Of a stretch of DNA of 64,000 nucleotides, positions 1-64,000 are shown piece by piece. Each line of letters begins with the position of its first letter. The stretch's first letter is position 1. A program made the position numbers and the translations under genes. The stretch lies in assembly GCA_020544565.1 (NCBI GenBank), contig CP078014.1:998574-1062573 (forward strand), in the 5' to 3' direction. Below the pieces are notes generated by a model. It made no database searches. It was not told the DNA's origin and saw nothing but the letters and a program-made list of their open reading frames with translations. This stretch comes from Bradyrhizobiaceae bacterium (lineage in GTDB: Bacteria > Pseudomonadota > Alphaproteobacteria > Rhizobiales > Xanthobacteraceae).

Positions 1-285
1 CAGCGCGACCGGCTGCCCGCCGTCCCGCGGCAGCGAGAACGCGGGCGCGAGGTCGCCGACCTTCAGCGTTGCTGTGGCGTGGGGGAGCTTCGCCGCCGGC
101 TTGGCGGGTCTGGCCGCCGGTCTGGCAGTCTTGTTTCCGGCCTTGTCCGGGGAGCGTTTCGGGGCCGGCGATTTCGCCGGGACGGCGCGCGCCTTTTGAG
201 GCTTTCCAGCCGCCTTGCGGGCGGTCGGCGACGCTGGTGCCCGGGAGCCGGCTTTTCCGGATTTCTTATGCGTCTTCTTGGACAT
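1..285 (-). CDS. bcp: Bcp-type peroxiredoxin, N-terminal part (cut by window edge)
   Basis: Only the first 95 residues are present; the gene runs off the left edge. From about residue 73 the sequence reads LKVGDLAPAFSLP, the usual beginning of a Bcp/AhpC-TSA thioredoxin-fold peroxidase, which reduces hydroperoxides with thioredoxin. The peroxidatic cysteine lies outside the window. Residues 1-70 form a Lys/Arg/Ala/Pro-rich tail with 14 Lys, 6 Arg and one acidic residue, resembling a histone H1 tail; such tails are not part of the catalytic fold. The ATG at 283-285 follows a good AAGGAAGG ribosome site. The family call rests on a short conserved stretch. Confidence 0.75.
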   Translation of the reverse strand, partial: MSKKTHKKSGKAGSRAPASPTARKAAGKPQKARAVPAKSPAPKRSPDKAGNKTARPAARPAKPAAKLPHATATLKVGDLAPAFSLPRDGGQPVAL

Positions 286-561
286 GCGCCTTCCTTTCGT
301 CGCTTTCGGCGGGGTATCTAGGGAATCGAAGGGGCGGCCCGCCGGTCCGGAAACCGGGGAGCTGGCTGGGCAAAGCCGGGGGCCCGGGACTATGGTGGCA
401 CCATACGTCAGCGACCGGCGTTCGGGCCACCGGTGGCATAACGGACGCGGTAAATTTTAAGACGGGACCATTCACCTGCCAGCAGCGCCGCGAGGGAGCG
501 ATTCTGAATTCGACGGGCAACGTCGGGTGGCAGCCAAACAGATCATCACCATCGAGAGGCA
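286..561. other. Divergent intergenic region, bcp / AsmA-like gene
   Basis: This stretch separates the leftward peroxiredoxin from the rightward AsmA-like gene and should hold both promoters. No clear -35/-10 pair can be picked out by eye. The one visible structure is a 15-bp palindrome at 391-405. Confidence 0.5.
391..405. promoter_or_regulatory. 15-bp palindrome in divergent promoter region
   Basis: TATGGTG-G-CACCATA has two perfect 7-bp arms around a single central base. It lies about 106 bp upstream of the peroxiredoxin start and about 157 bp upstream of the AsmA-like start. The size and symmetry suit a dimeric repressor operator, but I cannot assign a regulator. Confidence 0.35.
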
Positions 562-3500
562 ATGCCGAGTTCTCCGCCCCAGAAAGCCGTCGCGAAGGCC
601 GCCGACGAGCACCGGCAATGGGATGATTCCGGGTGGGATCATCGTGACGACCCGGTCGCCTGCGACCGGGCGCGGAAGCTTCTCAAGCAGCAGAGCCTCG
701 GCATCCATCGCTTCACTGAACCGTTCCGGGCGCTGCGCCGCCCGTCCGGTGGCGGCAGGCGGTTTGGACGCATCGCGATCGTCCTCGCCACGGTTGCGGT
801 GGTGCTGGCGGGCGCGTTCGGAGCCCTGTGGCTCAGGCTCGGCGCGGGGCCGGTCAATCTCGATATCGCCACGCCGTGGCTGGCTGCCGCGATCGAACAG
901 AATCTCGGAAACGATCATAGCGTCGAGGTCGGGGGCACCCAGATCGAGCGCGCGGGCCGGATTCGGATCGCGCTGCGGCTGCGCGATATCGTGGTGCGCG
1001 ATCGCGATCGCAATATTGTCGCCAGCGCGCCGAAGGCGGAGGTGCGGCTGTCCGGCGCGGCGCTTCTGATGGGGCGGCTGCGCGCGGAGACCCTGCGTCT
1101 GGTCGGCGCGGAGCTTTCGATCCGCATCACGCCCGATGGCCGGGTGATCGTTTCGACCGGCCAGAGCAATAGCCCGCTCGCCACGTCCAACGTACCGGCG
1201 GTCAAGCCGGCCGCGCAGGCGGCGGCGCCGCAGCCGTCCGCGCCATCGCCGGCTCCGACTGCGGCGGCTGCGCCGGCCAACGGCACGAGCGGACTTCTGG
1301 CCGCCATGGACTGGCTCGACAAGCTCAGCGCCAACGGTCTCGATGGCCAGAGCCTCAACGAAATCGGTTTGCGCAGCGGCGTGCTGACAGTGGAAGACCA
1401 GCGCAACGGCAGCGTCCTCAATTTCCACAACATCAGCCTCAGCCTGCGGCGTCCCAGCACCGGCGGCGCCGCCTTCAGCGTCGGCGAGGAAGGCCCGAAT
1501 GGCTGGGAATTGAAGGTCGCGGTCGGCGCCCCGTCGAACGGCGTGCGCTCCATCGACATCAACGCCGACAAGGTGCCGATCAACAACATGCTGCTCGCGG
1601 CGCGGCTGCGGGATTTCACCTATGCGGCGGACATGCCGCTCAGCGGCACGTTCAAGGGTGAAATCGGCCGCGACGGGCTGCCGACCTATTTCCGCGGCGA
1701 ACTGGTGGTCGGCAAGGGAACCATCGTCGATCTCAACGTCCCGGACTATCCGATGGCGATTGATCACGCCGATGCGCGGATCGAATGGGACGCCGCGCGC
1801 CGGGTGATGGTCGCGCCGTTCCATATCTATTCCGGCGCCAACCGCATCACGCTGCTCGCCCACCTCGAGCCGCCCAACGGCAGCATTCCGAACTGGCAGT
1901 TGGGCATCAGCGGCGGCACCATCCTGCTGGCGGGCGATCGCGGTGGGGATCCGGTCGTGTTCGATCGCATTGCCATCCGCATCCGGTTCGACACCGACAA
2001 TCGCCGGATGGTGCTGACCCAATGCGACATCAGCAACGGCGAGATCGGCATCGCTGGCTCCGGCAGCCTGGATTATTCCGGCGAGCCGCGGCTGACGCTC
2101 GGCATGGCGGCGACGCCGATGCCGGTGTCGGCGCTCAAGCGCATGTGGCCGGTGCTGGTCGCGCCCGAGGTCCGGGAGTGGCTGATCGAACGCGTCGAGC
2201 GCGGCGCCGTGCAGCGGCTCGATATCGCCGTGAACGCCCCGACGCACACGCTGGTGCGCGGCGGCCCGCCGATTCCGGACGAGGGACTGTCGATCAATTT
2301 CGCCGCCACCGGCCTGACCATCCGCCCGGTGGACGACATTCCCTCGGTGCGCGATGCCGACATGAAGGGGCGCGTCAGCGGACGCACTGTCAGCATCACG
2401 GTGGGGCAGGGCGTGGTGGATACGCCGGCCGGCCGGCGTCTGACGCTGTCCGACCTGCTGTTCGAGATTCCCGACCTCGCACCGAAGCCCGCCGCCACGC
2501 GCGTGCGCTTCCGCATCGACGGTCCCGTGCCCGCTGCCGTCGAAGTCCTGCAGATGGATCGCCTGCGCGACGCCACCGCCACCGTGATCGATCCGAATGC
2601 CAGCAAGGGCAACGTCTCGGCGATCGTGACCCTGAACATGCCGCTGAAGAACGCGCTGACCAAGGCGGATACCACCTATTCGATCAATCTTGATCTTGGC
2701 GGACTGGCCGTGGACAAGCTCGCGATGAACCAGAAGCTCGAGGCGAGCGCGCTGAAGGTCGTCGCCGACAATCAGGGCTACCGCGTCAAGGGCGACGTCA
2801 AGATCGGCGGCCAGCCGGCCTCGGTCGATTATCGCAAGGCCAACGAAGGCGATGCCGATCTGCGCCTCAGCGCGGTGCTCGACGATGCCGCCCGCGCGCG
2901 GATGGGCGTCGATCTCGGATCGGGGGTGACCGGCGCGATCCCCGTCAAGATGATCGGCAAGATCGCGGGACATGACGGCGAGAACCGTTTCGGCATCGAG
3001 GCCGACCTGACGTCGGTGCGCATCGACAATCTCCTGCCCGGCTGGACCAAGCTCGCCGGCAAGGCCACCAAGGTGACGTTCAACGCCGTGCAGAAGCCGC
3101 AGGGCGGCACGCGCTTCGAGGACATCGTGATCGAAGGCAACGGCACGCTGATCAAGGGCGTGCTGGAAATCGACGACAAGAACGAGCTTGTCAGCGCCTC
3201 GTTCCCGACCTTCTCGCCTTCCGAGGGCGACAAGGCGACGCTGAAGGCGGAGCGTGGGCCGGACGGCACGCTCAGGGTGACAATGCGCGGCGACGTGTTC
3301 GACGGGCGCGGTCTGATCAAGGGCGCGATGTCGGGCCGCGACGCCAGCGCCAAGGAAAAATCGAAGAGCGTGGATTTCGATCTCGACGTCAAGCTCGGCG
3401 CGCTCGCGGGCTTTTACGGCGAGGCCCTGCGCGGCGTCGAACTCAGGCTGTCGCGACGCGGCGGCGCGATCAAGGCGTTCTCGCTGAACGGCAAGCTCGG

Positions 3501-4164
3501 CCGCGATACGCCGCTCACCGGCGAACTGCGCGGCCGCGGCGGCGGCGGCCGCGAGGTGATGTATGTCGAGACCAACGATGCCGGCGCGTTCTTCCGCTTC
3601 ACCGATATCTACGCCAAGGTTCAAGGCGGCAAGATGTGGGTGGCGGTGGATGCGCCATCGTCGGATTCGTCGCCGCAGGAGGGATTGCTCAACGTCCGCG
3701 ACTTCACCGTGAAGGGAGAACCGGCGCTCGATCGTGTGGTGGCGAACGGCGGCGGCGCCAATCCCCGCGGCGTCAGCTTCTCCGGTCTGCGCGCCGAGTT
3801 CAGCCGTCAGGCGGGGCAACTGCGGATCAAGGACGGCATCGTGCGCGGTCCGACCATCGGCGCGACCATCGAAGGCGTGATCGATTATCCCGCCAATCAG
3901 GTGCGCATGAGCGGCACGTTCGTTCCGCTGTACGGCCTCAACAACATGTTCGGACAGATTCCGATCGTCGGCCTGTTCCTCGGTGGCGGCAGCAACGAAG
4001 GCCTGATCGGCATCACCTATGAAGTGGTCGGATCGCCCGGCGCGCCGGTGTTGCGGGTCAATCCGATTTCGGCGATGGCGCCCGGCGTGTTCCGCAAGAT
4101 TTTCGATTTCAACACCGGCAAGCAGAACATGCCCGCCGATTTCTCTCCGTCGACCCAGAACTGA
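562..4164 (+). CDS. AsmA/YhdP-family (DUF3971, AsmA_2) inner-membrane protein
   Basis: The 1200-residue protein has a charged N-terminus of about 70 residues, one membrane helix at about 71-90 and an Ala/Pro-rich linker at about 209-246. A long periplasmic region rich in beta-strand-like repeats follows, and the last 250 residues resemble the AsmA_2 C-terminal domain (including MSGTFVPLYGLNN and GLFLGGGSNEGLIG). Members of this family (YhdP, TamB, AsmA) are known as bridge-like proteins that carry phospholipid toward the outer membrane; that role is inferred here. The stop codon overlaps the next start (TGATG), so the thioesterase gene is probably cotranscribed. A GAGAGG lies just before the ATG. 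A long open frame on the other strand is a codon-bias shadow. Confidence 0.85.
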   Translation: MPSSPPQKAVAKAADEHRQWDDSGWDHRDDPVACDRARKLLKQQSLGIHRFTEPFRALRRPSGGGRRFGRIAIVLATVAVVLAGAFGALWLRLGAGPVNLDIATPWLAAAIEQNLGNDHSVEVGGTQIERAGRIRIALRLRDIVVRDRDRNIVASAPKAEVRLSGAALLMGRLRAETLRLVGAELSIRITPDGRVIVSTGQSNSPLATSNVPAVKPAAQAAAPQPSAPSPAPTAAAAPANGTSGLLAAMDWLDKLSANGLDGQSLNEIGLRSGVLTVEDQRNGSVLNFHNISLSLRRPSTGGAAFSVGEEGPNGWELKVAVGAPSNGVRSIDINADKVPINNMLLAARLRDFTYAADMPLSGTFKGEIGRDGLPTYFRGELVVGKGTIVDLNVPDYPMAIDHADARIEWDAARRVMVAPFHIYSGANRITLLAHLEPPNGSIPNWQLGISGGTILLAGDRGGDPVVFDRIAIRIRFDTDNRRMVLTQCDISNGEIGIAGSGSLDYSGEPRLTLGMAATPMPVSALKRMWPVLVAPEVREWLIERVERGAVQRLDIAVNAPTHTLVRGGPPIPDEGLSINFAATGLTIRPVDDIPSVRDADMKGRVSGRTVSITVGQGVVDTPAGRRLTLSDLLFEIPDLAPKPAATRVRFRIDGPVPAAVEVLQMDRLRDATATVIDPNASKGNVSAIVTLNMPLKNALTKADTTYSINLDLGGLAVDKLAMNQKLEASALKVVADNQGYRVKGDVKIGGQPASVDYRKANEGDADLRLSAVLDDAARARMGVDLGSGVTGAIPVKMIGKIAGHDGENRFGIEADLTSVRIDNLLPGWTKLAGKATKVTFNAVQKPQGGTRFEDIVIEGNGTLIKGVLEIDDKNELVSASFPTFSPSEGDKATLKAERGPDGTLRVTMRGDVFDGRGLIKGAMSGRDASAKEKSKSVDFDLDVKLGALAGFYGEALRGVELRLSRRGGAIKAFSLNGKLGRDTPLTGELRGRGGGGREVMYVETNDAGAFFRFTDIYAKVQGGKMWVAVDAPSSDSSPQEGLLNVRDFTVKGEPALDRVVANGGGANPRGVSFSGLRAEFSRQAGQLRIKDGIVRGPTIGATIEGVIDYPANQVRMSGTFVPLYGLNNMFGQIPIVGLFLGGGSNEGLIGITYEVVGSPGAPVLRVNPISAMAPGVFRKIFDFNTGKQNMPADFSPSTQN

Positions 4165-4622
4165 TGCGTGAATTTCAGGTTCAGGACCCGGATTACGAGG
4201 CGCGCATCCGGCGCGGCTTCGCCCAACAGCGGGCCATGGAAATGCTCGGGCTTTCGCTCACGCGGGTCGAGCCCGGCAAGCTTGAAATGCAGATGCCTTA
4301 CGATATCCGCTTTACGCAGCAGAACGGCTTTCTGCACGCGGGCACGGTGTCGACGGCGCTCGACAGCGCCTGCGGCTTCGCGTCCTGCACCCTGATGCCG
4401 GCGCAGGCGGATGTTCTGACGGTCGAGTTCAAGATCAACCTGCTGGCCCCGGCGCGGGGACAGACGTTCCGCTTCGTCGGCAATGTGGTCAAGCCGGGCC
4501 GTACGCTGGTGATCGCCGAAGGCCACGCCTTCGCCGCCGACGACGGCCGCGAGAAACTGATCGCCACCATGTCGGCGACGATGATGACCATGCTGCGTCC
4601 GCCGGATTCCGGCGCGGGCTGA
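4164..4622 (+). CDS. PaaI-family hotdog thioesterase
   Basis: This 152-residue protein matches the PaaI/YbgC-like hotdog thioesterase family in length and pattern. The core helix carries the motif QNGFLHAGTVSTALDSACG at about residues 51-69, with the conserved His-Ala-Gly and a following Asp typical of acyl-CoA hydrolysis in this group. A strand-rich C-terminal half follows (LTVEFKINLLAPARG). The substrate cannot be read from sequence; aryl- or medium-chain acyl-CoA is usual for the family. The ATG overlaps the stop codon of the AsmA-like gene, which suggests translational coupling. Downstream lie two inverted palindromic repeats and then convergent tyrS. Confidence 0.85.
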   Translation: MREFQVQDPDYEARIRRGFAQQRAMEMLGLSLTRVEPGKLEMQMPYDIRFTQQNGFLHAGTVSTALDSACGFASCTLMPAQADVLTVEFKINLLAPARGQTFRFVGNVVKPGRTLVIAEGHAFAADDGREKLIATMSATMMTMLRPPDSGAG

Positions 4623-4650
4623 ACGGCTCGCAGGATGTTGAAATTGTTCC

Positions 4651-4701
4651 GTGCCCCGGACGCGGTGCGGCATGAAATGCCGCTCCGCAGAGCCGGGGCC
4701 G
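4651..4701 (+). repeat. Palindromic intergenic repeat, family 1, copy 1
   Basis: The element starts CCCCGGACGCGG and ends CTCCGCAGAGCCGGGGCC, with an internal hairpin GCGGCAT-GAA-ATGCCGC. A second copy in the opposite orientation follows at 4724-4775. The pair fills the gap between two convergent genes, so either may also work as a transcription terminator. Confidence 0.6.
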
Positions 4702-4723
4702 TTTCAACCGCAATGTCTGAGAC

Positions 4724-4775
4724 GGTCCCGGTTCAGCGACGCAGCGTTACACGCTGCATCGCGCCCGGGACACGG
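4724..4775 (-). repeat. Palindromic intergenic repeat, family 1, copy 2 (inverted)
   Basis: Read on the minus strand this is a diverged copy of the element at 4651-4701: GTGTCCCGGGCGCG at one end, an internal hairpin GCAGCGT-GTA-ACGCTGC, and GAACCGGGACC at the other end. The internal stem differs in sequence from copy 1 but remains paired, which suggests selection on structure rather than on sequence. Confidence 0.6.
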
Positions 4776-4820
4776 CAGAGGGAAAACCGGATGCCGAACC
4801 CGGCGCTTCTCAGCGGTCTG

Positions 4821-6074
4821 CTAGACCGGCTTCAGCAGCACGTGGCGCTTGCGGCCCATCGACAGCTTGATGACGCCTTCGGGTGTGAGGTCGTTCGGCG
4901 TCAATGACAGCTTGTCGTCGGCGACGGGGGTGTCGTTGACGCGCAGGCCGCCGCCCTTGATCTGCCGCCGCGCTTCGCCGTTCGATGCGACAAGACCGGC
5001 CTTGACGAACAGCGCGAGAACCGGCGCGCCGGCGTCGAGCTCCGCGCGTGCGATGTCCAGCGTCGGCAGATCGCTGGCGATGGCGCCTTCCTCGAAGGTC
5101 TTGCGCGCGGTTTCCGAGGCCGCCTCGGCGGCGGCGCGGCCGCGGATCAGCGCGGTCGCTTCCGTCGCCAGAATCTTTTTCGCCTCGTTGATCTCCTGGC
5201 CTTTCAGCGCGGCGAGCCTGGCGATTTCGTCGAGGGGCAGCAGGGTGAACAGCTTCAGGAACCGCTCGACGTCGGCGTCCTCGGTGTTGCGCCAGAATTG
5301 CCAGTAGTCGTAGTCGCTGAGAAGGTCGGCATTGAGCCACACCGCGCCGGCCGCGGTCTTGCCCATCTTCGCCCCCGAGGACGTGGTCAGCAGCGGGCAG
5401 GTCAGGGCGTAGAGCTGATGCGTGCCCATGCGCCGGCCGAGATCGATGCCGTTGACGATGTTGCCCCACTGGTCGGAGCCGCCCATCTGCAGGTTGCAGC
5501 CGTAGCGCCGCGACAGCTCCACGAAGTCGTAGGACTGCAGGATCATGTAGTTGAATTCGATGAACGACAGTTCCTGCTCGCGCTCCAGCCGCAGCTTCAC
5601 CGAGTCCATGCTCAGCATGCGGTTGATCGAGAAGTGCCGCCCGACCTCGCGCAGCATCTCGATGTAGTTGAGCGTGGTCAGCCACTCGGCGTTGTCCGCC
5701 ATCACGGCGTCGGTCTTGCCGGAGCCGAACCGCACCAGCTTGTCGAAGGTGCCCTTGATGCTTTCCTTGTTGGCGTCGATCTGCTCGTAGGTGAGCAGCT
5801 TGCGCGTCTCGTCGCGGCCGGAAGGATCGCCGACCCGGGTGGTGCCGCCGCCCATCAGCACGATCGGCTTGTTGCCGGTCTGCTGCAGCCAGTGCAGCAT
5901 CATGATCGAGAGCAGGTGTCCGACATGCAGCGATGAGGCGGTGCAGTCGTAGCCGACATAGGCGGTCACGCCGCCCTTTTCGGCGAGCGCGTCCAGTCCA
6001 GCCGCGTCCGACACCTGATGGATGAATCCCCGGCTGGTCAGGATGTTGAGAAAGTCGGACTTAAGGGCGCTCAT
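4821..6074 (-). CDS. tyrS: Tyrosyl-tRNA synthetase
   Basis: This 417-residue class I aminoacyl-tRNA synthetase charges tRNA-Tyr with tyrosine in the cytoplasm. The ATP-binding HIGH-type motif is HVGH at residues 50-53. The KMSKS-type loop is KMGKT at 236-240. The C-terminal part (from about 355) is an S4 RNA-binding domain ([14 protein letters not shown]). Length is normal for bacterial TyrRS. The chosen ATG (MSALKSDF) fits the family; a longer open frame upstream is antisense to anmK and has no support. It is divergent from anmK and convergent with the thioesterase gene. Confidence 0.96.
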
Positions 6075-6185
6075 GACGGCACTCGCGGGGTGATTTAACG
6101 ATTTAGCGTTTTGTTTGCGCCTGTGGTGTATCAGGTCCGGCGTTGGATTCAACCGAGGCGGATCGGCCCGCGCGGCCCCGGGGAG

Positions 6186-7289
6186 ATGCCCTTGCTGACA
6201 GCAATTGGCCTGATGAGCGGAACGTCCCTCGACGGCGTCGATGTCGCGCTGATCGAGACGGATGGCGAGCGGATCGGGGCGTTCGGCTCGGCCGGATACC
6301 GCGCCTATTCCGGCGAGGAGCGCGATCTGCTGCGGCAGGCGCTGGCCGATGCCGCCGCGATGACGACGCGCGACGCGCGGCCGGGCGTGCTCGCCCGCGC
6401 CGAAGCGATGGTCACGCGCGCCCATGCCGAGGCGGTGCGGGATTTTCTGCGCGACCACGCGCGGACGGCAGGCGATATCGACGTGGTCGGCTTTCATGGC
6501 CAGACGGTGCTGCACCGGCCGGAGCAGAGGCTCACGGTGCAGATCGGCGACGGCGCGGCGCTGGCGCGGGAACTGGGCATTGCCGTGGTGTACGATCTGC
6601 GCGCGGCGGATGTCGCCGCCGGGGGGCAGGGTGCGCCGCTGGTGCCGGTCTATCACCGCGCGCTGGTGGCCGCGCTTGGGCGGGCGGAGCCGACCGTGGT
6701 GGTCAATATCGGCGGCGTCGCCAACATCACCTATATCGACGGCGATACCCTGATCGCCTGCGACACCGGCCCCGGCAATGCGCTGCTCGACGATTTCATG
6801 CTGCGGATGACCGGCGAGGCGGTGGATCGCGATGGCCGCGCCGCGGCGAAAGGCGCGGTGGATGAGCGCTGGATCGCGCGGGCCATGGATCGCCCGTTCT
6901 TCGCCCGGCTGCCGCCGAAGTCGCTCGACCGCAACGACTTCGCCGCGCTTGCCATTGAAGGCATGAGCATCGACGACGGTGCGGCGACGTTGACGGCCTT
7001 CACCGCGGCCTCGATCGCGCGGATCGCGTCGATGCTGCCGAAGCCGCCGGCACGCTGGATCGTGGTCGGCGGCGGTGCCTGCAACCCGACGCTGATGCGG
7101 ATGCTCGCGGAGCGGCTGGCGCCGGCGACCGTGGCGCGCGGCAGCGACCTCGGATGGTCGGGAGATGCGGTCGAAGCCCAGGCGTTCGCCTATCTGGCGG
7201 CGCGGAGCATGGCGGGCCTGCCGCTGACCTTCCCCGGCACCACCGGCGTGCCAAGGCCGATGACCGGCGGCGCGCTCGTGCGGCCCTGA
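6186..7289 (+). CDS. anmK: Anhydro-N-acetylmuramic acid kinase
   Basis: The product is a 367-residue cytoplasmic kinase that phosphorylates and opens 1,6-anhydro-MurNAc to MurNAc-6-P in cell-wall recycling. The opening [13 protein letters not shown] is the AnmK signature and binds [29 protein letters not shown] and VVGGGACN follow as in the sugar-kinase/Hsp70 actin fold. Length matches the family (about 365-370). The ATG at 6186 was chosen because it puts the signature at residue 7; an upstream TTG adds 25 residues with no family support. tyrS is divergent, with 111 bp between starts. Confidence 0.95.
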
Positions 7290-7301
7290 GCGGCCGGAAC
7301 C

Positions 7302-7949
7302 TCAGCGGACGTTGGCGAGTCGCATGTCGAGATACGACGTGACCGTTTCCATCAGCGGTTCAAGCTTGCTGTCGAAGAAATGGTTCGCGCCCGGGATGAC
7401 CTGCTGGTCGATGACGATGCCCTTCTGCGTCTTGAGCTTCTCGACCAGCGTGTTGATGTCCTTGGCCGGGGCGACCAGATCCTTGTCGCCATGAACGATC
7501 AGGCCGGACGACGGGCAGGGTGCGAGGAACGAGAAGTCGTACAGGTTCGCCGGCGGCGCGATGGAGATGAAGCCTTCCACTTCCGGGCGGCGCATCAGCA
7601 GTTGCATGCCGATCCAGGCTCCGAACGAGAAACCGGCGACCCAGCACGCGCGCGCCTCCGGATTGATGGTCTGGGCCCAGTCCAGCGCCGAGGCGGCGTC
7701 CGACAATTCGCCGGTGCCGTGATCGAACGAGCCCTGGCTGCGGCCGACGCCGCGGAAGTTGAAGCGCAGCACCGAGAACCCGCGCGCCACGAAGGCGTAA
7801 TAGACCTGATAGACGATCTGGTGGTTCATGGTGCCGTGAAACTGCGGGTGCGGGTGCAGCACCATCGCGATCGGCGCGTTTTTCTGCTTCGCCGGATGGT
7901 AGCGGCCTTCGAGGCGGCCCGCGGGACCGGTGAAAATAACTTCGGGCAT
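7302..7949 (-). CDS. Alpha/beta hydrolase
   Basis: This 215-residue single-domain alpha/beta hydrolase has its nucleophile elbow at GFSFG (Ser108). VLHPHPQFHGTM at about 30-41 forms the oxyanion-hole region (HPHP), the acidic residue is probably in HGDKDLV, and the catalytic His is in GANHFF near residue 190. This compact form, with a weak lid and an HPHP motif, is widespread in proteobacteria with no fixed substrate. A TTG precedes the ATG directly; the ATG was chosen because AAGGA sits about 6 nt upstream of that pair. It is convergent with anmK with a gap of only 12 bp. Confidence 0.85.
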   Translation of the reverse strand: MPEVIFTGPAGRLEGRYHPAKQKNAPIAMVLHPHPQFHGTMNHQIVYQVYYAFVARGFSVLRFNFRGVGRSQGSFDHGTGELSDAASALDWAQTINPEARACWVAGFSFGAWIGMQLLMRRPEVEGFISIAPPANLYDFSFLAPCPSSGLIVHGDKDLVAPAKDINTLVEKLKTQKGIVIDQQVIPGANHFFDSKLEPLMETVTSYLDMRLANVR

Positions 7950-8190
7950 CAAGCGTCCTTAAGATGTAGTCGATCGACAGCGCGGTCAGCGGATGCGGCA
8001 AGCAGGTATCGATCGGGCGTCGGCGGTGGCCGCTTGAGCGGCGCGATGCGACCGGAACGCGGGTTTCTACCATGGGGCAAGGGGCAAAAAGCAAGCATAT
8101 TGAGCAGGCTGGATGGCGTTTGGCCGCCAAAGCCGCCTCCGCCTGTGCCATAATGCAGCAGTTTCCTCGAACCGAACGGGTTGGCCGGAC

Positions 8191-9357
8191 GTGACGCGCG
8201 CGCGTGTTTACCTCGACTGGAATGCGACGACGCCGTTGCGGCCGGAGGCGCGAGCCGCGATGACGGCCGCGTTCGACGTCAGCGGCAATCCCTCGTCGGT
8301 TCATAACGAGGGCCGTGCGGCGCGCCGGTTGATCGAGGACGCCCGGGCCGTGGTGGCCGTAGCCGTGGGGGCCGAGGCCCGCGATGTTGTTTTCACCTCG
8401 GGGGGGACCGAAGCCAACGCGCTGGCGCTGACGCCGGGGCTGCGGCGCGGATCCGGGCCGCCGGTGCGGCGCCTCATCGTGTCCGCCATCGAGCATGCCT
8501 CGGTGCTGGCGGGTGGCCGATTCGCACCGGAGCAGGTCGCGGTCGCACCGGTGCGGCCATCCGGGCTGATCGACCTCGATGCCCTGGCGGCGCTGTTGCG
8601 GGATGGCGAGCCGGCGCTGGTGTCGGTGATGCTGGCCAATAACGAGACCGGCGCGATCCAGCCGATCGCCGAGGTAGCGGCGCTGGTCCATGGCGCGGGC
8701 GGGCTGCTGCACGTCGACGCGGTGCAGGCGTTATCTAAAATCAATATAGATATCAACGAATTACAGATAGATATCCTGTCCGTCTCCGGACACAAGGTGG
8801 GTGGCCCGAAGGGCGTTGGCGCGGTCGTGATGGCCGGCGGCGTGACCGGTCTAGAACCCCGGAGCAGGGGCGGCGGTCAGGAGCAGGGACGTCGGGCCGG
8901 CACCGAGAATGTGATCGGCATTGCGGGCTTTGGCGCGGCGCTGAGGGCCGCCATGGCCTCGGCCGAGACTGACGCCGCGTGGATGCGGACGCTGCGGGAG
9001 CGGCTGGAACGGGGCCTGCGGCAATATCCGGGGGTCACGATCTTCGCCAGCGACGCGCCGCGACTGCCCAATACCACGCTGTTTTCAGCCCCGGGCCTGA
9101 GCGCGGAAACCGCCGTGATCGGCTTCGATCTCGGAGGCATCGCGGTGTCGTCGGGGTCGGCCTGTTCCTCGGGCAAGGTGCAGCCGTCTCATGTGTTGCA
9201 GGCCATGGCGGCCGATCCGGCGCTGGTAAAAGGAGCTATTCGCCTCAGTCTGGGCTGGGACAGCACAGAAGCGGACATCGATCGCTGTCTTGAGGCTTGG
9301 AGAAAGCTCGCAGGTGTATTAGGTAAGGTATCAGCACTCGGGCTTGAAGAGTTCTAA
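8191..9357 (+). CDS. Cysteine desulfurase (NifS/IscS type) at head of suf operon
   Basis: This PLP enzyme removes sulfur from cysteine to give alanine and a persulfide for Fe-S assembly. The PLP lysine is K202 in [10 protein letters not shown], and the active-site cysteine is C325 in SGSACSSGK on a group I-type loop. A GTG at 8191 gives 388 residues beginning [19 protein letters not shown]; an ATG at 8113 would add 26 atypical residues. It is the first gene of the suf cluster and distinct from the group II SufS five genes later; alphaproteobacteria often carry this pair (sometimes called sufS2 and sufS1). A patch of rare AT-rich codons occurs at 8729-8778. Confidence 0.92.
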
Positions 9358-9437
9358 CGTTCGCGCATTGCGCGCAGCTTCGCCCGGTACAACTTGCATG
9401 TCCACCGCGGTCCTTGAAACCGCGAGCGGAGGTTAAA

Positions 9438-10930
<1,493 letters not shown>

Positions 10931-10934
<4 letters not shown>

Positions 10935-11689
10935 CCGCGTTGCTCGAAGTCAAGGGCCTCAAGGTTCAGGTGGAAGATAACGAGATCCTGCATGGTCTCG
11001 ATCTCACCGTGAATGTGGGCGAGATTCACGCCATCATGGGGCCGAACGGCTCCGGCAAGTCCACGCTGTCGCACGTCATCGCCGGCAAGCCCGGCTACGA
11101 GGTGACCGGCGGCGAAATCCTGTTTCGGGGCGAGGACCTGCTCGCTATGGAGCCAGACGAGCGCGCCGCCAAGGGCGTGTTTCTCGCGTTCCAGTATCCG
11201 GTGGAAATTCCCGGCGTCACCACCATGAACTTTCTGCGCACGGCGCTCAACGCCCAGCGCAAGGCGCGCGGTGAATCGGAACTGCTGGTGCCGGACTTTC
11301 TCCGCAAGGTCCGCTCGGTCGCGGACTCGCTGAATATTCCGATGGACATGCTCAAGCGCGGCGTCAATGTCGGCTTCTCCGGCGGCGAGAAGAAGCGCAA
11401 CGAAGTGCTGCAGATGGCGCTGTTCCAGCCGAGCCTGTGCATCCTCGATGAGATGGATTCCGGTCTCGACATCGACGCGCTGCGCGTGGCGGCCGACGGC
11501 GTCAACGCGCTGCGCTCCAATGAGCGCGGGATGATCGTGATCACGCACTATCAGCGCCTGCTCAACTACATCGTGCCGGACGTGGTTCACGTCATGTCGA
11601 GGGGCCGTGTCGTCAAGAGCGGCGGCAAGGATCTGGCGCTGGAGCTGGAGCAGTCCGGCTACGCGCAGTTCGAAGACAAGGCGGCGTAA
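10931..11689 (+). CDS. sufC: Fe-S assembly ATPase SufC
   Basis: This 252-residue ABC-type ATPase binds SufB and SufD and drives the shape change needed for cluster assembly. The motifs are complete: Walker [10 protein letters not shown] near residues 38-46, ABC signature SGGEKKR near 150, Walker [12 protein letters not shown] just after, and the H-loop ITHYQR. There are no membrane segments, as expected for the non-transport SufC branch. Its ATGA start overlaps the sufB stop, suggesting coupled translation. Confidence 0.97.
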
Positions 11690-11736
11690 GAGCTGCGAGG
11701 CTCCGCACCGACGCGCCAAACCGAGAGACCTGAGTG

Positions 11737-13059
11737 ATGAACGTTGCAGTGAAAACCGAGGTGGAGCGGCAGCCCGGCGAATTGTTCGCCGCGGCGCAGG
11801 GCCGCCTGCCGGGATCGGGACCGGTCGCCGACGTCCGCCAGAAGGCATTCGACGATTTCCTTCGTCTCGGCCTGCCGCATCGGCGAATCGAGGAATGGAA
11901 ATATACCGACCTGCGCGCGCTGCTGCGCGACGTCGCGCCGCTCGCGCCCGCGCCTGACCAGGCCGCGCTCGCGCGTGCCGCCAAGGCCGTGAAGGCGCTG
12001 GGGCTCGACGGCACGCAGAAGCTTGTGCTGGTCGATGGCGTGTTCGCGCCGCAACTGTCCGATGTCGCCGGGCTTGAGCAGGGCGTCAGCCTGCACACCC
12101 TGCGCGAAATTCTCGAGGACAAGACCAATCCTGCGCGCGCCGATCTGCTGCAGACCGTCGTGGCATCCGATGCGATGATTGCGCTCAACGCCGCGCTGGC
12201 GACCGATGGCGTGGTGGTCGGCATTGCCGATGGCGTGTCGCTGACGAAGCCTCTTCACGTCGTTCATGTCGCGACCCATTCGCAGACGTCCGTTGTCACC
12301 CGCTCGCTCGTGCGGATCGGAAACGATGCTCACGTGACGCTGGTCGAAAGCTTCGTTGCCGCGGAAGGCGCGCAAGCCTATCAGTCGCACGACTCGGTCG
12401 TGATCTGGATCGGCGACCGCACCGACGTGCAGCACGTTCGCCTGGTCGAGGATACGCTTGATGCGGCGAACATCACGACCGCCATTTTCACGCTCGGGGC
12501 CAAGAGCCGGCTCAACACGTTCAACCTGACCAATGGCGGCGGCATCAGCCGCTATCAGGGCTTCATCACCTTCGCCGGCGAGGGCGCCGCGCTGACCACC
12601 AACGGTGTCAACCTGCTGGGCGGCCGCCGCCATGGCGACACCACGCTGGTGGTGGACCATGCGGTGCCGAACTGCTCCAGCCGCGAGGTGTTCCGCGCGG
12701 TGCTGGACGATCGCGCCCATTCGGTGTTTCAGGGCCGCATCATTGTGAAGCCTGACGCGCAGAAGACCGACGGCAAGATGATGACGCGCGCGCTGCTGCT
12801 GTCCGACGAGGCGGAAGCCGATAGCAAGCCTGAGCTGGAAATTTTTGCAGATGACGTCGTCTGCGGCCACGGCTCCACCGCTGGCGCGCTCGATGAAAGC
12901 CTGCTGTTCTATCTGCGTGCGCGCGGCCTGCCGGAGAAGGAGGCTCAGGCGCTTCTGATCGCGGCCTTCGTCGGCGAGGCCATCGAGTCCATCGTGGACG
13001 AGACCCTGCGCGATTTCGCCAGCGCGGCCGCCGAGCGGTGGCTGACGACGCGAGGCTGA
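11737..13059 (+). CDS. sufD: Fe-S assembly protein SufD
   Basis: This 440-residue protein is the SufB paralogue that partners SufC and helps bring in iron. The N-terminal segment includes IEEWKYTDLRALL. The shared SufB/SufD beta-helix and the C-terminal block (ADDVVCGHGSTAGALDESLLFYLRARG) are clear; the His in GHGST is the family's conserved residue. A GTG directly before the ATG (GTGATG) could serve instead and adds one residue. sufC ends 47 bp upstream, and sufS begins 2 bp after the stop. Confidence 0.95.
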   Translation: MNVAVKTEVERQPGELFAAAQGRLPGSGPVADVRQKAFDDFLRLGLPHRRIEEWKYTDLRALLRDVAPLAPAPDQAALARAAKAVKALGLDGTQKLVLVDGVFAPQLSDVAGLEQGVSLHTLREILEDKTNPARADLLQTVVASDAMIALNAALATDGVVVGIADGVSLTKPLHVVHVATHSQTSVVTRSLVRIGNDAHVTLVESFVAAEGAQAYQSHDSVVIWIGDRTDVQHVRLVEDTLDAANITTAIFTLGAKSRLNTFNLTNGGGISRYQGFITFAGEGAALTTNGVNLLGGRRHGDTTLVVDHAVPNCSSREVFRAVLDDRAHSVFQGRIIVKPDAQKTDGKMMTRALLLSDEAEADSKPELEIFADDVVCGHGSTAGALDESLLFYLRARGLPEKEAQALLIAAFVGEAIESIVDETLRDFASAAAERWLTTRG

Positions 13060-13061
13060 CC

Positions 13062-14303
13062 ATGCACCCGGCCGTCGCCAACGGAACCTACGATGTGGAG
13101 CGCGTCCGCGCCGACTTCCCGGCGCTGGCGATGAAGGTCTACGGCAAGCCGCTGGTCTATCTCGACAACGCGGCCTCGGCCCAGAAGCCGCTGGCGGTGC
13201 TCGATCGTATGACCGAGGCTTACAAATCCGAATACGCCAACGTGCATCGCGGCCTGCATTATCTCGCCAATGCCGCGACGGATGCCTATGAAGGCGGCCG
13301 CAGCCGCGTGGCGCAATTCATCAACGCCAAGCGCGACGAGGAGATTATCTTCACGCGCAACGCCACCGAGGCGATCAACCTGGTGGCGTCGTCGTGGGGC
13401 GAGCCGAACATCAAGGCCGGCGACGAAATCGTGCTCTCGATCATGGAGCATCACTCCAACATCGTGCCGTGGCACTTCCTGCGCGAGCGGCATGGCGCGG
13501 TGATCAAGTGGGCGCCGGTCGATGACGAAGGCAACTTCCTGATCGAGGAGTTCGAGAAGCTTCTCACGGCGAAGACCAAGCTCGTCGCCATCACCCAGAT
13601 GTCGAACATGCTCGGCACCATCGTGCCGGTAAAAGAGGTGGTGAAGATCGCCCATGCCCGCGGCATTCCGGTGCTGGTCGATGGCAGCCAGGGCGCCGTG
13701 CACCTCGATATCGACGTGCAGGATATCGATTGCGATTTCTACGTTTTCACCGGACACAAGGTCTACGGCCCGACAGGCATCGGCGCGCTGTATGCGAAAT
13801 ACGACCATCTGGTCGCGATGCGCCCCTATAACGGCGGCGGCGAGATGATCCGCGAGGTGGCGCAGGACTGGGTGACCTATGGCGATCCGCCCCACAAGTT
13901 CGAGGCCGGCACCCCGGCGATCGTCGAGGCCATCGGGTTCGGCGCCGCGATCGACTATATGAATTCCATCGGCAAGAGCCGCATCGCCGCGCACGAGCAC
14001 GACCTCCTGGCCTATGCGACCGACCGTCTCCGCGAGATCAATTCGCTGCGGATCATCGGCACGGCGAAGGGGAAGGGGCCGGTGATTTCCTTCGAGATGA
14101 ATGGCGCGCATCCGCACGATGTGGCCACGGTGATCGACCGCGGCGGCATCGCCGTGCGGGCGGGCACGCATTGCGTGATGCCGCTTCTGGAGCGATTCAA
14201 CGTAACGGCGACCTGCCGCGCCTCGTTCGGCATGTATAATACGCGGGCTGAGGTCGATCAGTTGGCGCAGGCGCTCATCAAGGCGCAGGAGCTATTCTCA
14301 TGA
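13062..14303 (+). CDS. sufS: Cysteine desulfurase SufS (group II)
   Basis: This 413-residue PLP enzyme is the dedicated sulfur donor of the SUF system. The PLP lysine is K233 in FTGHKVYGPTG, and the active-site cysteine is C385 in TCRASFGMYNT, the short-loop arrangement of group II enzymes. These normally need a partner (SufE or SufU) to accept sulfur; none is visible in the window. The start lies 2 bp after sufD, and the stop overlaps the DUF59 gene by 4 nt, so all are in one operon. Confidence 0.96.
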   Translation: MHPAVANGTYDVERVRADFPALAMKVYGKPLVYLDNAASAQKPLAVLDRMTEAYKSEYANVHRGLHYLANAATDAYEGGRSRVAQFINAKRDEEIIFTRNATEAINLVASSWGEPNIKAGDEIVLSIMEHHSNIVPWHFLRERHGAVIKWAPVDDEGNFLIEEFEKLLTAKTKLVAITQMSNMLGTIVPVKEVVKIAHARGIPVLVDGSQGAVHLDIDVQDIDCDFYVFTGHKVYGPTGIGALYAKYDHLVAMRPYNGGGEMIREVAQDWVTYGDPPHKFEAGTPAIVEAIGFGAAIDYMNSIGKSRIAAHEHDLLAYATDRLREINSLRIIGTAKGKGPVISFEMNGAHPHDVATVIDRGGIAVRAGTHCVMPLLERFNVTATCRASFGMYNTRAEVDQLAQALIKAQELFS

Positions 14304-14686
14304 GCGATACGGTTCAAACCACAGATGTTGCCGAGGCGCAGGCGCGCTTCGAGACAAGCTCTGCCCTTCCGCCCGCTGAAACCGAGCGGCTTGGCACCGA
14401 CATCGTTGCCGCGCTGAAGACGGTGTTCGATCCGGAAATTCCCGCGGACATCTACGAACTCGGCCTGATCTACTTGGTCGATATCAAGGACGACCGCTCG
14501 GTGGACGTGGAGATGACGCTGACCACGCCGAATTGTCCGGCGGCGGGCGAATTGCCGACCATGGTCGAGAATGCGGTCGCCAGCGTTGCGGGTGTGGGCG
14601 TGGTGAATGTGCGCGTGGTCTGGGAGCCGATGTGGACTCCGGATCGGATGTCCGACGAGGCGCGCCTCGTTCTCAACATGTGGTGA
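14300..14686 (+). CDS. sufT: SUF-associated DUF59 (MIP18/SufT-like) protein
   Basis: The 128-residue protein contains a DUF59/MIP18 domain (FDPEIPADIYELGLIYLVDI, then TTPNCPAAGELP with the conserved Cys). Proteins of this family act late in Fe-S cluster maturation or delivery. Its place between sufS and sufA is the usual one in alphaproteobacteria. The first 30 residues are variable and rich in Ala/Thr/Glu. Its start overlaps the sufS stop by 4 nt. The symbol is by family and position only. Confidence 0.88.
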   Translation: MSDTVQTTDVAEAQARFETSSALPPAETERLGTDIVAALKTVFDPEIPADIYELGLIYLVDIKDDRSVDVEMTLTTPNCPAAGELPTMVENAVASVAGVGVVNVRVVWEPMWTPDRMSDEARLVLNMW

Positions 14687-14758
14687 ACCGGAGCAATATC
14701 TGTCCGGCCTTTCGTTTGACACTCAGTGCAGCCTTGAACTGCGACGGGACGTGACCAA

Positions 14759-15166
14759 ATGACCGATATGTCGTCAAATGCTTCGACGCCTTCCAAGCCA
14801 AAAGCGCGTCCCCGTCCGCAGGTGATGCGCCTGACGGACGCTGCGGCCTCGCGGGTGAAGGAACTGGCGGCGCGCGCGGATTCGGAGATCGTCGGCCTGC
14901 GCGTCGGGCTCAAGAACGGCGGCTGCGCCGGTCAGTCCTACACCGTGGAATATGCCCATGAGATCCGGCCCACCGACGAAGTGGTCGAGGACAAGGGCGT
15001 GAAGGTGCTGGTCGATCCGAAGGCCGTGCTGTTCCTGCTCGGTACCGAGATGGACTACAAGGCCGACAAGATGCAGGCGCAGTTCATCTTCAACAATCCC
15101 AATCAGGTCAGCGCCTGCGGTTGCGGCGAGTCGGTGCAGCTCACGCCCGCCAAGACGGAAAGCTGA
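14759..15166 (+). CDS. sufA: A-type Fe-S carrier (SufA/IscA/HesB family)
   Basis: This 135-residue protein has the HesB/IscA core preceded by about 25 Pro/Lys-rich residues. The three conserved cysteines are present: one in NGGCAGQSY and two in ACGCGES near the C-terminus. A-type proteins receive a cluster from SufBCD and pass it to target enzymes. It closes the suf operon, 72 bp after the DUF59 gene, and is convergent with the diguanylate cyclase gene; a hairpin lies between them. Confidence 0.94.
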   Translation: MTDMSSNASTPSKPKARPRPQVMRLTDAAASRVKELAARADSEIVGLRVGLKNGGCAGQSYTVEYAHEIRPTDEVVEDKGVKVLVDPKAVLFLLGTEMDYKADKMQAQFIFNNPNQVSACGCGESVQLTPAKTES

Positions 15167-15175
15167 CCAATCCGG

Positions 15176-15209
15176 CCCGGCCTGCTTCGATATTGCGCAT
15201 TCGGCCGGG
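15176..15209 (+). terminator. Possible terminator hairpin after sufA
   Basis: CCCGGCC pairs perfectly with GGCCGGG across a 20-nt loop, 10 bp after the sufA stop. There is no T-run, so it may be a Rho-dependent 3' structure rather than an intrinsic terminator. Confidence 0.3.
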
Positions 15210-15248
15210 AGCGTTGCTTGCGGCGGCCACAAAAGCTATCGGCCAGCG

Positions 15249-16316
15249 TCAGGTGAGTTGCGTACGGTTCACCGGCGTGCATTCAGGATCGGACTCGCAG
15301 ATCACGCGATTGCGGCCGTTGCGCTTCGCCGCGTAGAGGCAGGCATCTGCGCGCTCGATCAGGCAGTCCGCGTTCTCGCTGGGCTGTAACATCGAGACGC
15401 CGACGGACACGGTGATACGGCCGAGAATCTCGCCGGTGGATCTTTTCTTCAACTGCTTCGACATCACGGCGCGACGGATATTGTCCGCCACCGTGAGCGC
15501 TTGGCGTAGCGCGGTCTTCGGCAGCACCACGGCGAATTCCTCGCCGCCGTAGCGCGCAGCGACGTCCTGCCCCTTGATCGACTGCTTAAGCGACATCGCG
15601 ACGAGACGCAGCACGTGGTCGCCGGTGAGATGACCGTAATTGTCGTTGAACGACTTGAAATGGTCGATATCGAGCATCAGCAGGGACAACGGCTCGCCGC
15701 TTCCGGCTGCGTCCTCCACGGCGCCTTCGATCGCCCGATTGAAGTATTTGCGATTTCCCAGCGTGGTGAGGGGATCGGTCAGGCTTTCTGCGCGGATCGC
15801 TTCCAGGCTTTGCTGGAGGCTACCGATTTCCTGCTTGGAGGCAATGAGCCGGGCTTCGAGGGCTTTGTTGGTTTCCTGCATTTCCCGGGTTGATGAAATG
15901 AGGCCGGCCACCACGGCCATGATCTTCTCCCGGTCGCTCGCGCCGGACAGCTGCTGCGATGCGCCGGCGAGATTCTGGCCGAATGTCGCCGTCATGCCGA
16001 GCGCGTCGGTGATGAGGGCCATCACGTCGTCGATCTCGTTGATGACCTGGCCGCCGACTTTGTCGATGCGCGCGGAGGTCCGGGCCTGCGAGAGATATGT
16101 ATCGTAGATCTGTTCGAGGTCGGATTCGCTCAGTCGGCCAGTGCGGGCGAGCGTTTCATTGATGATCTTGTTGAGAGCGGGGTTGCAGCCGGTGGCGTAG
16201 ATGTACCAGATTTCATAGTTTCGGGGCACTGCGGGCTGTCGCAAGGACCTGATCTGTCCCAATGCGACGTCGGCGAACGCCATGGTGCGTTCGTGATCTT
16301 CCACCAGCCCAATCAC
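15249..16316 (-). CDS. GGDEF diguanylate cyclase
   Basis: The cytoplasmic protein (355 residues from the GTG start) should make cyclic di-GMP from two GTP. A helical N-terminal domain (VPRNYEIWYIYATG, about 25-130) and a coiled-coil stretch (about 140-185) precede the GGDEF domain. The active site is intact: RYGGEEF. The inhibitory site upstream reads KGQD rather than RxxD, so product feedback may be weakened. No membrane helices are seen. The start is uncertain: a TTG at 16355 adds 13 residues; the GTG at 16316 has GGGAAC about 10 nt upstream, inside a nested inverted repeat. Confidence 0.88.
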   Translation of the reverse strand: MIGLVEDHERTMAFADVALGQIRSLRQPAVPRNYEIWYIYATGCNPALNKIINETLARTGRLSESDLEQIYDTYLSQARTSARIDKVGGQVINEIDDVMALITDALGMTATFGQNLAGASQQLSGASDREKIMAVVAGLISSTREMQETNKALEARLIASKQEIGSLQQSLEAIRAESLTDPLTTLGNRKYFNRAIEGAVEDAAGSGEPLSLLMLDIDHFKSFNDNYGHLTGDHVLRLVAMSLKQSIKGQDVAARYGGEEFAVVLPKTALRQALTVADNIRRAVMSKQLKKRSTGEILGRITVSVGVSMLQPSENADCLIERADACLYAAKRNGRNRVICESDPECTPVNRTQLT

Positions 16317-16320
16317 GTTC

Positions 16321-16379
16321 CGTGTTCCCAGATCAGGCTTCTGCCTGACTTCCAATTAAATAAAAATATTGGGAACACG
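16321..16379 (-). promoter_or_regulatory. Nested inverted repeat at the diguanylate cyclase start
   Basis: Outer arms CGTGTTCCCA (16321-16330) and TGGGAACACG (16370-16379) are perfect 10-bp complements separated by 39 bp. Inside them is a second hairpin, TCAGGC-TTCT-GCCTGA (16333-16348). Between inner hairpin and right arm the DNA is AT-rich (about 16351-16369). If translation begins at the GTG at 16316, the proximal arm covers the ribosome site. It could be a dimeric operator pair or an RNA switch-like fold; neither is shown. Confidence 0.5.
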
Positions 16380-16470
16380 TTAAGGGACGAGAGTGAATCA
16401 GCCGTAAACGACCAGACGTGGACGGGTCACGATCACTGACGGGATCGCGAAAGGGTCAAAGCGCCGCGCG

Positions 16471-17877
16471 TTAGCCGCGCGCGCGGATCGGCCTGAGCAG
16501 GAACGCCGGAAGGTGCGAATGGTCGGCGGGCTCGGCGTGGTGGTCGCGGGGAGCCACCGGAATCGGCGCACGGCCGAACGAGGGTGTCTGCGGCGGTGCC
16601 GCGATCTCGGTTGTGTCCGGCTTGCGCGACTTGCTCCGGGAGCCGCGCGGCGACCGTTGGCTGCCTTCGCGGCGCGGCTTGCGGCCGTCGGAGGCGCGCC
16701 CGGCACGGGGCGCGGGGGCATCGTCGGCCGAGGCGGTGTCCGTGTTGACGACGGGTGCGCCTTCGAGCGGAGCGATCGGCTGGCCGATCAGCTTCTCGAT
16801 GGCGAGCAGCGACTTCTGGTCGGCGGGGCTGACGATGGATACGGCGCTGCCGAGACGTCCGGCGCGGCCGGTGCGGCCGATGCGGTGGACGTAATCGTCG
16901 GGATGGTGGGGCACGTCGAAATTGAAGACGTGGCTGACTTCGGGAATATCGAGGCCGCGTGCGGCGACGTCGGAGGCGACGAGCAGGGGCAGCTCGCCCT
17001 TGCGGAACTGGTCGAGCGCGGCCATGCGGGCGCTCTGGTCCATATCGCCATGCAGGGCGCAGACGCTGAAGCCGTGCTTCTGTAACGATTTGTAAAGGAT
17101 CGCGACGTCCCGCTTGCGATTGCAGAAGATGATCGCGTTTTTGAGATCCTTGGCGTTGCGCAGCAACTGCCGCAGCATGTCGCGCTTTTCATGCGCCTCG
17201 CGGCCGACGCTGACCTGCGACTGGGTGACGGTGACCGCCGCGGTGGCGGGCTTGGACACCTCGACCTTCACCGGGTTGTGCAGGAAGGTTTCGGTGATGC
17301 GCCGGATTTCCGGCGGCATGGTCGCGGTGAAGAACAGGGTCTGCCGCGTGAAAGGCACCAGCTTGCAGATACGCTCGATGTCGGGGATGAAGCCCATGTC
17401 CAGCATGCGGTCGGCTTCGTCGATCACCAGCAGTTCGACGCCGGTGAGCAGCAGCTTGCCGCGCTCGGTATGGTCGAGCAGGCGGCCCGGGGTCGCGATC
17501 AGCACGTCGACGCCGCGCGACAGCTTCATGTCCTGATCGCCGAACGACACGCCGCCGATCAGCAGCGCCACGTTGAGCTTCTGGCCGGCGCCGTATTTGT
17601 CGAAATTCTCTTTGACCTGTGCCGCCAGTTCGCGGGTCGGCTCCAGGATCAGCGTGCGCGGCATCAGGGCGCGGGCCCGGCCTTTTTCCAGCAGCGTCAG
17701 CATCGGAAGCACGAAGGCCGCCGTCTTGCCGGTGCCGGTCTGGGCGATGCCGAGAACGTCGCGGCGGGCGAGAACGTGGGGGATCGCCTGTTCCTGGATG
17801 GGGGTCGGGGTGGTGTAGCCGGTTGCCGCCACGGCGGCGAGAACCTTGTCGGACAGGCCAAGATTGGAAAAGGACAT
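16471..17877 (-). CDS. DEAD-box RNA helicase (RhlE type)
   Basis: This 468-residue ATP-dependent RNA helicase carries the full motif set: Q-motif (TTPTPIQEQAIP), motif I AQTGTGKT, motif II DEAD (VIDEADRMLDMGF), motif III TAT, and motif VI HRIGRTGR. After about residue 380 comes a basic, disordered-looking tail rich in Arg, Ser and Pro, as in RhlE proteins acting in RNA turnover or ribosome assembly. The start MSFSNLGL was chosen because AGAGG precedes it; a GTG 57 nt further out is possible. The upstream leader is long and AT-richer, as often seen for cold-regulated helicase genes. Confidence 0.93.
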   Translation of the reverse strand: MSFSNLGLSDKVLAAVAATGYTTPTPIQEQAIPHVLARRDVLGIAQTGTGKTAAFVLPMLTLLEKGRARALMPRTLILEPTRELAAQVKENFDKYGAGQKLNVALLIGGVSFGDQDMKLSRGVDVLIATPGRLLDHTERGKLLLTGVELLVIDEADRMLDMGFIPDIERICKLVPFTRQTLFFTATMPPEIRRITETFLHNPVKVEVSKPATAAVTVTQSQVSVGREAHEKRDMLRQLLRNAKDLKNAIIFCNRKRDVAILYKSLQKHGFSVCALHGDMDQSARMAALDQFRKGELPLLVASDVAARGLDIPEVSHVFNFDVPHHPDDYVHRIGRTGRAGRLGSAVSIVSPADQKSLLAIEKLIGQPIAPLEGAPVVNTDTASADDAPAPRAGRASDGRKPRREGSQRSPRGSRSKSRKPDTTEIAAPPQTPSFGRAPIPVAPRDHHAEPADHSHLPAFLLRPIRARG

Positions 17878-18232
17878 TGAGCCTCTAGTCGCGAAATCGC
17901 CGTTCGGACTCTTGAGAGTAACTGTCGCGTTCACCCCGGAACGGCACGCTTTATGGGCACGGGGAGGGAAACATCGCCGACAGGCGGCAGGTCAAAAGAA
18001 CGCTTTACGTTTCTGACCGCGTTGCAGCGGAACATAGGCCCGAAACCGCCAGAGTCAATGAATTTGAGGCTTGAAATGGTGAAAAAAGCTTAATCCGACA
18101 ACGTCTTGGAGCGCTGTGGGGGCCCAAACGCCCCCTCCCGGCCACGCCGCCGGCGGGCGGTTGACCCCTGTCGAGAAAAGCGCTTTTTCATCAAAATCAA
18201 TTCAAGTGGATATCACCCTTGGACTTTTGGCC

Positions 18233-19054
18233 ATGGTTGGCAACGACAGGCTGGCCGAGATCTGGCTCAAAACAAAAAGTCTGACATCCGGCCGCCGCGG
18301 CGGCGAGATCCTGTTTCATCCCCATTTTCCCGGGCGCTTCAACTACACGATCGTCAAGATCTGCAACCGTCTGGGTCTGCGCAAGACATTCCATCGAACC
18401 GGAAAAACGATCCTGGCCATTCATTGGGAGGATGTGTCCGTTTCGACACCGATGCCGGAGGTGGAGGGGGTGCGGATTCTGAACAACGCATGTCTCGATA
18501 TCACCAAGCGCCGAATTGAAGCAGAGTTCGAGACCGTCTTCCGTTATCCGCTCGCGATCGATCCAACAGTGCCGTGCAATCGCATTGTTCGGAAGTCGAA
18601 CCTCAATGCAAAACATGACGGTGTTGTCATCGATACGCCCGTTCAGCCTGACCCGGACTATGTCTATGAAATCCTCGTCGACAATCGCGTTAACGAACGG
18701 CTCGTGGAAGATATTCGTGTGCCGGTCGTCGGCCGGCAAATCCCTCTCGTCTATCTCAAATATCGTCCGGTCGAGACGCGCTTCGCCAACGAGAATTCGT
18801 CGGCCGAAATCGCAAAACCGGAAGATTATTTGTCGGTTTCGGAGATTGGGCTGATTAAAAAGTTGGCAGAGGCTATGGGTGCTGATTTCTGCGAAATTGA
18901 CGTTCTGCGAGATCGGCAAAGCGGCCGCATTTATATCGTCGATTTGAATACGACGCCGTTCGGCCCGCCTTTACGGTTGGATTTTTTTAACCGCATGCGC
19001 GCGGTGGATCTGCTTGCGCTTGCATTCGAAAGCGAGTTTCTCCCGAAAATCTAG
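18233..19054 (+). CDS. Uncharacterised ATP-grasp-like protein
   Basis: This 273-residue protein has a C-terminal half resembling the nucleotide- and metal-binding end of ATP-grasp enzymes: GADFCEIDVLRD, then GRIYIVDLNTTPFGPP, where the spaced Glu/Asp and the Asn would bind magnesium. The N-terminal half (for example NDRLAEIWLKTKSL) shows no family I know. ATP-grasp enzymes join an acid to an amine or thiol; the substrate is unknown. Base composition is clearly AT-richer than the neighbours, suggesting later acquisition or relaxed codon use. It stands alone between two leftward genes. A GTG at 18116 in frame would add 39 residues, but the extension looks non-coding. Confidence 0.6.
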   Translation: MVGNDRLAEIWLKTKSLTSGRRGGEILFHPHFPGRFNYTIVKICNRLGLRKTFHRTGKTILAIHWEDVSVSTPMPEVEGVRILNNACLDITKRRIEAEFETVFRYPLAIDPTVPCNRIVRKSNLNAKHDGVVIDTPVQPDPDYVYEILVDNRVNERLVEDIRVPVVGRQIPLVYLKYRPVETRFANENSSAEIAKPEDYLSVSEIGLIKKLAEAMGADFCEIDVLRDRQSGRIYIVDLNTTPFGPPLRLDFFNRMRAVDLLALAFESEFLPKI

Positions 19055-19178
19055 TTATTGCGGGGAGCGGCCGAAGACGATCGATCGATAGCTTTCGCCG
19101 ACCGGAGAATCCGGGCCACATCGGGCGGGAAGGACCGAACCGAGCGGCAGAAAATTCGGGCGACGACTCGTCACCCTG

Positions 19179-21251
19179 CTAAACGTCGAGCAGATCCTCG
19201 CTGGCAAATTCCGCCTTGTCGGAAATGAAGGCGAAGCGCGCTTCGGCCTTGGAGCCCATCAGCCGCTCGACGGAATCCGCCGTGCCCTCGCGGTCGTCGG
19301 GCAGCAGCACAACGCGCAGCATGGTCCGCTTCGCCGGATCCATGGTGGTTTCCTTCAATTGCGACGGCATCATTTCGCCGAGGCCCTTGAAGCGGCCGAC
19401 CTCGACCTTGGCGTTGGCGTGGAATTCCTTCTTCAGGAGTTCATCGCGATGCTTGTCGTCGCGGGCGTAAACCGTCTTCGAGCCGTGGGTGAGGCGGTAG
19501 AGCGGCGGCACGGCGAGGTAGAGATGGCCCTCGTCGATCAGGCGCGGCATCTGCCGATAGAAGAACGTGATCAGGAGCGAGGCGATGTGCGCGCCGTCCA
19601 CGTCCGCGTCGGTCATGATGATGATGCGCGAATAGCGCAGGTCTTCCTCGCGATACTGCGGACCGGTACCGGCGCCGATGGCCTGCATCAGATCGGCGAG
19701 CTGGGCATTGGCGGTGAGCTTGTCCTTGGTCGCCGAGGCGACGTTGAGGATCTTGCCGCGCAGCGGCAGGATCGCCTGCGTTTTGCGGTCGCGGGCCTGC
19801 TTGGCGCTGCCGCCCGCCGAGTCGCCTTCGACGATGAACAGTTCGGAGCCTTCGGCGGCGGTATTGGTGCAGTCCGCGAGCTTGCCGGGCAGCCGCAGCT
19901 TCTTCACCGCGGTCTTGCGCGAGACTTCCTTCTCGGCGCGGCGGCGCAGCCGCTCGTCGGCGCGCTCGATGATGAATTCGAGCAGCTTGTTGGCCTGCAC
20001 CGGGTTGCCGGTCAGCCAGTGGTCGAACGGGTCCTTGATGGCCTGTTCGACGATCTTCTGGGCTTCCGCGGTGGCGAGACGGTCCTTGGTCTGGCCCTGG
20101 AATTCCGGCTCGCGCACGAACACCGACAGCATGGCGGCGGCGCCGACCATGACGTCCTCGGAGGTGATGGAGGACGCTTTCTTGCCCTGTCCGATGCGCT
20201 CGGCATAATCCTTGAGGCCGCGCAGCAGGGCGCTGCGGAAGCCGGCTTCATGGGTGCCGCCGTCCGGCGTCGGCACGGTGTTGGTGTAGGACGACAGGAA
20301 GCCGTCGGCGTCCGCGGTCCACGCCACCGCCCATTCGCAGGCGCCGTGGGCGCCGTTGCGGCCGGACCGGCCGGAGAAGACGTCGGGATGCACCAGGGTG
20401 TCGGCGTGGATCGCCGCGCCGAGATAATCCTTCAGCCCGTCGGGGAAGTGGAACGTGGCCTCGGCCGGCGTATCCTCAAGGCCCTTGAGCAGTTCGGGGT
20501 CGCAACGCCAGCGGATTTCGACGCCGCCGAACAGGTAGGCCTTGGAGCGCGCCATCTTGAACAGGCGCTGCGGCTTGAACGCGGCCTTTGCCCCGAAAAT
20601 CTCGGTATCGGGCTTGAAGCGGACGCTGGTGCCGCGCCGGTTGTGAACTCTGCCGAGGTCTTCGAGCTTGCCCTTCGGGACCCCGCGCTCGAACGTCATG
20701 CGATGGAGCTGCTGGTTGCGCGCGACCTCGACCACGAGCTGCGAGGACAGCGCGTTCACCACCGACACGCCGACGCCGTGCAGGCCGCCCGAGGTCTCGT
20801 AGACCTTGGAGTCGAACTTGCCGCCGGCGTGCAGCGTACACATGATGATTTCGAGGGCGGATTTTTTCGGAAATTTCGGATGGGGGTCCACCGGAATGCC
20901 GCGGCCGTTGTCGACCACGGTGAGATAGCCGTCGGCTCCGAGATGCACCTCGATGAAGCTGGCGTGCCCGGCCAGCGCCTCGTCCATCGAGTTGTCGATC
21001 ACTTCCGCGAACAGGTGATGCAGCGCCTTCTCGTCGGTGCCGCCGATATACATGCCGGGGCGGCGGCGCACCGGCTCCAGCCCTTCCAGCACCTCGATGT
21101 CGCGGGCGGTGTATCCGGCTTCCGCGCCGGAGGGCCGGGCCGCGGATTTGGCGGCCGCGGCGCGCGGCTTGCGGTCGGAGGAGGCGAACAGGTCCCGCGC
21201 AGCGGCTCCGCCGGCGGATGTTTTTGCAGGATTTTTCAAGGGCTTCCGCAT
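19179..21251 (-). CDS. parE: DNA topoisomerase IV subunit B
   Basis: This 690-residue GHKL-type ATPase subunit pairs with ParC to unlink daughter chromosomes. Visible features: the ATP-binding EVIDNSMDEALAG and VDNGRGIPVD, the ATP lid GGLHGVGVSVVNALS, the TOPRIM motif FIVEGDSAGGSAKQARDR, and the metal-binding IIMTDADVDGAHI. The TOPRIM text and the C-terminus (RRTMLRV-like MDPAKRTMLRVVLLPDD) fit ParE rather than GyrB. The first 45 residues are an Ala/Lys/Arg-rich extension before YTARDIEVLEGLEPVR. parC is not in the window. Confidence 0.95.
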   Translation of the reverse strand: MRKPLKNPAKTSAGGAAARDLFASSDRKPRAAAAKSAARPSGAEAGYTARDIEVLEGLEPVRRRPGMYIGGTDEKALHHLFAEVIDNSMDEALAGHASFIEVHLGADGYLTVVDNGRGIPVDPHPKFPKKSALEIIMCTLHAGGKFDSKVYETSGGLHGVGVSVVNALSSQLVVEVARNQQLHRMTFERGVPKGKLEDLGRVHNRRGTSVRFKPDTEIFGAKAAFKPQRLFKMARSKAYLFGGVEIRWRCDPELLKGLEDTPAEATFHFPDGLKDYLGAAIHADTLVHPDVFSGRSGRNGAHGACEWAVAWTADADGFLSSYTNTVPTPDGGTHEAGFRSALLRGLKDYAERIGQGKKASSITSEDVMVGAAAMLSVFVREPEFQGQTKDRLATAEAQKIVEQAIKDPFDHWLTGNPVQANKLLEFIIERADERLRRRAEKEVSRKTAVKKLRLPGKLADCTNTAAEGSELFIVEGDSAGGSAKQARDRKTQAILPLRGKILNVASATKDKLTANAQLADLMQAIGAGTGPQYREEDLRYSRIIIMTDADVDGAHIASLLITFFYRQMPRLIDEGHLYLAVPPLYRLTHGSKTVYARDDKHRDELLKKEFHANAKVEVGRFKGLGEMMPSQLKETTMDPAKRTMLRVVLLPDDREGTADSVERLMGSKAEARFAFISDKAEFASEDLLDV

Positions 21252-21432
21252 AGGTCTTAAAACTTGATAGATCGTGATCGAGGGACGAATCGCAAGGCGT
21301 TACTATGACACGCCTGCGGCGGTAAATGTGACGCAGCCGGCCGGGAACCAAAAGTTCGGCCCGACGTGGTATGCACGGCGGGGCTGGCTGCGGCATCTCA
21401 GTAGGTTTGGCGGGGCCGGGATCGGACATGAC

Positions 21433-21951
21433 ATGACATTTGAGGAAATGACGCGCGAGGTGGCGGAATTCGTCCGTATCCATCACGTGTGGGCCGGGCC
21501 GGTGGTCTTCACGCTCGCCTTCGCGGAGTCGCTGGCCTTCCTGTCACTTTTCATCCCCGCTTGGGGCGTGCTGGTGTCCATCGGCGCGCTGATCGGCGTC
21601 AGCGGCATCAGTTTCTGGCCGGTCTGGATCGCAGGTGGGCTAGGGGCGGCGTGTGGCGACTGGCTGTCCTACTGGATCGGCGTCAAGTTCCACGACCGCA
21701 TCGCCCATATATGGCCGATGTCGAGCTTTCCCGACATGCTGCCCCGCGCCGAGCGCTTCATGAAGCGGTGGGGCGTCCTCGGCGTTTTCATCGGTCGCTT
21801 TTCCGGGCCGCTGCGGGCGACGGTGCCGCTGGTGGCCGGGATCGTCGAAATGGACTACTGGCGCTTTCAGTTCGCGAATTTCTCCTCGGCCTTCGTGTGG
21901 GCCGGCGTGCTGATGGCGCCGGGCCTGTTCGGCGTCCGCATGCTGATGTGA
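21433..21951 (+). CDS. DedA-family membrane protein
   Basis: This 172-residue inner-membrane protein has about four to five hydrophobic segments (about 21-42, 43-60, 65-85, 110-130, 145-168). DedA hallmarks are present: AFAESLAFLSLFIP near the start, GDWLSYWIG, and GRFSGPLRATVPLVAG with the conserved Arg residues. DedA proteins are implicated in lipid-carrier flipping and proton-motive-force upkeep. It is slightly shorter than typical (about 200). The start MTFEEM is the first plausible ATG; the in-frame stretch further upstream is unlike the family. It is divergent from parE. Confidence 0.85.
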   Translation: MTFEEMTREVAEFVRIHHVWAGPVVFTLAFAESLAFLSLFIPAWGVLVSIGALIGVSGISFWPVWIAGGLGAACGDWLSYWIGVKFHDRIAHIWPMSSFPDMLPRAERFMKRWGVLGVFIGRFSGPLRATVPLVAGIVEMDYWRFQFANFSSAFVWAGVLMAPGLFGVRMLM

Positions 21952-22031
21952 CGGGTGAATATGAGCGGTTCAACCGCTGCGAACCGCGAATGCTTCAAAC
22001 AGGAATTCTCGACCTCGGGGAGACATCTGAA

Positions 22032-23021
22032 ATGGAAGTGACACGACGTCATGCGCTGGCCGGTGCGGCGGCCTTGTCGGCCTCACCACTCTTGCAGGTA
22101 GCTCCCGCCAAGGCCGCAGCGCCGCTGGCCGGCAAGCAGAACGCCAGTTTCTATCGCTACAAGGTCGGCGACGCCGAGGTGACGGTGATCTCCGACGGCG
22201 CCAATACGTTTCCGCTCAACGAGGGTTTCGTTGTCAACGCCAAAAAGGACGACGTCGGCAATGCGCTGGCGCGGGCGTTCCGGCCGCGCGACAAGATGAC
22301 GATCTATTTCGGACCGCTGGTCGTCAACACCGGCGGCAAGCTGGTGGTGATCGACACCGGCAACGGCCCGGGGGCCTTTGCCGCGAGCAAGGGCGCGGTC
22401 GGCCAGTTCGCGAGCAATATGGCGGCGGCGGGGATCGATCCGAAGACCGTCGATACGGTCGTGATTTCCCACTTCCATGGCGACCATGTGAACGGCCTCC
22501 TGACCGCCGACAACAAGCTCGCGTTTCCGAACGCGGAAGTCCTGGTGCCGGAAGTGGAATGGAAGTTCTGGATGGACGACGGCGAGATGAGCCGGGCGTC
22601 CGGCGAGCGGATGGCCGGTCTTTTTAAGAACAACCGCCGGGTGTTCGATGCCGGGCTGAACCGGAAAGTGACGCCCTACGCGTGGGGCAAGGATGTCGCC
22701 CCGGGCCTGCTTGCGGTGGAATCCATCGGTCATACGCCGGGGCACACGTCCTACGTCCTGTCGTCCGGCGCGGACAAGGTGTTCATCCAGTCGGATGTGA
22801 CCAACGATCCCGACCTGTTCGCACTCAATCCCGGCTGGCACCTCGTATTCGATCAGGATCCGGTGCAGGCGGAAACCACCCGCCGCAGGATCTACGACAT
22901 GATCGCGGCCGAGAGAATGCCGGTGCAGGGCTTCCACTATCCATTCCCCGGGCTCGCCCATCTGGTCAAGGAAGGCTCCGGCTATCGCTGGGTTCCGGCC
23001 CCGTGGAATCCTGTGATCTGA
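22032..23021 (+). CDS. Exported metallo-beta-lactamase-fold hydrolase
   Basis: This 329-residue protein begins with a Tat-like signal (TRRHALAGAAALSA, cleavage near residue 28-30, AKA-A). The binuclear metal site is HFHGDH at residues 147-152, with later ligands in HTPGHTSYV, an Asp in FIQSDVTND and a His in QGFHYPFPG. The layout resembles AHL-lactonase-like and methyl parathion hydrolase-like members. The substrate is unknown; a quorum-quenching or organophosphate role would be a guess. The export signal places it in the periplasm. It starts 80 bp after dedA. Confidence 0.88.
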   Translation: MEVTRRHALAGAAALSASPLLQVAPAKAAAPLAGKQNASFYRYKVGDAEVTVISDGANTFPLNEGFVVNAKKDDVGNALARAFRPRDKMTIYFGPLVVNTGGKLVVIDTGNGPGAFAASKGAVGQFASNMAAAGIDPKTVDTVVISHFHGDHVNGLLTADNKLAFPNAEVLVPEVEWKFWMDDGEMSRASGERMAGLFKNNRRVFDAGLNRKVTPYAWGKDVAPGLLAVESIGHTPGHTSYVLSSGADKVFIQSDVTNDPDLFALNPGWHLVFDQDPVQAETTRRRIYDMIAAERMPVQGFHYPFPGLAHLVKEGSGYRWVPAPWNPVI

Positions 23022-23270
23022 GCCGGACGGCGCGTCGCTTGACGGGAACCGGGCACGGACCTATATCCGCGCCCATGATCGACGCATCCACCGCATTGTT
23101 TGCTCGCCGCCGTCGCCGCGCTTGCGCGGCAGGGACGGCTGGTCGCGTCTGATCGCCGTCAATGCCGCCGGCTCACGGTCCCGCGGCATCTTGTTTCTCC
23201 CTTGAACTTGCCGCAAGACCTGCTCCGGCTGCGTTGTTTTTGAACTCGCTCGGGTAAGGATTCTTTCACT
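23022..23270. other. Intergenic region before argC
   Basis: No convincing gene. A 25-codon open frame at 23076-23153 (MIDASTALF, then Arg-rich) has no clear ribosome site and no amino-acid bias that would suggest an arginine-sensing leader beyond a five-Arg run. The argC promoter should lie here. Confidence 0.4.
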
Positions 23271-24329
23271 ATGGCTGAGAAGAAGAAAATCGGCATCCTT
23301 GGCGCTTCCGGTTACACCGGGGCCGAACTGGTCCGGCTGTTGCTGCGCCATCCCCGTGTCGAGATCGCGCTGCTCACCGCCGACCGGCGGGCCGGGCAGA
23401 TGATGGGCGATGTCTTCCCGCAATTTGCGCCTTACGACCTGCCGCGCCTGGTGGCCATCGACGCCGTCGACTGGCCGAACGCCGGGCTCGATCTGCTGTT
23501 CTGCGCGCTGCCGCACGCCACCACGCAGAAGGTGCTGAAGGACGTTTTCGCCAAGGCGCCCGGCATCAAGGTGGTCGATCTGTCGGCCGATTTCCGGCTG
23601 GACGATCCTGCGGCCTACGCCAGATGGTATGGCCATGAGCATCACGCGCTCGAGCTGCAGCAGGAAGCGGTCTACGGGCTGGTGGAAGTCTATCGGCGCG
23701 ACATCCGCAAGGCGCGGCTGGTGGCCAACCCCGGCTGCTACACCACCTGCGCGCAACTGCCGCTGGTTCCGCTGTTGAAAGCCAAGGCCATCGAGACCGA
23801 CGAGATCGTCATCGACGCCAAGTCAGGCATGACCGGCGCGGGTCGTTCAGCGAAGGAGGAGATGCTGTTCTCTGAGGTGTCGGAAGGCTTCAATGCCTAT
23901 GGCATCGGCCATCATCGGCACATGGCCGAACTCGATCAGGAATTCTCCAAGGCCGCCGGCAAGGAGGTCGTAGTCTCGTTCACGCCGCATCTGGTGCCGA
24001 TGAATCGCGGCATCTTCTCGACGATCTATGTGCGGGGTCGGCGCGGCAAGACGGCGCAGGATTTCCACGACATCCTGGCCAAGCAATACGAGAAGGAGCC
24101 GTTCGTCCACGTGCTGCCGTTCGGCAAGGCGCCGCAGTCCCGGCACGTGCGTGGCTCCAACATGACCTTCATCGGCGTGGTCGCGGACCGCATTCCGGGC
24201 CGGGCCATCATCATCTCGACCCTCGACAACCTCACCAAGGGCGCGTCGGGGCAGGCGGTGCAGAACATGAATCTGGTGCTGGGGTTGCCGGAAACGGCGG
24301 GCATCGACCAGCCGCCGATGTTCCCGTAA
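23271..24329 (+). CDS. argC: N-acetyl-gamma-glutamyl-phosphate reductase
   Basis: This 352-residue enzyme reduces N-acetyl-glutamyl phosphate to the semialdehyde with NADPH, the third step of arginine synthesis. The NADP-binding start is IGILGASGYTGAELVRLL. The catalytic cysteine is C156 in NPGCYTT, with HRHMAELDQ supplying the conserved His. It belongs to the long (type 1) ArgC form. No other arg gene is adjacent. A strong stem-loop terminator follows 31 bp after the stop. Confidence 0.96.
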   Translation: MAEKKKIGILGASGYTGAELVRLLLRHPRVEIALLTADRRAGQMMGDVFPQFAPYDLPRLVAIDAVDWPNAGLDLLFCALPHATTQKVLKDVFAKAPGIKVVDLSADFRLDDPAAYARWYGHEHHALELQQEAVYGLVEVYRRDIRKARLVANPGCYTTCAQLPLVPLLKAKAIETDEIVIDAKSGMTGAGRSAKEEMLFSEVSEGFNAYGIGHHRHMAELDQEFSKAAGKEVVVSFTPHLVPMNRGIFSTIYVRGRRGKTAQDFHDILAKQYEKEPFVHVLPFGKAPQSRHVRGSNMTFIGVVADRIPGRAIIISTLDNLTKGASGQAVQNMNLVLGLPETAGIDQPPMFP

Positions 24330-24360
24330 GCGGCAACACTAAAACCGCGATCGATATGAA

Positions 24361-24390
24361 AAGGGACGGCCTCGGCCGTCCCTTTGTTCG
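24361..24390 (+). terminator. Intrinsic terminator after argC
   Basis: A perfect 11-bp stem, AAGGGACGGCC / GGCCGTCCCTT, has a two-base apex and is followed by TTGTTCGTT. The A-run before the stem means it can also act leftward for the convergent MAPEG gene. Confidence 0.8.
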
Positions 24391-24421
24391 TTCGTGCGGC
24401 GTCGCCCACCGTGAAGAACGA

Positions 24422-24820
24422 TTAGAGAATCCTGAAGATCGCCAGCGCCAGCATGGCCTGCGCCACGAAGCCGACGGTGAAGGTGAGGGTGCGCAGCACC
24501 GGCACGCCGATCGCGTAGACGATGACATGGGCAAGGCGCGTCCAGAAATAGATCGCGCAGGCCAGCACGGTCCACTTGGACGAATAGTCGATCGCGTTCA
24601 GGATCAGCACCAGCGGCGCGAACACCACCAGATTTTCCACGGCGTTGTCATGGGCGAACATCAGGCGGCTGGCCCATTCGGTCTGTGGCTTGTCGTTGCG
24701 CGACGGGTTGGCCATCGCGCCCATGAGCCCGCGCACCTGGCAGCGGTTCAACACGTAAGGCACCCACAGCAGGCCCGTCAGAATAACCGTCAGCGTCAGC
24801 CAGAATAATTCCCGTGTCAT
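24422..24820 (-). CDS. MAPEG-family membrane protein
   Basis: This 132-residue protein has four hydrophobic segments (about 5-24, 55-76, 78-98, 108-130). The segment FAHDNAVENLVVFAPLVLI matches the MAPEG pattern, in which the conserved Asn/Glu pair lies in the second helix. Known members are eicosanoid and glutathione-handling enzymes; the bacterial ones are mostly uncharacterised. Two in-frame ATGs lie close together (24826 and 24820) after GGAGG; spacing of 9 nt favours the second. It is convergent with argC and shares its terminator. Confidence 0.8.
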   Translation of the reverse strand: MTRELFWLTLTVILTGLLWVPYVLNRCQVRGLMGAMANPSRNDKPQTEWASRLMFAHDNAVENLVVFAPLVLILNAIDYSSKWTVLACAIYFWTRLAHVIVYAIGVPVLRTLTFTVGFVAQAMLALAIFRIL

Positions 24821-25012
24821 GGGCATCTTCCTCCAGGCTCGCGATGCCCGCGGGATTGCGGGCGGACATTCCACCGCTCGATATCCGGGCCCGCGAGTCG
24901 ACTCGTGGGCACACTGCGGATTCCTAAACGATTGCCGATGCAGGCCCAATGACGCGCCCGCCGATTGCTGTAATCCGACGCGGTCCGGCGGGTTCTGGCG
25001 GCATAAATGCTG

Positions 25013-25039
25013 CCGGCTCCGTCCAGGGGGCGGAGCCGG
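25013..25039 (-). terminator. Stem-loop downstream of phaC
   Basis: CCGGCTCCG and CGGAGCCGG are perfect 9-bp arms around a 9-nt loop, 28 bp beyond the phaC stop on the minus strand. There is no T-run, so it is termed a 3' hairpin with possible terminator role. Confidence 0.45.
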
Positions 25040-25066
25040 TGCGTGGCGGGGAAAAAGGAGCCTGCG

Positions 25067-26869
25067 TCAGGCCCGGACGCGGACATAGCTTCCCGGCGCA
25101 TCCTCCAGCGGTTTCAGCGGACCCTCGCCGGGAATACGCGCCGGAACCTGCTCGGTATCGATGGTCTCGAGCCAGCCCCGCCAATCCGGCCACCACGAGC
25201 CCTTGTGTTCCTCCGCGCCTTTCATCCAGTCGGCGAGGCTGATGTCCTTGATCTGGTCGTTGGTCCAGTACTGATACTTTCCGAGCGACGGCGGATTGAT
25301 GACGCCCGCGATATGGCCCGAGCCCGCCAGCACGTATTTCACCGGGCCGCCGAAGAACTGCGAGCCGTAGAAAACGGAATCTGCGGGCGCGATATGATCC
25401 TCGCGCGTCGCCAGATTGTAGACCGGCACCTTGACCTTCGACAGATCGAGCTGGGTGTTGTCGAGCACCATGGTGCCCGCCGACAGCCGGTTTTCGAGAT
25501 AGCAGTTGCGCAGGTAGTAGGAATGGTTGGCGGCCGGCATGCGGGTCGCGTCGGAATTCCAGTGCAGCAGATCGAACGCGGCCGGCTCCTTGCCCTTGAG
25601 GTAATTGCTGACCACGTAGGACCAGATCAGGTCGTTGGAGCGCAGCATGTTGAAGGCCATGGCCATCTTGCTGCCTTCGAGCACGCCAGCCTTCATCATG
25701 TCGCGTTCGAGATTCGAGATCTGTTCCGGATCGACGAACACAAGAAGGTCGCCGGCGTGGGTGAAGTCCACCTGCGTCGCGAGGAAGGTCGCAGACGCCA
25801 CGCGGACGCGGCGTTTCTCGGCGAGCCACGCCAGCGTGGTGGCGAGCATGGTGCCGCCGACGCAATAGCCCATGGTGTGGACCTTCATCTCGCCGGTGGC
25901 TTTCTCGATGGCGTCCATCGCCGCCAGCGGCCCCTCGCGCATGTAGTCCTCGAACGTCTTGCCGCCGAGGCTCTTGTCGGGGTTGACCCACGAGATGACG
26001 AAGACGGTGACGCCCTGATCGACGCACCACTGCACGAAGGATTTCTGCCGGTTGAGATCGAGGATGTAGAACTTGTTGATCCACGGCGGCACGATCAGGA
26101 GCGGCGTGCGCAGCACCGTTTCGGTCGTCGGCGTGTACTGAATGAGCTGCATGATCTCATTCTGATAGATCACCTTGCCCGGCGTCACCGCGAGGTCGCG
26201 GCCGATCTCGAGATCGGCGGCGGACTGACGGATCTTGAGCGTGCCGCGGCCGGCCTCGATGTCCTCGGCGAGCATCTTCATGCCGCGCACGAGGTTGTCG
26301 CCGTTGCTCGATATGGTCTGGCGCAGCACTTCGGGATTGGTCAGCACGAAGTTCGACGGCGACATCGCGTTGATGATCTGCTGAACATAGAATTCGGCCT
26401 TCTTGCGCGTGTGCGGATCGAGGCCGTCGCTGTTCTTGACCAGTTCATTGGCGCATTGGGTGGTGAGCAGGTAAGCCTGCTTCACGAAGTCGAAGAACTG
26501 ATTGTTCTTCCATTCCGGGTCCTGGAAGCGCTTGTCGCGGGGAGCGGGCTCGACAACGGGAGGCGCATCTTCGCCGGCAAGCCGGCGCGAGGCGCCGGTG
26601 AGCAGGTCGAGGTAAGCCTTGCCGAGCTTGGTCTGCAACTGGTTGGCGCGCTCGGCGTCGGACAGCCAGTAATTCGCGACCGCGGTCATCGTCTTGATGA
26701 CTTCGTTCATTTCTCCCGGCGGCTGGGTGTTGTTGGCGCCGAGATAAGTGGCAAGCGCCTGGCCACTGGATTGAAAAGCGCGCGCGAGGTTGCTCGAAAA
26801 GGCCTCGGGGTTGAAGCTGTTCGCGGTGCCGGATGTACCGGTGCTGTTGTTTTGCAAAGCGTCACTCAT
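25067..26869 (-). CDS. phaC: Class I poly(3-hydroxyalkanoate) synthase
   Basis: This 600-residue enzyme polymerises 3-hydroxyacyl-CoA into storage polyester at the granule surface. The lipase-like box is GYCVGG with nucleophile C336. The catalytic Asp is probably in TREDHIAPADSV and the His in GSGHIAGVINPP, as in class I synthases. The length is typical of class I, which works as a single subunit type. The N-terminal 30 residues are Asn/Ser/Gly-rich and variable. No phaA, phaB, phaR or phasin gene is nearby. It is divergent from a small lipoprotein gene. Confidence 0.96.
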   Translation of the reverse strand: MSDALQNNSTGTSGTANSFNPEAFSSNLARAFQSSGQALATYLGANNTQPPGEMNEVIKTMTAVANYWLSDAERANQLQTKLGKAYLDLLTGASRRLAGEDAPPVVEPAPRDKRFQDPEWKNNQFFDFVKQAYLLTTQCANELVKNSDGLDPHTRKKAEFYVQQIINAMSPSNFVLTNPEVLRQTISSNGDNLVRGMKMLAEDIEAGRGTLKIRQSAADLEIGRDLAVTPGKVIYQNEIMQLIQYTPTTETVLRTPLLIVPPWINKFYILDLNRQKSFVQWCVDQGVTVFVISWVNPDKSLGGKTFEDYMREGPLAAMDAIEKATGEMKVHTMGYCVGGTMLATTLAWLAEKRRVRVASATFLATQVDFTHAGDLLVFVDPEQISNLERDMMKAGVLEGSKMAMAFNMLRSNDLIWSYVVSNYLKGKEPAAFDLLHWNSDATRMPAANHSYYLRNCYLENRLSAGTMVLDNTQLDLSKVKVPVYNLATREDHIAPADSVFYGSQFFGGPVKYVLAGSGHIAGVINPPSLGKYQYWTNDQIKDISLADWMKGAEEHKGSWWPDWRGWLETIDTEQVPARIPGEGPLKPLEDAPGSYVRVRA

Positions 26870-27099
26870 CGCTACCCATTGCTCGACTGTGCAGACGTTG
26901 ACTTCAACATCGCGGTGAAGATTCGAATAGTCACACCATCATCATGGCACAGTTCAGAATGCCGCGGTGATTTCGATGTGCTGCGCTGCGACAACGTCGT
27001 CATATTGGAGCCGCATCGGCGGTGTTGGCTCTCATTGGTTGGGAATTAACATCTTCAGTCCATTTTCCGCGTCGGATGACGTGCGGGGAGTGTTCGCAT

Positions 27100-27420
27100 T
27101 TGACGCGACGTGAGTTTTCTTTTGCACTGCGGTTGCTGGCTCTGGCCGCTCCGGTGTTGCTTGGCGCGACGCTGGGCGGCTGTGCGTCGTCATCGCCGCT
27201 GGCCGGTGTGCCGGGGATGGCTCTTCCCGCCAACGCGCCGCCGCCGCCGGCGACTCCCGGACAGTACCTGCCGGTTCACGACATCCCGCCGCCGCGCGAT
27301 GCGGCCGTGCTCGATCCGGCGGCCCGCGACAAACTGGAAAAGGAATTGCTGTCTGCCCGTGACAGGCAGGTGGCGGGGGCCAAGGCGGCCCAGCGCCGCA
27401 GCGGCGGCAACGGCAACTGA
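27100..27420 (+). CDS. Small putative lipoprotein
   Basis: The product has 106 residues with a basic start (TRREF), a hydrophobic stretch and a lipobox LGGC at Cys28, so it should be lipidated and held in the cell envelope. The mature part is Pro-rich (about 38-60) then helical and charged (DKLEKELLSARDRQVAGAK). No domain is recognised. The TTG at 27100 was chosen because GGGGAG lies 9 nt upstream and the signal peptide then looks normal; an ATG at 27076 would add eight residues. It is divergent from phaC. Confidence 0.7.
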   Translation: MTRREFSFALRLLALAAPVLLGATLGGCASSSPLAGVPGMALPANAPPPPATPGQYLPVHDIPPPRDAAVLDPAARDKLEKELLSARDRQVAGAKAAQRRSGGNGN

Positions 27421-27661
27421 ATCGGCCCCGGATTTATCCGCGACGCTGTGGCCGCAGGGCCCGTTTGGTGCTAAAAAGACCACGATTCAACCGCAAAAGC
27501 GCACTTTCCCTCACGGGGGACGCCCGCATTGCGCGAAAATCCTCATTATCCGCTGAGATATCGCGTGTTCTGGACGCGGAACCGGATTCCACTCCGGCCC
27601 GAAACACGCTACTGAACCTGCATCACGGCCGGCCCAATGACCGGCTTCCGGAGCCCGACCC

Positions 27662-28879
27662 ATGGAAGAGTTTTACCGTATCCGCCGTTTGCCGCCCTAC
27701 GTGTTCGAACAGGTCAATCGAGCCAAGGCTGCCGCGCGGAACGCCGGGGCCGACATCATCGACATGGGCATGGGCAATCCGGACCTGCCGACGCCGCCCC
27801 ATGTGATCGAGAAACTCCGGGAGACCCTCGGCAAGCCGCGGACCGATCGCTATTCTGCCTCGAAGGGTATTCCCGGATTGCGCCGGGCGCAGGCGGCTTA
27901 TTACGAGCGCCGCTTCGGCGTGAAGCTGAACCCGGAAACCCAGGTGGTCGCCACGCTGGGCTCCAAGGAAGGCTTCGCCAACGTGGCGCAGGCGATCACC
28001 GCGCCCGGCGACGTGGTGCTGGTGCCGAACCCGAGCTATCCGATCCACGCCTTCGGCTTCCTGATGGCGGGCGGGGTCGTTCGCTCGGTCCCGGCCGAAC
28101 CCTCGCCGCAGTTGTTCGAGGCGCTGGAGCGGGCGATCATTCATTCGATCCCCAAGCCGATCGCGATGATCGCGTGCTATCCGTCGAACCCGACGTCCTA
28201 TGTCGCCTCGCTGGATTTCTACAAGGACCTCGTAGCCTTCGCTAAAAAGCACGAGATCTTCATCCTGTCCGACCTCGCTTACGCGGAGCTCTATTTCGAC
28301 GGCAACCCGCCGCCCTCGGTACTGCAGGTGCCGGGCGCCATCGACGTGACCGTGGAGTTCACCTCGATGTCGAAGACGTTTTCCATGGCCGGATGGCGCA
28401 TGGGCTTCGCCGTCGGCAACGAGCGCATCATCGCCGCGCTGACTCGGGTGAAGTCCTACCTCGATTACGGCGCCTTCACCCCAGTGCAGGTGGCGGCGGT
28501 GGCGGCGCTGACCGGTCCGCAGGACTGCATCCAGGAAGTGCGCGACATCTACCGCAAGCGCCGCGACACGCTGGTGGAGGCGTTCGGCCGGGCCGGCTGG
28601 GACATTCCGCCACCGGCTGCCTCGATGTTCGCCTGGGCGCCGCTGCCGGAGAAGTTCCGCGATATCGGCAGCATGCAGTTCGCCACGCTGATGGTCGAGA
28701 AGTCGGGCGTCGTGGTGTCGCCTGGCGTCGCCTTCGGCGAGCACGGCGAGGGCTATGTTCGCATCGCCATGGTGGAAAACGAGCAGCGCATCCGGCAGGC
28801 AGCGCGTAACATCCGCCGCTTCCTTGAAAGTGGCATTGAATCGTTGCACAACGTGGTTCCGCTCGCCACCCGGCGTTAG
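27662..28879 (+). CDS. PLP aminotransferase (AlaC / LL-DAP aminotransferase-like)
   Basis: This 405-residue fold-type I aminotransferase has its PLP lysine at K238 in SMSKTFSMAGWRMGF. NPSYPIHAF and CYPSNPTSYVA are typical of the AlaC/YfdZ branch, which makes alanine from pyruvate and glutamate; related enzymes act on diaminopimelate or methionine precursors. The gene lies 23 bp before hom, an arrangement common in this bacterial group, which suggests a role in aspartate-family or alanine metabolism. Exact substrate cannot be fixed from sequence. Confidence 0.88.
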   Translation: MEEFYRIRRLPPYVFEQVNRAKAAARNAGADIIDMGMGNPDLPTPPHVIEKLRETLGKPRTDRYSASKGIPGLRRAQAAYYERRFGVKLNPETQVVATLGSKEGFANVAQAITAPGDVVLVPNPSYPIHAFGFLMAGGVVRSVPAEPSPQLFEALERAIIHSIPKPIAMIACYPSNPTSYVASLDFYKDLVAFAKKHEIFILSDLAYAELYFDGNPPPSVLQVPGAIDVTVEFTSMSKTFSMAGWRMGFAVGNERIIAALTRVKSYLDYGAFTPVQVAAVAALTGPQDCIQEVRDIYRKRRDTLVEAFGRAGWDIPPPAASMFAWAPLPEKFRDIGSMQFATLMVEKSGVVVSPGVAFGEHGEGYVRIAMVENEQRIRQAARNIRRFLESGIESLHNVVPLATRR

Positions 28880-28902
28880 TTCTCCCTGCAGGTTTTCATC
28901 AT

Positions 28903-30225
28903 ATGGTTGCGCCCCTGAAAGTGGGTATCGCGGGCCTCGGCACCGTTGGAGCCGAGGTGGTCCGCCTGATCGAGAGCCAGGGCCGCGCGCTGTCGGCGCG
29001 TTGCGGCCGCGGCATTCGCGTGGTCGCCGTTTCGGCACGCTCGAAGACCAAGAAGCGCGGCATCGATCTGCGCGGCATCGAATGGGCCAAAAGCCCGCTG
29101 GCGCTGGCGAGCGACCCCCGCATCGACTGTTTCGTCGAACTGATGGGCGGGGCGGGCGAGCCGGCCCTGTCTGCCATCGAGGCGGCGCTCAAGAGCGGCA
29201 AGTCGGTGGTGACGGCGAACAAGGCGCTGGTGGCCAAACATGGCTCAAGGCTCGCGGCGCTGGCCGAGAAGCATGGCGGCGCGCTCAACTACGAGGCGGC
29301 GGTGGGTGCGGCGATCCCCGTCATCAAGACGCTGCGCGAAGGGCTGACGGGCACCGGCATCAATCGCGTCTACGGCATCCTCAACGGCACCTGCAATTAT
29401 ATCCTGACCCGGATGGAGCGCGAGGGCCTGTCCTTCGCCGAATGCCTCAAGGATGCGCAGCGGCTCGGCTATGCCGAGGCCAATCCGTCGTTTGACGTGG
29501 ATGGCCACGACACGGCGCAGAAGCTCGCCATTCTCGCCAGCCTCGCGTTCGGCACCAAGGTCAACCAGAGCGCGGTCTATGTCGAGGGCATCTCGTCGAT
29601 CGCGCCGGAGGACCTGCGCGCCGCCGAGGAACTCGGCTACCGCGTCAAACTACTTGGCGTCGCGGTCCGCACCGATTCCGGCATCGAGCAGCGGGTGCAT
29701 CCGACCATGGTGCCGCGCACGTCGTCCATCGCCCAGGTGATGGATGTCACGAATGCCGTCACCATCGACGGCGAGGGCATTCCGCCGATCACGCTGGTGG
29801 GGCCGGGGGCCGGTGGCGCGGCGACCGCGTCGGCGGTGCTCGCCGATATCGCCGATGTGGCGCGGGGCATCCGCGCGCTGCCGTTCGGCCGTCCGGTCTC
29901 GAAGCTCAAGGTCACGACCAAGGCGCCGATGAAGCGGCATGAGGGCGGTTACTACATCCGCCTGATGGCGCGCGATCTCGCCGGCACCGCGGCGACCATC
30001 GCCACGCGCCTTGCCGAGCAGAAGATCTCCATAGAGTCGATCGTGCAGCGCCATCCCGACGGCAACGTCGATCTGTCGACGGCGCGCGGCAAGGCGTCGC
30101 CGGTGCCGGTCATCCTGATCACTTATGCAACTTCGGAAGATGCCGTGCGCCGCGCTTTGCACGCCGTGCAGCAGGACCGGGTGATCACCGGCCGTCCGCA
30201 GGTCATCCGTATCGAGAAGAACTGA
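28903..30225 (+). CDS. hom: Homoserine dehydrogenase
   Basis: This 440-residue enzyme reduces aspartate semialdehyde to homoserine, the branch point to threonine and methionine. The NAD(P)-binding start is VGIAGLGTVGAEVV. The catalytic region includes NYEAAVGAAIPVIKTLREG and NGTCNYILTRME. A C-terminal ACT domain (from about 355, YYIRLMARDLAGTAATIA) points to threonine feedback. It is a monofunctional form with no aspartokinase fused. It probably shares a transcript with the aminotransferase upstream; glpX follows after 54 bp with a GC-rich hairpin between. Confidence 0.95.
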   Translation: MVAPLKVGIAGLGTVGAEVVRLIESQGRALSARCGRGIRVVAVSARSKTKKRGIDLRGIEWAKSPLALASDPRIDCFVELMGGAGEPALSAIEAALKSGKSVVTANKALVAKHGSRLAALAEKHGGALNYEAAVGAAIPVIKTLREGLTGTGINRVYGILNGTCNYILTRMEREGLSFAECLKDAQRLGYAEANPSFDVDGHDTAQKLAILASLAFGTKVNQSAVYVEGISSIAPEDLRAAEELGYRVKLLGVAVRTDSGIEQRVHPTMVPRTSSIAQVMDVTNAVTIDGEGIPPITLVGPGAGGAATASAVLADIADVARGIRALPFGRPVSKLKVTTKAPMKRHEGGYYIRLMARDLAGTAATIATRLAEQKISIESIVQRHPDGNVDLSTARGKASPVPVILITYATSEDAVRRALHAVQQDRVITGRPQVIRIEKN

Positions 30226-30232
30226 TTGAGTT

Positions 30233-30249
30233 CCGGCCCGCCGGGCCGG
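30233..30249 (+). terminator. Short GC hairpin between hom and glpX
   Basis: CCGGCCC-GCC-GGGCCGG forms a perfect 7-bp stem 7 bp after the hom stop. There is no T-run, so it could attenuate or protect the transcript rather than end it. Confidence 0.3.
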
Positions 30250-30279
30250 CCCGTATGCCGTTGTTTTGGGAGCCAACCG

Positions 30280-31278
30280 ATGTCCGTTACGATTTCCGTT
30301 CCGCCGCAACTCCTGCTGGAACGCATCCTCACCCTTGAAATCGTTCGCGTGACCGAACGCGCCGCTGTTTCCGCCGCGCGCCTGCGCGGCCACGGCAACG
30401 AAAAGGCGGCAGACCAGGCGGCGGTGGACGCCATGCGGCGCGAACTGAACAAGATTCCGATTCAGGGCACCGTAGTGATCGGTGAGGGCGAGCGCGACGA
30501 AGCGCCGATGCTGTTCATCGGCGAGAAGGTCGGGGCAGAAGGCGGTCCGGACGTCGACATCGCGGTCGATCCGCTCGAAGGCACCACGCTCTGCGCCAAG
30601 AACATGCCGGGCGCGATCGCCACCATGGCGATGGCGGAAGGTGGCACGCTGCTCAACGCGCCGGACGTGTACATGCAGAAGATCGCGGTCGGTCCGGGTT
30701 ATCCTAAACATGTCGTCGATCTCGACGCGCCGCCGGCGGAAAACATCAAGCGCCTGGCCCGCGCCAAGGACGTGCATCCCTCCGCCATCACCGCGCTGGT
30801 GCTGGACCGTCCGCGCCACGCCGACATCATCAACGCCATCCGCAGCACGGGCGCGGCCGTCCGCCTCATCACCGACGGCGACGTCGCCGGTGTGATCCAC
30901 ACCGCGGATTCGGACAACACCGGCGTCGATATCTATATCGGCACCGGCGGCGCGCCCGAGGGTGTGCTGGCCGCGGCCGCGCTGCGCTGCATCGGCGGCC
31001 AGATGCAGTGCCGTCTTATCCTTGACACCGAGGAGAAGCGCGAACGTGCCACCAAGATGGGCATCAATGATCACAGCATGATCTATGGCATCGAGGATAT
31101 GGTGCGCGGCGACTGCCTGTTCTCGGCCACCGGCGTAACCGATGGATCGCTGTTGTCCGGCGTCAAGTTCCGCAAGAACGTGATCGAGACCGAGACCGTG
31201 GTGATGCGCTCCGTGACCGGCACCGTGCGCGTCATCAAGGCCGAGCATCGCCAGTTCGAAAAATTCCACCTCGATTGA
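30280..31278 (+). CDS. glpX: Class II fructose-1,6-bisphosphatase
   Basis: This 332-residue GlpX-type phosphatase removes the 1-phosphate of fructose-1,6-bisphosphate in gluconeogenesis, and in autotrophs in the Calvin cycle. The metal and phosphate site reads DIAVDPLEGTTL at about residues 87-98. GEGERDEAPML and DGDVAGVI are also family hallmarks. The start MSVTISVPP was chosen over an upstream in-frame codon because it fits the family. GNAT and HAD genes follow closely (13 and 9 bp gaps), suggesting a short operon. Confidence 0.93.
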   Translation: MSVTISVPPQLLLERILTLEIVRVTERAAVSAARLRGHGNEKAADQAAVDAMRRELNKIPIQGTVVIGEGERDEAPMLFIGEKVGAEGGPDVDIAVDPLEGTTLCAKNMPGAIATMAMAEGGTLLNAPDVYMQKIAVGPGYPKHVVDLDAPPAENIKRLARAKDVHPSAITALVLDRPRHADIINAIRSTGAAVRLITDGDVAGVIHTADSDNTGVDIYIGTGGAPEGVLAAAALRCIGGQMQCRLILDTEEKRERATKMGINDHSMIYGIEDMVRGDCLFSATGVTDGSLLSGVKFRKNVIETETVVMRSVTGTVRVIKAEHRQFEKFHLD

Positions 31279-31291
31279 GCGGAGAGGCGCC

Positions 31292-31741
31292 ATGACCGAA
31301 CGCGTTGTCATCCGGCCCGTTCGCGCGGATGAGCGCGCGGCATGGGAGCCGCTGTGGGCGGGATATCTTGCCTTCTACAAGGCGACGATACCAGCCGCGA
31401 CCACGGACGTGACGTGGCGGCGGCTGCACGACGACGCCGAGCCGATGCATGTCCTCGGCGCGTATGTGGACGACAGGCTCACCGGCATCGTCCACTATCT
31501 CTTTCACCGTTCCACCTGGACCGTCGGCGATTACTGCTATCTGCAAGACCTGTTCGTCAACCAGGAGGCGCGCGGTCATGGTGTCGGGCGCAGGCTGATC
31601 GAGGCCGTCTATGAGAAGGCGAGCGCCGCGGGCGCGAGCCGGGTGCACTGGCTGACCCAGTTCGAAAACGCGCGGGCGCAAATCCTGTACGATGACGTCG
31701 CGCAGCGTTCGGGCTTCATGCAGTACCGCAAGATTCTCTGA
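31292..31741 (+). CDS. GNAT-family N-acetyltransferase
   Basis: This 149-residue single GNAT domain transfers an acetyl group from acetyl-CoA to an amine. The acetyl-CoA-binding loop is QEARGHGVGRRLI at about residues 91-103, preceded by YLQDLFV (strand 4) and followed by VHWLTQFENARAQILYD, where the later helix sits. The substrate is unknown; the sequence resembles the group annotated for small-molecule or diamine acetylation. It lies 13 bp after glpX and 9 bp before the dehalogenase gene. Confidence 0.88.
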   Translation: MTERVVIRPVRADERAAWEPLWAGYLAFYKATIPAATTDVTWRRLHDDAEPMHVLGAYVDDRLTGIVHYLFHRSTWTVGDYCYLQDLFVNQEARGHGVGRRLIEAVYEKASAAGASRVHWLTQFENARAQILYDDVAQRSGFMQYRKIL

Positions 31742-31750
31742 GAGGCGGGG

Positions 31751-32461
31751 ATGTCCGAACCCAAGGCACTGTTGTTCGACGTGTTCGGCACCGTGGTCGA
31801 TTGGCGCACCAGCCTGATCGACAATTTCACCGCGTGGGGCAAGGCCAGAGGCATCAAAGGCGACTGGGCGGCGCTGGTCGATGGGTGGCGCGGCGCATAC
31901 ATGCCGTCCATGGACGAGGTGCGCCGGCACCCCGAGCGCGGTTTCGTCATCCTCGACGATCTGCAGCGGCAATCCATCGAGCCGCTGACGGCAAAGCTCG
32001 GCATCGCCGGACTGACAGCGGCGGACTTCGACTATCTGACACGCGGCTGGCACAGTCTGCACCCCTGGCCCGACAGCGTCGACGGCCTGACGCGGCTCAA
32101 GACCAAATTCATCATCGGGCCGTTGTCGAACGGCAACGTGGCGCTGTTGACCAACATGGCGAAGTTCGCCGGGCTGCCGTGGGACGTGGTGCTGAGCGCC
32201 GAGATTTTCAGGCACTACAAGCCGGACCCGGAGACCTATCTGGGGGCTGCGAAAATTCTTGGCCTCGCGCCGGAGCAGGTGATGCTGGTGGCGGCCCACA
32301 ACAACGATCTCGCGGCGGCGCAGGCCTGCGGCCTGAAAACCGCGTTCGTGCCGCGCGTCACCGAATACGGTCCGCATCAGAACCGCGATTTCAAGGCCGA
32401 AGGCAATTGGGATTTCGTGGTCAAGGATTTTGGTGACCTTGCCGATAGGCTGGGTTGCTGA
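31751..32461 (+). CDS. Haloacid dehalogenase type II (HAD superfamily)
   Basis: This 236-residue HAD hydrolase has the nucleophile D10 in LLFDVFGTVVDW. The Thr/Ser motif II is in IGPLSNGN, the lysine in HYKPDPETYLGA, and the final acidic motif near HNNDLAAAQACG. The FDVFGTVVDW start and helical cap match (S)-2-haloacid dehalogenases, which turn 2-haloacids into 2-hydroxyacids. Many such genes outside degraders act on other substrates, so the reaction is tentative. It ends just before a palindromic repeat element. Confidence 0.85.
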   Translation: MSEPKALLFDVFGTVVDWRTSLIDNFTAWGKARGIKGDWAALVDGWRGAYMPSMDEVRRHPERGFVILDDLQRQSIEPLTAKLGIAGLTAADFDYLTRGWHSLHPWPDSVDGLTRLKTKFIIGPLSNGNVALLTNMAKFAGLPWDVVLSAEIFRHYKPDPETYLGAAKILGLAPEQVMLVAAHNNDLAAAQACGLKTAFVPRVTEYGPHQNRDFKAEGNWDFVVKDFGDLADRLGC

Positions 32462-32480
32462 TCGGAAGAATGGGTTTTCC

Positions 32481-32566
32481 TCGTCATTGCGAGCGAAGCG
32501 AAGCAATCCATTCCTGACTTGCACAAAGATGGATTGCTTCGTCGCAAGTGCTCCTCGCAATGACGA
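32481..32566. repeat. Palindromic intergenic repeat, family 2, copy A
   Basis: The left arm TCGTCATTGCGAGCG, continuing to AAGCAATCCA, and the right arm TGGATTGCTTCG, continuing to CTCCTCGCAATGACGA, form a long imperfect inverted repeat around a short centre. The same ends recur at 34462-34579 and 56905-56988. It lies between the dehalogenase gene and recJ. Confidence 0.8.
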
Positions 32567-32617
32567 GACTGCGAATCATTGCACGTCGGGATTTCGTGCT
32601 TACCTGCGGACGACATC

Positions 32618-34459
32618 ATGACGCTGCCCGTTTCCGCATTGCCCGTCGAAACCCCGTCCGCCTTTCTCGGCGTGACGCGCTCCGCCACGGGAAAACTGTG
32701 GCGCGACCGGCTCGATCCGCGCGGCGCGGCGCGGGCGCTGGCGATCGCGCAGCGCCATCAGGTGCCGGAAATGCTGGCGCGGATTATCGCCGGGCGCGGC
32801 ATCGACATCGACGCGGTGGAGGATTTCCTCGATCCGACTATCCGCAAGCTGCTCCCAGACCCGCTGACCGTAACGGACATGGAAGCGGCCGCCAGCCGCA
32901 TCGCCGATGCGGCGGTGCGCGGTGAGAAGGTTGCGATCTTCGGCGACTACGATGTCGACGGTGCGACCTCGGCGGCGCTGCTGACCTGGCACCTGCGCCA
33001 TTGCGGGCTCGATCCGCTGATCCATATTCCGGACCGCATCTTCGAGGGATACGGACCCAACGTCGAAGCCGTGCGCGGTCTCGCCGCCCGCGGCGCGACC
33101 TTGCTGGTCACCGTCGATTGCGGCACCACCAGCATCGAGGCGCTGGCCGAGGCCAAGCGTCTCGGCATGGACGTGGTGGTGATCGACCATCACCAGTGCG
33201 GCGACCGGCTTCCCGTCGTCGATGCGCTGGTCAATCCCAACCGCCCCGACGATCTCTCGGGCCTCGGCCATCTCGCCGCAGTCGGGCTGGTGTTCGTCAC
33301 GCTGGTGGCGGTCAACCGTGAATTGCGCGCGCGCGCCTTCTGGTCGGAGGTGCGGCCGGAACCCAATCTGCTGGACGCGCTTCATCACGTCGCGCTCGGC
33401 ACCGTGGCCGACGTCGCGCCCCTGATCGGCCTCAACCGCGCCTTCGTCGCCAAGGGGCTGATCGCGCTACGCCGCCGCGACCATATCGGCCACACGGCGT
33501 TGATGGATGTCGCGCGTCTCGCGGGGCCGCCGGAGGCGTGGCATCTCGGCTTCGCGCTGGGGCCGCGCATCAATGCCGGCGGCCGCATCGGGCGCGCCGA
33601 TCTCGGCGTGCGTCTGCTGCTGGAGGGCGATATCTCGGAAGCAGCGCGCATCGCCGCCGAACTCGACCGCCTCAACACCGAGCGCAGGGTGATCGAGCAG
33701 GCGGCGGAAGCGCAGGCGGAAGCCGAGGCGCTGGCTTCGCTCGGGCTCGACGACAAGGGCGCGGTGATCGTCACCGCTTCCGAGGGCTGGCATCCGGGCG
33801 TGGTCGGCCTTGTCGCCTCGCGCCTGAAGGAGAAGTTCTCGCGGCCCGCCTTCGCCATCGCGCTGGAGCCGGGCGGCATCGGCACGGGATCGGGGCGCTC
33901 CATTGCCGGCGTCGATCTCGGCAAGGTCGTGCGCGAGGCGGTGGACGCGGGCATTCTGCTCAAGGGCGGCGGCCACGCCATGGCGGCCGGCATCACCCTG
34001 AAGAAGGAGCGGCTGGCGGAATTCCGCGCCTTTGTCGATGCCGCGCTCGCGGCCTCCGTGGCGGAGGCGCGGCACGTCAACGAACTCCTGATCGACGGCG
34101 CGGTGAGCGCGCGCGCGGTGACGACGGATTTCGCCACCACGCTCCATCGCGCCGGACCGTTCGGCGCCGGCAATCCGGAGCCGCTGATCGCGCTGCCGTC
34201 GCATCAACTGGTCTATGCCGATGAAGTGGGGCAGGCGCATCTGCGGCTGCGCTTCAAATCGGGCGACGGCGCGTTCGTCAACGCCATCGCATTCCGTGCC
34301 ATTGGGCAGAAACTCGGCAACGCGCTGAGCGAAAACCGCGGCCAGCTTCTCCACGTCGCCGGCTCGCTGGCGGTCGATCGCTGGCAGGGCTCGGAGCGCG
34401 TGCAGTTGCGCGTCACCGACGTTGCGGTGCCCGATCCGGGGCCGAGCGTTATTCGATAG
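32618..34459 (+). CDS. recJ: Single-stranded-DNA exonuclease RecJ
   Basis: This 613-residue nuclease degrades single-stranded DNA 5' to 3' in recombination and mismatch repair. DHH-family motifs are in order: FGDYDVDGATS (motif I), VTVDCGT (II), VVIDHHQCG (III, the DHH), and LKGGGHAMAAGITL (DHHA1). A C-terminal OB-type domain (about 480-605) includes the WQGSERVQLRVTDV stretch. The ATG at 32618 gives MTLPVSALPV; an upstream in-frame start would run back toward the repeat element. Repeat elements flank it on both sides. Confidence 0.95.
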   Translation: MTLPVSALPVETPSAFLGVTRSATGKLWRDRLDPRGAARALAIAQRHQVPEMLARIIAGRGIDIDAVEDFLDPTIRKLLPDPLTVTDMEAAASRIADAAVRGEKVAIFGDYDVDGATSAALLTWHLRHCGLDPLIHIPDRIFEGYGPNVEAVRGLAARGATLLVTVDCGTTSIEALAEAKRLGMDVVVIDHHQCGDRLPVVDALVNPNRPDDLSGLGHLAAVGLVFVTLVAVNRELRARAFWSEVRPEPNLLDALHHVALGTVADVAPLIGLNRAFVAKGLIALRRRDHIGHTALMDVARLAGPPEAWHLGFALGPRINAGGRIGRADLGVRLLLEGDISEAARIAAELDRLNTERRVIEQAAEAQAEAEALASLGLDDKGAVIVTASEGWHPGVVGLVASRLKEKFSRPAFAIALEPGGIGTGSGRSIAGVDLGKVVREAVDAGILLKGGGHAMAAGITLKKERLAEFRAFVDAALAASVAEARHVNELLIDGAVSARAVTTDFATTLHRAGPFGAGNPEPLIALPSHQLVYADEVGQAHLRLRFKSGDGAFVNAIAFRAIGQKLGNALSENRGQLLHVAGSLAVDRWQGSERVQLRVTDVAVPDPGPSVIR

Positions 34460-34461
34460 CG

Positions 34462-34579
34462 CGTCATTGCGAGGAGCGCTTGCGACGAAGCAATCCAGTT
34501 CTTCCCTTGCAGTTCTGTATTGCTTCGCGGAGCCTGTCATCGGGCGGCGCTTGCGCCGACCCGTTGGCTCGCAATGACG
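34462..34579. repeat. Palindromic intergenic repeat, family 2, copy B
   Basis: The ends CGTCATTGCGAGGAGCG and GGCTCGCAATGACG match copy A, with AAGCAATCCAG and TATTGCTTCGCGGAG inside. The centre is longer than in copy A and carries an extra small hairpin (CGGCGCTTGCGCCG). It occupies nearly the whole gap between convergent recJ and the transglycosylase gene, 2 bp from one stop and 3 bp from the other. Confidence 0.8.
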
Positions 34580-34582
34580 GGC

Positions 34583-35824
34583 CTACAATCCCTGCCGCAG
34601 CCGCGCCAGCACCTTCAGGCCGGGATAGCCGTCGGCGGGCGCGAGGCCGGTGCGGGTCTGGAAATCGCGCACCGCCTGCATGGTGTCGTTGCCGACGCGG
34701 CCGTCGGTGCCGCCGGTGTCGAAGCCCGCTTGGGTGAGGCGGGTCTGCAGCTCCTGCAGTTCCGCCAGCGTCAGCGCGCGTTCCGAGCCGGGGAACGGTT
34801 GCACGAACGGACCGCCGCCGAGAATGCGGTCGCCGAGATGGACGATGGCGAGGGCGTAGTTCATCGAAGGATTGTAGCTGCGCACGGCGTAGAAATTCGG
34901 CCCGAGCAGGAACGAGGGGCCGCCTGCCACCGGCGTCCACAGTTGCGCCCTGTCGCCGGGGCGCGGGAACGGCTGTCCGTCGGCGCGGGTCACGCCCGCG
35001 GCCGCCCATCGCTCGTAGCTTTGGGCCGGCGCCTTGACGTTGCTCGCGCCGCGCACCTCATAGCCCCAATGCTCGCCGCGCCGGTATTTGCCGCGATTGA
35101 CGAGATAGCGGGCTGTCGAGCCGAGCGCGTCGTCGGGGCGGCCGAACGGCGAGACGCGGCCGTCGCCGTCATAGTCGATGCCGACATTGAGCCAGACTTC
35201 CGGCATCCACTGGGTGTGGCCCATCGCGCCGGCCCATGAGCCGCGCATCTCCTCCGGCGTGCTCCAGCCTTTATCGACAATGCGCAGGGCGTTGATGAGT
35301 TCGGTCTCCCAGTATTTCTTGCGGCGTGGCTCGTTCCAGGCCAGCGCCGCCAGCGACGGAAACACCGGCCGCATGTGGTTCTTCTGCACCAGCGGGTCGC
35401 CAAAGGCCGACTCGACGCCCCACAGCGCCAGCAGCGTGCCGCGCGCGACGCCGAAATCGCGCTCGATGCGGGTGAACAGCGCGTCGTATTTCCGCAGCGC
35501 GACCTTGCCCGCCGTCAGCCGCCAGTCGGAGACGCGGCGGTTGATGTATTGCCACAGTTGCTCGTTGAACTCCGGCTGCTTGCGCAGCTTCTCGAACACG
35601 CTCATGTCCGGCTCGATCCGGCTCATGACGCGGATGTAAGTGCCTTCCGACACGCCGCGCGCCAGGGCGCGGGCGCGGAAGCCCTCGCGCCATTGATCGA
35701 AACCGGGCGGGGCGGCGAAGGCGATGCCGCTATCGAGGGTGCAGACGCCCGCGCCGATCAGGCCGCCAAGCACGGCGCGCCGCGTGACCGGATGATCGCT
35801 GGCCGGAGAATCGGAACCGTTCAT
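34583..35824 (-). CDS. Lytic murein transglycosylase (MltB family) with peptidoglycan-binding domain
   Basis: This 413-residue exported enzyme cleaves peptidoglycan glycan strands, leaving 1,6-anhydro-MurNAc (the substrate of AnmK, encoded near 6.2 kb). The N-terminus is Tat-like (TRRAVLGGLIGAG, residues 14-26). The catalytic domain spans about 40-330 with catalytic E138 in WGVESAFGDP and the supporting GSWAGAMGHTQWMPE. The last 60 residues are a PG_binding_1 repeat (LQTRLTQAGFDTGGTDGRVG). There is no lipobox, so it is a soluble form. The start follows the signal peptide logic. Confidence 0.92.
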   Translation of the reverse strand: MNGSDSPASDHPVTRRAVLGGLIGAGVCTLDSGIAFAAPPGFDQWREGFRARALARGVSEGTYIRVMSRIEPDMSVFEKLRKQPEFNEQLWQYINRRVSDWRLTAGKVALRKYDALFTRIERDFGVARGTLLALWGVESAFGDPLVQKNHMRPVFPSLAALAWNEPRRKKYWETELINALRIVDKGWSTPEEMRGSWAGAMGHTQWMPEVWLNVGIDYDGDGRVSPFGRPDDALGSTARYLVNRGKYRRGEHWGYEVRGASNVKAPAQSYERWAAAGVTRADGQPFPRPGDRAQLWTPVAGGPSFLLGPNFYAVRSYNPSMNYALAIVHLGDRILGGGPFVQPFPGSERALTLAELQELQTRLTQAGFDTGGTDGRVGNDTMQAVRDFQTRTGLAPADGYPGLKVLARLRQGL

Positions 35825-35944
35825 GCGGCAATTGTAGCGGCGGACGCGGTGAAACCGCAAAGCCCAATGCGTGGACGGAACATGATGCGCGCTGCGGGAT
35901 TATCGTACCGAATGCCGGGGGCATGACCATCATTGAGGTCTGTC

Positions 35945-36622
35945 ATGGCCGTCACCAATGAGATGTCCCCCCTCCATACCATGTCCGCATCCGATACCGG
36001 GCCGATGCCGTCGCCGACCCGTCGCGACTTTCTCTACGTCATGACCGCGGCTTTTGGCGTCGTGGGAGGCGTTGCCTCTCTTGTGCCGATGTTCTCCCAG
36101 ATGAACCCGGATGCGGCGACGCTCGCCGCCGGAGGCCCCGTCGACCTTGATCTCAGCAAGCTGGAACCGGGCCAGCAGATCGTGGTGCGTTGGCAGGATC
36201 ATCCGGTTTTCGTCATCAGACGGCCGGCGAAATTGTTGCAGGGCCTGCAGGACCCGAAACTGATTGCGCGGCTTGCCGATCCGAACTCCGAGGAGGCCCA
36301 GCAGCCGCCTTACGCAAAAAACTGGCATCGCTCCGCCAATCCCGAATATGGAGTCCTTATCGGTATCTGCACGCATCTGGGATGCATTCCGATGTTCTAT
36401 CCGAATGCCAGTTCGTCCGAACCGATCGCCGACTGGTTGGGCGGCTATTTCTGCCCTTGTCACGGATCGAAATACGATCTGGCGGGGCGCGTCTTCAACG
36501 GCGTGCCCGCGCCCTATAACTTGCCGATCCCGCCCTATCGCTTCGTCAACGAGAGCATGCTTCGCATTGGTGAAAATCCGCCGGGCGTCCAGTTTGATTT
36601 TGGCAGCATCCTGCAAATCTAG
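35945..36622 (+). CDS. petA: Rieske Fe-S subunit of cytochrome bc1 (stand-alone gene)
   Basis: This 225-residue protein is a bc1-type Rieske subunit that would carry electrons from quinol to cytochrome c1 on the periplasmic face. The N-terminal anchor follows a Tat motif (TRRDFLYVM at 25-33, helix to about 50). The [2Fe-2S] ligands are C142/H144 and C170/H173, with C147 and C172 as the disulfide pair (CTHLGC, CPCHGS). Cytochrome b and c1 genes, which normally follow, are absent; an M23 peptidase gene on the other strand comes next. It may be a paralogue or a relocated sole copy. Its promoter region is shared with the divergent transglycosylase. Confidence 0.9.
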
Positions 36623-36664
36623 CGCGGTTTCGTGCGAAGGGGCGTGAGTAGCGACGATTGCGGC

Positions 36665-38308
36665 TCAGTCGGCGGGCTGCCCGGCCGCGGTATCGGCGAT
36701 GGCCGGAGGCGTGGCGGGCGGCGGGGCGTATTCCCGGCCGCGACCTCCGGTCAGCCGCTCATAGGCCGAGATCAGCGTCGCGTAGGGATTGACCCACAGC
36801 CAGCCGTCGCGGGTGAACACCTGCACGTCGAAATGCAGATGGGTGCTGGTGCCGCCGGGGTAATCCTGAAAGTTGGACACCACGCCGATCCGCTCGCTCT
36901 CGGCAACGCGCCGCCCGTGCACCACGCCGTCGGCATCGAGGCGGGCGGGGTTCATGTGGATGTAGCGGAAGCGGATGTGCTCGTTGCGGCTGTTGACCAG
37001 CAGGAACACCGCCTGCTGCGTCGGAGTGCGGATCAGCACGCCGTCGCGCACGGCGACCACCGGATAGATGTCGGGCAGGCAGCGGTCCGCGCCGTCGTTG
37101 CGCAGGTGGCAGGCCGAGGGCCGGATGTCCTGGCCCTGATGGCCCATGCCATTGGCGCACTGGCCGACCTCGAAGTCGCGGGTCTCGCAGAAATTATCCT
37201 GCCAGGGGTAGCTGTAGTTGCCGCCGGCGGATTCATCGAACACCAGCGGCTTGTCGTTGCGCTTGCAACGGTAGTCGTCGCCCTTGGTCGGCCGCCAGCC
37301 GAGCCGCCCGGTACGATAGCAGTCGCCCCAGTTCATGAAGGACTGCGAGTTGGCGAAGGCGGGCGCCTGCTCGATGGGAAAGCGGATCTGCGCGTAGACG
37401 GTGAAGTCCGGATGTCCGGGCTGGCCGCGATAGCCGCTGCCGGCGATGATCTCGCCCGGCGGCCGATAGGTGAAATCGGGCGAGAAGGCTTGCGGACGTT
37501 CCGAGATATCCGGCGCGATGTTGAAGCGGGATTTGCGCGGCGTGCCGCCCGCCACGCGCAGCGCTTTCAGGAAGCGTTCGGCGATCGGCGATGCTTCGCG
37601 GCACGCCAGCCGCTTCCGCCGCGCCCGGCCGTCGTGGCACTGGATGGACACGACATAGGGCACGCCGAAGCGGGTGAAGGCATAGCGGACATAGCCTTCG
37701 CGGATCACGCGCCGCAGGTCGGGGAACTGGGCCGCCAGCGCCTTCACCGGCTCGCCCTTGCCGGCTCGCGGGTCGGTGATGTCATAGAGCAGCAGCGAGG
37801 CGGTGATCTGCACGTCCACCGGCTTGGTGAACATCCGTGACGGCATGTCGTCGCCGACGCCGCGGTCGAGAGCGAAAACCGCGTCGTAGCCGGCCGGCCC
37901 AGCGTCGAACATGCTGGCCTCGCGGAAGCCGGCCTGATAGCGCGGAATTTGCAGGTCGGACAGCCCGCTGTGGCGGTCCGCGATCAACTGCGCGGTGTCG
38001 AACGGCAGCAGCACCGGCACCGGACTCTGCGCGATGCCGGAGAAGATCGGCGACGTCACCGCATTGAGCTGGGCGATCGCGGTGATGCGGCGGGGCCTGA
38101 GAGCGCGCGTCCGGCGCTCGGTGGTGAAACTGAAATGATTGCCGGCGAGCGGCTGCGCGGCGATCTCGGCCCTGAACTGGTTGACGGCCGCCGGCCAGTC
38201 GGGCCGCACCACCGAAATGGACGGGGTGCGGAATTCGTCGGCACGGGCAGGCGGCGTGGCGAGGGCGAGCCATGCAAGGGCGAGAAAAAGAAAACAGCAG
38301 CCGGGCAT
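36665..38308 (-). CDS. Exported M23 (LytM-type) metallopeptidase
   Basis: This 547-residue protein begins with a signal peptide (MPGCCFLFLALAWLALAT, cleavage after ARA near residue 23). A long middle region of unknown fold (about 25-370) precedes the M23 domain. The zinc motif is present: GMGHQGQDIRP (His and Asp) and, later, HLHFDVQ (HxH). Such enzymes cut peptide cross-links in peptidoglycan or regulate amidases. The large N-terminal region has several paired cysteines (FCETRDFEVGQC, SACH, DRC), consistent with a periplasmic location. A GTG at 38386 in frame would give an overlong leader and was rejected. It lies downstream of efp on the same strand. Confidence 0.82.
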   Translation of the reverse strand: MPGCCFLFLALAWLALATPPARADEFRTPSISVVRPDWPAAVNQFRAEIAAQPLAGNHFSFTTERRTRALRPRRITAIAQLNAVTSPIFSGIAQSPVPVLLPFDTAQLIADRHSGLSDLQIPRYQAGFREASMFDAGPAGYDAVFALDRGVGDDMPSRMFTKPVDVQITASLLLYDITDPRAGKGEPVKALAAQFPDLRRVIREGYVRYAFTRFGVPYVVSIQCHDGRARRKRLACREASPIAERFLKALRVAGGTPRKSRFNIAPDISERPQAFSPDFTYRPPGEIIAGSGYRGQPGHPDFTVYAQIRFPIEQAPAFANSQSFMNWGDCYRTGRLGWRPTKGDDYRCKRNDKPLVFDESAGGNYSYPWQDNFCETRDFEVGQCANGMGHQGQDIRPSACHLRNDGADRCLPDIYPVVAVRDGVLIRTPTQQAVFLLVNSRNEHIRFRYIHMNPARLDADGVVHGRRVAESERIGVVSNFQDYPGGTSTHLHFDVQVFTRDGWLWVNPYATLISAYERLTGGRGREYAPPPATPPAIADTAAGQPAD

Positions 38309-38394
38309 AGCCAGAACTGCTGCTGACAGGGCTGCTGTCGATCCCGGCCTTGATGTGCTCGAAGCTGTCAGAGCATCCTCGCGCACCCTGTGGC

Positions 38395-38961
38395 TCAGTC
38401 CTTGGCGCGCTCGACGTAGGAGCCGTCCTCGGTCATCACCACAATGCGGGTGCCGACGCCGATGTGCGGCGGCACGCCGGTGCGGACGCCGTTGGACAGC
38501 ATGGCGGGCTTGTAGGAGGACGAGGCGGTCTGCCCCTTGGTCACCGGCTCGGTGTCGACCACTTCGAGGGTGACGCGCTGCGGCAGGGTGAGGGCCACCG
38601 CGTTGCCGTCGAAAATCGAGAGCTTCACGGTCATGTTTTCCTGCAGGTAGGGCGCGGCGGAACCGACCACATCCTTGGGAACCAGAAGCTGGTCGTAGGT
38701 CTCGTTGTTCATGAAGTGGAAGCCGTCGCTGTCCTCGTAGAGGTAGTTGTAGTCGCGGTCTTCGACGAAGGCGCGTTCCACTTGGTCGGTGGTCTTGTAG
38801 CGCTCCGAAACCTTTACACCGTCGCCGATCCGGCGCATTTCGATCTGGCTGACCGGGGTTCCCTTGCCGGGATGGATGTTCTCGGCGCTCAGAACCACAT
38901 ATAGCCTGCCGTCCTGCTCAATGATGTTGCCCTTGCGAATCGAACTGGCGATGACTTTCAC
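38395..38961 (-). CDS. efp: Elongation factor P
   Basis: This 188-residue protein helps ribosomes that stall on proline runs. The three-barrel EF-P layout is clear. The loop [10 protein letters not shown] holds the lysine to be modified (K33, equivalent to K34 of E. coli), so beta-lysylation is expected; the genes for the modifying enzymes EpmA and EpmB lie divergently upstream. The start is a GTG (GTGAAAGTCATC), preceded by AGGAAAG; an ATG start is not available at the family position. Confidence 0.96.
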
Positions 38962-39099
38962 GGATAGCTTTCCTAAGGTTCGGGGCCGGCCGTCTTGCGC
39001 CGGGCGCAGGTCCGGGGCCGGCAAGGCTGTTTCGGGCCGCAACATACTGATTTGTCGCCGGGAAGCCAGTCTTTTACCGCCAAATCGGGCATTTCTCCG

Positions 39100-40149
39100 A
39101 TGAATGTCGCGAAATCCTCGCCGTGGTGGACGGCCGACCGCCATATGGACCGCCGCCCGTTCCTGCGGGCGCGGGGGGATATCACCCGGGCGGCGCGGGA
39201 CTGGTTCGCGGCCGAGGGTTTCACCGAGGTCGAGACCGGCGTGCTCCAGGTGTCCCCGGGCAACGAGACCCATTTGCATGCCCCCGCCACCGAGCTGATC
39301 CGTCCCGACGGCGAACGCATGCGCCGCTATCTGCGGACCTCGCCGGAATTCGCCTGTAAGAAGCTGCTCGCCGCCGGCGAGGACCGCATCGTCGAATTCG
39401 CCCGCGTGTTCCGCGACCGCGAGCGCGGGCCGTTGCACCTGCCGGAATTCACCATGCTGGAATGGTATCGCGCGCGCGAGGGCTATGACGCCGTGATCGC
39501 CGACACGGTTGCGATCATCGCCCGTGCGGCGGAGACCACAGGCATCGCCGCCTTCACCCGGCGCGGCGTGTCGGCCGATCCTCATGCCGAACCCGAACGG
39601 CTGACCGTGGCCGAGGCGTTCGCGCGCTTCGCGGGCATCGACCTGCTGGCCACCATCATCGGCGGGGAAGGCGATCGCGCCCGGCTCGCGGCGCAGGCCG
39701 CCGGACGCATCCGGATGGCCGACGACGACACCTGGTCGGACATTTTCAGCAAGATTCTGGTCGAATATGTCGAGCCGCAACTCGGGCAGGGCCGCCTGAC
39801 CATCCTCGACCAATATCCCGCGCCGGAAGCGGCGCTGGCGCGAGTGAATCCGTCCGATCCGCGCGTGGCGGAGCGCTTCGAGGTCTATGCCTGCGGCGTC
39901 GAACTCGCCAACGGCTTCGGCGAACTGATCGACGCCACAGAGCAGCGGGCGCGCTTCACCGCCGCCATGGACGAGAAGCAGCGCCGCTATGGCGAGCGCT
40001 ATCCGGTGGACGAGGATTTCCTCGCCGCGATGGCGCAGATGCCGGAGGCGAGCGGCGTGGCGCTGGGCTTCGACCGTCTGGTGATGCTGGCCAGCGGCGC
40101 CACCCGCATCGATCAGGTGGTGTGGACGCCGCCGCCGGAGGCCGTATGA
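39100..40149 (+). CDS. epmA: EF-P lysine--lysine ligase
   Basis: This 349-residue class II LysRS-like enzyme attaches (R)-beta-lysine to EF-P. It has the LysRS catalytic core ([55 protein letters not shown]) but no N-terminal anticodon-binding domain, which distinguishes EpmA (GenX/PoxA/YjeA) from LysRS. It is divergent from efp and overlaps the next gene by 4 nt (ATGA), so epmA and epmB are cotranslated. Confidence 0.94.
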
Positions 40150-41222
40150 CGATCGGCCGCGCCGACAGCGTCACCTTACGGACGCCGTCCGATCTGGCGG
40201 CGCAGGGGCTCGCACCCGCGGACAGCCTGCCGGCGCTCGAGCGGGTCGCGGCGCGTTATGCGATCGCGGTGACGCCGGACGTGGCGGCGCTGATCGACAC
40301 GTCCGATCCGAACGATCCCATCGCGCGGCAGTACATCCCCTCGGTGGACGAACTGACGACGCAGCCGAGCGAACGCGCCGACCCCATCGGCGATCACGCC
40401 CATGCGCCGGTCGCCGGCATCGTCCACCGCTATCCCGACCGCGTGCTGCTCAAGCTGGTCCATGTCTGCGCGGTGTATTGTCGGTTCTGCTTCCGCCGCG
40501 AGATGGTGGGGCCCGGCAAGGAGACCGCGCTCTCCAGCGATGCTTATGCGGGGGCGCTGGATTACATCCGGGCGCATCCGGCCATCTGGGAGGTGATCCT
40601 CACCGGCGGCGACCCGCTGATGCTGTCGGCCCGCCGGCTGCGCGAGGTGATCGGCGATCTGGCCGCTATCGATCACGTCAAGGTCATCCGCCTTCATACG
40701 CGCGTGCCGGTCGCCGATCCCGCGCGCGTCAGCGATGAAACCGTCGCGGCGTTGAAGGCGGGGGGCGCGGTCACGTGGGTGGCGCTGCACGCCAATCATC
40801 CGCGCGAACTGACCGCCGCCGCGCGAGCCGCCTGCGCCCGCATGGTGGATGCCGGCATTCCCATGGTCAGCCAGTCGGTGCTGCTGCGCGGCGTCAACGA
40901 CGATGCCGCGACGCTGGAGGCGCTGATGCGCGCTTTCGTGGAATGCCGCATCAAGCCGTATTACCTGCATCACGGCGATCTCGCGCCCGGCACCGCGCAT
41001 CTGCGCACCACCATCGCGCACGGGCAGGCGCTGATGGGCGCGCTGCGCGGCCGCGTCTCCGGCCTGTGCCAGCCCGATTACGTGCTCGATATTCCGGGCG
41101 GCCACGGCAAGTCTCCGATCGGGCCGCAATATCTGTCGCGCGCGGACGAGGGCGGTGAGCGTGGGGCCTATCGCATCGTCGATTATTGCGGCGACGTGCA
41201 CCTCTATCCGGATGTGGAGTAG
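40146..41222 (+). CDS. epmB: EF-P beta-lysylation radical SAM enzyme (lysine 2,3-aminomutase-like)
   Basis: This 358-residue radical SAM and PLP enzyme converts alpha-lysine to beta-lysine for EF-P. The Fe-S motif is C108-C112-C115 in [21 protein letters not shown] binds SAM, and the PLP lysine is probably in the C-terminal GGHGKSPIG. It is shorter than catabolic KamA enzymes (about 410-470), as is typical of EpmB/YjeK. The start overlaps the epmA stop. The EF-P hydroxylase EpmC is not in the window. Confidence 0.93.
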
Positions 41223-41232
41223 GGGGCGCGCG

Positions 41233-41430
41233 ATGGCAGCTCCCGAGCCTCCCGAAGACGACGGCAACCGGACGGTCGAGAACGCCGTGATGCTCGGCTT
41301 TTTCGTGGTTCTGGTCGCCGCCGGCGTCTGGCTGCTCGGATCGATGGCCGATGTGCGCAAGGCACAGGATTGTGCGGCGCAAGGCCGGCGCAATTGCGGA
41401 ACGATAGAAAATCCGGAGCGTTCCAACTAG
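41233..41430 (+). CDS. Small single-pass membrane protein
   Basis: This 65-residue protein has an acidic start (APEPPEDDGN), one hydrophobic helix at about 19-38 (VMLGFFVVLVAAGVWLLG) and a short tail with two cysteines (DCAAQGRRNC). It follows epmB by 10 bp and may be cotranscribed. I recognise no family. Codon use is like the neighbours, and the composition is typical of a membrane miniprotein. Confidence 0.6.
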   Translation: MAAPEPPEDDGNRTVENAVMLGFFVVLVAAGVWLLGSMADVRKAQDCAAQGRRNCGTIENPERSN

Positions 41431-41472
41431 GATGTCGTCACCAGTTGGAATCGATTTGATCGGGAGCGCGAC

Positions 41473-41736
41473 ATGACAAAAACGATCGTAACAGCCGTAC
41501 TCCTTTCGCTGGCGGGCGCATCGTTCGCCCTGGCGCAAGGTGCGGGCAATCCGTCCCCGGCCACGCCGCCGTCGTCCGCGTCCCAGCCGTCGTCGGCCGG
41601 CGCCCGCAATGCGCCCGTGGGACACCGCCAGCCGCGCGCAGATCAGGTGCCGTCCGCGGCAGAAAAGAATTACATGGAATCGCCCGAGGACAAGGCGCTC
41701 GACCGCAAGATCAAGAGCATCTGCCGGGGCTGCTGA
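41473..41736 (+). CDS. Small secreted protein
   Basis: This 87-residue protein has a standard signal peptide (MTKTIVTAVLLSLAGASFALA, cleavage near 22). The mature part is Pro/Ser/Ala-rich and disordered-looking, followed by a charged end (AEKNYMESPEDKALDRKIKS) and a CRGC terminus with two closely spaced cysteines. No known domain. It follows the small membrane protein by 42 bp. The two may form a small envelope pair. Confidence 0.6.
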   Translation: MTKTIVTAVLLSLAGASFALAQGAGNPSPATPPSSASQPSSAGARNAPVGHRQPRADQVPSAAEKNYMESPEDKALDRKIKSICRGC

Positions 41737-41845
41737 CGGCGGTCAGGTATTGGGAGCCACGCGAGCGGCGTGAGCCAACAAAACCGGTCGCACCCGGAGT
41801 CCTGTTTTTATCGGCTATCTGATTTTGCGGGGATCTTTTGACGTG

Positions 41846-41920
41846 TGGCGCTCCCTAGCGGAATCGAACCGCTCTCTCCACCGTGAAAGGGTGGCGTCCT
41901 AACCGATAGACGAAGGGAGC
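41846..41920 (-). tRNA. tRNA-Glu (UUC)
   Basis: The cloverleaf reads on the minus strand: acceptor GCTCCCT paired with AGGGAGC, anticodon loop CTTTCAC with anticodon TTC, T-arm GCGGTTCGATTCCGC, discriminator G and an encoded CCA (41846-41848). It reads charged glutamate codons GAA and GAG. An AT-richer stretch upstream should hold its promoter. Confidence 0.95.
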
Positions 41921-42155
41921 GAAAAGTCGGCACAGGCCGTTTTCTTTCCGCTGAGAAAGAAATTTTCGCAACAAATCAACATGTTAGTGTTGCTCTGAGC
42001 GGCGTCGGCCGCAATCACGCAAGTGATTTGGCCGATGCGCGAGAACCTATAATCGCGTTTCGCGACTGCGGCAAGCGCTCTGGCGCGTGGCCCAACAAGT
42101 CATTTTGTCGGCCGGACATGATGCGGGGATAACGGCACGACGCGGCGTCCGGTCG
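41921..42155. other. Intergenic region between tRNA-Glu and the CDF gene
   Basis: This stretch is AT-richer than its surroundings near 41940-41990. A small stem TTTCTTT / AAAGAAA lies there. I see no gene. Confidence 0.4.
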
Positions 42156-43130
42156 TCAGATTGCAGGAGCGGAGGTGAGGACGCATCGGCACGCCGTATC
42201 CGGATCGGTCTCGATCTGGATGGTCGGGTGCTGAATTCCGAACCTGTGATCGAGATCGTGGGCGGTCTGCAGCAGGAAGGAATCGTCCGGGCGGCCCGCC
42301 GGAATGAGGAGGTGGCAGGTCAGCGCGATCTCGGTCGTGCTCATCGGCCAAATGTGCAGATCGTGGACGTCGGTGACGCCCGGCCGCCCTTCGAGATAGC
42401 TGCGGACCGCGACCGGATCGACGTGGGATGGCACCGCACTGAGCGACATCGCGGTGCTGTCGCGCAGCAGTCCCCATGTGCCCCACACGATCACCGCGAC
42501 GATCACGAGGCTGGCCACCGGGTCCGGCCACAGCCATCCGGTCAGCATCGTGATGAAGGCCGCGACGACGACGCCCGCCGAGACCGCGGCGTCGGCCGCC
42601 ATGTGCAGATACGCGCCCTTGATGTTGATGTCGCTCTTGCTGCCGGATGCAAACAGCCACGCGGTGAAGCCGTTGATCGCAATGCCGATGGTGGCCACGA
42701 CGATCACGGTCATTTCCGCGATGGGTTGGGGGTTGAACAGCCGCAGGATCGCTTCCCAGCCGATGGCGCCGACGGCGATCAGCAGGAACACGGCGTTGAA
42801 CAGCGCCGCGAGAATAGACGAGCCGCGCAGGCCATAGGTAAAGCGGTCGGAGGGCGGCCGCCGCGACAGGATCACGGCGATCCAGGCCACCACCAGCCCC
42901 AGCACGTCGGACAGGTTGTGGCCGGCGTCGGCGATCAGCGCGGTCGAATTGGCGAGATAGCCGTAGATGCCTTCGATGATGACGAACGCGGTATTGAGCG
43001 CGATGCCGATGGCGAACGCCCTGCCGAAATCCGCTGGCGCATGGCTGTGGCCGTGATGTCCGTGCGACCCGTGACCATGGCCGTCATGGTCATGCGCGCC
43101 ATGATCGTGGGCGGAATGGGGCGAATGCAT
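42156..43130 (-). CDS. Cation diffusion facilitator (zinc/cobalt-type exporter)
   Basis: This 324-residue inner-membrane antiporter moves divalent metal out of the cytoplasm. The first 30 residues hold 13 histidines, a metal-binding tail. About six membrane helices follow (about 36-240). The transport site is visible in helix II (IADAGHNLSDVLG, His and Asp) and helix V (MAADAAVSAG, one D; the usual HxxxD partner is in LHMAADA). The cytoplasmic ferredoxin-like domain begins near 245 (DVHDLHIWPMSTTEIALTCH). The His-rich loop points to zinc, cobalt or nickel; which one cannot be told. Confidence 0.92.
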   Translation of the reverse strand: MHSPHSAHDHGAHDHDGHGHGSHGHHGHSHAPADFGRAFAIGIALNTAFVIIEGIYGYLANSTALIADAGHNLSDVLGLVVAWIAVILSRRPPSDRFTYGLRGSSILAALFNAVFLLIAVGAIGWEAILRLFNPQPIAEMTVIVVATIGIAINGFTAWLFASGSKSDINIKGAYLHMAADAAVSAGVVVAAFITMLTGWLWPDPVASLVIVAVIVWGTWGLLRDSTAMSLSAVPSHVDPVAVRSYLEGRPGVTDVHDLHIWPMSTTEIALTCHLLIPAGRPDDSFLLQTAHDLDHRFGIQHPTIQIETDPDTACRCVLTSAPAI

Positions 43131-43243
43131 CGTGCGAGATCCGTTCGAACTGATCCCCGGCCGGGGTCTCTCGAACGATATGCGTTATCGCCTGGCCGAA
43201 TACTATCACAGGGGGTCGAAACCGGCCTCCTGCGAGCCCGCGC

Positions 43244-44098
43244 TCAGATTGGCGGCTTGACGTCGGCGACGGTGCGCGCGCGGGTGACCGTGGCTGCGAT
43301 ATTGTCGGCCAGAAGGCGCGCGAAGCAGGAATAGCCCCAGTCGTTCATGTGCAGGCCGTCGGCGGTGATGAACCGGTCGAAGGCGAGGGCCTCATCCTCG
43401 TGCCAGTGCCGCATGGCGACGTAGCGGCGGAACACCGGTACATGCGCGGCCTTGGCGATATAGCCGATCATCCCGACCATGTCGTTGACGGCCGGCTTGG
43501 CGTTCACCGCCGGCGCGAACTGCGGATCGATCAGCAGCACATCGGCGCCGGTCTTCCTGATCCGGGTGATGCCGGCGCGCAGCACGTCGCCGGTGGCCGG
43601 GATGCTGCCGTCGCGCAGCACCGTATTGGTGCCGAGCTGCCAGATCACCAGATCGGGATGGTGGCCGAGCACGGTGTCCATTCGCGCCATCATGTCCGCG
43701 GCCTCTTCGCCGTTGACGCCGAGATTGACGACGGTGACGGGCGCGTCGGGAAAGCGCTGGCGCAATTCGCGTTCGAGGCGGCTCGGATAGGCGAAGGCCG
43801 GCGAACTGGCTCCTGCGCCGCCTGTGGACGACGATCCGACCGCAACGATGGTCACCGGATCATGGGCGGTGAGGCGCTTGGCGAGCCGCGCGATGGGGGC
43901 ATCGAACTGGGCAATGGTGCGCGAGGACTTGCAGGCTTGTGTTTTGAAAACGGCGTTGAGATCGTCGGAGGCGGCGAGGCGGGCGACTGTCGCAGCCGGT
44001 TCGGCGCGAGCGGCGACCGGCTGAAGGACGAGCGCGGCGCCGAGTGCAAACCCGGCGGTGCTGAGTGCGTGCTTCCAACCGTAAGCAAGGCTGACCAT
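43244..44098 (-). CDS. Exported SGNH/GDSL-type hydrolase
   Basis: The 284-residue protein starts with a signal peptide (cleavage near AARA-E, residue 32). An SGNH esterase fold follows: block I VAVGSSSTGGAG with the nucleophile Ser, block II Gly in VVNLGVNG, block III WQLGTNT with the Asn, and block V DGLHMND with Asp and His. These hydrolyse esters such as acetyl groups on polysaccharide or cell wall. The start MVSLAYGWKH was preferred over an outer start that would place a basic stretch before the signal. Confidence 0.85.
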   Translation of the reverse strand: MVSLAYGWKHALSTAGFALGAALVLQPVAARAEPAATVARLAASDDLNAVFKTQACKSSRTIAQFDAPIARLAKRLTAHDPVTIVAVGSSSTGGAGASSPAFAYPSRLERELRQRFPDAPVTVVNLGVNGEEAADMMARMDTVLGHHPDLVIWQLGTNTVLRDGSIPATGDVLRAGITRIRKTGADVLLIDPQFAPAVNAKPAVNDMVGMIGYIAKAAHVPVFRRYVAMRHWHEDEALAFDRFITADGLHMNDWGYSCFARLLADNIAATVTRARTVADVKPPI

Positions 44099-44233
44099 CG
44101 ACGAACGGACCCTGGCATGGCGGCCATGGCAGGCCCGCTTGCCTAAATCACTAGCGAAAACGGGCATGGGGGACAATGCGGAGTTAGGCGTAGGGGAACT
44201 CATCGTTAATTCGATTTATCGTCCGTTTTGGGC

Positions 44234-44252
44234 AAAATCCCGCCATGCGGGA
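44234..44252 (-). terminator. Intrinsic terminator after the MarC gene
   Basis: Read on the minus strand, TCCCGC-ATG-GCGGGA is a 6-bp stem followed by ATTTTG, 53 bp beyond the MarC stop. It fits a short Rho-independent terminator. Confidence 0.55.
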
Positions 44253-44304
44253 CATGTTGCGACGCACAAATATATGAAAAAATCGGAAGCCGCCCCGGTT
44301 CCGA

Positions 44305-44958
44305 TCAGGCCACCGTGGCGAGCAACGCGCTGCATCCGGCCCAGATGATCTGGATGCCGATGCAAAACAGGATGAACGCCGACAGCCGCATCAGCACGTC
44401 GGTGCCGCGCGCGCCGAGCAGGGCGACGATACGGCCGGCAAAGCGGTAGCAGACAAAGATGGTGGCGGCGACGGCGGCAAGTCCCGCCACCGCCGCGCCG
44501 CCGAGAGTCGCCAACTGCTCGATGTCCGTGACCGCACTCGGCCGCTGGCTGCCGAGCGTGATTGCCACCGACATCGAGCCCGGTCCGATGGTCAGCGGCA
44601 TGGTCAGGGGATAGAAGGCATCGACCGGATACATCGCGCCGGTAGTTTGGGTTGGATCTTTCCCCGCAACCTGCGGCGCGTGCAGCAACTGCCATCCGAA
44701 TGCCGCCACCACCAGGCCGCCGGCAACGCGGACGACCGGCAGGGTGATGCCGAAGAATTCCAGCACATGCGAGCCGATCAGGAGCGAGCCCAGCAGCAGG
44801 AAGAAACTGTTGCGGGCAACGCCGAGGGCCAGCGCGCTGCGCTCGGCATTGGTGCTGCCGTCGGTCAGGCGCAGGAAAAGCGGTGCGTTGCCGAGCGGGT
44901 TCACGATCGGAAACAGCGCGGCATAGACCAGCAGGAAAGCGTTGATGATGTTCTGCAC
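44305..44958 (-). CDS. MarC-family integral membrane protein
   Basis: This 217-residue protein has about six membrane helices. The N-terminal block IVNPLGNAPLFLRL and the central YPLTMPLTIGPGSMSVAITLG are MarC/UPF0056 signatures. The function of this family is unknown; earlier links to antibiotic resistance were withdrawn. The start is a GTG (44956-44958); the frame stays open further upstream, but that part is Arg/Pro-rich and looks non-coding. It is followed by an intrinsic terminator. Confidence 0.87.
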   Translation of the reverse strand: MQNIINAFLLVYAALFPIVNPLGNAPLFLRLTDGSTNAERSALALGVARNSFFLLLGSLLIGSHVLEFFGITLPVVRVAGGLVVAAFGWQLLHAPQVAGKDPTQTTGAMYPVDAFYPLTMPLTIGPGSMSVAITLGSQRPSAVTDIEQLATLGGAAVAGLAAVAATIFVCYRFAGRIVALLGARGTDVLMRLSAFILFCIGIQIIWAGCSALLATVA

Positions 44959-45066
44959 GTCGTTCGTCCGGTGAAACGCGCCGACTTCCAGCAGAGATCG
45001 GGCGCGTTTGCAATGTGGGGATCGACCATCGGGGATCGGGCCGGGTGCCCGGACGCGGTGACGGCG

Positions 45067-45090
45067 ACGCCCCGCCGGCGGGCGGGGCGT
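45067..45090 (-). terminator. GC-rich hairpin after the glyoxalase gene
   Basis: ACGCCCCGCC and GGCGGGGCGT are perfect 10-bp arms with a 4-nt loop, 17 bp beyond the stop of the glyoxalase gene on the minus strand. No T-run follows. Confidence 0.45.
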
Positions 45091-45107
45091 TACGACGACT
45101 GCGGGGC

Positions 45108-45557
45108 TTACCAGTGTCCGGTGTTGGGCATCGACACCCAAGGCTCCTGCGGCGGCCGGGCGTCGCCCTTCTGCAGAAGCTCGATCGAATGCAGGTCGGG
45201 CGAGCGGATGAAGGCCATCTGGCCGTCGCGCGGCGGCCGGTTGATGGTGATGCCGAGCTTCATCAGGCGGTCGCAGGTGGCATAGATGTCATCGACCTCG
45301 TAGGCGAGATGGCCGAAGAAGCGGTCTTCGCCGTAGTTCTCCTCATCCCAGTTGTAGGTCAGTTCGACCAGCGGCGCGCCACGTCCCTTGACCTGTTTGA
45401 GCAGTGCCTCGTCTTCCTCCGCGCAGAGAAACACCAGCGTGTACCGGCCTTTCTCTCTTTCGGAGCGGTGGATCTCCTTGAGGCCGAGGGCGTCGCGGTA
45501 GAATTTCAGGGCGGCATCCAGGTTGCGGACGCGCAGCATGGTGTGGAGATAACGCAT
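45108..45557 (-). CDS. gloA: Glyoxalase I-like (VOC family) protein
   Basis: This 149-residue protein has two beta-alpha-beta-beta-beta units. The expected metal ligands are in place: His in YLHTMLRV, Glu in LVELTYNW, His in [10 protein letters not shown] and Glu in SIELLQ. With GRG and the SLD-like blocks this fits lactoylglutathione lyase, which turns methylglyoxal-glutathione into lactoylglutathione. The length is near the E. coli GloA (135). The start MRYLHTML fits the family; the open frame upstream overlaps the divergent sirtuin gene and is not coding. Confidence 0.9.
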
Positions 45558-45699
45558 GTTTTGATCCCGTGCTCGTGGATTTCGACCGATGTCAGATATC
45601 ATCAAAAGCGGTCGAGGGGCAGGGCGCGGCGGCTTTGGACGCGCCCGCTTGAATTCGCATATAGTTGAGTGAAACTTCCCGTTCCTTCCGGTGTTGGGC

Positions 45700-46461
45700 A
45701 TGATCGCATTGGATCTTCCGAGTGGCGTCGAGAAGCTGGGCGAGATGATCGCCGAAGCCCGCGTCATCGTTCCGTTCACGGGCGCAGGCATTTCCACCGA
45801 ATGCGGCATTCCGGATTTCCGCTCGCCCGGCGGGTTGTGGACGCGCAACCGTCCGATCCCGTTCGACGAGTTCGTCGCCAGCCAGGAGGTGCGGGACGAG
45901 GCCTGGCGGCGGCGCTTCGCGATGGAGGCGACCTTCGCCGCGGCGACGCCGGGTCGCGGGCATCGCGCGCTGGCCTCGCTGTACAAGGCCGGCAAGATCC
46001 CGGCGATTATCACCCAGAACATCGATAACCTGCATCAGGTGTCGGGGTTCGCCGCCGACCATGTCGTCGAACTGCACGGCAATACCACCTATGCACGTTG
46101 TCTCGGCTGCGAGAAACGCTACGAGATCGCCTGGGTGAAGCAGCGTTTCGACGCGGAGGGGGCCGCGCCGTCGTGCGCGGACTGCAGCGAGCCGATCAAG
46201 ACCGCGACGGTTTCGTTCGGTCAGTCCATGCCCGAGGACGAGATGCGCCGCGCGGCGGAACTGGCGCGGCATTGCGACCTGTTTCTCGCCATCGGATCGT
46301 CGCTGGTGGTCTGGCCCGCCGCCGGATTTCCGGTTCTGGCGCAGAATTGCGGGGCGAAGCTGGTGATCATCAACAACGAGCCGACCGATCAGGACGATCT
46401 GGCCGATCTGGTGATCCGCCACGATATCGGCGAGACGCTCGGGCCGTTCGTGCGCAACTGA
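45700..46461 (+). CDS. cobB: NAD-dependent protein deacylase (Sir2/CobB family)
   Basis: This 253-residue sirtuin removes acyl groups from lysine with NAD. The NAD motifs are [18 protein letters not shown] and TQNIDNLHQ, and the catalytic His is H126 in ELHGN. The zinc site has four cysteines: C134, C137, C159 and C162. Absence of the Tyr/Arg pair typical of class III sirtuins cannot be judged with certainty, so deacetylase versus desuccinylase is open. An in-frame GTG lies 9 nt before the chosen ATG. It is divergent from the glyoxalase gene. Confidence 0.92.
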
Positions 46462-46668
46462 CCTGCCGAATTGATTCGCTGCCGTTCAAGGTTGTTCATA
46501 GGTCGGTGGTGATTTCTTTTTTGTCTTTCAGCCTCGTGCCGGAGTGTTATCGTCGAATCAAGGGATTCGCGTCGCGTCATCTTGAGTCGTCATGGTGAGC
46601 AATGCGAAGCGCATGTGGTCACGCAGGTGGCCGACCACCGATGGTGCAGATGTTGAGGTCCGGGGGCC

Positions 46669-47328
46669 ATGGGTTCGGACGGTTTTGAGTCCAAGAAAGA
46701 TCGCGCTCCGGTGTCGTCGGGAGCAGGGGCGGACAGGTTCGCGCCGAGCAGTCTGGCGAGCATGGTCGAGCGCAATCTGAACGCCGATGCCTTCGCCGAC
46801 GGCTCCGCGGTCAATCTGGTCGAAATCTCCGGCGTCATCAAATGGTTCGACGCCTCCAAGGGCTACGGCTTCATCATTCCGGACAATGGTTGGCCCGACG
46901 TTCTGCTTCACGTCACCATCCTTCGCCGGGACGGCTACCAGACCGCCTATGAAGGTGCTCGGGTGGTGTGTGAATGCGTGCAGCGGCAGAAGGGCTATCA
47001 GGCGTTCCGCGTCGTCTCCATGGACGAGTCCACGGCGATCCATCCGGCGCAGATGCTGCCGCCGCGCACCCACGTCAGCGTCACCCCGACCAGCGGGCTG
47101 GAACGGGCGCAGGTAAAGTGGTTCAACCGGCTGCGCGGGTTCGGCTTCCTGACCTGCGGCGAGGGCACGCCGGATATCTTCGTCCACATGGAAACCCTGC
47201 GCCGCTACGGCATGACCGAGCTGCGGCCCGGCCAGTATGTGCTGGTTCGCTTCGGGCCGGGCTCCAAGGGCATGATGGCCGCGGAAATCCAGCCCGAGAC
47301 CGGCGCGCCGGGCTTGTCCTCGCATTAG
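46669..47328 (+). CDS. Double cold-shock domain protein
   Basis: This 219-residue protein holds two cold-shock domains that bind single-stranded RNA or DNA. The first spans about 52-120 (GVIKWFDASKGYGFI, then DVLLHVT), the second about 145-212 (QVKWFNRLRGFGFL, then DIFVHME); the RNP1 and RNP2 aromatic residues are kept in both. Twin-CSD proteins are common in alphaproteobacteria. The N-terminal 50 residues are variable. About 200 bp of T-richer leader precede the gene, as usual for Csp genes. Confidence 0.9.
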   Translation: MGSDGFESKKDRAPVSSGAGADRFAPSSLASMVERNLNADAFADGSAVNLVEISGVIKWFDASKGYGFIIPDNGWPDVLLHVTILRRDGYQTAYEGARVVCECVQRQKGYQAFRVVSMDESTAIHPAQMLPPRTHVSVTPTSGLERAQVKWFNRLRGFGFLTCGEGTPDIFVHMETLRRYGMTELRPGQYVLVRFGPGSKGMMAAEIQPETGAPGLSSH

Positions 47329-47371
47329 CGATCCTGGGTGGGTGACGCCGGGCGGCCGCGCCATGCCGCCT

Positions 47372-47434
47372 GGGCTTGGAGTTGGGCCTTGAAGCTTGCC
47401 TTGGAGCTTGGTCTTAAGGCTTGGTCTTGGGTCC
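47372..47434. repeat. Degenerate short tandem repeat (CTTGG-rich)
   Basis: About five units of 12-14 bp with a consensus near GGYCTTGGAGCTT lie in the gap between the cold-shock gene and the DUF192 gene. Units differ in length, so it looks like an old, drifting minisatellite. Confidence 0.55.
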
Positions 47435-47560
47435 GCCGTTCGCCGGTTTTCAACCACATCCTCGTGATCCGCAAAGCGCCGAACCGCCGGCGTCTGGTCT
47501 TTGCCATGATCGTCGCGTTATAGCGGTGCATCGCACGGACCGCCCAAGGGTGTTTTGAGA

Positions 47561-48073
47561 ATGCATGTCGCTCGCCTGCTGAAACCCGCACTTCGGATTC
47601 CCTTGCTGCTGCGGCGTTGTCTGGCGCCGGGCATGTTCGCCGCCTGTCTGTTGGTCGGCGCGATCGGCATGACGGCGAATGCGCGGGCTGCCGAGGTGCA
47701 GCCGCTCGAGATCGTCACCAAATCGGGCGTGCATGTGTTTTCTGTTGAAGTCGCCCGGACCGACGAGGAGCGCGCCACCGGCTTGATGTATCGTAAGGAA
47801 CTGGCGGAGGGGCGCGGCATGCTGTTCGACTTCACGCCCGAGCAGCATGTGTCGATGTGGATGAAGAACACCTACATTCCGCTCGACATGATTTTCATCC
47901 GCAGCGATGGCCGTATCCTGAGGATCGCGGAGAACACCGAGCCGCTGTCGGAGAAGATCGTTTCGTCCGGCGGGCTGGCGCGGGCCGTGCTTGAAGTGGC
48001 CGGTGGCACCGCCCGGAAATACGGCATCGCGCCGGGCGACCGGGTGGCCCATCCGCTGTTCGGGGCGCGCTGA
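47561..48073 (+). CDS. Exported DUF192 protein
   Basis: This 170-residue protein has a signal peptide (hydrophobic 25-38, cleavage near ARA-A, residue 44). The DUF192 domain covers nearly all the rest: VEVARTDEERATGLMYRKEL, MLFDFTPEQHVSMWMKNTYIPLDMIFI, and GGTARKYGIAPGDRV. Its function is unknown, and members are often periplasmic. An in-frame TTG lies two codons before the ATG. The segment WMKNTYIPLDMIF is the family's most conserved part. It lies upstream of a convergent tRNA-Pro gene. Confidence 0.88.
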   Translation: MHVARLLKPALRIPLLLRRCLAPGMFAACLLVGAIGMTANARAAEVQPLEIVTKSGVHVFSVEVARTDEERATGLMYRKELAEGRGMLFDFTPEQHVSMWMKNTYIPLDMIFIRSDGRILRIAENTEPLSEKIVSSGGLARAVLEVAGGTARKYGIAPGDRVAHPLFGAR

Positions 48074-48102
48074 CGGTCGCGCTTCCTAGGGATGGGCGGC
48101 CT

Positions 48103-48124
48103 GTCAGAATCGCGTCAGAATCGC
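48103..48124. repeat. 11-bp tandem repeat
   Basis: GTCAGAATCGC occurs twice in perfect tandem, between the DUF192 stop and the tRNA-Pro 3' end. Confidence 0.6.
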
Positions 48125-48157
48125 TTTTGGAAAATTCAGTAGATTCAAGTAGATAAC

Positions 48158-48234
48158 TGGTCGGGGCAGGAGGATTCGAACCTCCGACCTGCGGTACCCA
48201 AAACCGCCGCGCTACCAGGCTACGCCATACCCCG
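48158..48234 (-). tRNA. tRNA-Pro (UGG)
   Basis: On the minus strand: acceptor CGGGGTA pairs with TGCCCCG (one G-U), anticodon loop TTTGGGT with anticodon TGG, T-arm GGAGGTTCGAATCCTCC, discriminator A and an encoded CCA (48158-48160). The UGG anticodon reads CCA and probably all proline codons. Confidence 0.95.
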
Positions 48235-48411
48235 AGAGCTGCAGTCGATACACGCTTCATGGGGCATCAGCAAGGCGGCCGGGCGCGGCTCACCGGGAAA
48301 ACCCTGACCGGGGAGATCCTTGCCGTGACTGGCGGCGATCCGCCGCCGTGCTCCCGGGATCGTTTCGATCGCGATGCCGCCTGTCGGCGGTTTCATGGCC
48401 GCGGCCGTTGT

Positions 48412-49329
48412 CTAGCCGGCGAAAGCCGCCTTGACGGAGCGCCGGACCTTCCTGAAGAATTTTCTGAGCGGGGTCTGCTTCTTCTCCTTGAGCCAGGCAT
48501 AAAGCACGCTGTGTTCGTCCTCGTCGCGGCCGACATCCTGCGCCACGAGGTCCGGATGTTTCAGCGGAAATGCGATCGGCCGGGTCGGGATCATCAGCGT
48601 GGGTGATTCCGTTGTCGTGTGGGTTGCGTCGGCGCCGAACCCGACATTCTCGACGAGGTTGCTGGCTGGCACGATCGACAGGCTGCGCTTCACGCCCATG
48701 AAGTATTGCCACTGATAGTCCCAGGTATCGATCTTGCCCGTGATGGTCTCATCCAGTTGGCGGCCCAGAAATTCCTGAATGCGCGGCGGCCCGTAAAAGA
48801 CGTCGGGATCCCGGGTCGTTGTCCATCCCGGCGTGTCGAATTCGAACTGCTCCCAGGCGCGCCGCCACGTCGCCCATCCCCAGCAATGGGGGATGCGCGA
48901 GAAATAATAGCTGTCCTGACCGGGTCGTTCGGACGACAGGAAATTGTTGCCCGAAACCATGAAAACCCGGTCGTCGTGGCGATAGCGCTCCAGCATCTCC
49001 CAGGCGAACGGAAAAAACGTGGGGTCGGCCAGGCAATCGTCTTCGAAAATGATCGCCTCTTCGGCAATCCCGAACGCGAAATCGAGGCCGGATACGATCC
49101 GCCGTCCGCAGCCCAGGTTGGCGTCGGAATAATCCCGATGAACCTCGCAAGGCCAGTCGATGGTTTCGACGATTTTTCGGGTTTCGGCGCAGAGATGCGT
49201 TTCGTTGCGCGATGGCCGAGGCCCGTCGGCGACGATGATCAGTCGCTCGGGCCGCGCGGCGCGAATGCGCTCGAAGACGCGGGCGGTTGGAACGGGCCTG
49301 TTGAATATGAAAAATACAATGGTTTTCAT
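48412..49329 (-). CDS. GT-A-type glycosyltransferase (HlpA-like)
   Basis: This 305-residue protein starts MKTIVFFIFNRPVPTARVFE, typical of the family often annotated as hemolytic protein HlpA or GT2-like. The nucleotide-sugar metal site is probably FEDDCLADPTF (about 101-111). HCWGWATWRRAW is a family hallmark near 160. There are no membrane segments. Such genes usually add sugars to cell-surface polysaccharide; the sugar is unknown. GGGGAAGG precedes the ATG. The gene is slightly AT-richer than the surroundings and stands next to a tRNA-Pro gene and an OpgC gene. Confidence 0.82.
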   Translation of the reverse strand: MKTIVFFIFNRPVPTARVFERIRAARPERLIIVADGPRPSRNETHLCAETRKIVETIDWPCEVHRDYSDANLGCGRRIVSGLDFAFGIAEEAIIFEDDCLADPTFFPFAWEMLERYRHDDRVFMVSGNNFLSSERPGQDSYYFSRIPHCWGWATWRRAWEQFEFDTPGWTTTRDPDVFYGPPRIQEFLGRQLDETITGKIDTWDYQWQYFMGVKRSLSIVPASNLVENVGFGADATHTTTESPTLMIPTRPIAFPLKHPDLVAQDVGRDEDEHSVLYAWLKEKKQTPLRKFFRKVRRSVKAAFAG

Positions 49330-49391
49330 AAATGCCTTCCCCAAAGCGTTAAACTGCCTTGGACTGCATCCCTCGTTTCAAACGTCCTTGG

Positions 49392-50552
49392 TCAGGATGC
49401 CTCTTGCGATGTGACCGGCTTCGCCGCGCGCGCCGCCGGTTTGTCCTGCTTCTTGGACCAGCTCTTGTAGTAGGCGACGACACAGAGCAGCGCGATGCCG
49501 ATGACGCTGACGCCGAGCTGAGCCCACACCGTGCCCCAGCTCAAGCTCAGCACGAAATGGGCGACGAAGGACAGGAAAATGCCGACACAGAACACCTCAA
49601 GCGACTGTTGGCCGCATTTGATGACCGGTTCGAGCCACTTCGACTCGAGCAGCTTCCAGTCCTTGCGCACGAACCGCGTCATGAAGAATGCGATCACCAC
49701 GAAATGGATGACGCGATAGGGCGCCAGGAACGTCTTGTCGTTGGGGTTGAAGGCGTCGTAGAGCCACCTCGGGAACATGTCGCCGAAGGCTTCGAAACGT
49801 CCGGCCATGGTCATGACCAGCGCGAAAATCAGATAGAGCGTGCCGAGGACCAGCAGCCATTTCGACTGGATCACCGATTGCGATTCCCGCGCGCCGCCCA
49901 GCGCGAACCAGGCCCCGAACACGAACAGCAATTGCCACGTATACGGATTGAAGTACCAGGATCCGGTCGGGTAGGCGGCAAAATTCCAGCCGAACTGACG
50001 GGCCGCGAAATACAGCGCCAGCGAAGCGATCATCACCAGATCGGGTTTGCGCAGCATCAGCCACAGCACCGGCGGGAAGAAGCCCATCAGCACGATATAG
50101 AGCGGCAGAACGTCGAGATTGAGCGGCTTGAAACGCAGCAGCAGGCCCTGCGTCAGCGTCTGGATCGGATTCTCGACAAGGCCCGCGACATTGAATTCGT
50201 TGAGAATGTCGGGGTCGGCATAGCGCAGCGCGACCCAGCCGATCGCGGCGATATAGATGACGAACAGCAGCACATGGGCGACGTAGAGCTGCCAGACGCG
50301 TTTCCACAGGCGGGTGGAGCCGATGAGGAAGCCGCGGTCGAGCATCATCTTGGCGTAGACGAAGGACGCCGTGTAGCCGGAGATGAAGACGAACAGGTCG
50401 GCGGCGTCGCTGAAGCCGTAGTTGCGCGGGGTGGCCCAGTTGATGACGTTGTTGGGGATGTGATCCAGAAAAATCCACCAGTTGGCGATGCCGCGAAAGA
50501 AATCGAGCCGCAGATCGCGGCCTTTTTCTGGGAGTGTTGCCCGGATTTCCAT
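49392..50552 (-). CDS. OpgC-family membrane acyltransferase
   Basis: This 386-residue protein has about ten membrane helices. The start RDLRLDFFRGIANWWIFLDHIP carries the Arg and His that are conserved in OpgC/MdoC and other acyltransferase 3-like proteins. OpgC adds succinyl groups to periplasmic glucans; here the acceptor is unknown. The last 25 residues are basic and cytoplasmic (YYKSWSKKQDKPAARAAK). It lies 62 bp upstream of the HlpA-like gene on the same strand, so both may act on the same glycan. Confidence 0.88.
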   Translation of the reverse strand: MEIRATLPEKGRDLRLDFFRGIANWWIFLDHIPNNVINWATPRNYGFSDAADLFVFISGYTASFVYAKMMLDRGFLIGSTRLWKRVWQLYVAHVLLFVIYIAAIGWVALRYADPDILNEFNVAGLVENPIQTLTQGLLLRFKPLNLDVLPLYIVLMGFFPPVLWLMLRKPDLVMIASLALYFAARQFGWNFAAYPTGSWYFNPYTWQLLFVFGAWFALGGARESQSVIQSKWLLVLGTLYLIFALVMTMAGRFEAFGDMFPRWLYDAFNPNDKTFLAPYRVIHFVVIAFFMTRFVRKDWKLLESKWLEPVIKCGQQSLEVFCVGIFLSFVAHFVLSLSWGTVWAQLGVSVIGIALLCVVAYYKSWSKKQDKPAARAAKPVTSQEAS

Positions 50553-50789
50553 GGAGTCCGTTTCGTAATGCGATCGGATGAAAAGACTTCGTCGCGGCGT
50601 GCCCGCCGGCCTGACGGCGTTGTCACGGCGCTTTGTTCGGATTATATCAGACCCGTCCGGGAGACGTCTGCCCGGGAAATGGGCGAAGATGGAGCCGAGA
50701 CGGATCGGGCTCCGGACGCCGCCCGAATCGCTGGCATTTTATCGGGTCATCCTGCCGACGGCGCAGGTTTTGAGGTTTTCAAATTTCCC

Positions 50790-51095
50790 ATGACAGCTCG
50801 AATCTTCAAACCGGCGAAGAGCGCCATGCAGTCCGGCGCCGCGACGACCAAGGCGTGGCAACTGGATTATGAGCCCGAGCAGGCGCGGGTGATCGAGCCG
50901 CTGATGGGCTGGACCAGCTCCGGCGACATGAAGCAGCAGGTCACGCTGCGCTTTGATACCCAGGAGGACGCCATCGCCTATTGCGAGCGCGAGGGCATCG
51001 CCTATCAGGTGCTGGAGCCGAAGGAATTGCAGCCGCGGGTGAAGGCTTATGCGGACAACTTCGCCTTCCGCCGTCCCGAGCCGTGGACTCATTAA
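50790..51095 (+). CDS. NDUFS4-like accessory subunit of complex I
   Basis: This 101-residue protein matches the ETC complex I subunit conserved region, known as the 18-kDa NDUFS4/AQDQ subunit in mitochondria and in alphaproteobacteria. The pattern WQLDYEPEQARVIEPLMGWTS, then TQEDAIAYCEREGI and YADNFAFRRPEPWTH, is characteristic. It sits on the matrix/cytoplasmic arm near the Fe-S modules. No nuo genes are in the window. Its final codons and stop form the first unit of a 16-bp tandem repeat. Confidence 0.93.
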   Translation: MTARIFKPAKSAMQSGAATTKAWQLDYEPEQARVIEPLMGWTSSGDMKQQVTLRFDTQEDAIAYCEREGIAYQVLEPKELQPRVKAYADNFAFRRPEPWTH

Positions 51096-51163
51096 ACCCT
51101 GGACGCACTAAACCCTGGCCCCATTGAGTTCTGGACGCTCTGAACTCTGGGTTCACTGATTTT
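51084..51163. repeat. Five-unit 16-bp tandem repeat over the 3' end of the complex I subunit gene
   Basis: Five consecutive 16-bp units each begin TGG: TGGACTCATTAAACCC, TGGACGCACTAAACCC, TGGCCCCATTGAGTTC, TGGACGCTCTGAACTC and TGGGTTCACTGATTTT. Units 1 and 2 differ at two or three places and units 3-5 are more diverged. The stop codon TAA lies in unit 1. Confidence 0.85.
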
Positions 51164-51463
51164 TCGCGCCGGTCTCCCGGCCATTGAGCCGCCGGTCCCG
51201 GCGGCCGTTTCCTGACAGCTTCCGGACAGGCCGAAACCCGGTCCCCTCAGGGGGCCGGCTTTGACGGTTGCGAAAGGCGGAGGAATGTCGCGGACACGAC
51301 AGTTCCGACCGCCGCTTTGCCCTATGCAGGCTTGTCGGGCCGGCTGGCCCGGCCAAAAGGTTGGGGTTGCATTCTGTCGCCAAGCAGTGACAACCTCAAA
51401 GGCCAAAGCCGCCCCCGAGAGAGGCGGCGCAAGCAAAATCAAAGTGTTACGCGGCGGGAAACA
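51164..51463. other. Intergenic region before mccB
   Basis: After the 16-bp repeats come 300 bp with no convincing gene. A GC hairpin is at 51188-51205; the rest should hold the promoter of the leucine genes. No strong promoter motif can be named. Confidence 0.5.
51188..51210 (+). terminator. Possible terminator after the complex I subunit gene
   Basis: GCCGCCGG-TC-CCGGCGGC is an 8-bp perfect stem followed by CGTTTCC. The T-run is short, so the call is weak. Confidence 0.4.
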
Positions 51464-53068
51464 ATGCCTCTTCGTTCCGGACTCGATCCGAAATCCCCTG
51501 ATGTCGTCCGCAATGCCGAAGTGATGCGGGGTCTGGTTGATGACCTGAAGGCGAAGCTCGCACAGGCCGCCGAGGGCGGCGGCGAGGCGGCGCGGGCGAA
51601 GCACGCGGCGCGGGGCAAGATGCTGGCGCGGGAGCGCGTCGATCTCCTGATCGATCCGGGCACCGCGTTTCTGGAATTCTCGCCGCTGGCGGCCTATGGC
51701 CTCTATGGCGGCGGCGTCCATGCCGCAAGCATCGTCACCGGCATCGGTCGCGTCGCGGGCCGCGAATGCGTCATCGTCGCCAATGACGCCACCATCAGCG
51801 GCGGCACCTATTATCCGATGACGGTGAAGAAGCATCTGCGCGCGCAGGACATCGCGCGGCAGAACAATCTGCCCTGCATCTACATGGTGGATTCCGGCGG
51901 CGCGTTTCTGCCGCAGCAGGACGAGATTTTCCCGGACGAAAAGCACTTCGGCCGCATCTTCTACAATCAGGCCAACATGTCGGCGGAACGCATTCCGCAG
52001 ATCGCCGTGGTGATGGGATCGTGCACCGCGGGCGGGGCTTACGTGCCGGCGATGTCGGACGAGAGCATCATCGTGCGCAATCAGGGCACCATCTTTCTTG
52101 GCGGCCCGCCGCTGGTGAAGGCGGCGACCGGCGAGGTGGTGACGGCGGAAGAACTCGGCGGCGCGGATGTGCACAGTCGCCAGTCCGGCGTGACCGATCA
52201 TTACGCCCAGAACGATGCCCATGCCATCGGCATCGCGCGCCGCATCGTCGGTAATCTCAATCCGGCGACGTCGTCCGCCACTGGCCTGCGCGCGCCGGTC
52301 GAACCGCTGTTCGCCCGCGAGGACATCTACGGCGTGGTGCCGGCGGATGCGCGCAAGCCGTTCGACGTGCGCGAGATCATCGCGCGGATCGTCGACGGCT
52401 CGGAGTTCGAGGAATTCAAGAAGCTCTACGGCACCACGCTGGTGTGCGGCTTCGCCCATATCTGGGGCTATCCGGTCGGCATCATCGCCAACAACGGCAT
52501 TCTCTTTAGTGAGAGTTCGCTCAAGGGCGCGCATTTCATCGAATTGTGCTGCCAGCGCGGCATTCCGCTGCTGTTCCTGCAGAACATCACCGGCTTCATG
52601 GTCGGCAAGAAATACGAGGCCGGCGGCATCGCGCGCGACGGCGCCAAGCTGGTCACGGCTGTCGCGACCGCCTCGGTGCCCAAGTTCACGGTGGTGATCG
52701 GCGGCTCCTATGGTGCCGGCAATTACGGCATGTGCGGCCGCGCCTACAGCCCGCGCTTCCTGTGGATGTGGCCGAATGCGCGCATCTCGGTAATGGGCGG
52801 CGAGCAGGCGTCGATGGTGCTCAGTCAACTGCGCCGCGACAATATCGAGGCCAAGGGCGGCACCTGGTCGGTGGAAGACGAGGAAAAATTCCGCAGCCCG
52901 ATCCGCGAGCAATACGAGACCCAGGGCCATCCCTATTACGCCACGGCGCGGCTGTGGGACGACGGCGTGATCGATCCCGCCGATACGCGCCTCGTGCTCG
53001 GGCTCGGGCTGTCGGCCGCCGCCAACGCGCCGCTCGAGCCGCCGAAGTTCGGCGTGTTCCGGATGTGA
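51464..53068 (+). CDS. mccB: Methylcrotonyl-CoA carboxylase, carboxyltransferase (beta) subunit
   Basis: This 534-residue subunit transfers the carboxyl group from biotin to 3-methylcrotonyl-CoA in leucine breakdown. The carboxyltransferase fold shows [19 protein letters not shown], the oxyanion-forming [16 protein letters not shown], and later [23 protein letters not shown]. The AFLPQQ segment favours MCC over propionyl-CoA carboxylase. Its length (534) agrees with MCC beta. The hydratase gene starts 15 bp downstream and mccA further on, so the order is liuB-C-D-E-like. Confidence 0.93.
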
Positions 53069-53083
53069 TGGAGAGGTGAGCCG

Positions 53084-53866
53084 ATGACCGATCTCGTCCG
53101 CATCGAGCGCGAACAGGGCGTGGCGCGCGTCACGCTTAATCGTCCCGAACTGAACAACGCGCTCAACAGGGCGCTGATCGACGAACTGCGCCAAGCCTTC
53201 GAGACCATTGCCGCGGATCGCGCCATCGCCACGCTGGTACTGGCGGGCGAGGGCAAGAGCCTGTGCGCCGGCGCGGATATCAGCGCCATGCGCGAGGCGG
53301 GGACTTATTCTCGCGACGAGAACATCAACGACGCGCTGCCGCTGGTGCGGATGCTGTCGGCGCTCGACCGCATGCCGCAGACCACGGTGGCGCGGGTGCA
53401 GGGGCCGATCTATGGCGGCGGCGTCGGCGTGGTCGCGGCCTGCGATATCGCCATCGGCTCGGCAGCGGCGACGTTCTGCCTGTCGGAAGTGCGGCTCGGT
53501 ATCGTGCCGGGCATGATCAGTCCTTACGTGCTGCGCGCCATCGGCGAGCGCACGGCGCGGCGCTACTTCCAGACCGCCGAGGTGTTCGATGCCAACGAGG
53601 CGATGCGCATCGGCCTGCTGCACGAGGTGGTGGAGCCCGACGCGCTGGACGAGCGCATCGGTAAACTCCTGAAACAACTGAAATCCGCAGCGCCCGGCGC
53701 GCGCAGCATCGCCAAGAAGCTCGCGAGCGATATCGCCGGGCGGCCGATCGACGAGGCGCTGATGGTTGAGACCGCGCACCTGATCGCCGACGTGCGGGCG
53801 AAGCCCGAGGCGCGCGAAGGTCTCTCGGCTTTTCTCGAAAAGCGCAAACCGTCGTGGAGCAATTGA
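53084..53866 (+). CDS. liuC: Enoyl-CoA hydratase family protein (probable methylglutaconyl-CoA hydratase)
   Basis: This 260-residue crotonase-fold enzyme has the acyl-CoA binding ECH blocks: SLCAGADISAMRE (oxyanion-hole Ala/Gly), ARVQGPIYGGGVGVVAACDIAIG and FCLSEVRLGIVPGMISPYV with the catalytic Glu in the last block. Position between mccB and mccA suggests the hydration of 3-methylglutaconyl-CoA to HMG-CoA, the LiuC/AUH step. Family alone would allow other enoyl-CoA substrates. Gaps of 15 and 7 bp to its neighbours support one operon. Confidence 0.85.
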   Translation: MTDLVRIEREQGVARVTLNRPELNNALNRALIDELRQAFETIAADRAIATLVLAGEGKSLCAGADISAMREAGTYSRDENINDALPLVRMLSALDRMPQTTVARVQGPIYGGGVGVVAACDIAIGSAAATFCLSEVRLGIVPGMISPYVLRAIGERTARRYFQTAEVFDANEAMRIGLLHEVVEPDALDERIGKLLKQLKSAAPGARSIAKKLASDIAGRPIDEALMVETAHLIADVRAKPEAREGLSAFLEKRKPSWSN

Positions 53867-53873
53867 TCCGGTC

Positions 53874-55901
53874 ATGGAGCCGCGCGTGAACACCACCTCC
53901 GGAGCAAGCCCGCTCTATCGCCGCTTCGGCACCCTGCTGATCGCCAACCGCGGCGAGATCGCCTGCCGTGTCATCCGCACCGCGCGCGCCATGGGGCTGC
54001 GCACCGTCGCGATCTATTCCGAGGCGGACGCTGATGCGCTGCACGTGGCGGCGGCCGATGACGCCGTGCTGTTAGGGGCGGCGCGGGCGAGCGACAGCTA
54101 TCTCAACATCGACCGCATTCTCGACGCCGCGAAGAAGACCGGCGCGGAGGCGATCCATCCCGGCTACGGCTTCCTGTCGGAAAACGCCACTTTCGCGCGC
54201 CGCTGCGCCGAAGCCGGCATCGTCTTCGTCGGCCCCACCGCCGAGATGATGGAGGCCATGGGCTCCAAGTCCGGCTCCAAGCAGTTAATGGAAAAAGCCG
54301 GCGTGCCGCTAGTGCCCGGCTATCACGGTGAGGCGCAGGACGACAAAACCCTTGCGGACGCGGCGGACCGGATCGGCTATCCGGTTCTGGTCAAGGCGTC
54401 GGCCGGCGGCGGCGGGCGCGGTATGCGCATCGTGCGTTCCGCCGATGAACTGGCGGCGGCGATCGTCAGCGCCAAGCGCGAGGCGCTGGCGGCGTTCGGC
54501 GACGACCGTATGCTGATCGAGAAGTTCGTCCAGAACCCGCGCCACATCGAGGTGCAGATCGTCGGCGACAGCCGCGGCAATCTGGTGTCGCTGTTCGAGC
54601 GCGAGTGCACCTTGCAGCGCCGCCACCAGAAGGTGATCGAGGAAGCACCGTCGCCGACGCTGAACGCCGCGCAGCGCGAGGCGGTGTGCGACGCCGCGCG
54701 CAAGGCGGCGGGCGCGGTGAACTATGTCGGCGCCGGCACCATCGAGTTCGTATCCGATGGCCGCGACACGTTCTTCATCGAGATGAACACCCGCCTTCAG
54801 GTCGAGCACCCGGTGACCGAACTGATCACCGGCGTCGATCTGGTGGAATGGCAGTTGCGCGTCGCCTTCGGCGAGACGCTGCCGCTCAGGCAGGACCAGA
54901 TCCGGCTCAACGGCCATGCCATCGAGGCCCGGGTCTACGCCGAGAACCCGAACAAGGGCTTCATGCCCTCGGTCGGCCGCATCCGCACCTGGCGCGCGCC
55001 GGCGGAGGTGGACGGCCTGCGCATCGACGCCGGCTACGGCGAGGGCAAGACGGTGTCGCCGAACTACGACGCCATGTTGGCGAAGGTCATCGCCTGGGCG
55101 CCGACCCGCGATCTCGCGATCTCGCGACTCAACCGGGGCCTGGAAGAAACCGACGTTCGCGGCGTCGTCACCAACATCCCGTTCCTGTCGGCGCTGATCA
55201 CGCATCCGGATGTGCGCGCCAACAAGATCGATACGACCTTTATCGAGCGGGAGCTTGCGAAACTTACGCCTGCGGAAGCCGCGCTGACCGAGCTTGAACT
55301 CGGCGCGGCGGTTGCCGCGATCCTGCACAGCGAGGAGCTTGCCGCCGGTGCGGATGCCGCCTCGCCGTGGCGGGCCGGGGGAGGCTGGACCGCGGTTGGG
55401 CCGCGCCGGCGAACCTTCGCGTTCCGGCAGGCGGAGGGCGAGCGCAAGGTAGCGCTGCGCTATGGCGATGGACCGTCGGCGCTGTCCATCGACGGTCGCG
55501 ACTTCGCCTTCGCCAGTTCGGCGTCGGCGCGCGGCGGCCTCGACGTGGTTCTCGATGGCGTCAGGCACCATGTCGCCGGCCTGCTCGACCGCCACGAGGT
55601 CTATGTTCGCACCCGCAACGGGCGCTTTGAATTCCACTGGATCGATCCGTTCGGCACCGAGGACGAGGAACAGGCCGGCGGCGACCGCGTGGTCGCGCCG
55701 CTGCCCGGCACCGTCGTCGCGCTATTGGTCGAGGAAGGTGCATCGGTGGAGAAGGGCGCGGCGATCCTGACGCTGGAAGTGATGAAGATGGAGCAGACCC
55801 TGCGCGCGCCGTTCGCCGGCACTGTCAAGCAGATCAAGTGCAAGGTCGGCGATATCGTCCAGGAAGGCGTCGAACTCGCCGAGATCGAGCCGAAGGCGTA
55901 A
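53874..55901 (+). CDS. mccA: Methylcrotonyl-CoA carboxylase, biotin-carrying (alpha) subunit
   Basis: This 675-residue subunit carboxylates its own biotin with ATP and bicarbonate. The N-terminal biotin carboxylase domain spans about 18-465 (LLIANRGEIACRVIRTARAMG, ASAGGGGRGMR, EMNTRLQVEHPVTE). A BT/linker region follows, and the C-terminal biotinyl domain carries the biotinylated lysine K638 in EVMKMEQ. Length fits MCC alpha. It follows the hydratase gene by 7 bp and precedes HMG-CoA lyase by 3 bp. Confidence 0.94.
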   Translation: MEPRVNTTSGASPLYRRFGTLLIANRGEIACRVIRTARAMGLRTVAIYSEADADALHVAAADDAVLLGAARASDSYLNIDRILDAAKKTGAEAIHPGYGFLSENATFARRCAEAGIVFVGPTAEMMEAMGSKSGSKQLMEKAGVPLVPGYHGEAQDDKTLADAADRIGYPVLVKASAGGGGRGMRIVRSADELAAAIVSAKREALAAFGDDRMLIEKFVQNPRHIEVQIVGDSRGNLVSLFERECTLQRRHQKVIEEAPSPTLNAAQREAVCDAARKAAGAVNYVGAGTIEFVSDGRDTFFIEMNTRLQVEHPVTELITGVDLVEWQLRVAFGETLPLRQDQIRLNGHAIEARVYAENPNKGFMPSVGRIRTWRAPAEVDGLRIDAGYGEGKTVSPNYDAMLAKVIAWAPTRDLAISRLNRGLEETDVRGVVTNIPFLSALITHPDVRANKIDTTFIERELAKLTPAEAALTELELGAAVAAILHSEELAAGADAASPWRAGGGWTAVGPRRRTFAFRQAEGERKVALRYGDGPSALSIDGRDFAFASSASARGGLDVVLDGVRHHVAGLLDRHEVYVRTRNGRFEFHWIDPFGTEDEEQAGGDRVVAPLPGTVVALLVEEGASVEKGAAILTLEVMKMEQTLRAPFAGTVKQIKCKVGDIVQEGVELAEIEPKA

Positions 55902-55904
55902 GCG

Positions 55905-56804
55905 ATGAACGATCAGGTCCGCATCGTCGAGGTCGGCCCGCGCGACGGGCTGCAGAACGAGAAGACGCCGGTGAGCGCCGAGGCACGGATCGCGTTCATC
56001 GAGGATCTGGTCAAGGCAGGGCTGCGCACCATCGAGGTCGGCAGCTTCGTGTCGCCGAAAGCCATTCCGCAGATGGTCCATTCGGATCAGGTGCTGCGCG
56101 CGGTCGATCATCATCCCGGTCGTGAATTCCATGTCCTCGTGCCCAACGAGAAGGGCTATGAGGCGGCGAAGGCGGCGGGCGCCAAGGTGATCGCGGTGTT
56201 CGCCTCGGCCTCGGAAGGCTTCTCCAAGGCCAACATCAACTGCTCCGTCGCGGAATCGATCGAGCGCTTCGTTCCCGTGATCGCGCGAGCGAAGGCTGAC
56301 GACGTCAAGGTGCGAGGTTACGTGTCCTGCGTGCTCGGCTGCCCCTATGACGGCGAGGTCAAGCCGTCCGCCGTGGTGACGGTGACGAAAAAGCTGTGGG
56401 ACCTCGGCTGCTACGAGGTCTCGCTCGGCGACACCATCGGCGTCGGCACGCCGGCGAAGGCGCGGGCGCTGCTGCGGGCGGTGGCGAGCGAGGTGCCGAT
56501 GGCGAATCTCGCCATGCACTTCCACGACACCTACGGTCAGGCGCTGGCCAATCTCTATGCCGGGCTGGAGGAAGGCGCGCGGGTGATCGATTCCGCCGCC
56601 GGCGGTCTCGGCGGCTGTCCTTACGCCCCGGGCGCGACCGGCAATGTCGCGACGGAGGACGTCGTCTACATGCTGGAAGGCATGGGCATCGCGACCGGCG
56701 TGGATATGGCGCAGCTTGTCGCCGCCACCAACGGCATTGCGGACGTGCTCGGCAAGAAGCCTGTCAGCCGCGTGGCGTCGGCGCTCAATGCCCGGCAGAA
56801 GTAG
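55905..56804 (+). CDS. mvaB: Hydroxymethylglutaryl-CoA lyase
   Basis: This 299-residue TIM-barrel lyase splits HMG-CoA into acetoacetate and acetyl-CoA, the last step of leucine breakdown. The barrel start IVEVGPRDGLQNEK carries the metal-binding Asp, HFHDTYGQAL the His pair, and GGLGGCPYAPGATGN the catalytic cysteine signature. It ends the operon. Downstream are two palindromic repeat copies and the convergent TRAP transporter genes. Confidence 0.95.
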   Translation: MNDQVRIVEVGPRDGLQNEKTPVSAEARIAFIEDLVKAGLRTIEVGSFVSPKAIPQMVHSDQVLRAVDHHPGREFHVLVPNEKGYEAAKAAGAKVIAVFASASEGFSKANINCSVAESIERFVPVIARAKADDVKVRGYVSCVLGCPYDGEVKPSAVVTVTKKLWDLGCYEVSLGDTIGVGTPAKARALLRAVASEVPMANLAMHFHDTYGQALANLYAGLEEGARVIDSAAGGLGGCPYAPGATGNVATEDVVYMLEGMGIATGVDMAQLVAATNGIADVLGKKPVSRVASALNARQK

Positions 56805-56820
56805 GGCTGCTTCCCACGCG

Positions 56821-56900
56821 CGTCATTGCGGGGAGCGTCAGCGACGAAGCGTAGCGAATAGGGAGTAGCCGCCCTTGCTTTTCCGCTTCGAGCAATCTCT
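56821..56900. repeat. Palindromic intergenic repeat, family 2, partial copy C
   Basis: It begins CGTCATTGCGGGGAGCG like the other family 2 copies, then continues with GCGACGAAGCGTAGCGAAT and, near the end, CGCTTCGAGCAATC. The second terminal arm is missing; copy D follows after a few bases. Confidence 0.5.
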
Positions 56901-56904
56901 CGTT

Positions 56905-56988
56905 CGTCATTGCGAGCGAAGCGAAGCAATCCACCCTTGATACAACATAAGCTGGATTGCTTCGGAGCTCACGCTCCTCGCAATGACG
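56905..56988. repeat. Palindromic intergenic repeat, family 2, copy D
   Basis: CGTCATTGCGAGCGAAGCG, continuing to AAGCAATCCA, is answered by TGGATTGCTTCGGAGCT and CGCTCCTCGCAATGACG. It is a near match to copy A and lies between the convergent HMG-CoA lyase and dctM genes, so it may act as a two-way terminator. Confidence 0.8.
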
Positions 56989-57037
56989 GCGGAGAGATCG
57001 CGTTCCAACTATTTGCTACTCAGTTTCTGTCTGCTTC

Positions 57038-58396
57038 TCATCGCACCGACTCCGGCCCCATTACCAGATCGGGCAGCCAGGTCGAGATGCCGGGGAAGAC
57101 GCACAGCAGCACCACGGCGAACATCATCAGCAGCACGAACGGGAGCGTGCCCCAGATCACTTCGGAAAGCGAAATGTCGGGGGCGACGTTGCGGATGACG
57201 AAGATGTTCAGCCCCACCGGCGGGTGGATCAGCCCCATCTCCATCACGATGGTCATCACCACGCCGAACCAGATGATGTCGAACCCGGCGGCGCGCAGCG
57301 GCGGCAGGATGATCGGCGCCGTCATCAGGATGATCGACACCGGCGGCAGGAAGAAGCCGAGCACGATCACCATGCCGAGGATCGCCGCGAGCAATTCCCA
57401 TTTCGGCAACTGCATGGCGACGATGGCGTTGGCGGCCGATTGCGAGATCGTCAGATAGCTCATGACGTAGGAATAGAGCAGCGACATGCCGATGATCATC
57501 ATCAGCATGGTGGATTCCCGGATCGTCGAGGTCAGGATCGGCGACAGGTCGGAGGGCCGCCACACGCTGTAGATGCCGGCGATCAGCAGCAGCGCCAGAA
57601 GGCCGCCGAGCCCGGCCGTCTCCGACGGCGTGGCGTAGCCGCCATAGAGCGCGATCATCACGCCGGTCAGCAGGATGATGAAGGGCAGCACCCGCGGCAG
57701 CGCGCTGAAGCGCTGGGCCATGGTGAAGTCGTCATGGGCGAGGATCGCCGAGTCGGCGCCGGTGGCTTCATAGGCTTTCGCGGCGGCGGCGTATTCCTTG
57801 CGGAAACGATAGACCGCATAGACGCCGAACAGCGTCACCAGCAGCAGCCCCGGACCGATGCCCGCGAGGAACAGACGCCCCAGCGATTTCTCGGCGGCCA
57901 CCGCGAATAGGATCATGGTGATCGATGGCGGCAGCAGGATGCCGAGCGTACCGCCGGCGGCGATGATCCCGGCCGCGAAGCCGCCGGAATAGCCGCGCTT
58001 GCGCATTTCCGGAATGCCGGCCGAGCCGATGGCCGAACAGGTCGCCGGCGACGAACCCGCCATCGCCGCGAACAGCGCGCAGGCGAACACGTTGGCGACA
58101 CCGAGCCCGCCGGGGACCTTGTGCAGCCACGCATGCAGCGCCGAATAGAGGTCCTGGCCGGCGCGCGATTTTCCGATCGCCGCGCCCTTGAGGATGAACA
58201 GCGGAATCGACAGCAGGGTGATCGAGGCCATTTCCTCGTAGACGTTCTGCGTCACCGTATCGAGCGATGCGGCGGGCATGTAGATCGCCATGAACACCAG
58301 CGCCACCGCGCCGAGCGCGAACGCGATCGGCATGCCGGAGAACATAGCCACCAGCGTCGCGATGCCGTAGCTGATGCCGATGCCAAGAACCGTCAT
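57038..58396 (-). CDS. dctM: TRAP transporter large permease (DctM)
   Basis: This 452-residue membrane protein has about twelve hydrophobic segments and forms the transport channel of a sodium- or proton-driven TRAP importer. DctM features: GNSR-like ATCSAIGSAGIPEMRKRGYSG, then GGTLGILLPPSITMILFA, and the C-terminal ILPPLRAAGFD and GLIHPPVGLNIFVI. The start follows the dctQ stop by 10 bp and lies in a 14-bp tandem duplication. It works with DctQ and DctP. Confidence 0.94.
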   Translation of the reverse strand: MTVLGIGISYGIATLVAMFSGMPIAFALGAVALVFMAIYMPAASLDTVTQNVYEEMASITLLSIPLFILKGAAIGKSRAGQDLYSALHAWLHKVPGGLGVANVFACALFAAMAGSSPATCSAIGSAGIPEMRKRGYSGGFAAGIIAAGGTLGILLPPSITMILFAVAAEKSLGRLFLAGIGPGLLLVTLFGVYAVYRFRKEYAAAAKAYEATGADSAILAHDDFTMAQRFSALPRVLPFIILLTGVMIALYGGYATPSETAGLGGLLALLLIAGIYSVWRPSDLSPILTSTIRESTMLMMIIGMSLLYSYVMSYLTISQSAANAIVAMQLPKWELLAAILGMVIVLGFFLPPVSIILMTAPIILPPLRAAGFDIIWFGVVMTIVMEMGLIHPPVGLNIFVIRNVAPDISLSEVIWGTLPFVLLMMFAVVLLCVFPGISTWLPDLVMGPESVR

Positions 58397-58415
58397 GATT
58401 GAACCGTCATGATTG
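58388..58415. repeat. 14-bp tandem duplication at the dctQ-dctM junction
   Basis: AACCGTCATGATTG occurs twice head to tail. The left copy holds the dctM start codon and the right copy the dctQ stop codon (both on the minus strand). Before the duplication the genes would have overlapped as ATGA. Confidence 0.85.
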
Positions 58416-58958
58416 CCGCGTCCGGCACAGAGCGGTGAGGATTTGCAGCAGGATCTGCACGCACAAGAGCGTCATCCCGGCGGCCATCAGCGCATAGGGG
58501 ATTGCCAGCGGCGGACTCCACATCGAATTGGAGACCTGTCCGTCCACCCATGCCTCGTGGGCCAGCGTCCACGACTTCCATGCAAAGAACGTACAGAACG
58601 CCAGGCTGGCGATGTCCACCAGCACGAGCCGGATGCGGTTGACCACCGGCGGCAGCGCGCCGACGAAGGCTTCGATGCCGATATGGCCGCGCTGGCTTTG
58701 CACATAGGCCGCGGTCAGGAAGGTGACGCCGACCAGCAGGAATACGGCCGCCTCGTCCTGCCAATAGGTGGCGGAATGAAACAGCGAGCGCGTCAGCACG
58801 CTGTAGCTGAGGATCAGGCAGGCCACCACCAGCGCGATCGAGGACAGGATCACGATGACGCGGTTGCAGAGCGCCAGCGCGCGCGCAAGCCCGGCGACAA
58901 GCGGATGGCCTGCCGCCGGCGTGATCAGCTCATGCTGACCTTCGACCGAGCCGTGCAT
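58407..58958 (-). CDS. dctQ: TRAP transporter small permease (DctQ)
   Basis: This 183-residue protein has four membrane helices (about 33-54, 69-87, 110-130, 150-172) and the conserved YWQDEAAVFLLVGVTFL in the second. QRGHIGIEAFV follows, typical of DctQ. It is the small partner of the DctM channel. It begins directly after the dctP stop, and ends in the 14-bp duplication before dctM. Confidence 0.9.
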   Translation of the reverse strand: MHGSVEGQHELITPAAGHPLVAGLARALALCNRVIVILSSIALVVACLILSYSVLTRSLFHSATYWQDEAAVFLLVGVTFLTAAYVQSQRGHIGIEAFVGALPPVVNRIRLVLVDIASLAFCTFFAWKSWTLAHEAWVDGQVSNSMWSPPLAIPYALMAAGMTLLCVQILLQILTALCRTRQS

Positions 58959-59972
58959 TTATGCCGCGTCGGCCGCGAGTTTCATCAGTTTGGCGCAGGT
59001 CGCGGTCTTGCCCGAATAGTCGTTCCACGCGGTGTCGCGGGCGATGTCGCGCCATTTGCCGACGGTCGCGGCATCGAGGGCGCTGACCTTGGCCCCGGCC
59101 TTCTCGTAAACCTTGGTGACCTCGACGTCGTCGTCCTGCGCGCCCTTGCGGCCGAACGCCTCCATTTCCGCGCCGACGCTAAGGATGATGTCCTGATGGT
59201 TCTTGGGCAGCTTGTCGAAGATCGCCTTCGACATCATCAGCGGCTCCAGCATGAACCAGTAGGACTGGCCGGCGCCCGAGGTGAGGTTCTTGGCCACTTC
59301 CTCCAGCCGGAAGGAGATCAGGCTGGTGGACGAGGTGATGCCGGCGTCGCAAGCGCCGGTCTGCATCGCCGCGTAGATTTCGTTGGACGGCACCGACAGC
59401 ACCGCCGCGCCGGCGGTTTGCAGCACCATGTCCATCTCGCGTGAGCCGCCGCGCACCTTGAGGCCCTTGGCGTCTTCCGGCGCGACCAGCGGACGCGACC
59501 GGCTGGCGACGCCGCCGGCCTGCCACACCCAGGTGACCAGCATGATGCCTTTGTCGGCGAGAAAGTCGGTCAGCGCCTTGCCGACCGGTTTGGTCTTCCA
59601 GGCGAGACCCTGATCGTAGCTCGACACCAGGCCGGGCATCAGGCCGATATTGGTTTCCGGCAGTTCGCCGCCGGCGTAGGGCAGGGGATAGAGGCTCATG
59701 TCGAGCGCGCCCTTGCGCATCGCCGAGAACTGGGCGTTGGTCTTGATCAGCGAGGACCCCGGATAAACCTCGGCGACGATATCGCCGCCGCTGCGCTTGT
59801 TGATCTCCTGGGCGAATACCCGCGTCAGCCGGTCGCGGAAGTCGCCCTTGTCGATCGTGCCGCCCGGAAACTGATGCGAAATCTTCAGTGTGGTGGCTGC
59901 CTGGGCGGACCGAAAGTGCAGGATCGCGGGCGCGGCGAGCGCGGAGGCAAGGATGTGACGACGCGTGATCAT
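58959..59972 (-). CDS. dctP: TRAP transporter substrate-binding protein (DctP)
   Basis: This 337-residue periplasmic binding protein has a Tat-like signal (ITRRHILASALAAPAIL, cleavage near 25). DctP features include LKISHQFPGGTIDKGDFRDRL, GGDIVAEVYPGSSL and LKVRGGSREMDMVLQTAGAAV, where the Arg binds the carboxylate of organic-acid ligands. PSNEIYAAMQTGACDAGITS is the usual hinge segment. The ligand is unknown. It is the first gene of the dctPQM unit on the minus strand. The Tat signal suggests export of the folded protein. Confidence 0.92.
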   Translation of the reverse strand: MITRRHILASALAAPAILHFRSAQAATTLKISHQFPGGTIDKGDFRDRLTRVFAQEINKRSGGDIVAEVYPGSSLIKTNAQFSAMRKGALDMSLYPLPYAGGELPETNIGLMPGLVSSYDQGLAWKTKPVGKALTDFLADKGIMLVTWVWQAGGVASRSRPLVAPEDAKGLKVRGGSREMDMVLQTAGAAVLSVPSNEIYAAMQTGACDAGITSSTSLISFRLEEVAKNLTSGAGQSYWFMLEPLMMSKAIFDKLPKNHQDIILSVGAEMEAFGRKGAQDDDVEVTKVYEKAGAKVSALDAATVGKWRDIARDTAWNDYSGKTATCAKLMKLAADAA

Positions 59973-60196
59973 GGAATGTCTCCCTCAGAGCCGTTATTTT
60001 TCGGTCAGCGTTAGGCGCTGTTGCCGCTTACTGTAGCAGCTAGATACCGTCAGGCTAGGGGGATGGCCGGGGTTGTGCAGAACCGCCGTTACGTCTTTCG
60101 TCGGGGGTGAGGCGCTCGATCGTGACGTGAATGCGCGGATTGGCGCATTCTGCTGTTGCTGCGCCGCACAGCGGTGCGGCGGCAACTCACGGCGTC

Positions 60197-60218
60197 GGCG
60201 GCGGTCAGGGCCGCCGCC
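60197..60218 (-). terminator. GC hairpin downstream of the coiled-coil gene
   Basis: GGCGGCGG-TCAGGG-CCGCCGCC is a perfect 8-bp stem about 54 bp beyond the stop of the coiled-coil protein gene. No T-run follows, so it may be only a 3' structure. Confidence 0.35.
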
Positions 60219-60271
60219 AGGGGCCTCGGGCCTCCGCGGGACGGACGGTCCGGTGCTGTCGCAGCCTCTGT

Positions 60272-60616
60272 TTACTTCTGTCGGGCCTTGCGCGCGGCAT
60301 AGCGCGCGTCGCGGGCGGCCTTCTGCTCCGCCTTCAATGCGGCTTCGGCGGCTTCCTGTTCGGCCTTCAGGCGAAGGGCCTCGGCGGCAGCCTGGGCCGC
60401 GAGTTCGGCTTCGCGGGCCTTCTGCTCGGTCCTGGCGGCTTCGCGCGCTTTGCGGGATTCCTCGCGCGCGGTGGCGGCGGCCTGCCGCTCCGCGGCCCGT
60501 CGCACCACCTCCGGATCGTCGGGGCTGGGCTGGCTCTTGAACTTTTCCAGGATGGTCTTTCTGGCATTCTGCGCGGCTGTCTGCCGGTCCCGGAAACTCG
60601 GTTCTTTGAAACCCAT
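60272..60616 (-). CDS. Small basic coiled-coil protein (DUF6481-like)
   Basis: This 114-residue protein begins MGFKEPSFRDRQTAAQNARK and then forms one long charged Ala/Glu/Lys/Arg helix (about 40-114), likely a coiled coil. The start resembles a small family widespread in Rhizobiales, which I believe is DUF6481; the function is unknown. No signal or membrane segment is present, and the basic helix could bind RNA or ribosomes. The ATG has AGGAAAG upstream. The low-complexity sequence makes shadow frames look long here. Confidence 0.72.
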   Translation of the reverse strand: MGFKEPSFRDRQTAAQNARKTILEKFKSQPSPDDPEVVRRAAERQAAATAREESRKAREAARTEQKAREAELAAQAAAEALRLKAEQEAAEAALKAEQKAARDARYAARKARQK

Positions 60617-60876
60617 AGGTCGTCAGCTTTCCTTTTCTCATGCCCGTCTGGCCGGGGTGCCGCGTTGTAGCAGGAGTTGCAGAAATGTCCGGCGTTTTTT
60701 CACGCCTGGACCACTTTTAATCGAAGAAAACGGGGGGCGATCCGGAGCGGGAGCCGCCTGCCGGGCGTTCATTTCCCGGCTTTCCCGGAGGGTGGAGTTT
60801 TGCGAGATTGGCAGCGCGCCTCCCGGCCGAAGCGGGAGTGATCACTGCCGGGACCGGCGCGGGTTCGGAGCGAAAC

Positions 60877-61311
60877 ATGAAGCGATACCTTGTATTTCTG
60901 GCGATCGGCCCGTTTCTCGGCGGCTTCCTGATCCTGCTCGCCTCCACGGTGGACGCCGGCTATTGGAGCTCGACGCACCCGCACGATGTGACGAAGCTCC
61001 TTGTGCTGTTCGTCAAGTCGCTGCCGTACAATTATCTGTTCGGATTCCTGCCGGTGATGGCGTTCGCCGCGATCGACGACATCATTAGCCACATCCACGG
61101 GGTCGGCCCGTCCATTCGGATGGTCGTGATCGGGGTGATCGCGTTCTTCGCGTCGGCGTGGCTCTACGGCTATCAGGCCGGCGATCCCACCACGAGCGAG
61201 TTCATTCTGTATGGCTTCGGCGGCCTGATTCCGGCGGTGCTGTCGTCGTGGATCGCGCACCGGCTGATGGACCCGCAGCCCGGTGCATCCCCGCAGGGGC
61301 GTGCCGCCTGA
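60877..61311 (+). CDS. Four-helix membrane protein of unknown function
   Basis: This 144-residue protein has four hydrophobic segments (about 3-24, 43-66, 78-97, 105-127). Its N-terminus YLVFLAIGPFLGGFLILLA and the tail HRLMDPQPGASP resemble small proteins annotated as DUF5413 in Bradyrhizobium relatives, but this is from memory. Polar residues between helices (DIISHIHGVGPSIR) might matter. No operon partner is clear; the next gene is a smaller membrane protein on the opposite strand. Confidence 0.7.
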   Translation: MKRYLVFLAIGPFLGGFLILLASTVDAGYWSSTHPHDVTKLLVLFVKSLPYNYLFGFLPVMAFAAIDDIISHIHGVGPSIRMVVIGVIAFFASAWLYGYQAGDPTTSEFILYGFGGLIPAVLSSWIAHRLMDPQPGASPQGRAA

Positions 61312-61325
61312 CGGTTCCGGTCGCA

Positions 61326-61511
61326 TCAGCGCACGCTGACGAATGCGCCCCATGCGGCGGCGATGCCGGCCGCGATCAGCAGATAGACGGGGTGATCGCA
61401 GAAGGTGCCGCCATGGCGGCACATCAGCGCGCCGAGGCCGCCGAGTTCATTGTTTCCCGACGCATAGAACAGGGCCGACAGAATGGCCAGAAGGCCGGCG
61501 ACGTAGAACAT
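61326..61511 (-). CDS. Two-helix membrane miniprotein
   Basis: This 61-residue protein has helices at about 3-17 and 42-58, joined by a loop with two cysteines (GALMCRHGGTFCDHP). The start MFYVAGLLAILSALFYASG was chosen as the first ATG giving a clean hydrophobic N-terminus. No family is recognised. It lies directly beside the previous gene's 3' end on the opposite strand and 31 bp beyond the GT2 gene. Confidence 0.6.
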   Translation of the reverse strand: MFYVAGLLAILSALFYASGNNELGGLGALMCRHGGTFCDHPVYLLIAAGIAAAWGAFVSVR

Positions 61512-61542
61512 CCAAGTATCTTTCCTCGCTGCAATAGTCCGG

Positions 61543-62814
61543 TCAGTGCTTGAAATATGCGCGTCGGCGCCATGGCTGACAGACAGATCGCAGCAGGTGA
61601 GCCCAGGCCTTGCCGGGCACCTTGCCGTCATAGGCACTGCGCATGATCTGGACCGCCGGGCGAAATCCGACGCGCGCATGGATATTGCGGATGAACGATT
61701 TGTCACCGGCCTGCGATCTGAGACAGCCGGCGTGACGTTCGAATATCCTGACGGCATCGGGCGAGCGGTAGAGGTCTCGTATGGTCCCCGGTTTGATTGA
61801 CGGGAAAACGCTGTCCAGGGCCCGCCAGAATTTTCCGCCCAGCAACGACCCGGTCTGTTCGACCGCGGCAAGAAAGCCGTCGATATTCTGGAGCATGTCA
61901 GGTTTCGAATTGTGTGAAAAAAGCGGGTGGACGTTGTTCAAATCCTTGAACGTCTTGTTCCTGGTGCAATAGTTTTTGCCATGAATGCGGTAGGCCGACA
62001 GCGGCACGCCGATGATGGCCGATCCCGCGATGGCATGACTGAGCGGAAAGAGGTAGTTGTCCGTCGCGCGCATGAAGACTGCTCCGTCCTGATCGGAGGT
62101 GAACAGGTTAACTATTGAGCGTCTGATCATGTTCGCCGTCCCTGGCCCCCAGATCCAGGATGTCGGCCCGGATTCGGACATGATCCGGGTCGCGGCGCCG
62201 AGTCGTGCATGCGCAGCGTCGTCGATCGTCGAGAGCCGGGGCGTGGAATCGGGATGGCGAAATTCGGAAGACTCTTCGTTACGTTCGAGGGGCAGATTTC
62301 CCGCATACGATCCAAGCGCGCTCCCGGAGCCATCGATTTCGATCACATGGTTCGAGGTGATGGCGACGTCCCGGGATACCGACAGGTGCACCTGAAGATG
62401 CGACGAAACAAAATTCGGGAAAAGCAGATCGTCGGAATCGACGAATACTACGAAGCTTCCCTTGATCTCTTTCAGGGCGATCAGTGCGCCGCCCAACTGG
62501 CCCTTGTTCTCGTTGAGACTGATCAGGCGGAATCGTCCGTCGCCCCTGATGTGCCGGGCAATGACATCCCGGCTCGCGTCGGTCGATCCATTATCGATCA
62601 CGAGACATTCGAAATGCGGATAATCCTGCGCGACGATGGAATCGATCGTCTGCCCGACATAAGCGGCGTAGTTCCAGTTGACGAGAACGAAACTGACGAG
62701 CGGCGGATTGACGCCCTCAATGGCTTCGCCGCCGATTGTCAGGGCGACGTCTGACGGAACGGCCGGGCGGTCGCTTGCGGCGGCGGAGAGGTAGCTCGGG
62801 TTGTTTTGTTTCAT
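61543..62814 (-). CDS. Family 2 glycosyltransferase
   Basis: This 423-residue GT2 enzyme has an N-terminal GT-A domain (about 45-290): VSFVLVNWNYAAYVGQTI, VIDNGSTDASRDV, and the metal-binding DXD-like VDSDDLLF. WGPGTANMIRR supplies the later acceptor-side motif. The C-terminal 130 residues show no known domain. It probably adds sugars to surface polysaccharide or lipopolysaccharide. The DNA is notably AT-richer than the surroundings. The ATG giving MKQNNPSYL was chosen; a further start 24 nt out is possible. The nearest genes are unrelated. Confidence 0.87.
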   Translation of the reverse strand: MKQNNPSYLSAAASDRPAVPSDVALTIGGEAIEGVNPPLVSFVLVNWNYAAYVGQTIDSIVAQDYPHFECLVIDNGSTDASRDVIARHIRGDGRFRLISLNENKGQLGGALIALKEIKGSFVVFVDSDDLLFPNFVSSHLQVHLSVSRDVAITSNHVIEIDGSGSALGSYAGNLPLERNEESSEFRHPDSTPRLSTIDDAAHARLGAATRIMSESGPTSWIWGPGTANMIRRSIVNLFTSDQDGAVFMRATDNYLFPLSHAIAGSAIIGVPLSAYRIHGKNYCTRNKTFKDLNNVHPLFSHNSKPDMLQNIDGFLAAVEQTGSLLGGKFWRALDSVFPSIKPGTIRDLYRSPDAVRIFERHAGCLRSQAGDKSFIRNIHARVGFRPAVQIMRSAYDGKVPGKAWAHLLRSVCQPWRRRAYFKH

Positions 62815-63090
62815 GATCCTCGCAAACCCGGACGGCAAATCTTCTGCTCGCCTTCGATTCTCCCTGAACAGACAAATGGAGAGGCGTTGAACATTGGTAG
62901 GGAATGGTAGCGTGTTGGCCGGGATGCGGCAAATGCAGACATTGTCAGAACAAGTCCGGGACTTTTTCCGGGACTCTCAGTCCATTTCCCATTGCTTGCG
63001 TTCGCTTTGATCCCCTTGCGTTCTCGCTATCAAGCGAAAAGAGCGCGATGCGAAAGCGCTGTTGTCACAGGAGTTTTCGATCATTCTGAT
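62815..63090. other. Intergenic region between GT2 gene and tRNA-Arg
   Basis: It is AT-richer than average and holds a short direct repeat (TCCGGGACT twice near 62955-62980). No gene can be supported. The GT2 promoter should be near 62820-62880. Confidence 0.4.
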
Positions 63091-63167
63091 TGGCGATCCC
63101 GGCAGGATTCGAACCTGCAACCCGCGGAGTAGAAATCCGCTACTCTATCCAGTTGAGCTACGGGACC
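63091..63167 (-). tRNA. tRNA-Arg (UCU)
   Basis: On the minus strand: acceptor GGTCCCG pairs with CGGGATC (one G-U), anticodon loop TTTCTAC with anticodon TCT, T-arm GCAGGTTCGAATCCTGC, discriminator G and an encoded CCA (63091-63093). It decodes the rare AGA/AGG arginine codons. Confidence 0.95.
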
Positions 63168-63604
63168 GTCGGAGCCTTCATAGCACCGCCGCGACGACAA
63201 ACGCGATTCCGAGATGAGCGTCCCTGAACCTTTTCACCGGCCGGGCCGACATATGCCAGAGTACCCGCTGGTTTCAGCGCTCTGGACGTAAAGTGACGGC
63301 AGCGCCGGGTCAATGGTTTCGGTTTCGTCAGCGCATGGCTCAAACCCGGGCGGGAGAGGGACCGGCCAGCCATGAGTCGGTCACGATTCGCGCATTGCAT
63401 GAGTGGCCGGGCGGATTCGCCCGGCAGGCAAGAGGCGGCAATTGGTTTTTCCGCCGCTATTGTTGCCGGGGGAACGGCGTTGGCGGACTTGCGAAGCGGA
63501 ACCCTACGGGATTTTATTTTTGAGGCATCTCTCCGGTCCGAGCATCGGCCGCGGGAAGCCGGCACAATGCCGAACGCTGCGTTCGGAACATCGGGAGTCT
63601 CATC
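63168..63604. other. 437-bp intergenic region before the macroglobulin gene
   Basis: No gene is supported; the short open frames here lack ribosome sites and coding-like composition. A T-rich stretch (ATTTTATTTTTGAGG near 63510-63526) could hold a promoter -10 region or an upstream leader. A perfect palindrome at 63570-63586 sits just before the ribosome site. The tRNA-Arg promoter lies in the left part. Confidence 0.45.
63570..63586. promoter_or_regulatory. 17-bp palindrome before the macroglobulin start
   Basis: CCGAACGC-T-GCGTTCGG has perfect 8-bp arms around one base. It ends 18 bp before the ATG and about 5 bp before the GGGAG ribosome site, so it could be an operator or an RNA hairpin controlling translation. 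Confidence 0.4.
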
Positions 63605-64000
63605 ATGATCGGTCTGGTTCGCGCCGCTTCGGTTTGCGTCGTGCTGGCGCTCGGCCTCGGGTCGGCGCCTGCCGCTGAGAAAGCCTTCAAGCGGGACGAT
63701 CTGACCGATCAGGCGATTCGGTTCGAGGCCCAGGTCAAAACCGACTCCGGCGTCATCAACAAAACCCCGGCGGCGCTGCGGACCGATATCGATGCGGCGC
63801 TCAAGCGCAACGACGTGCGCAAAGCCCTGCAACTCCTTGGGCAGACGGCCACACTCGCTCCCGCCGACAGCGCCAACTGGCTGCGGCTGGCGCGGACCAT
63901 TCTTCAGGTTCGCCCGGCGGATAACCGGGAGCGGATCTCGTTGTACGAGCAGGTGTCCACCGCCGCCTATATCGCCTATCAGCGCGCGGCCAATCCTGCG
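63605..64000 (+). CDS. Probable alpha-2-macroglobulin family protein, N-terminal part (cut by window edge)
   Basis: Only the first 132 residues are present. A signal peptide (MIGLVRAASVCVVLALGLG, cleavage near 23) is followed by a helical, TPR-like region: DDLTDQAIRFEAQVK, KRNDVRKALQLLGQ, WLRLARTILQVRP and YIAYQRAANPA. This arrangement resembles the N-terminus of large bacterial alpha-2-macroglobulins of Bradyrhizobium relatives, which trap proteases in the periplasm. The diagnostic thioester or bait region lies beyond the window, so the call is from similarity I recall. A GGGAG lies 8 nt before the ATG. Confidence 0.6.
   Translation, partial: MIGLVRAASVCVVLALGLGSAPAAEKAFKRDDLTDQAIRFEAQVKTDSGVINKTPAALRTDIDAALKRNDVRKALQLLGQTATLAPADSANWLRLARTILQVRPADNRERISLYEQVSTAAYIAYQRAANPA

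Follow-up and report, generated by a model that had tools for sequence, protein, structure and literature searches.

The diguanylate cyclase gene considered here lies on the minus strand of the window (the whole stretch of DNA that was analysed, 64,000 nucleotides), and upstream of it a perfect inverted repeat encloses a second one, which raises the question of whether the outer repeat controls expression of the gene, as folded RNA or as DNA. The comparison of orthologues makes it on balance probable that the segment is the promoter of the diguanylate cyclase gene followed by a short leader, and that the native mRNA escapes control by the outer repeat.

The gene and its nested repeats

The locations of the features discussed in this and the following sections are listed in Table 1. 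The product was identified as a diguanylate cyclase by its GGDEF domain (Pfam E 4.7e-46), as the sequence-only reading had proposed, and the GTG start codon that it had chosen is present at 16316-16314 of the minus strand; since an in-frame stop codon lies directly 5′ of the GTG in 13 of 33 orthologue rows, the start is right at least in those. The enzyme is encoded in 203 of 296 genomes of the family (E up to 1e-120), to which Tardiphaga and Bradyrhizobium belong. The usual inhibition site of diguanylate cyclases is an RxxD motif located five residues before GGEEF. At that position the product of 15249-16316 has KGQD, and product inhibition may have been lost with this replacement.

Table 1. 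Coordinates of the features of the diguanylate cyclase locus in the window.
Feature	Coordinates	Strand	Basis	Remarks
Diguanylate cyclase gene, GGDEF domain, GGEEF motif	15249..16316	-	Pfam and orthologue starts	GTG at 16316-16314
Proximal arm TGGGAACACG	16321..16330	-	sequence and alignment	holds Shine-Dalgarno-like TGGGAA
Inner hairpin SL2, TCAGGC-AGAA-GCCTGA	16333..16348	-	alignment and covariation	just upstream of ribosome site
AT-rich inverted repeat CCAAT...ATTGG, weak	16352..16372	-	sequence only	left arm straddles predicted start
Predicted +1	16370	-	inferred from pyrimidine-purine signature	last base of distal arm
Distal arm CGTGTTCCCA	16370..16379	-	sequence and alignment	equals promoter -9 to +1
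Putative -10 element TAACGT (TAnnnT)	16377..16382	-	orthologue comparison	11 bp after box
CtrA-type activator box TTTACGGCTGATTCA (TTTA-N7-TTCA)	16394..16408	-	orthologue comparison	5′ base at -38 of predicted start
DEAD-box RNA helicase gene, RhlE-like	16471..17934	-		co-directional, upstream; possible source of read-through RNA

The outer repeat has perfect 10-bp arms (16321-16330 and 16370-16379) separated by a 39-bp spacer, and the second repeat, TCAGGC-TTCT-GCCTGA, was found inside it at 16333-16348. The ribosome site was likewise located within the proximal arm, as had been claimed; the place of its TGGGAA is mostly occupied by GGGGA or GAAGG in relatives. The window contains seven perfect inverted repeats of at least 10 bp with spacers of 3-50, compared to a mean of 8.07 (range 4-13) in 30 dinucleotide shuffles, and because this count is near the expectation, the outer repeat alone is no evidence of function. 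In the 157-bp stretch 16314-16470 alone, such a repeat arose in 15 of 3000 shuffles. By itself, therefore, the outer repeat is not above chance for a window, yet it is locally unusual (about 0.5%, reckoned post hoc). The AT-rich repeat CCAAT...ATTGG has no statistical support of its own, and predicted folds pair other bases there.

A search of 801 bases on both strands with the Rfam covariance models (E up to 1) gave no match at the gathering score, the sole match being to a microRNA family with 20.2 bits where the gathering score is 68. The leader is not named among the literature matches, a weak negative considering that the search on diguanylate cyclase promoters was narrow, and the words diguanylate and GGDEF are absent from the main text, in the portion available, of a map of Bradyrhizobium transcription starts (PMC4842269).

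A predicted promoter over the distal arm

The orthologue sample consisted of 116 upstream regions, one per genome (row L029 was dropped, being from the same genome as L215), of which 29 are from members of the genus, the window's own included, and 87 from others, nearly all of the same family. Gene starts were parsed for 99 of them and the remaining 17 were searched by pattern only. For the tests of RNA accessibility, pairing, leader folding and start signature, 96 sequences were kept (29 from the genus and 67 others) and unparsed, truncated or otherwise unreadable loci were left out. A further sample comprised 14 relatives, of which 11 belong to other families of the order and three to the same family.

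The arrangement TTTAC-N6-TTCA-N11-TAnnnT was found upstream of 92 of the 116 family orthologues, or 98 if close variants are included: it is exact in 85 of the 99 parsed upstream regions (88 with close variants of the same spacing) and in seven of the 17 unparsed loci (ten with close variants, leaving seven without). The 11 parsed regions with no match comprise eight from one genus, two that are truncated and one in which the spacing is 12. In the eight species of that one genus (L159, L167, L169-L174), TTTAC-N6-TAAAC replaces TTTAC-N6-TTCA in the same promoter. The TTTAC, TTCA and TA...T positions are invariant in the 29-species alignment. A relaxed form of the promoter was found in the sense orientation in seven of the 14 further relatives (five of the 11 from other families) and in the antisense orientation in none, the other seven being without it. 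The window's genome contains one occurrence of the arrangement even if a spacing of 9-13 is allowed, and none of its other TTWAC-N6-TTMAC sites, the gene's own excepted, has TAnnnT at N11. A sigma-70 consensus scan of 271 bases (16250-16520) found no promoter, and TAACGT is a poor -10 element; the distal arm begins with its CGT. Comparison of orthologues supports this predicted promoter and its spacing.

The working of the promoter and leader may be envisaged as follows. A response regulator of the OmpR/PhoB family, most likely CtrA, would bind the TTTA-N7-TTCA direct repeat in place of a -35 element and recruit RNA polymerase to TAACGT. The mRNA would begin near 16370, its 5′ end would be AU-rich, and its leader would fold into the small hairpin SL2, with the ribosome site open 5-14 nt before the GTG. 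The distal arm would then be promoter DNA and not leader RNA, and the outer repeat would have no control over the native mRNA.

The full binding site of CtrA is TTAA-N7-TTAA, and it is found at -39 of the ctrA P2 start of Caulobacter, according to the accessible part of PMC4287350. Exact TTAA-N7-TTAA occurs in five of the 14 further relatives (L279, L280, L282, L285, L288), three of which have TAnnnT at N11 or N12; the sequence is TTAAC-N6-TTAA in L279, L280 and L285, and an intermediate, TTAAC-N6-TTCA, in L281, whereas L282 and L288 have TTAA-N7-TTAA but no -10 element at that distance. Because the CtrA site stands at the same place in some relatives from other families, the promoter is read as a CtrA-type class II promoter. 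In common with such promoters it has an 11-bp direct repeat for a -35 element, a 5′ base at -38 (by the predicted start; the layout calls for a box near -39) and a -10 element eleven bases downstream. It is unlike them in that the window and the 92 family upstream regions have TTTA-N7-TTCA, and the role of CtrA is predicted here. Two of the eight bases of the window's box differ from the exact CtrA site, and for this reason the box is labelled CtrA-type and not counted as a proven member. Among regulators, CtrA is the likely activator. If so, a diguanylate cyclase widespread in the family would be under a cell-cycle regulator, a direct wire from CtrA to c-di-GMP.

FeuP is also a possible activator. 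The candidate FeuP motif of Sinorhizobium meliloti is TTCA-N7-TTCA in the available portion of PMC3616915, equal to the window's box in length and spacing and different from it by one base, compared to two for the exact CtrA site. None of the 11 TTCA-N7-TTCAC sites in this genome has TAnnnT 8-14 bases downstream, and the tendency among relatives from other families is towards TTAA and away from TTCA. A third candidate, CenR, was rejected: as described in the accessible part of PMC9275681 it needs a TGA-N8-TGA direct repeat, which TTTA-N7-TTCA is not, and it was also ruled out on the inverted repeat reported in the portion available for S. meliloti.

The sixth base after the -10 element is a pyrimidine in 26 of the 29 genus members and 53 of the 67 others, and a purine occupies the seventh position in 26 and 54 of them, respectively. 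A pyrimidine followed by a purine at such a distance from the -10 element is the usual signature of a transcription start. On the strength of this conserved signature, which is supported by the comparison, the start was put at 16370, where it would remove nine of the ten distal-arm bases from the transcript, so that the native mRNA could not form the outer hairpin. The predicted start thus lies inside the repeat, the very situation that the sequence-only reading had named as incompatible with its proposal that the RNA folds there. The native RNA would consist of AAUAUUUUUAUUUAAUUGGAAG-SL2-UCUGGGAACACGGAAC-GUG, with a predicted leader of 54 nt; predicted folds show it without the outer helix, which a longer RNA forms. 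The first transcribed bases (16352-16369 and the corresponding leaders of orthologues) comprise a conserved AT-rich block resembling ATATTTTTAnnnATT in three genera.

The inner hairpin of the leader

When RNAalifold was applied to the 29-sequence alignment, it returned just a three-pair stem around the start codon and neither SL2 nor the outer helix. Gaps probably split the arms of SL2 in that alignment; both helices were also tested directly. Across all 29 species, 85.1% of the SL2 cells are paired, compared to 78.4% after shuffling (0 of 500 shuffles as good), and the covariation score is 0.224, compared to 0.131 (0/500); two of the five alignment measures give a less clear result (213/500 and 10/500). 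Under a tree-based null for 28 of the 29 species, in which the substitutions of each column were re-placed on the gene tree, none of 400 sets reached the observed pairing, L016 having been removed from the SL2 window tests because its loop motif is absent. As judged from these alignments, SL2 is conserved in the genus, kept by compensating changes, and is better conserved than the outer pairing. Leaders that fold better than their shuffles at the 5% level make up 18 of 29 in the genus, 6 of 10 in the genus that contains Tardiphaga, and 1 of 8, 4 of 17, 3 of 19 and 4 of 13 in other groups. SL2 may keep the ribosome site free or serve as a standby structure.

The outer pairing and its possible roles

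A comparison of relatives for covariation had been suggested as the check on the nested repeats, and while the inner hairpin does covary, the outer pairing gave a weak and mixed result and is lost in several species. The nearest species (L002) keeps all ten outer pairs, two of them as G-U and one through a double change. In the 29 species, pairing between the -10/+1 window and the ribosome site was equalled by 2 of 2000 permuted partners and, in tree-based nulls, by 2 of 300 and 4 of 400 sets; when L001 and L002, which the finding itself had selected, were removed, it was equalled by 11 of 400, and four control windows in the same run gave 23 to 119 of 400. On the alignment, 66.4% of cells are paired, compared to 63.9% after shuffling (3/500) and 36.0-54.5% in slid versions, and the covariation score is 0.202, compared to 0.171 (3/500), but a version slid by -2 columns scores nearly as high (0.198) and two measures fail to beat the shuffles (75/500 and 164/500). 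In 17 of the 29 species the -9..+3 stretch pairs best with the ribosome-site region, but only L001, L002, L007 and L011 pair with it at a level attained by at most 5% of shuffles. Read by eye, the alignment shows no such pairing in L003, L004, L006 and L016 and a broken one in L013, L014, L015 and L026, next to relatives that do pair; conservation of the arms does not extend across the genus. By this comparison the outer pairing appears to be lineage-specific at most, and the outer repeat here is probably a chance match of the -10/+1 stretch to the ribosome site, although an outer pairing slightly above shuffles means that pure coincidence is not proven.

The foremost alternative is that RNA reading through from the helicase gene contains both arms and folds back to hide the ribosome site, while RNA from the gene's own regulated promoter, which would begin within the repeat, is translated, with the consequence that the enzyme is made only when that promoter fires. 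A scan of the 271 bases 16250-16520 found no terminator-like site, and in the window the ribosome site is predicted to be 2% unpaired in the long RNA and 62% unpaired in the native RNA, with a mean of 32% when the upstream sequence is shuffled and 0 of 60 shuffles as low as the long RNA. This closure is not general: the long RNA falls within the lowest 5% of upstream shuffles in nine of the 29 species (median fraction 0.38) and in six of the 67 others (0.43), and the interspecies pairing data given above, though they contain some values beyond chance, weigh against it through the eight genus members that lack or break the pairing. Inhibition of read-through transcripts by folding back is known from the transposase genes of IS10 and IS50 and from gene e of phage T4. 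In those systems, as by prediction here, one arm lies over the transcription start and the other over the ribosome site, such that only the read-through RNA can close; the present case differs in that the gene is chromosomal, the pairing is not conserved across the genus and the gate is a prediction. Fold-back silencing of this kind is a tentative possibility. Its full version, in which helicase read-through folds the -10/+1 stretch onto the ribosome site and stays silent while CtrA-driven RNA starts past the arm and is translated, so that the enzyme appears only at a time permitted by CtrA, is unlikely. Were the gate real in addition to the role of CtrA, translation would depend on which promoter had made the RNA, with promoter DNA serving as the lock, in a bacterial gene and not in the mobile elements or phages from which such locks are otherwise known.

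It is very unlikely that a hairpin or symmetric operator in or over the start region is the real element, with a partner that shifts between lineages. In five members of the genus that contains Tardiphaga (L196, L197, L200, L202, L203), the early leader is the partner of the -9..+1 stretch in a near-perfect helix of about 10-11 bp that has changes in both arms, the long pairings being between -9..+3 and about +14..+28; the start region is thus part of an inverted repeat there too, with another partner. Nine sequences gave 73.2% pairing, compared to 64.7% after shuffling (1/500), but covariation is higher after a slide of +3 (0.281 compared to 0.236) and two measures are not above the shuffles. 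In 14 of 96 sequences the stretch pairs with the leader or the ribosome site at a level attained by at most 5% of shuffles; five of these are among the 29 of the window's genus and nine among the 67 others, and the excess is modest. Moreover, the native RNA would be without much of the left arm.

The original proposal, that the outer hairpin forms in the native mRNA and blocks its translation, perhaps until released by a ligand, is highly improbable. A 131-nt RNA with both arms does fold well (z -3.3), and the part of the proposal that stands is that a long RNA would close the ribosome site; the part that by prediction fails is the outer hairpin of the native RNA, since a transcript from the predicted start would have lost most of the distal arm. 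The likeness to c-di-GMP riboswitches is that this is the leader of a c-di-GMP gene, and the differences are that the 801 bases gave no Rfam match at the gathering score and that the predicted leader is so short. That a DNA-looping repressor uses the arms as its half-sites is scarcely credible despite the perfect 10-bp symmetry, as each arm overlaps another signal (the -10 element and start, or the ribosome site) and the arm sequences vary among species.

Elsewhere in the window, 32483-32548 and 56906-56988 both begin with GTCATTGCGAGCGAAGCGAAGCAATCCA and contain an inverted partner of it, and GAAGCAATCCA occurs five times compared to 0.03 expected, including at 34487-34497. From their sequences, 32483-32548 and 56906-56988 are apparently copies of a palindromic repeat.
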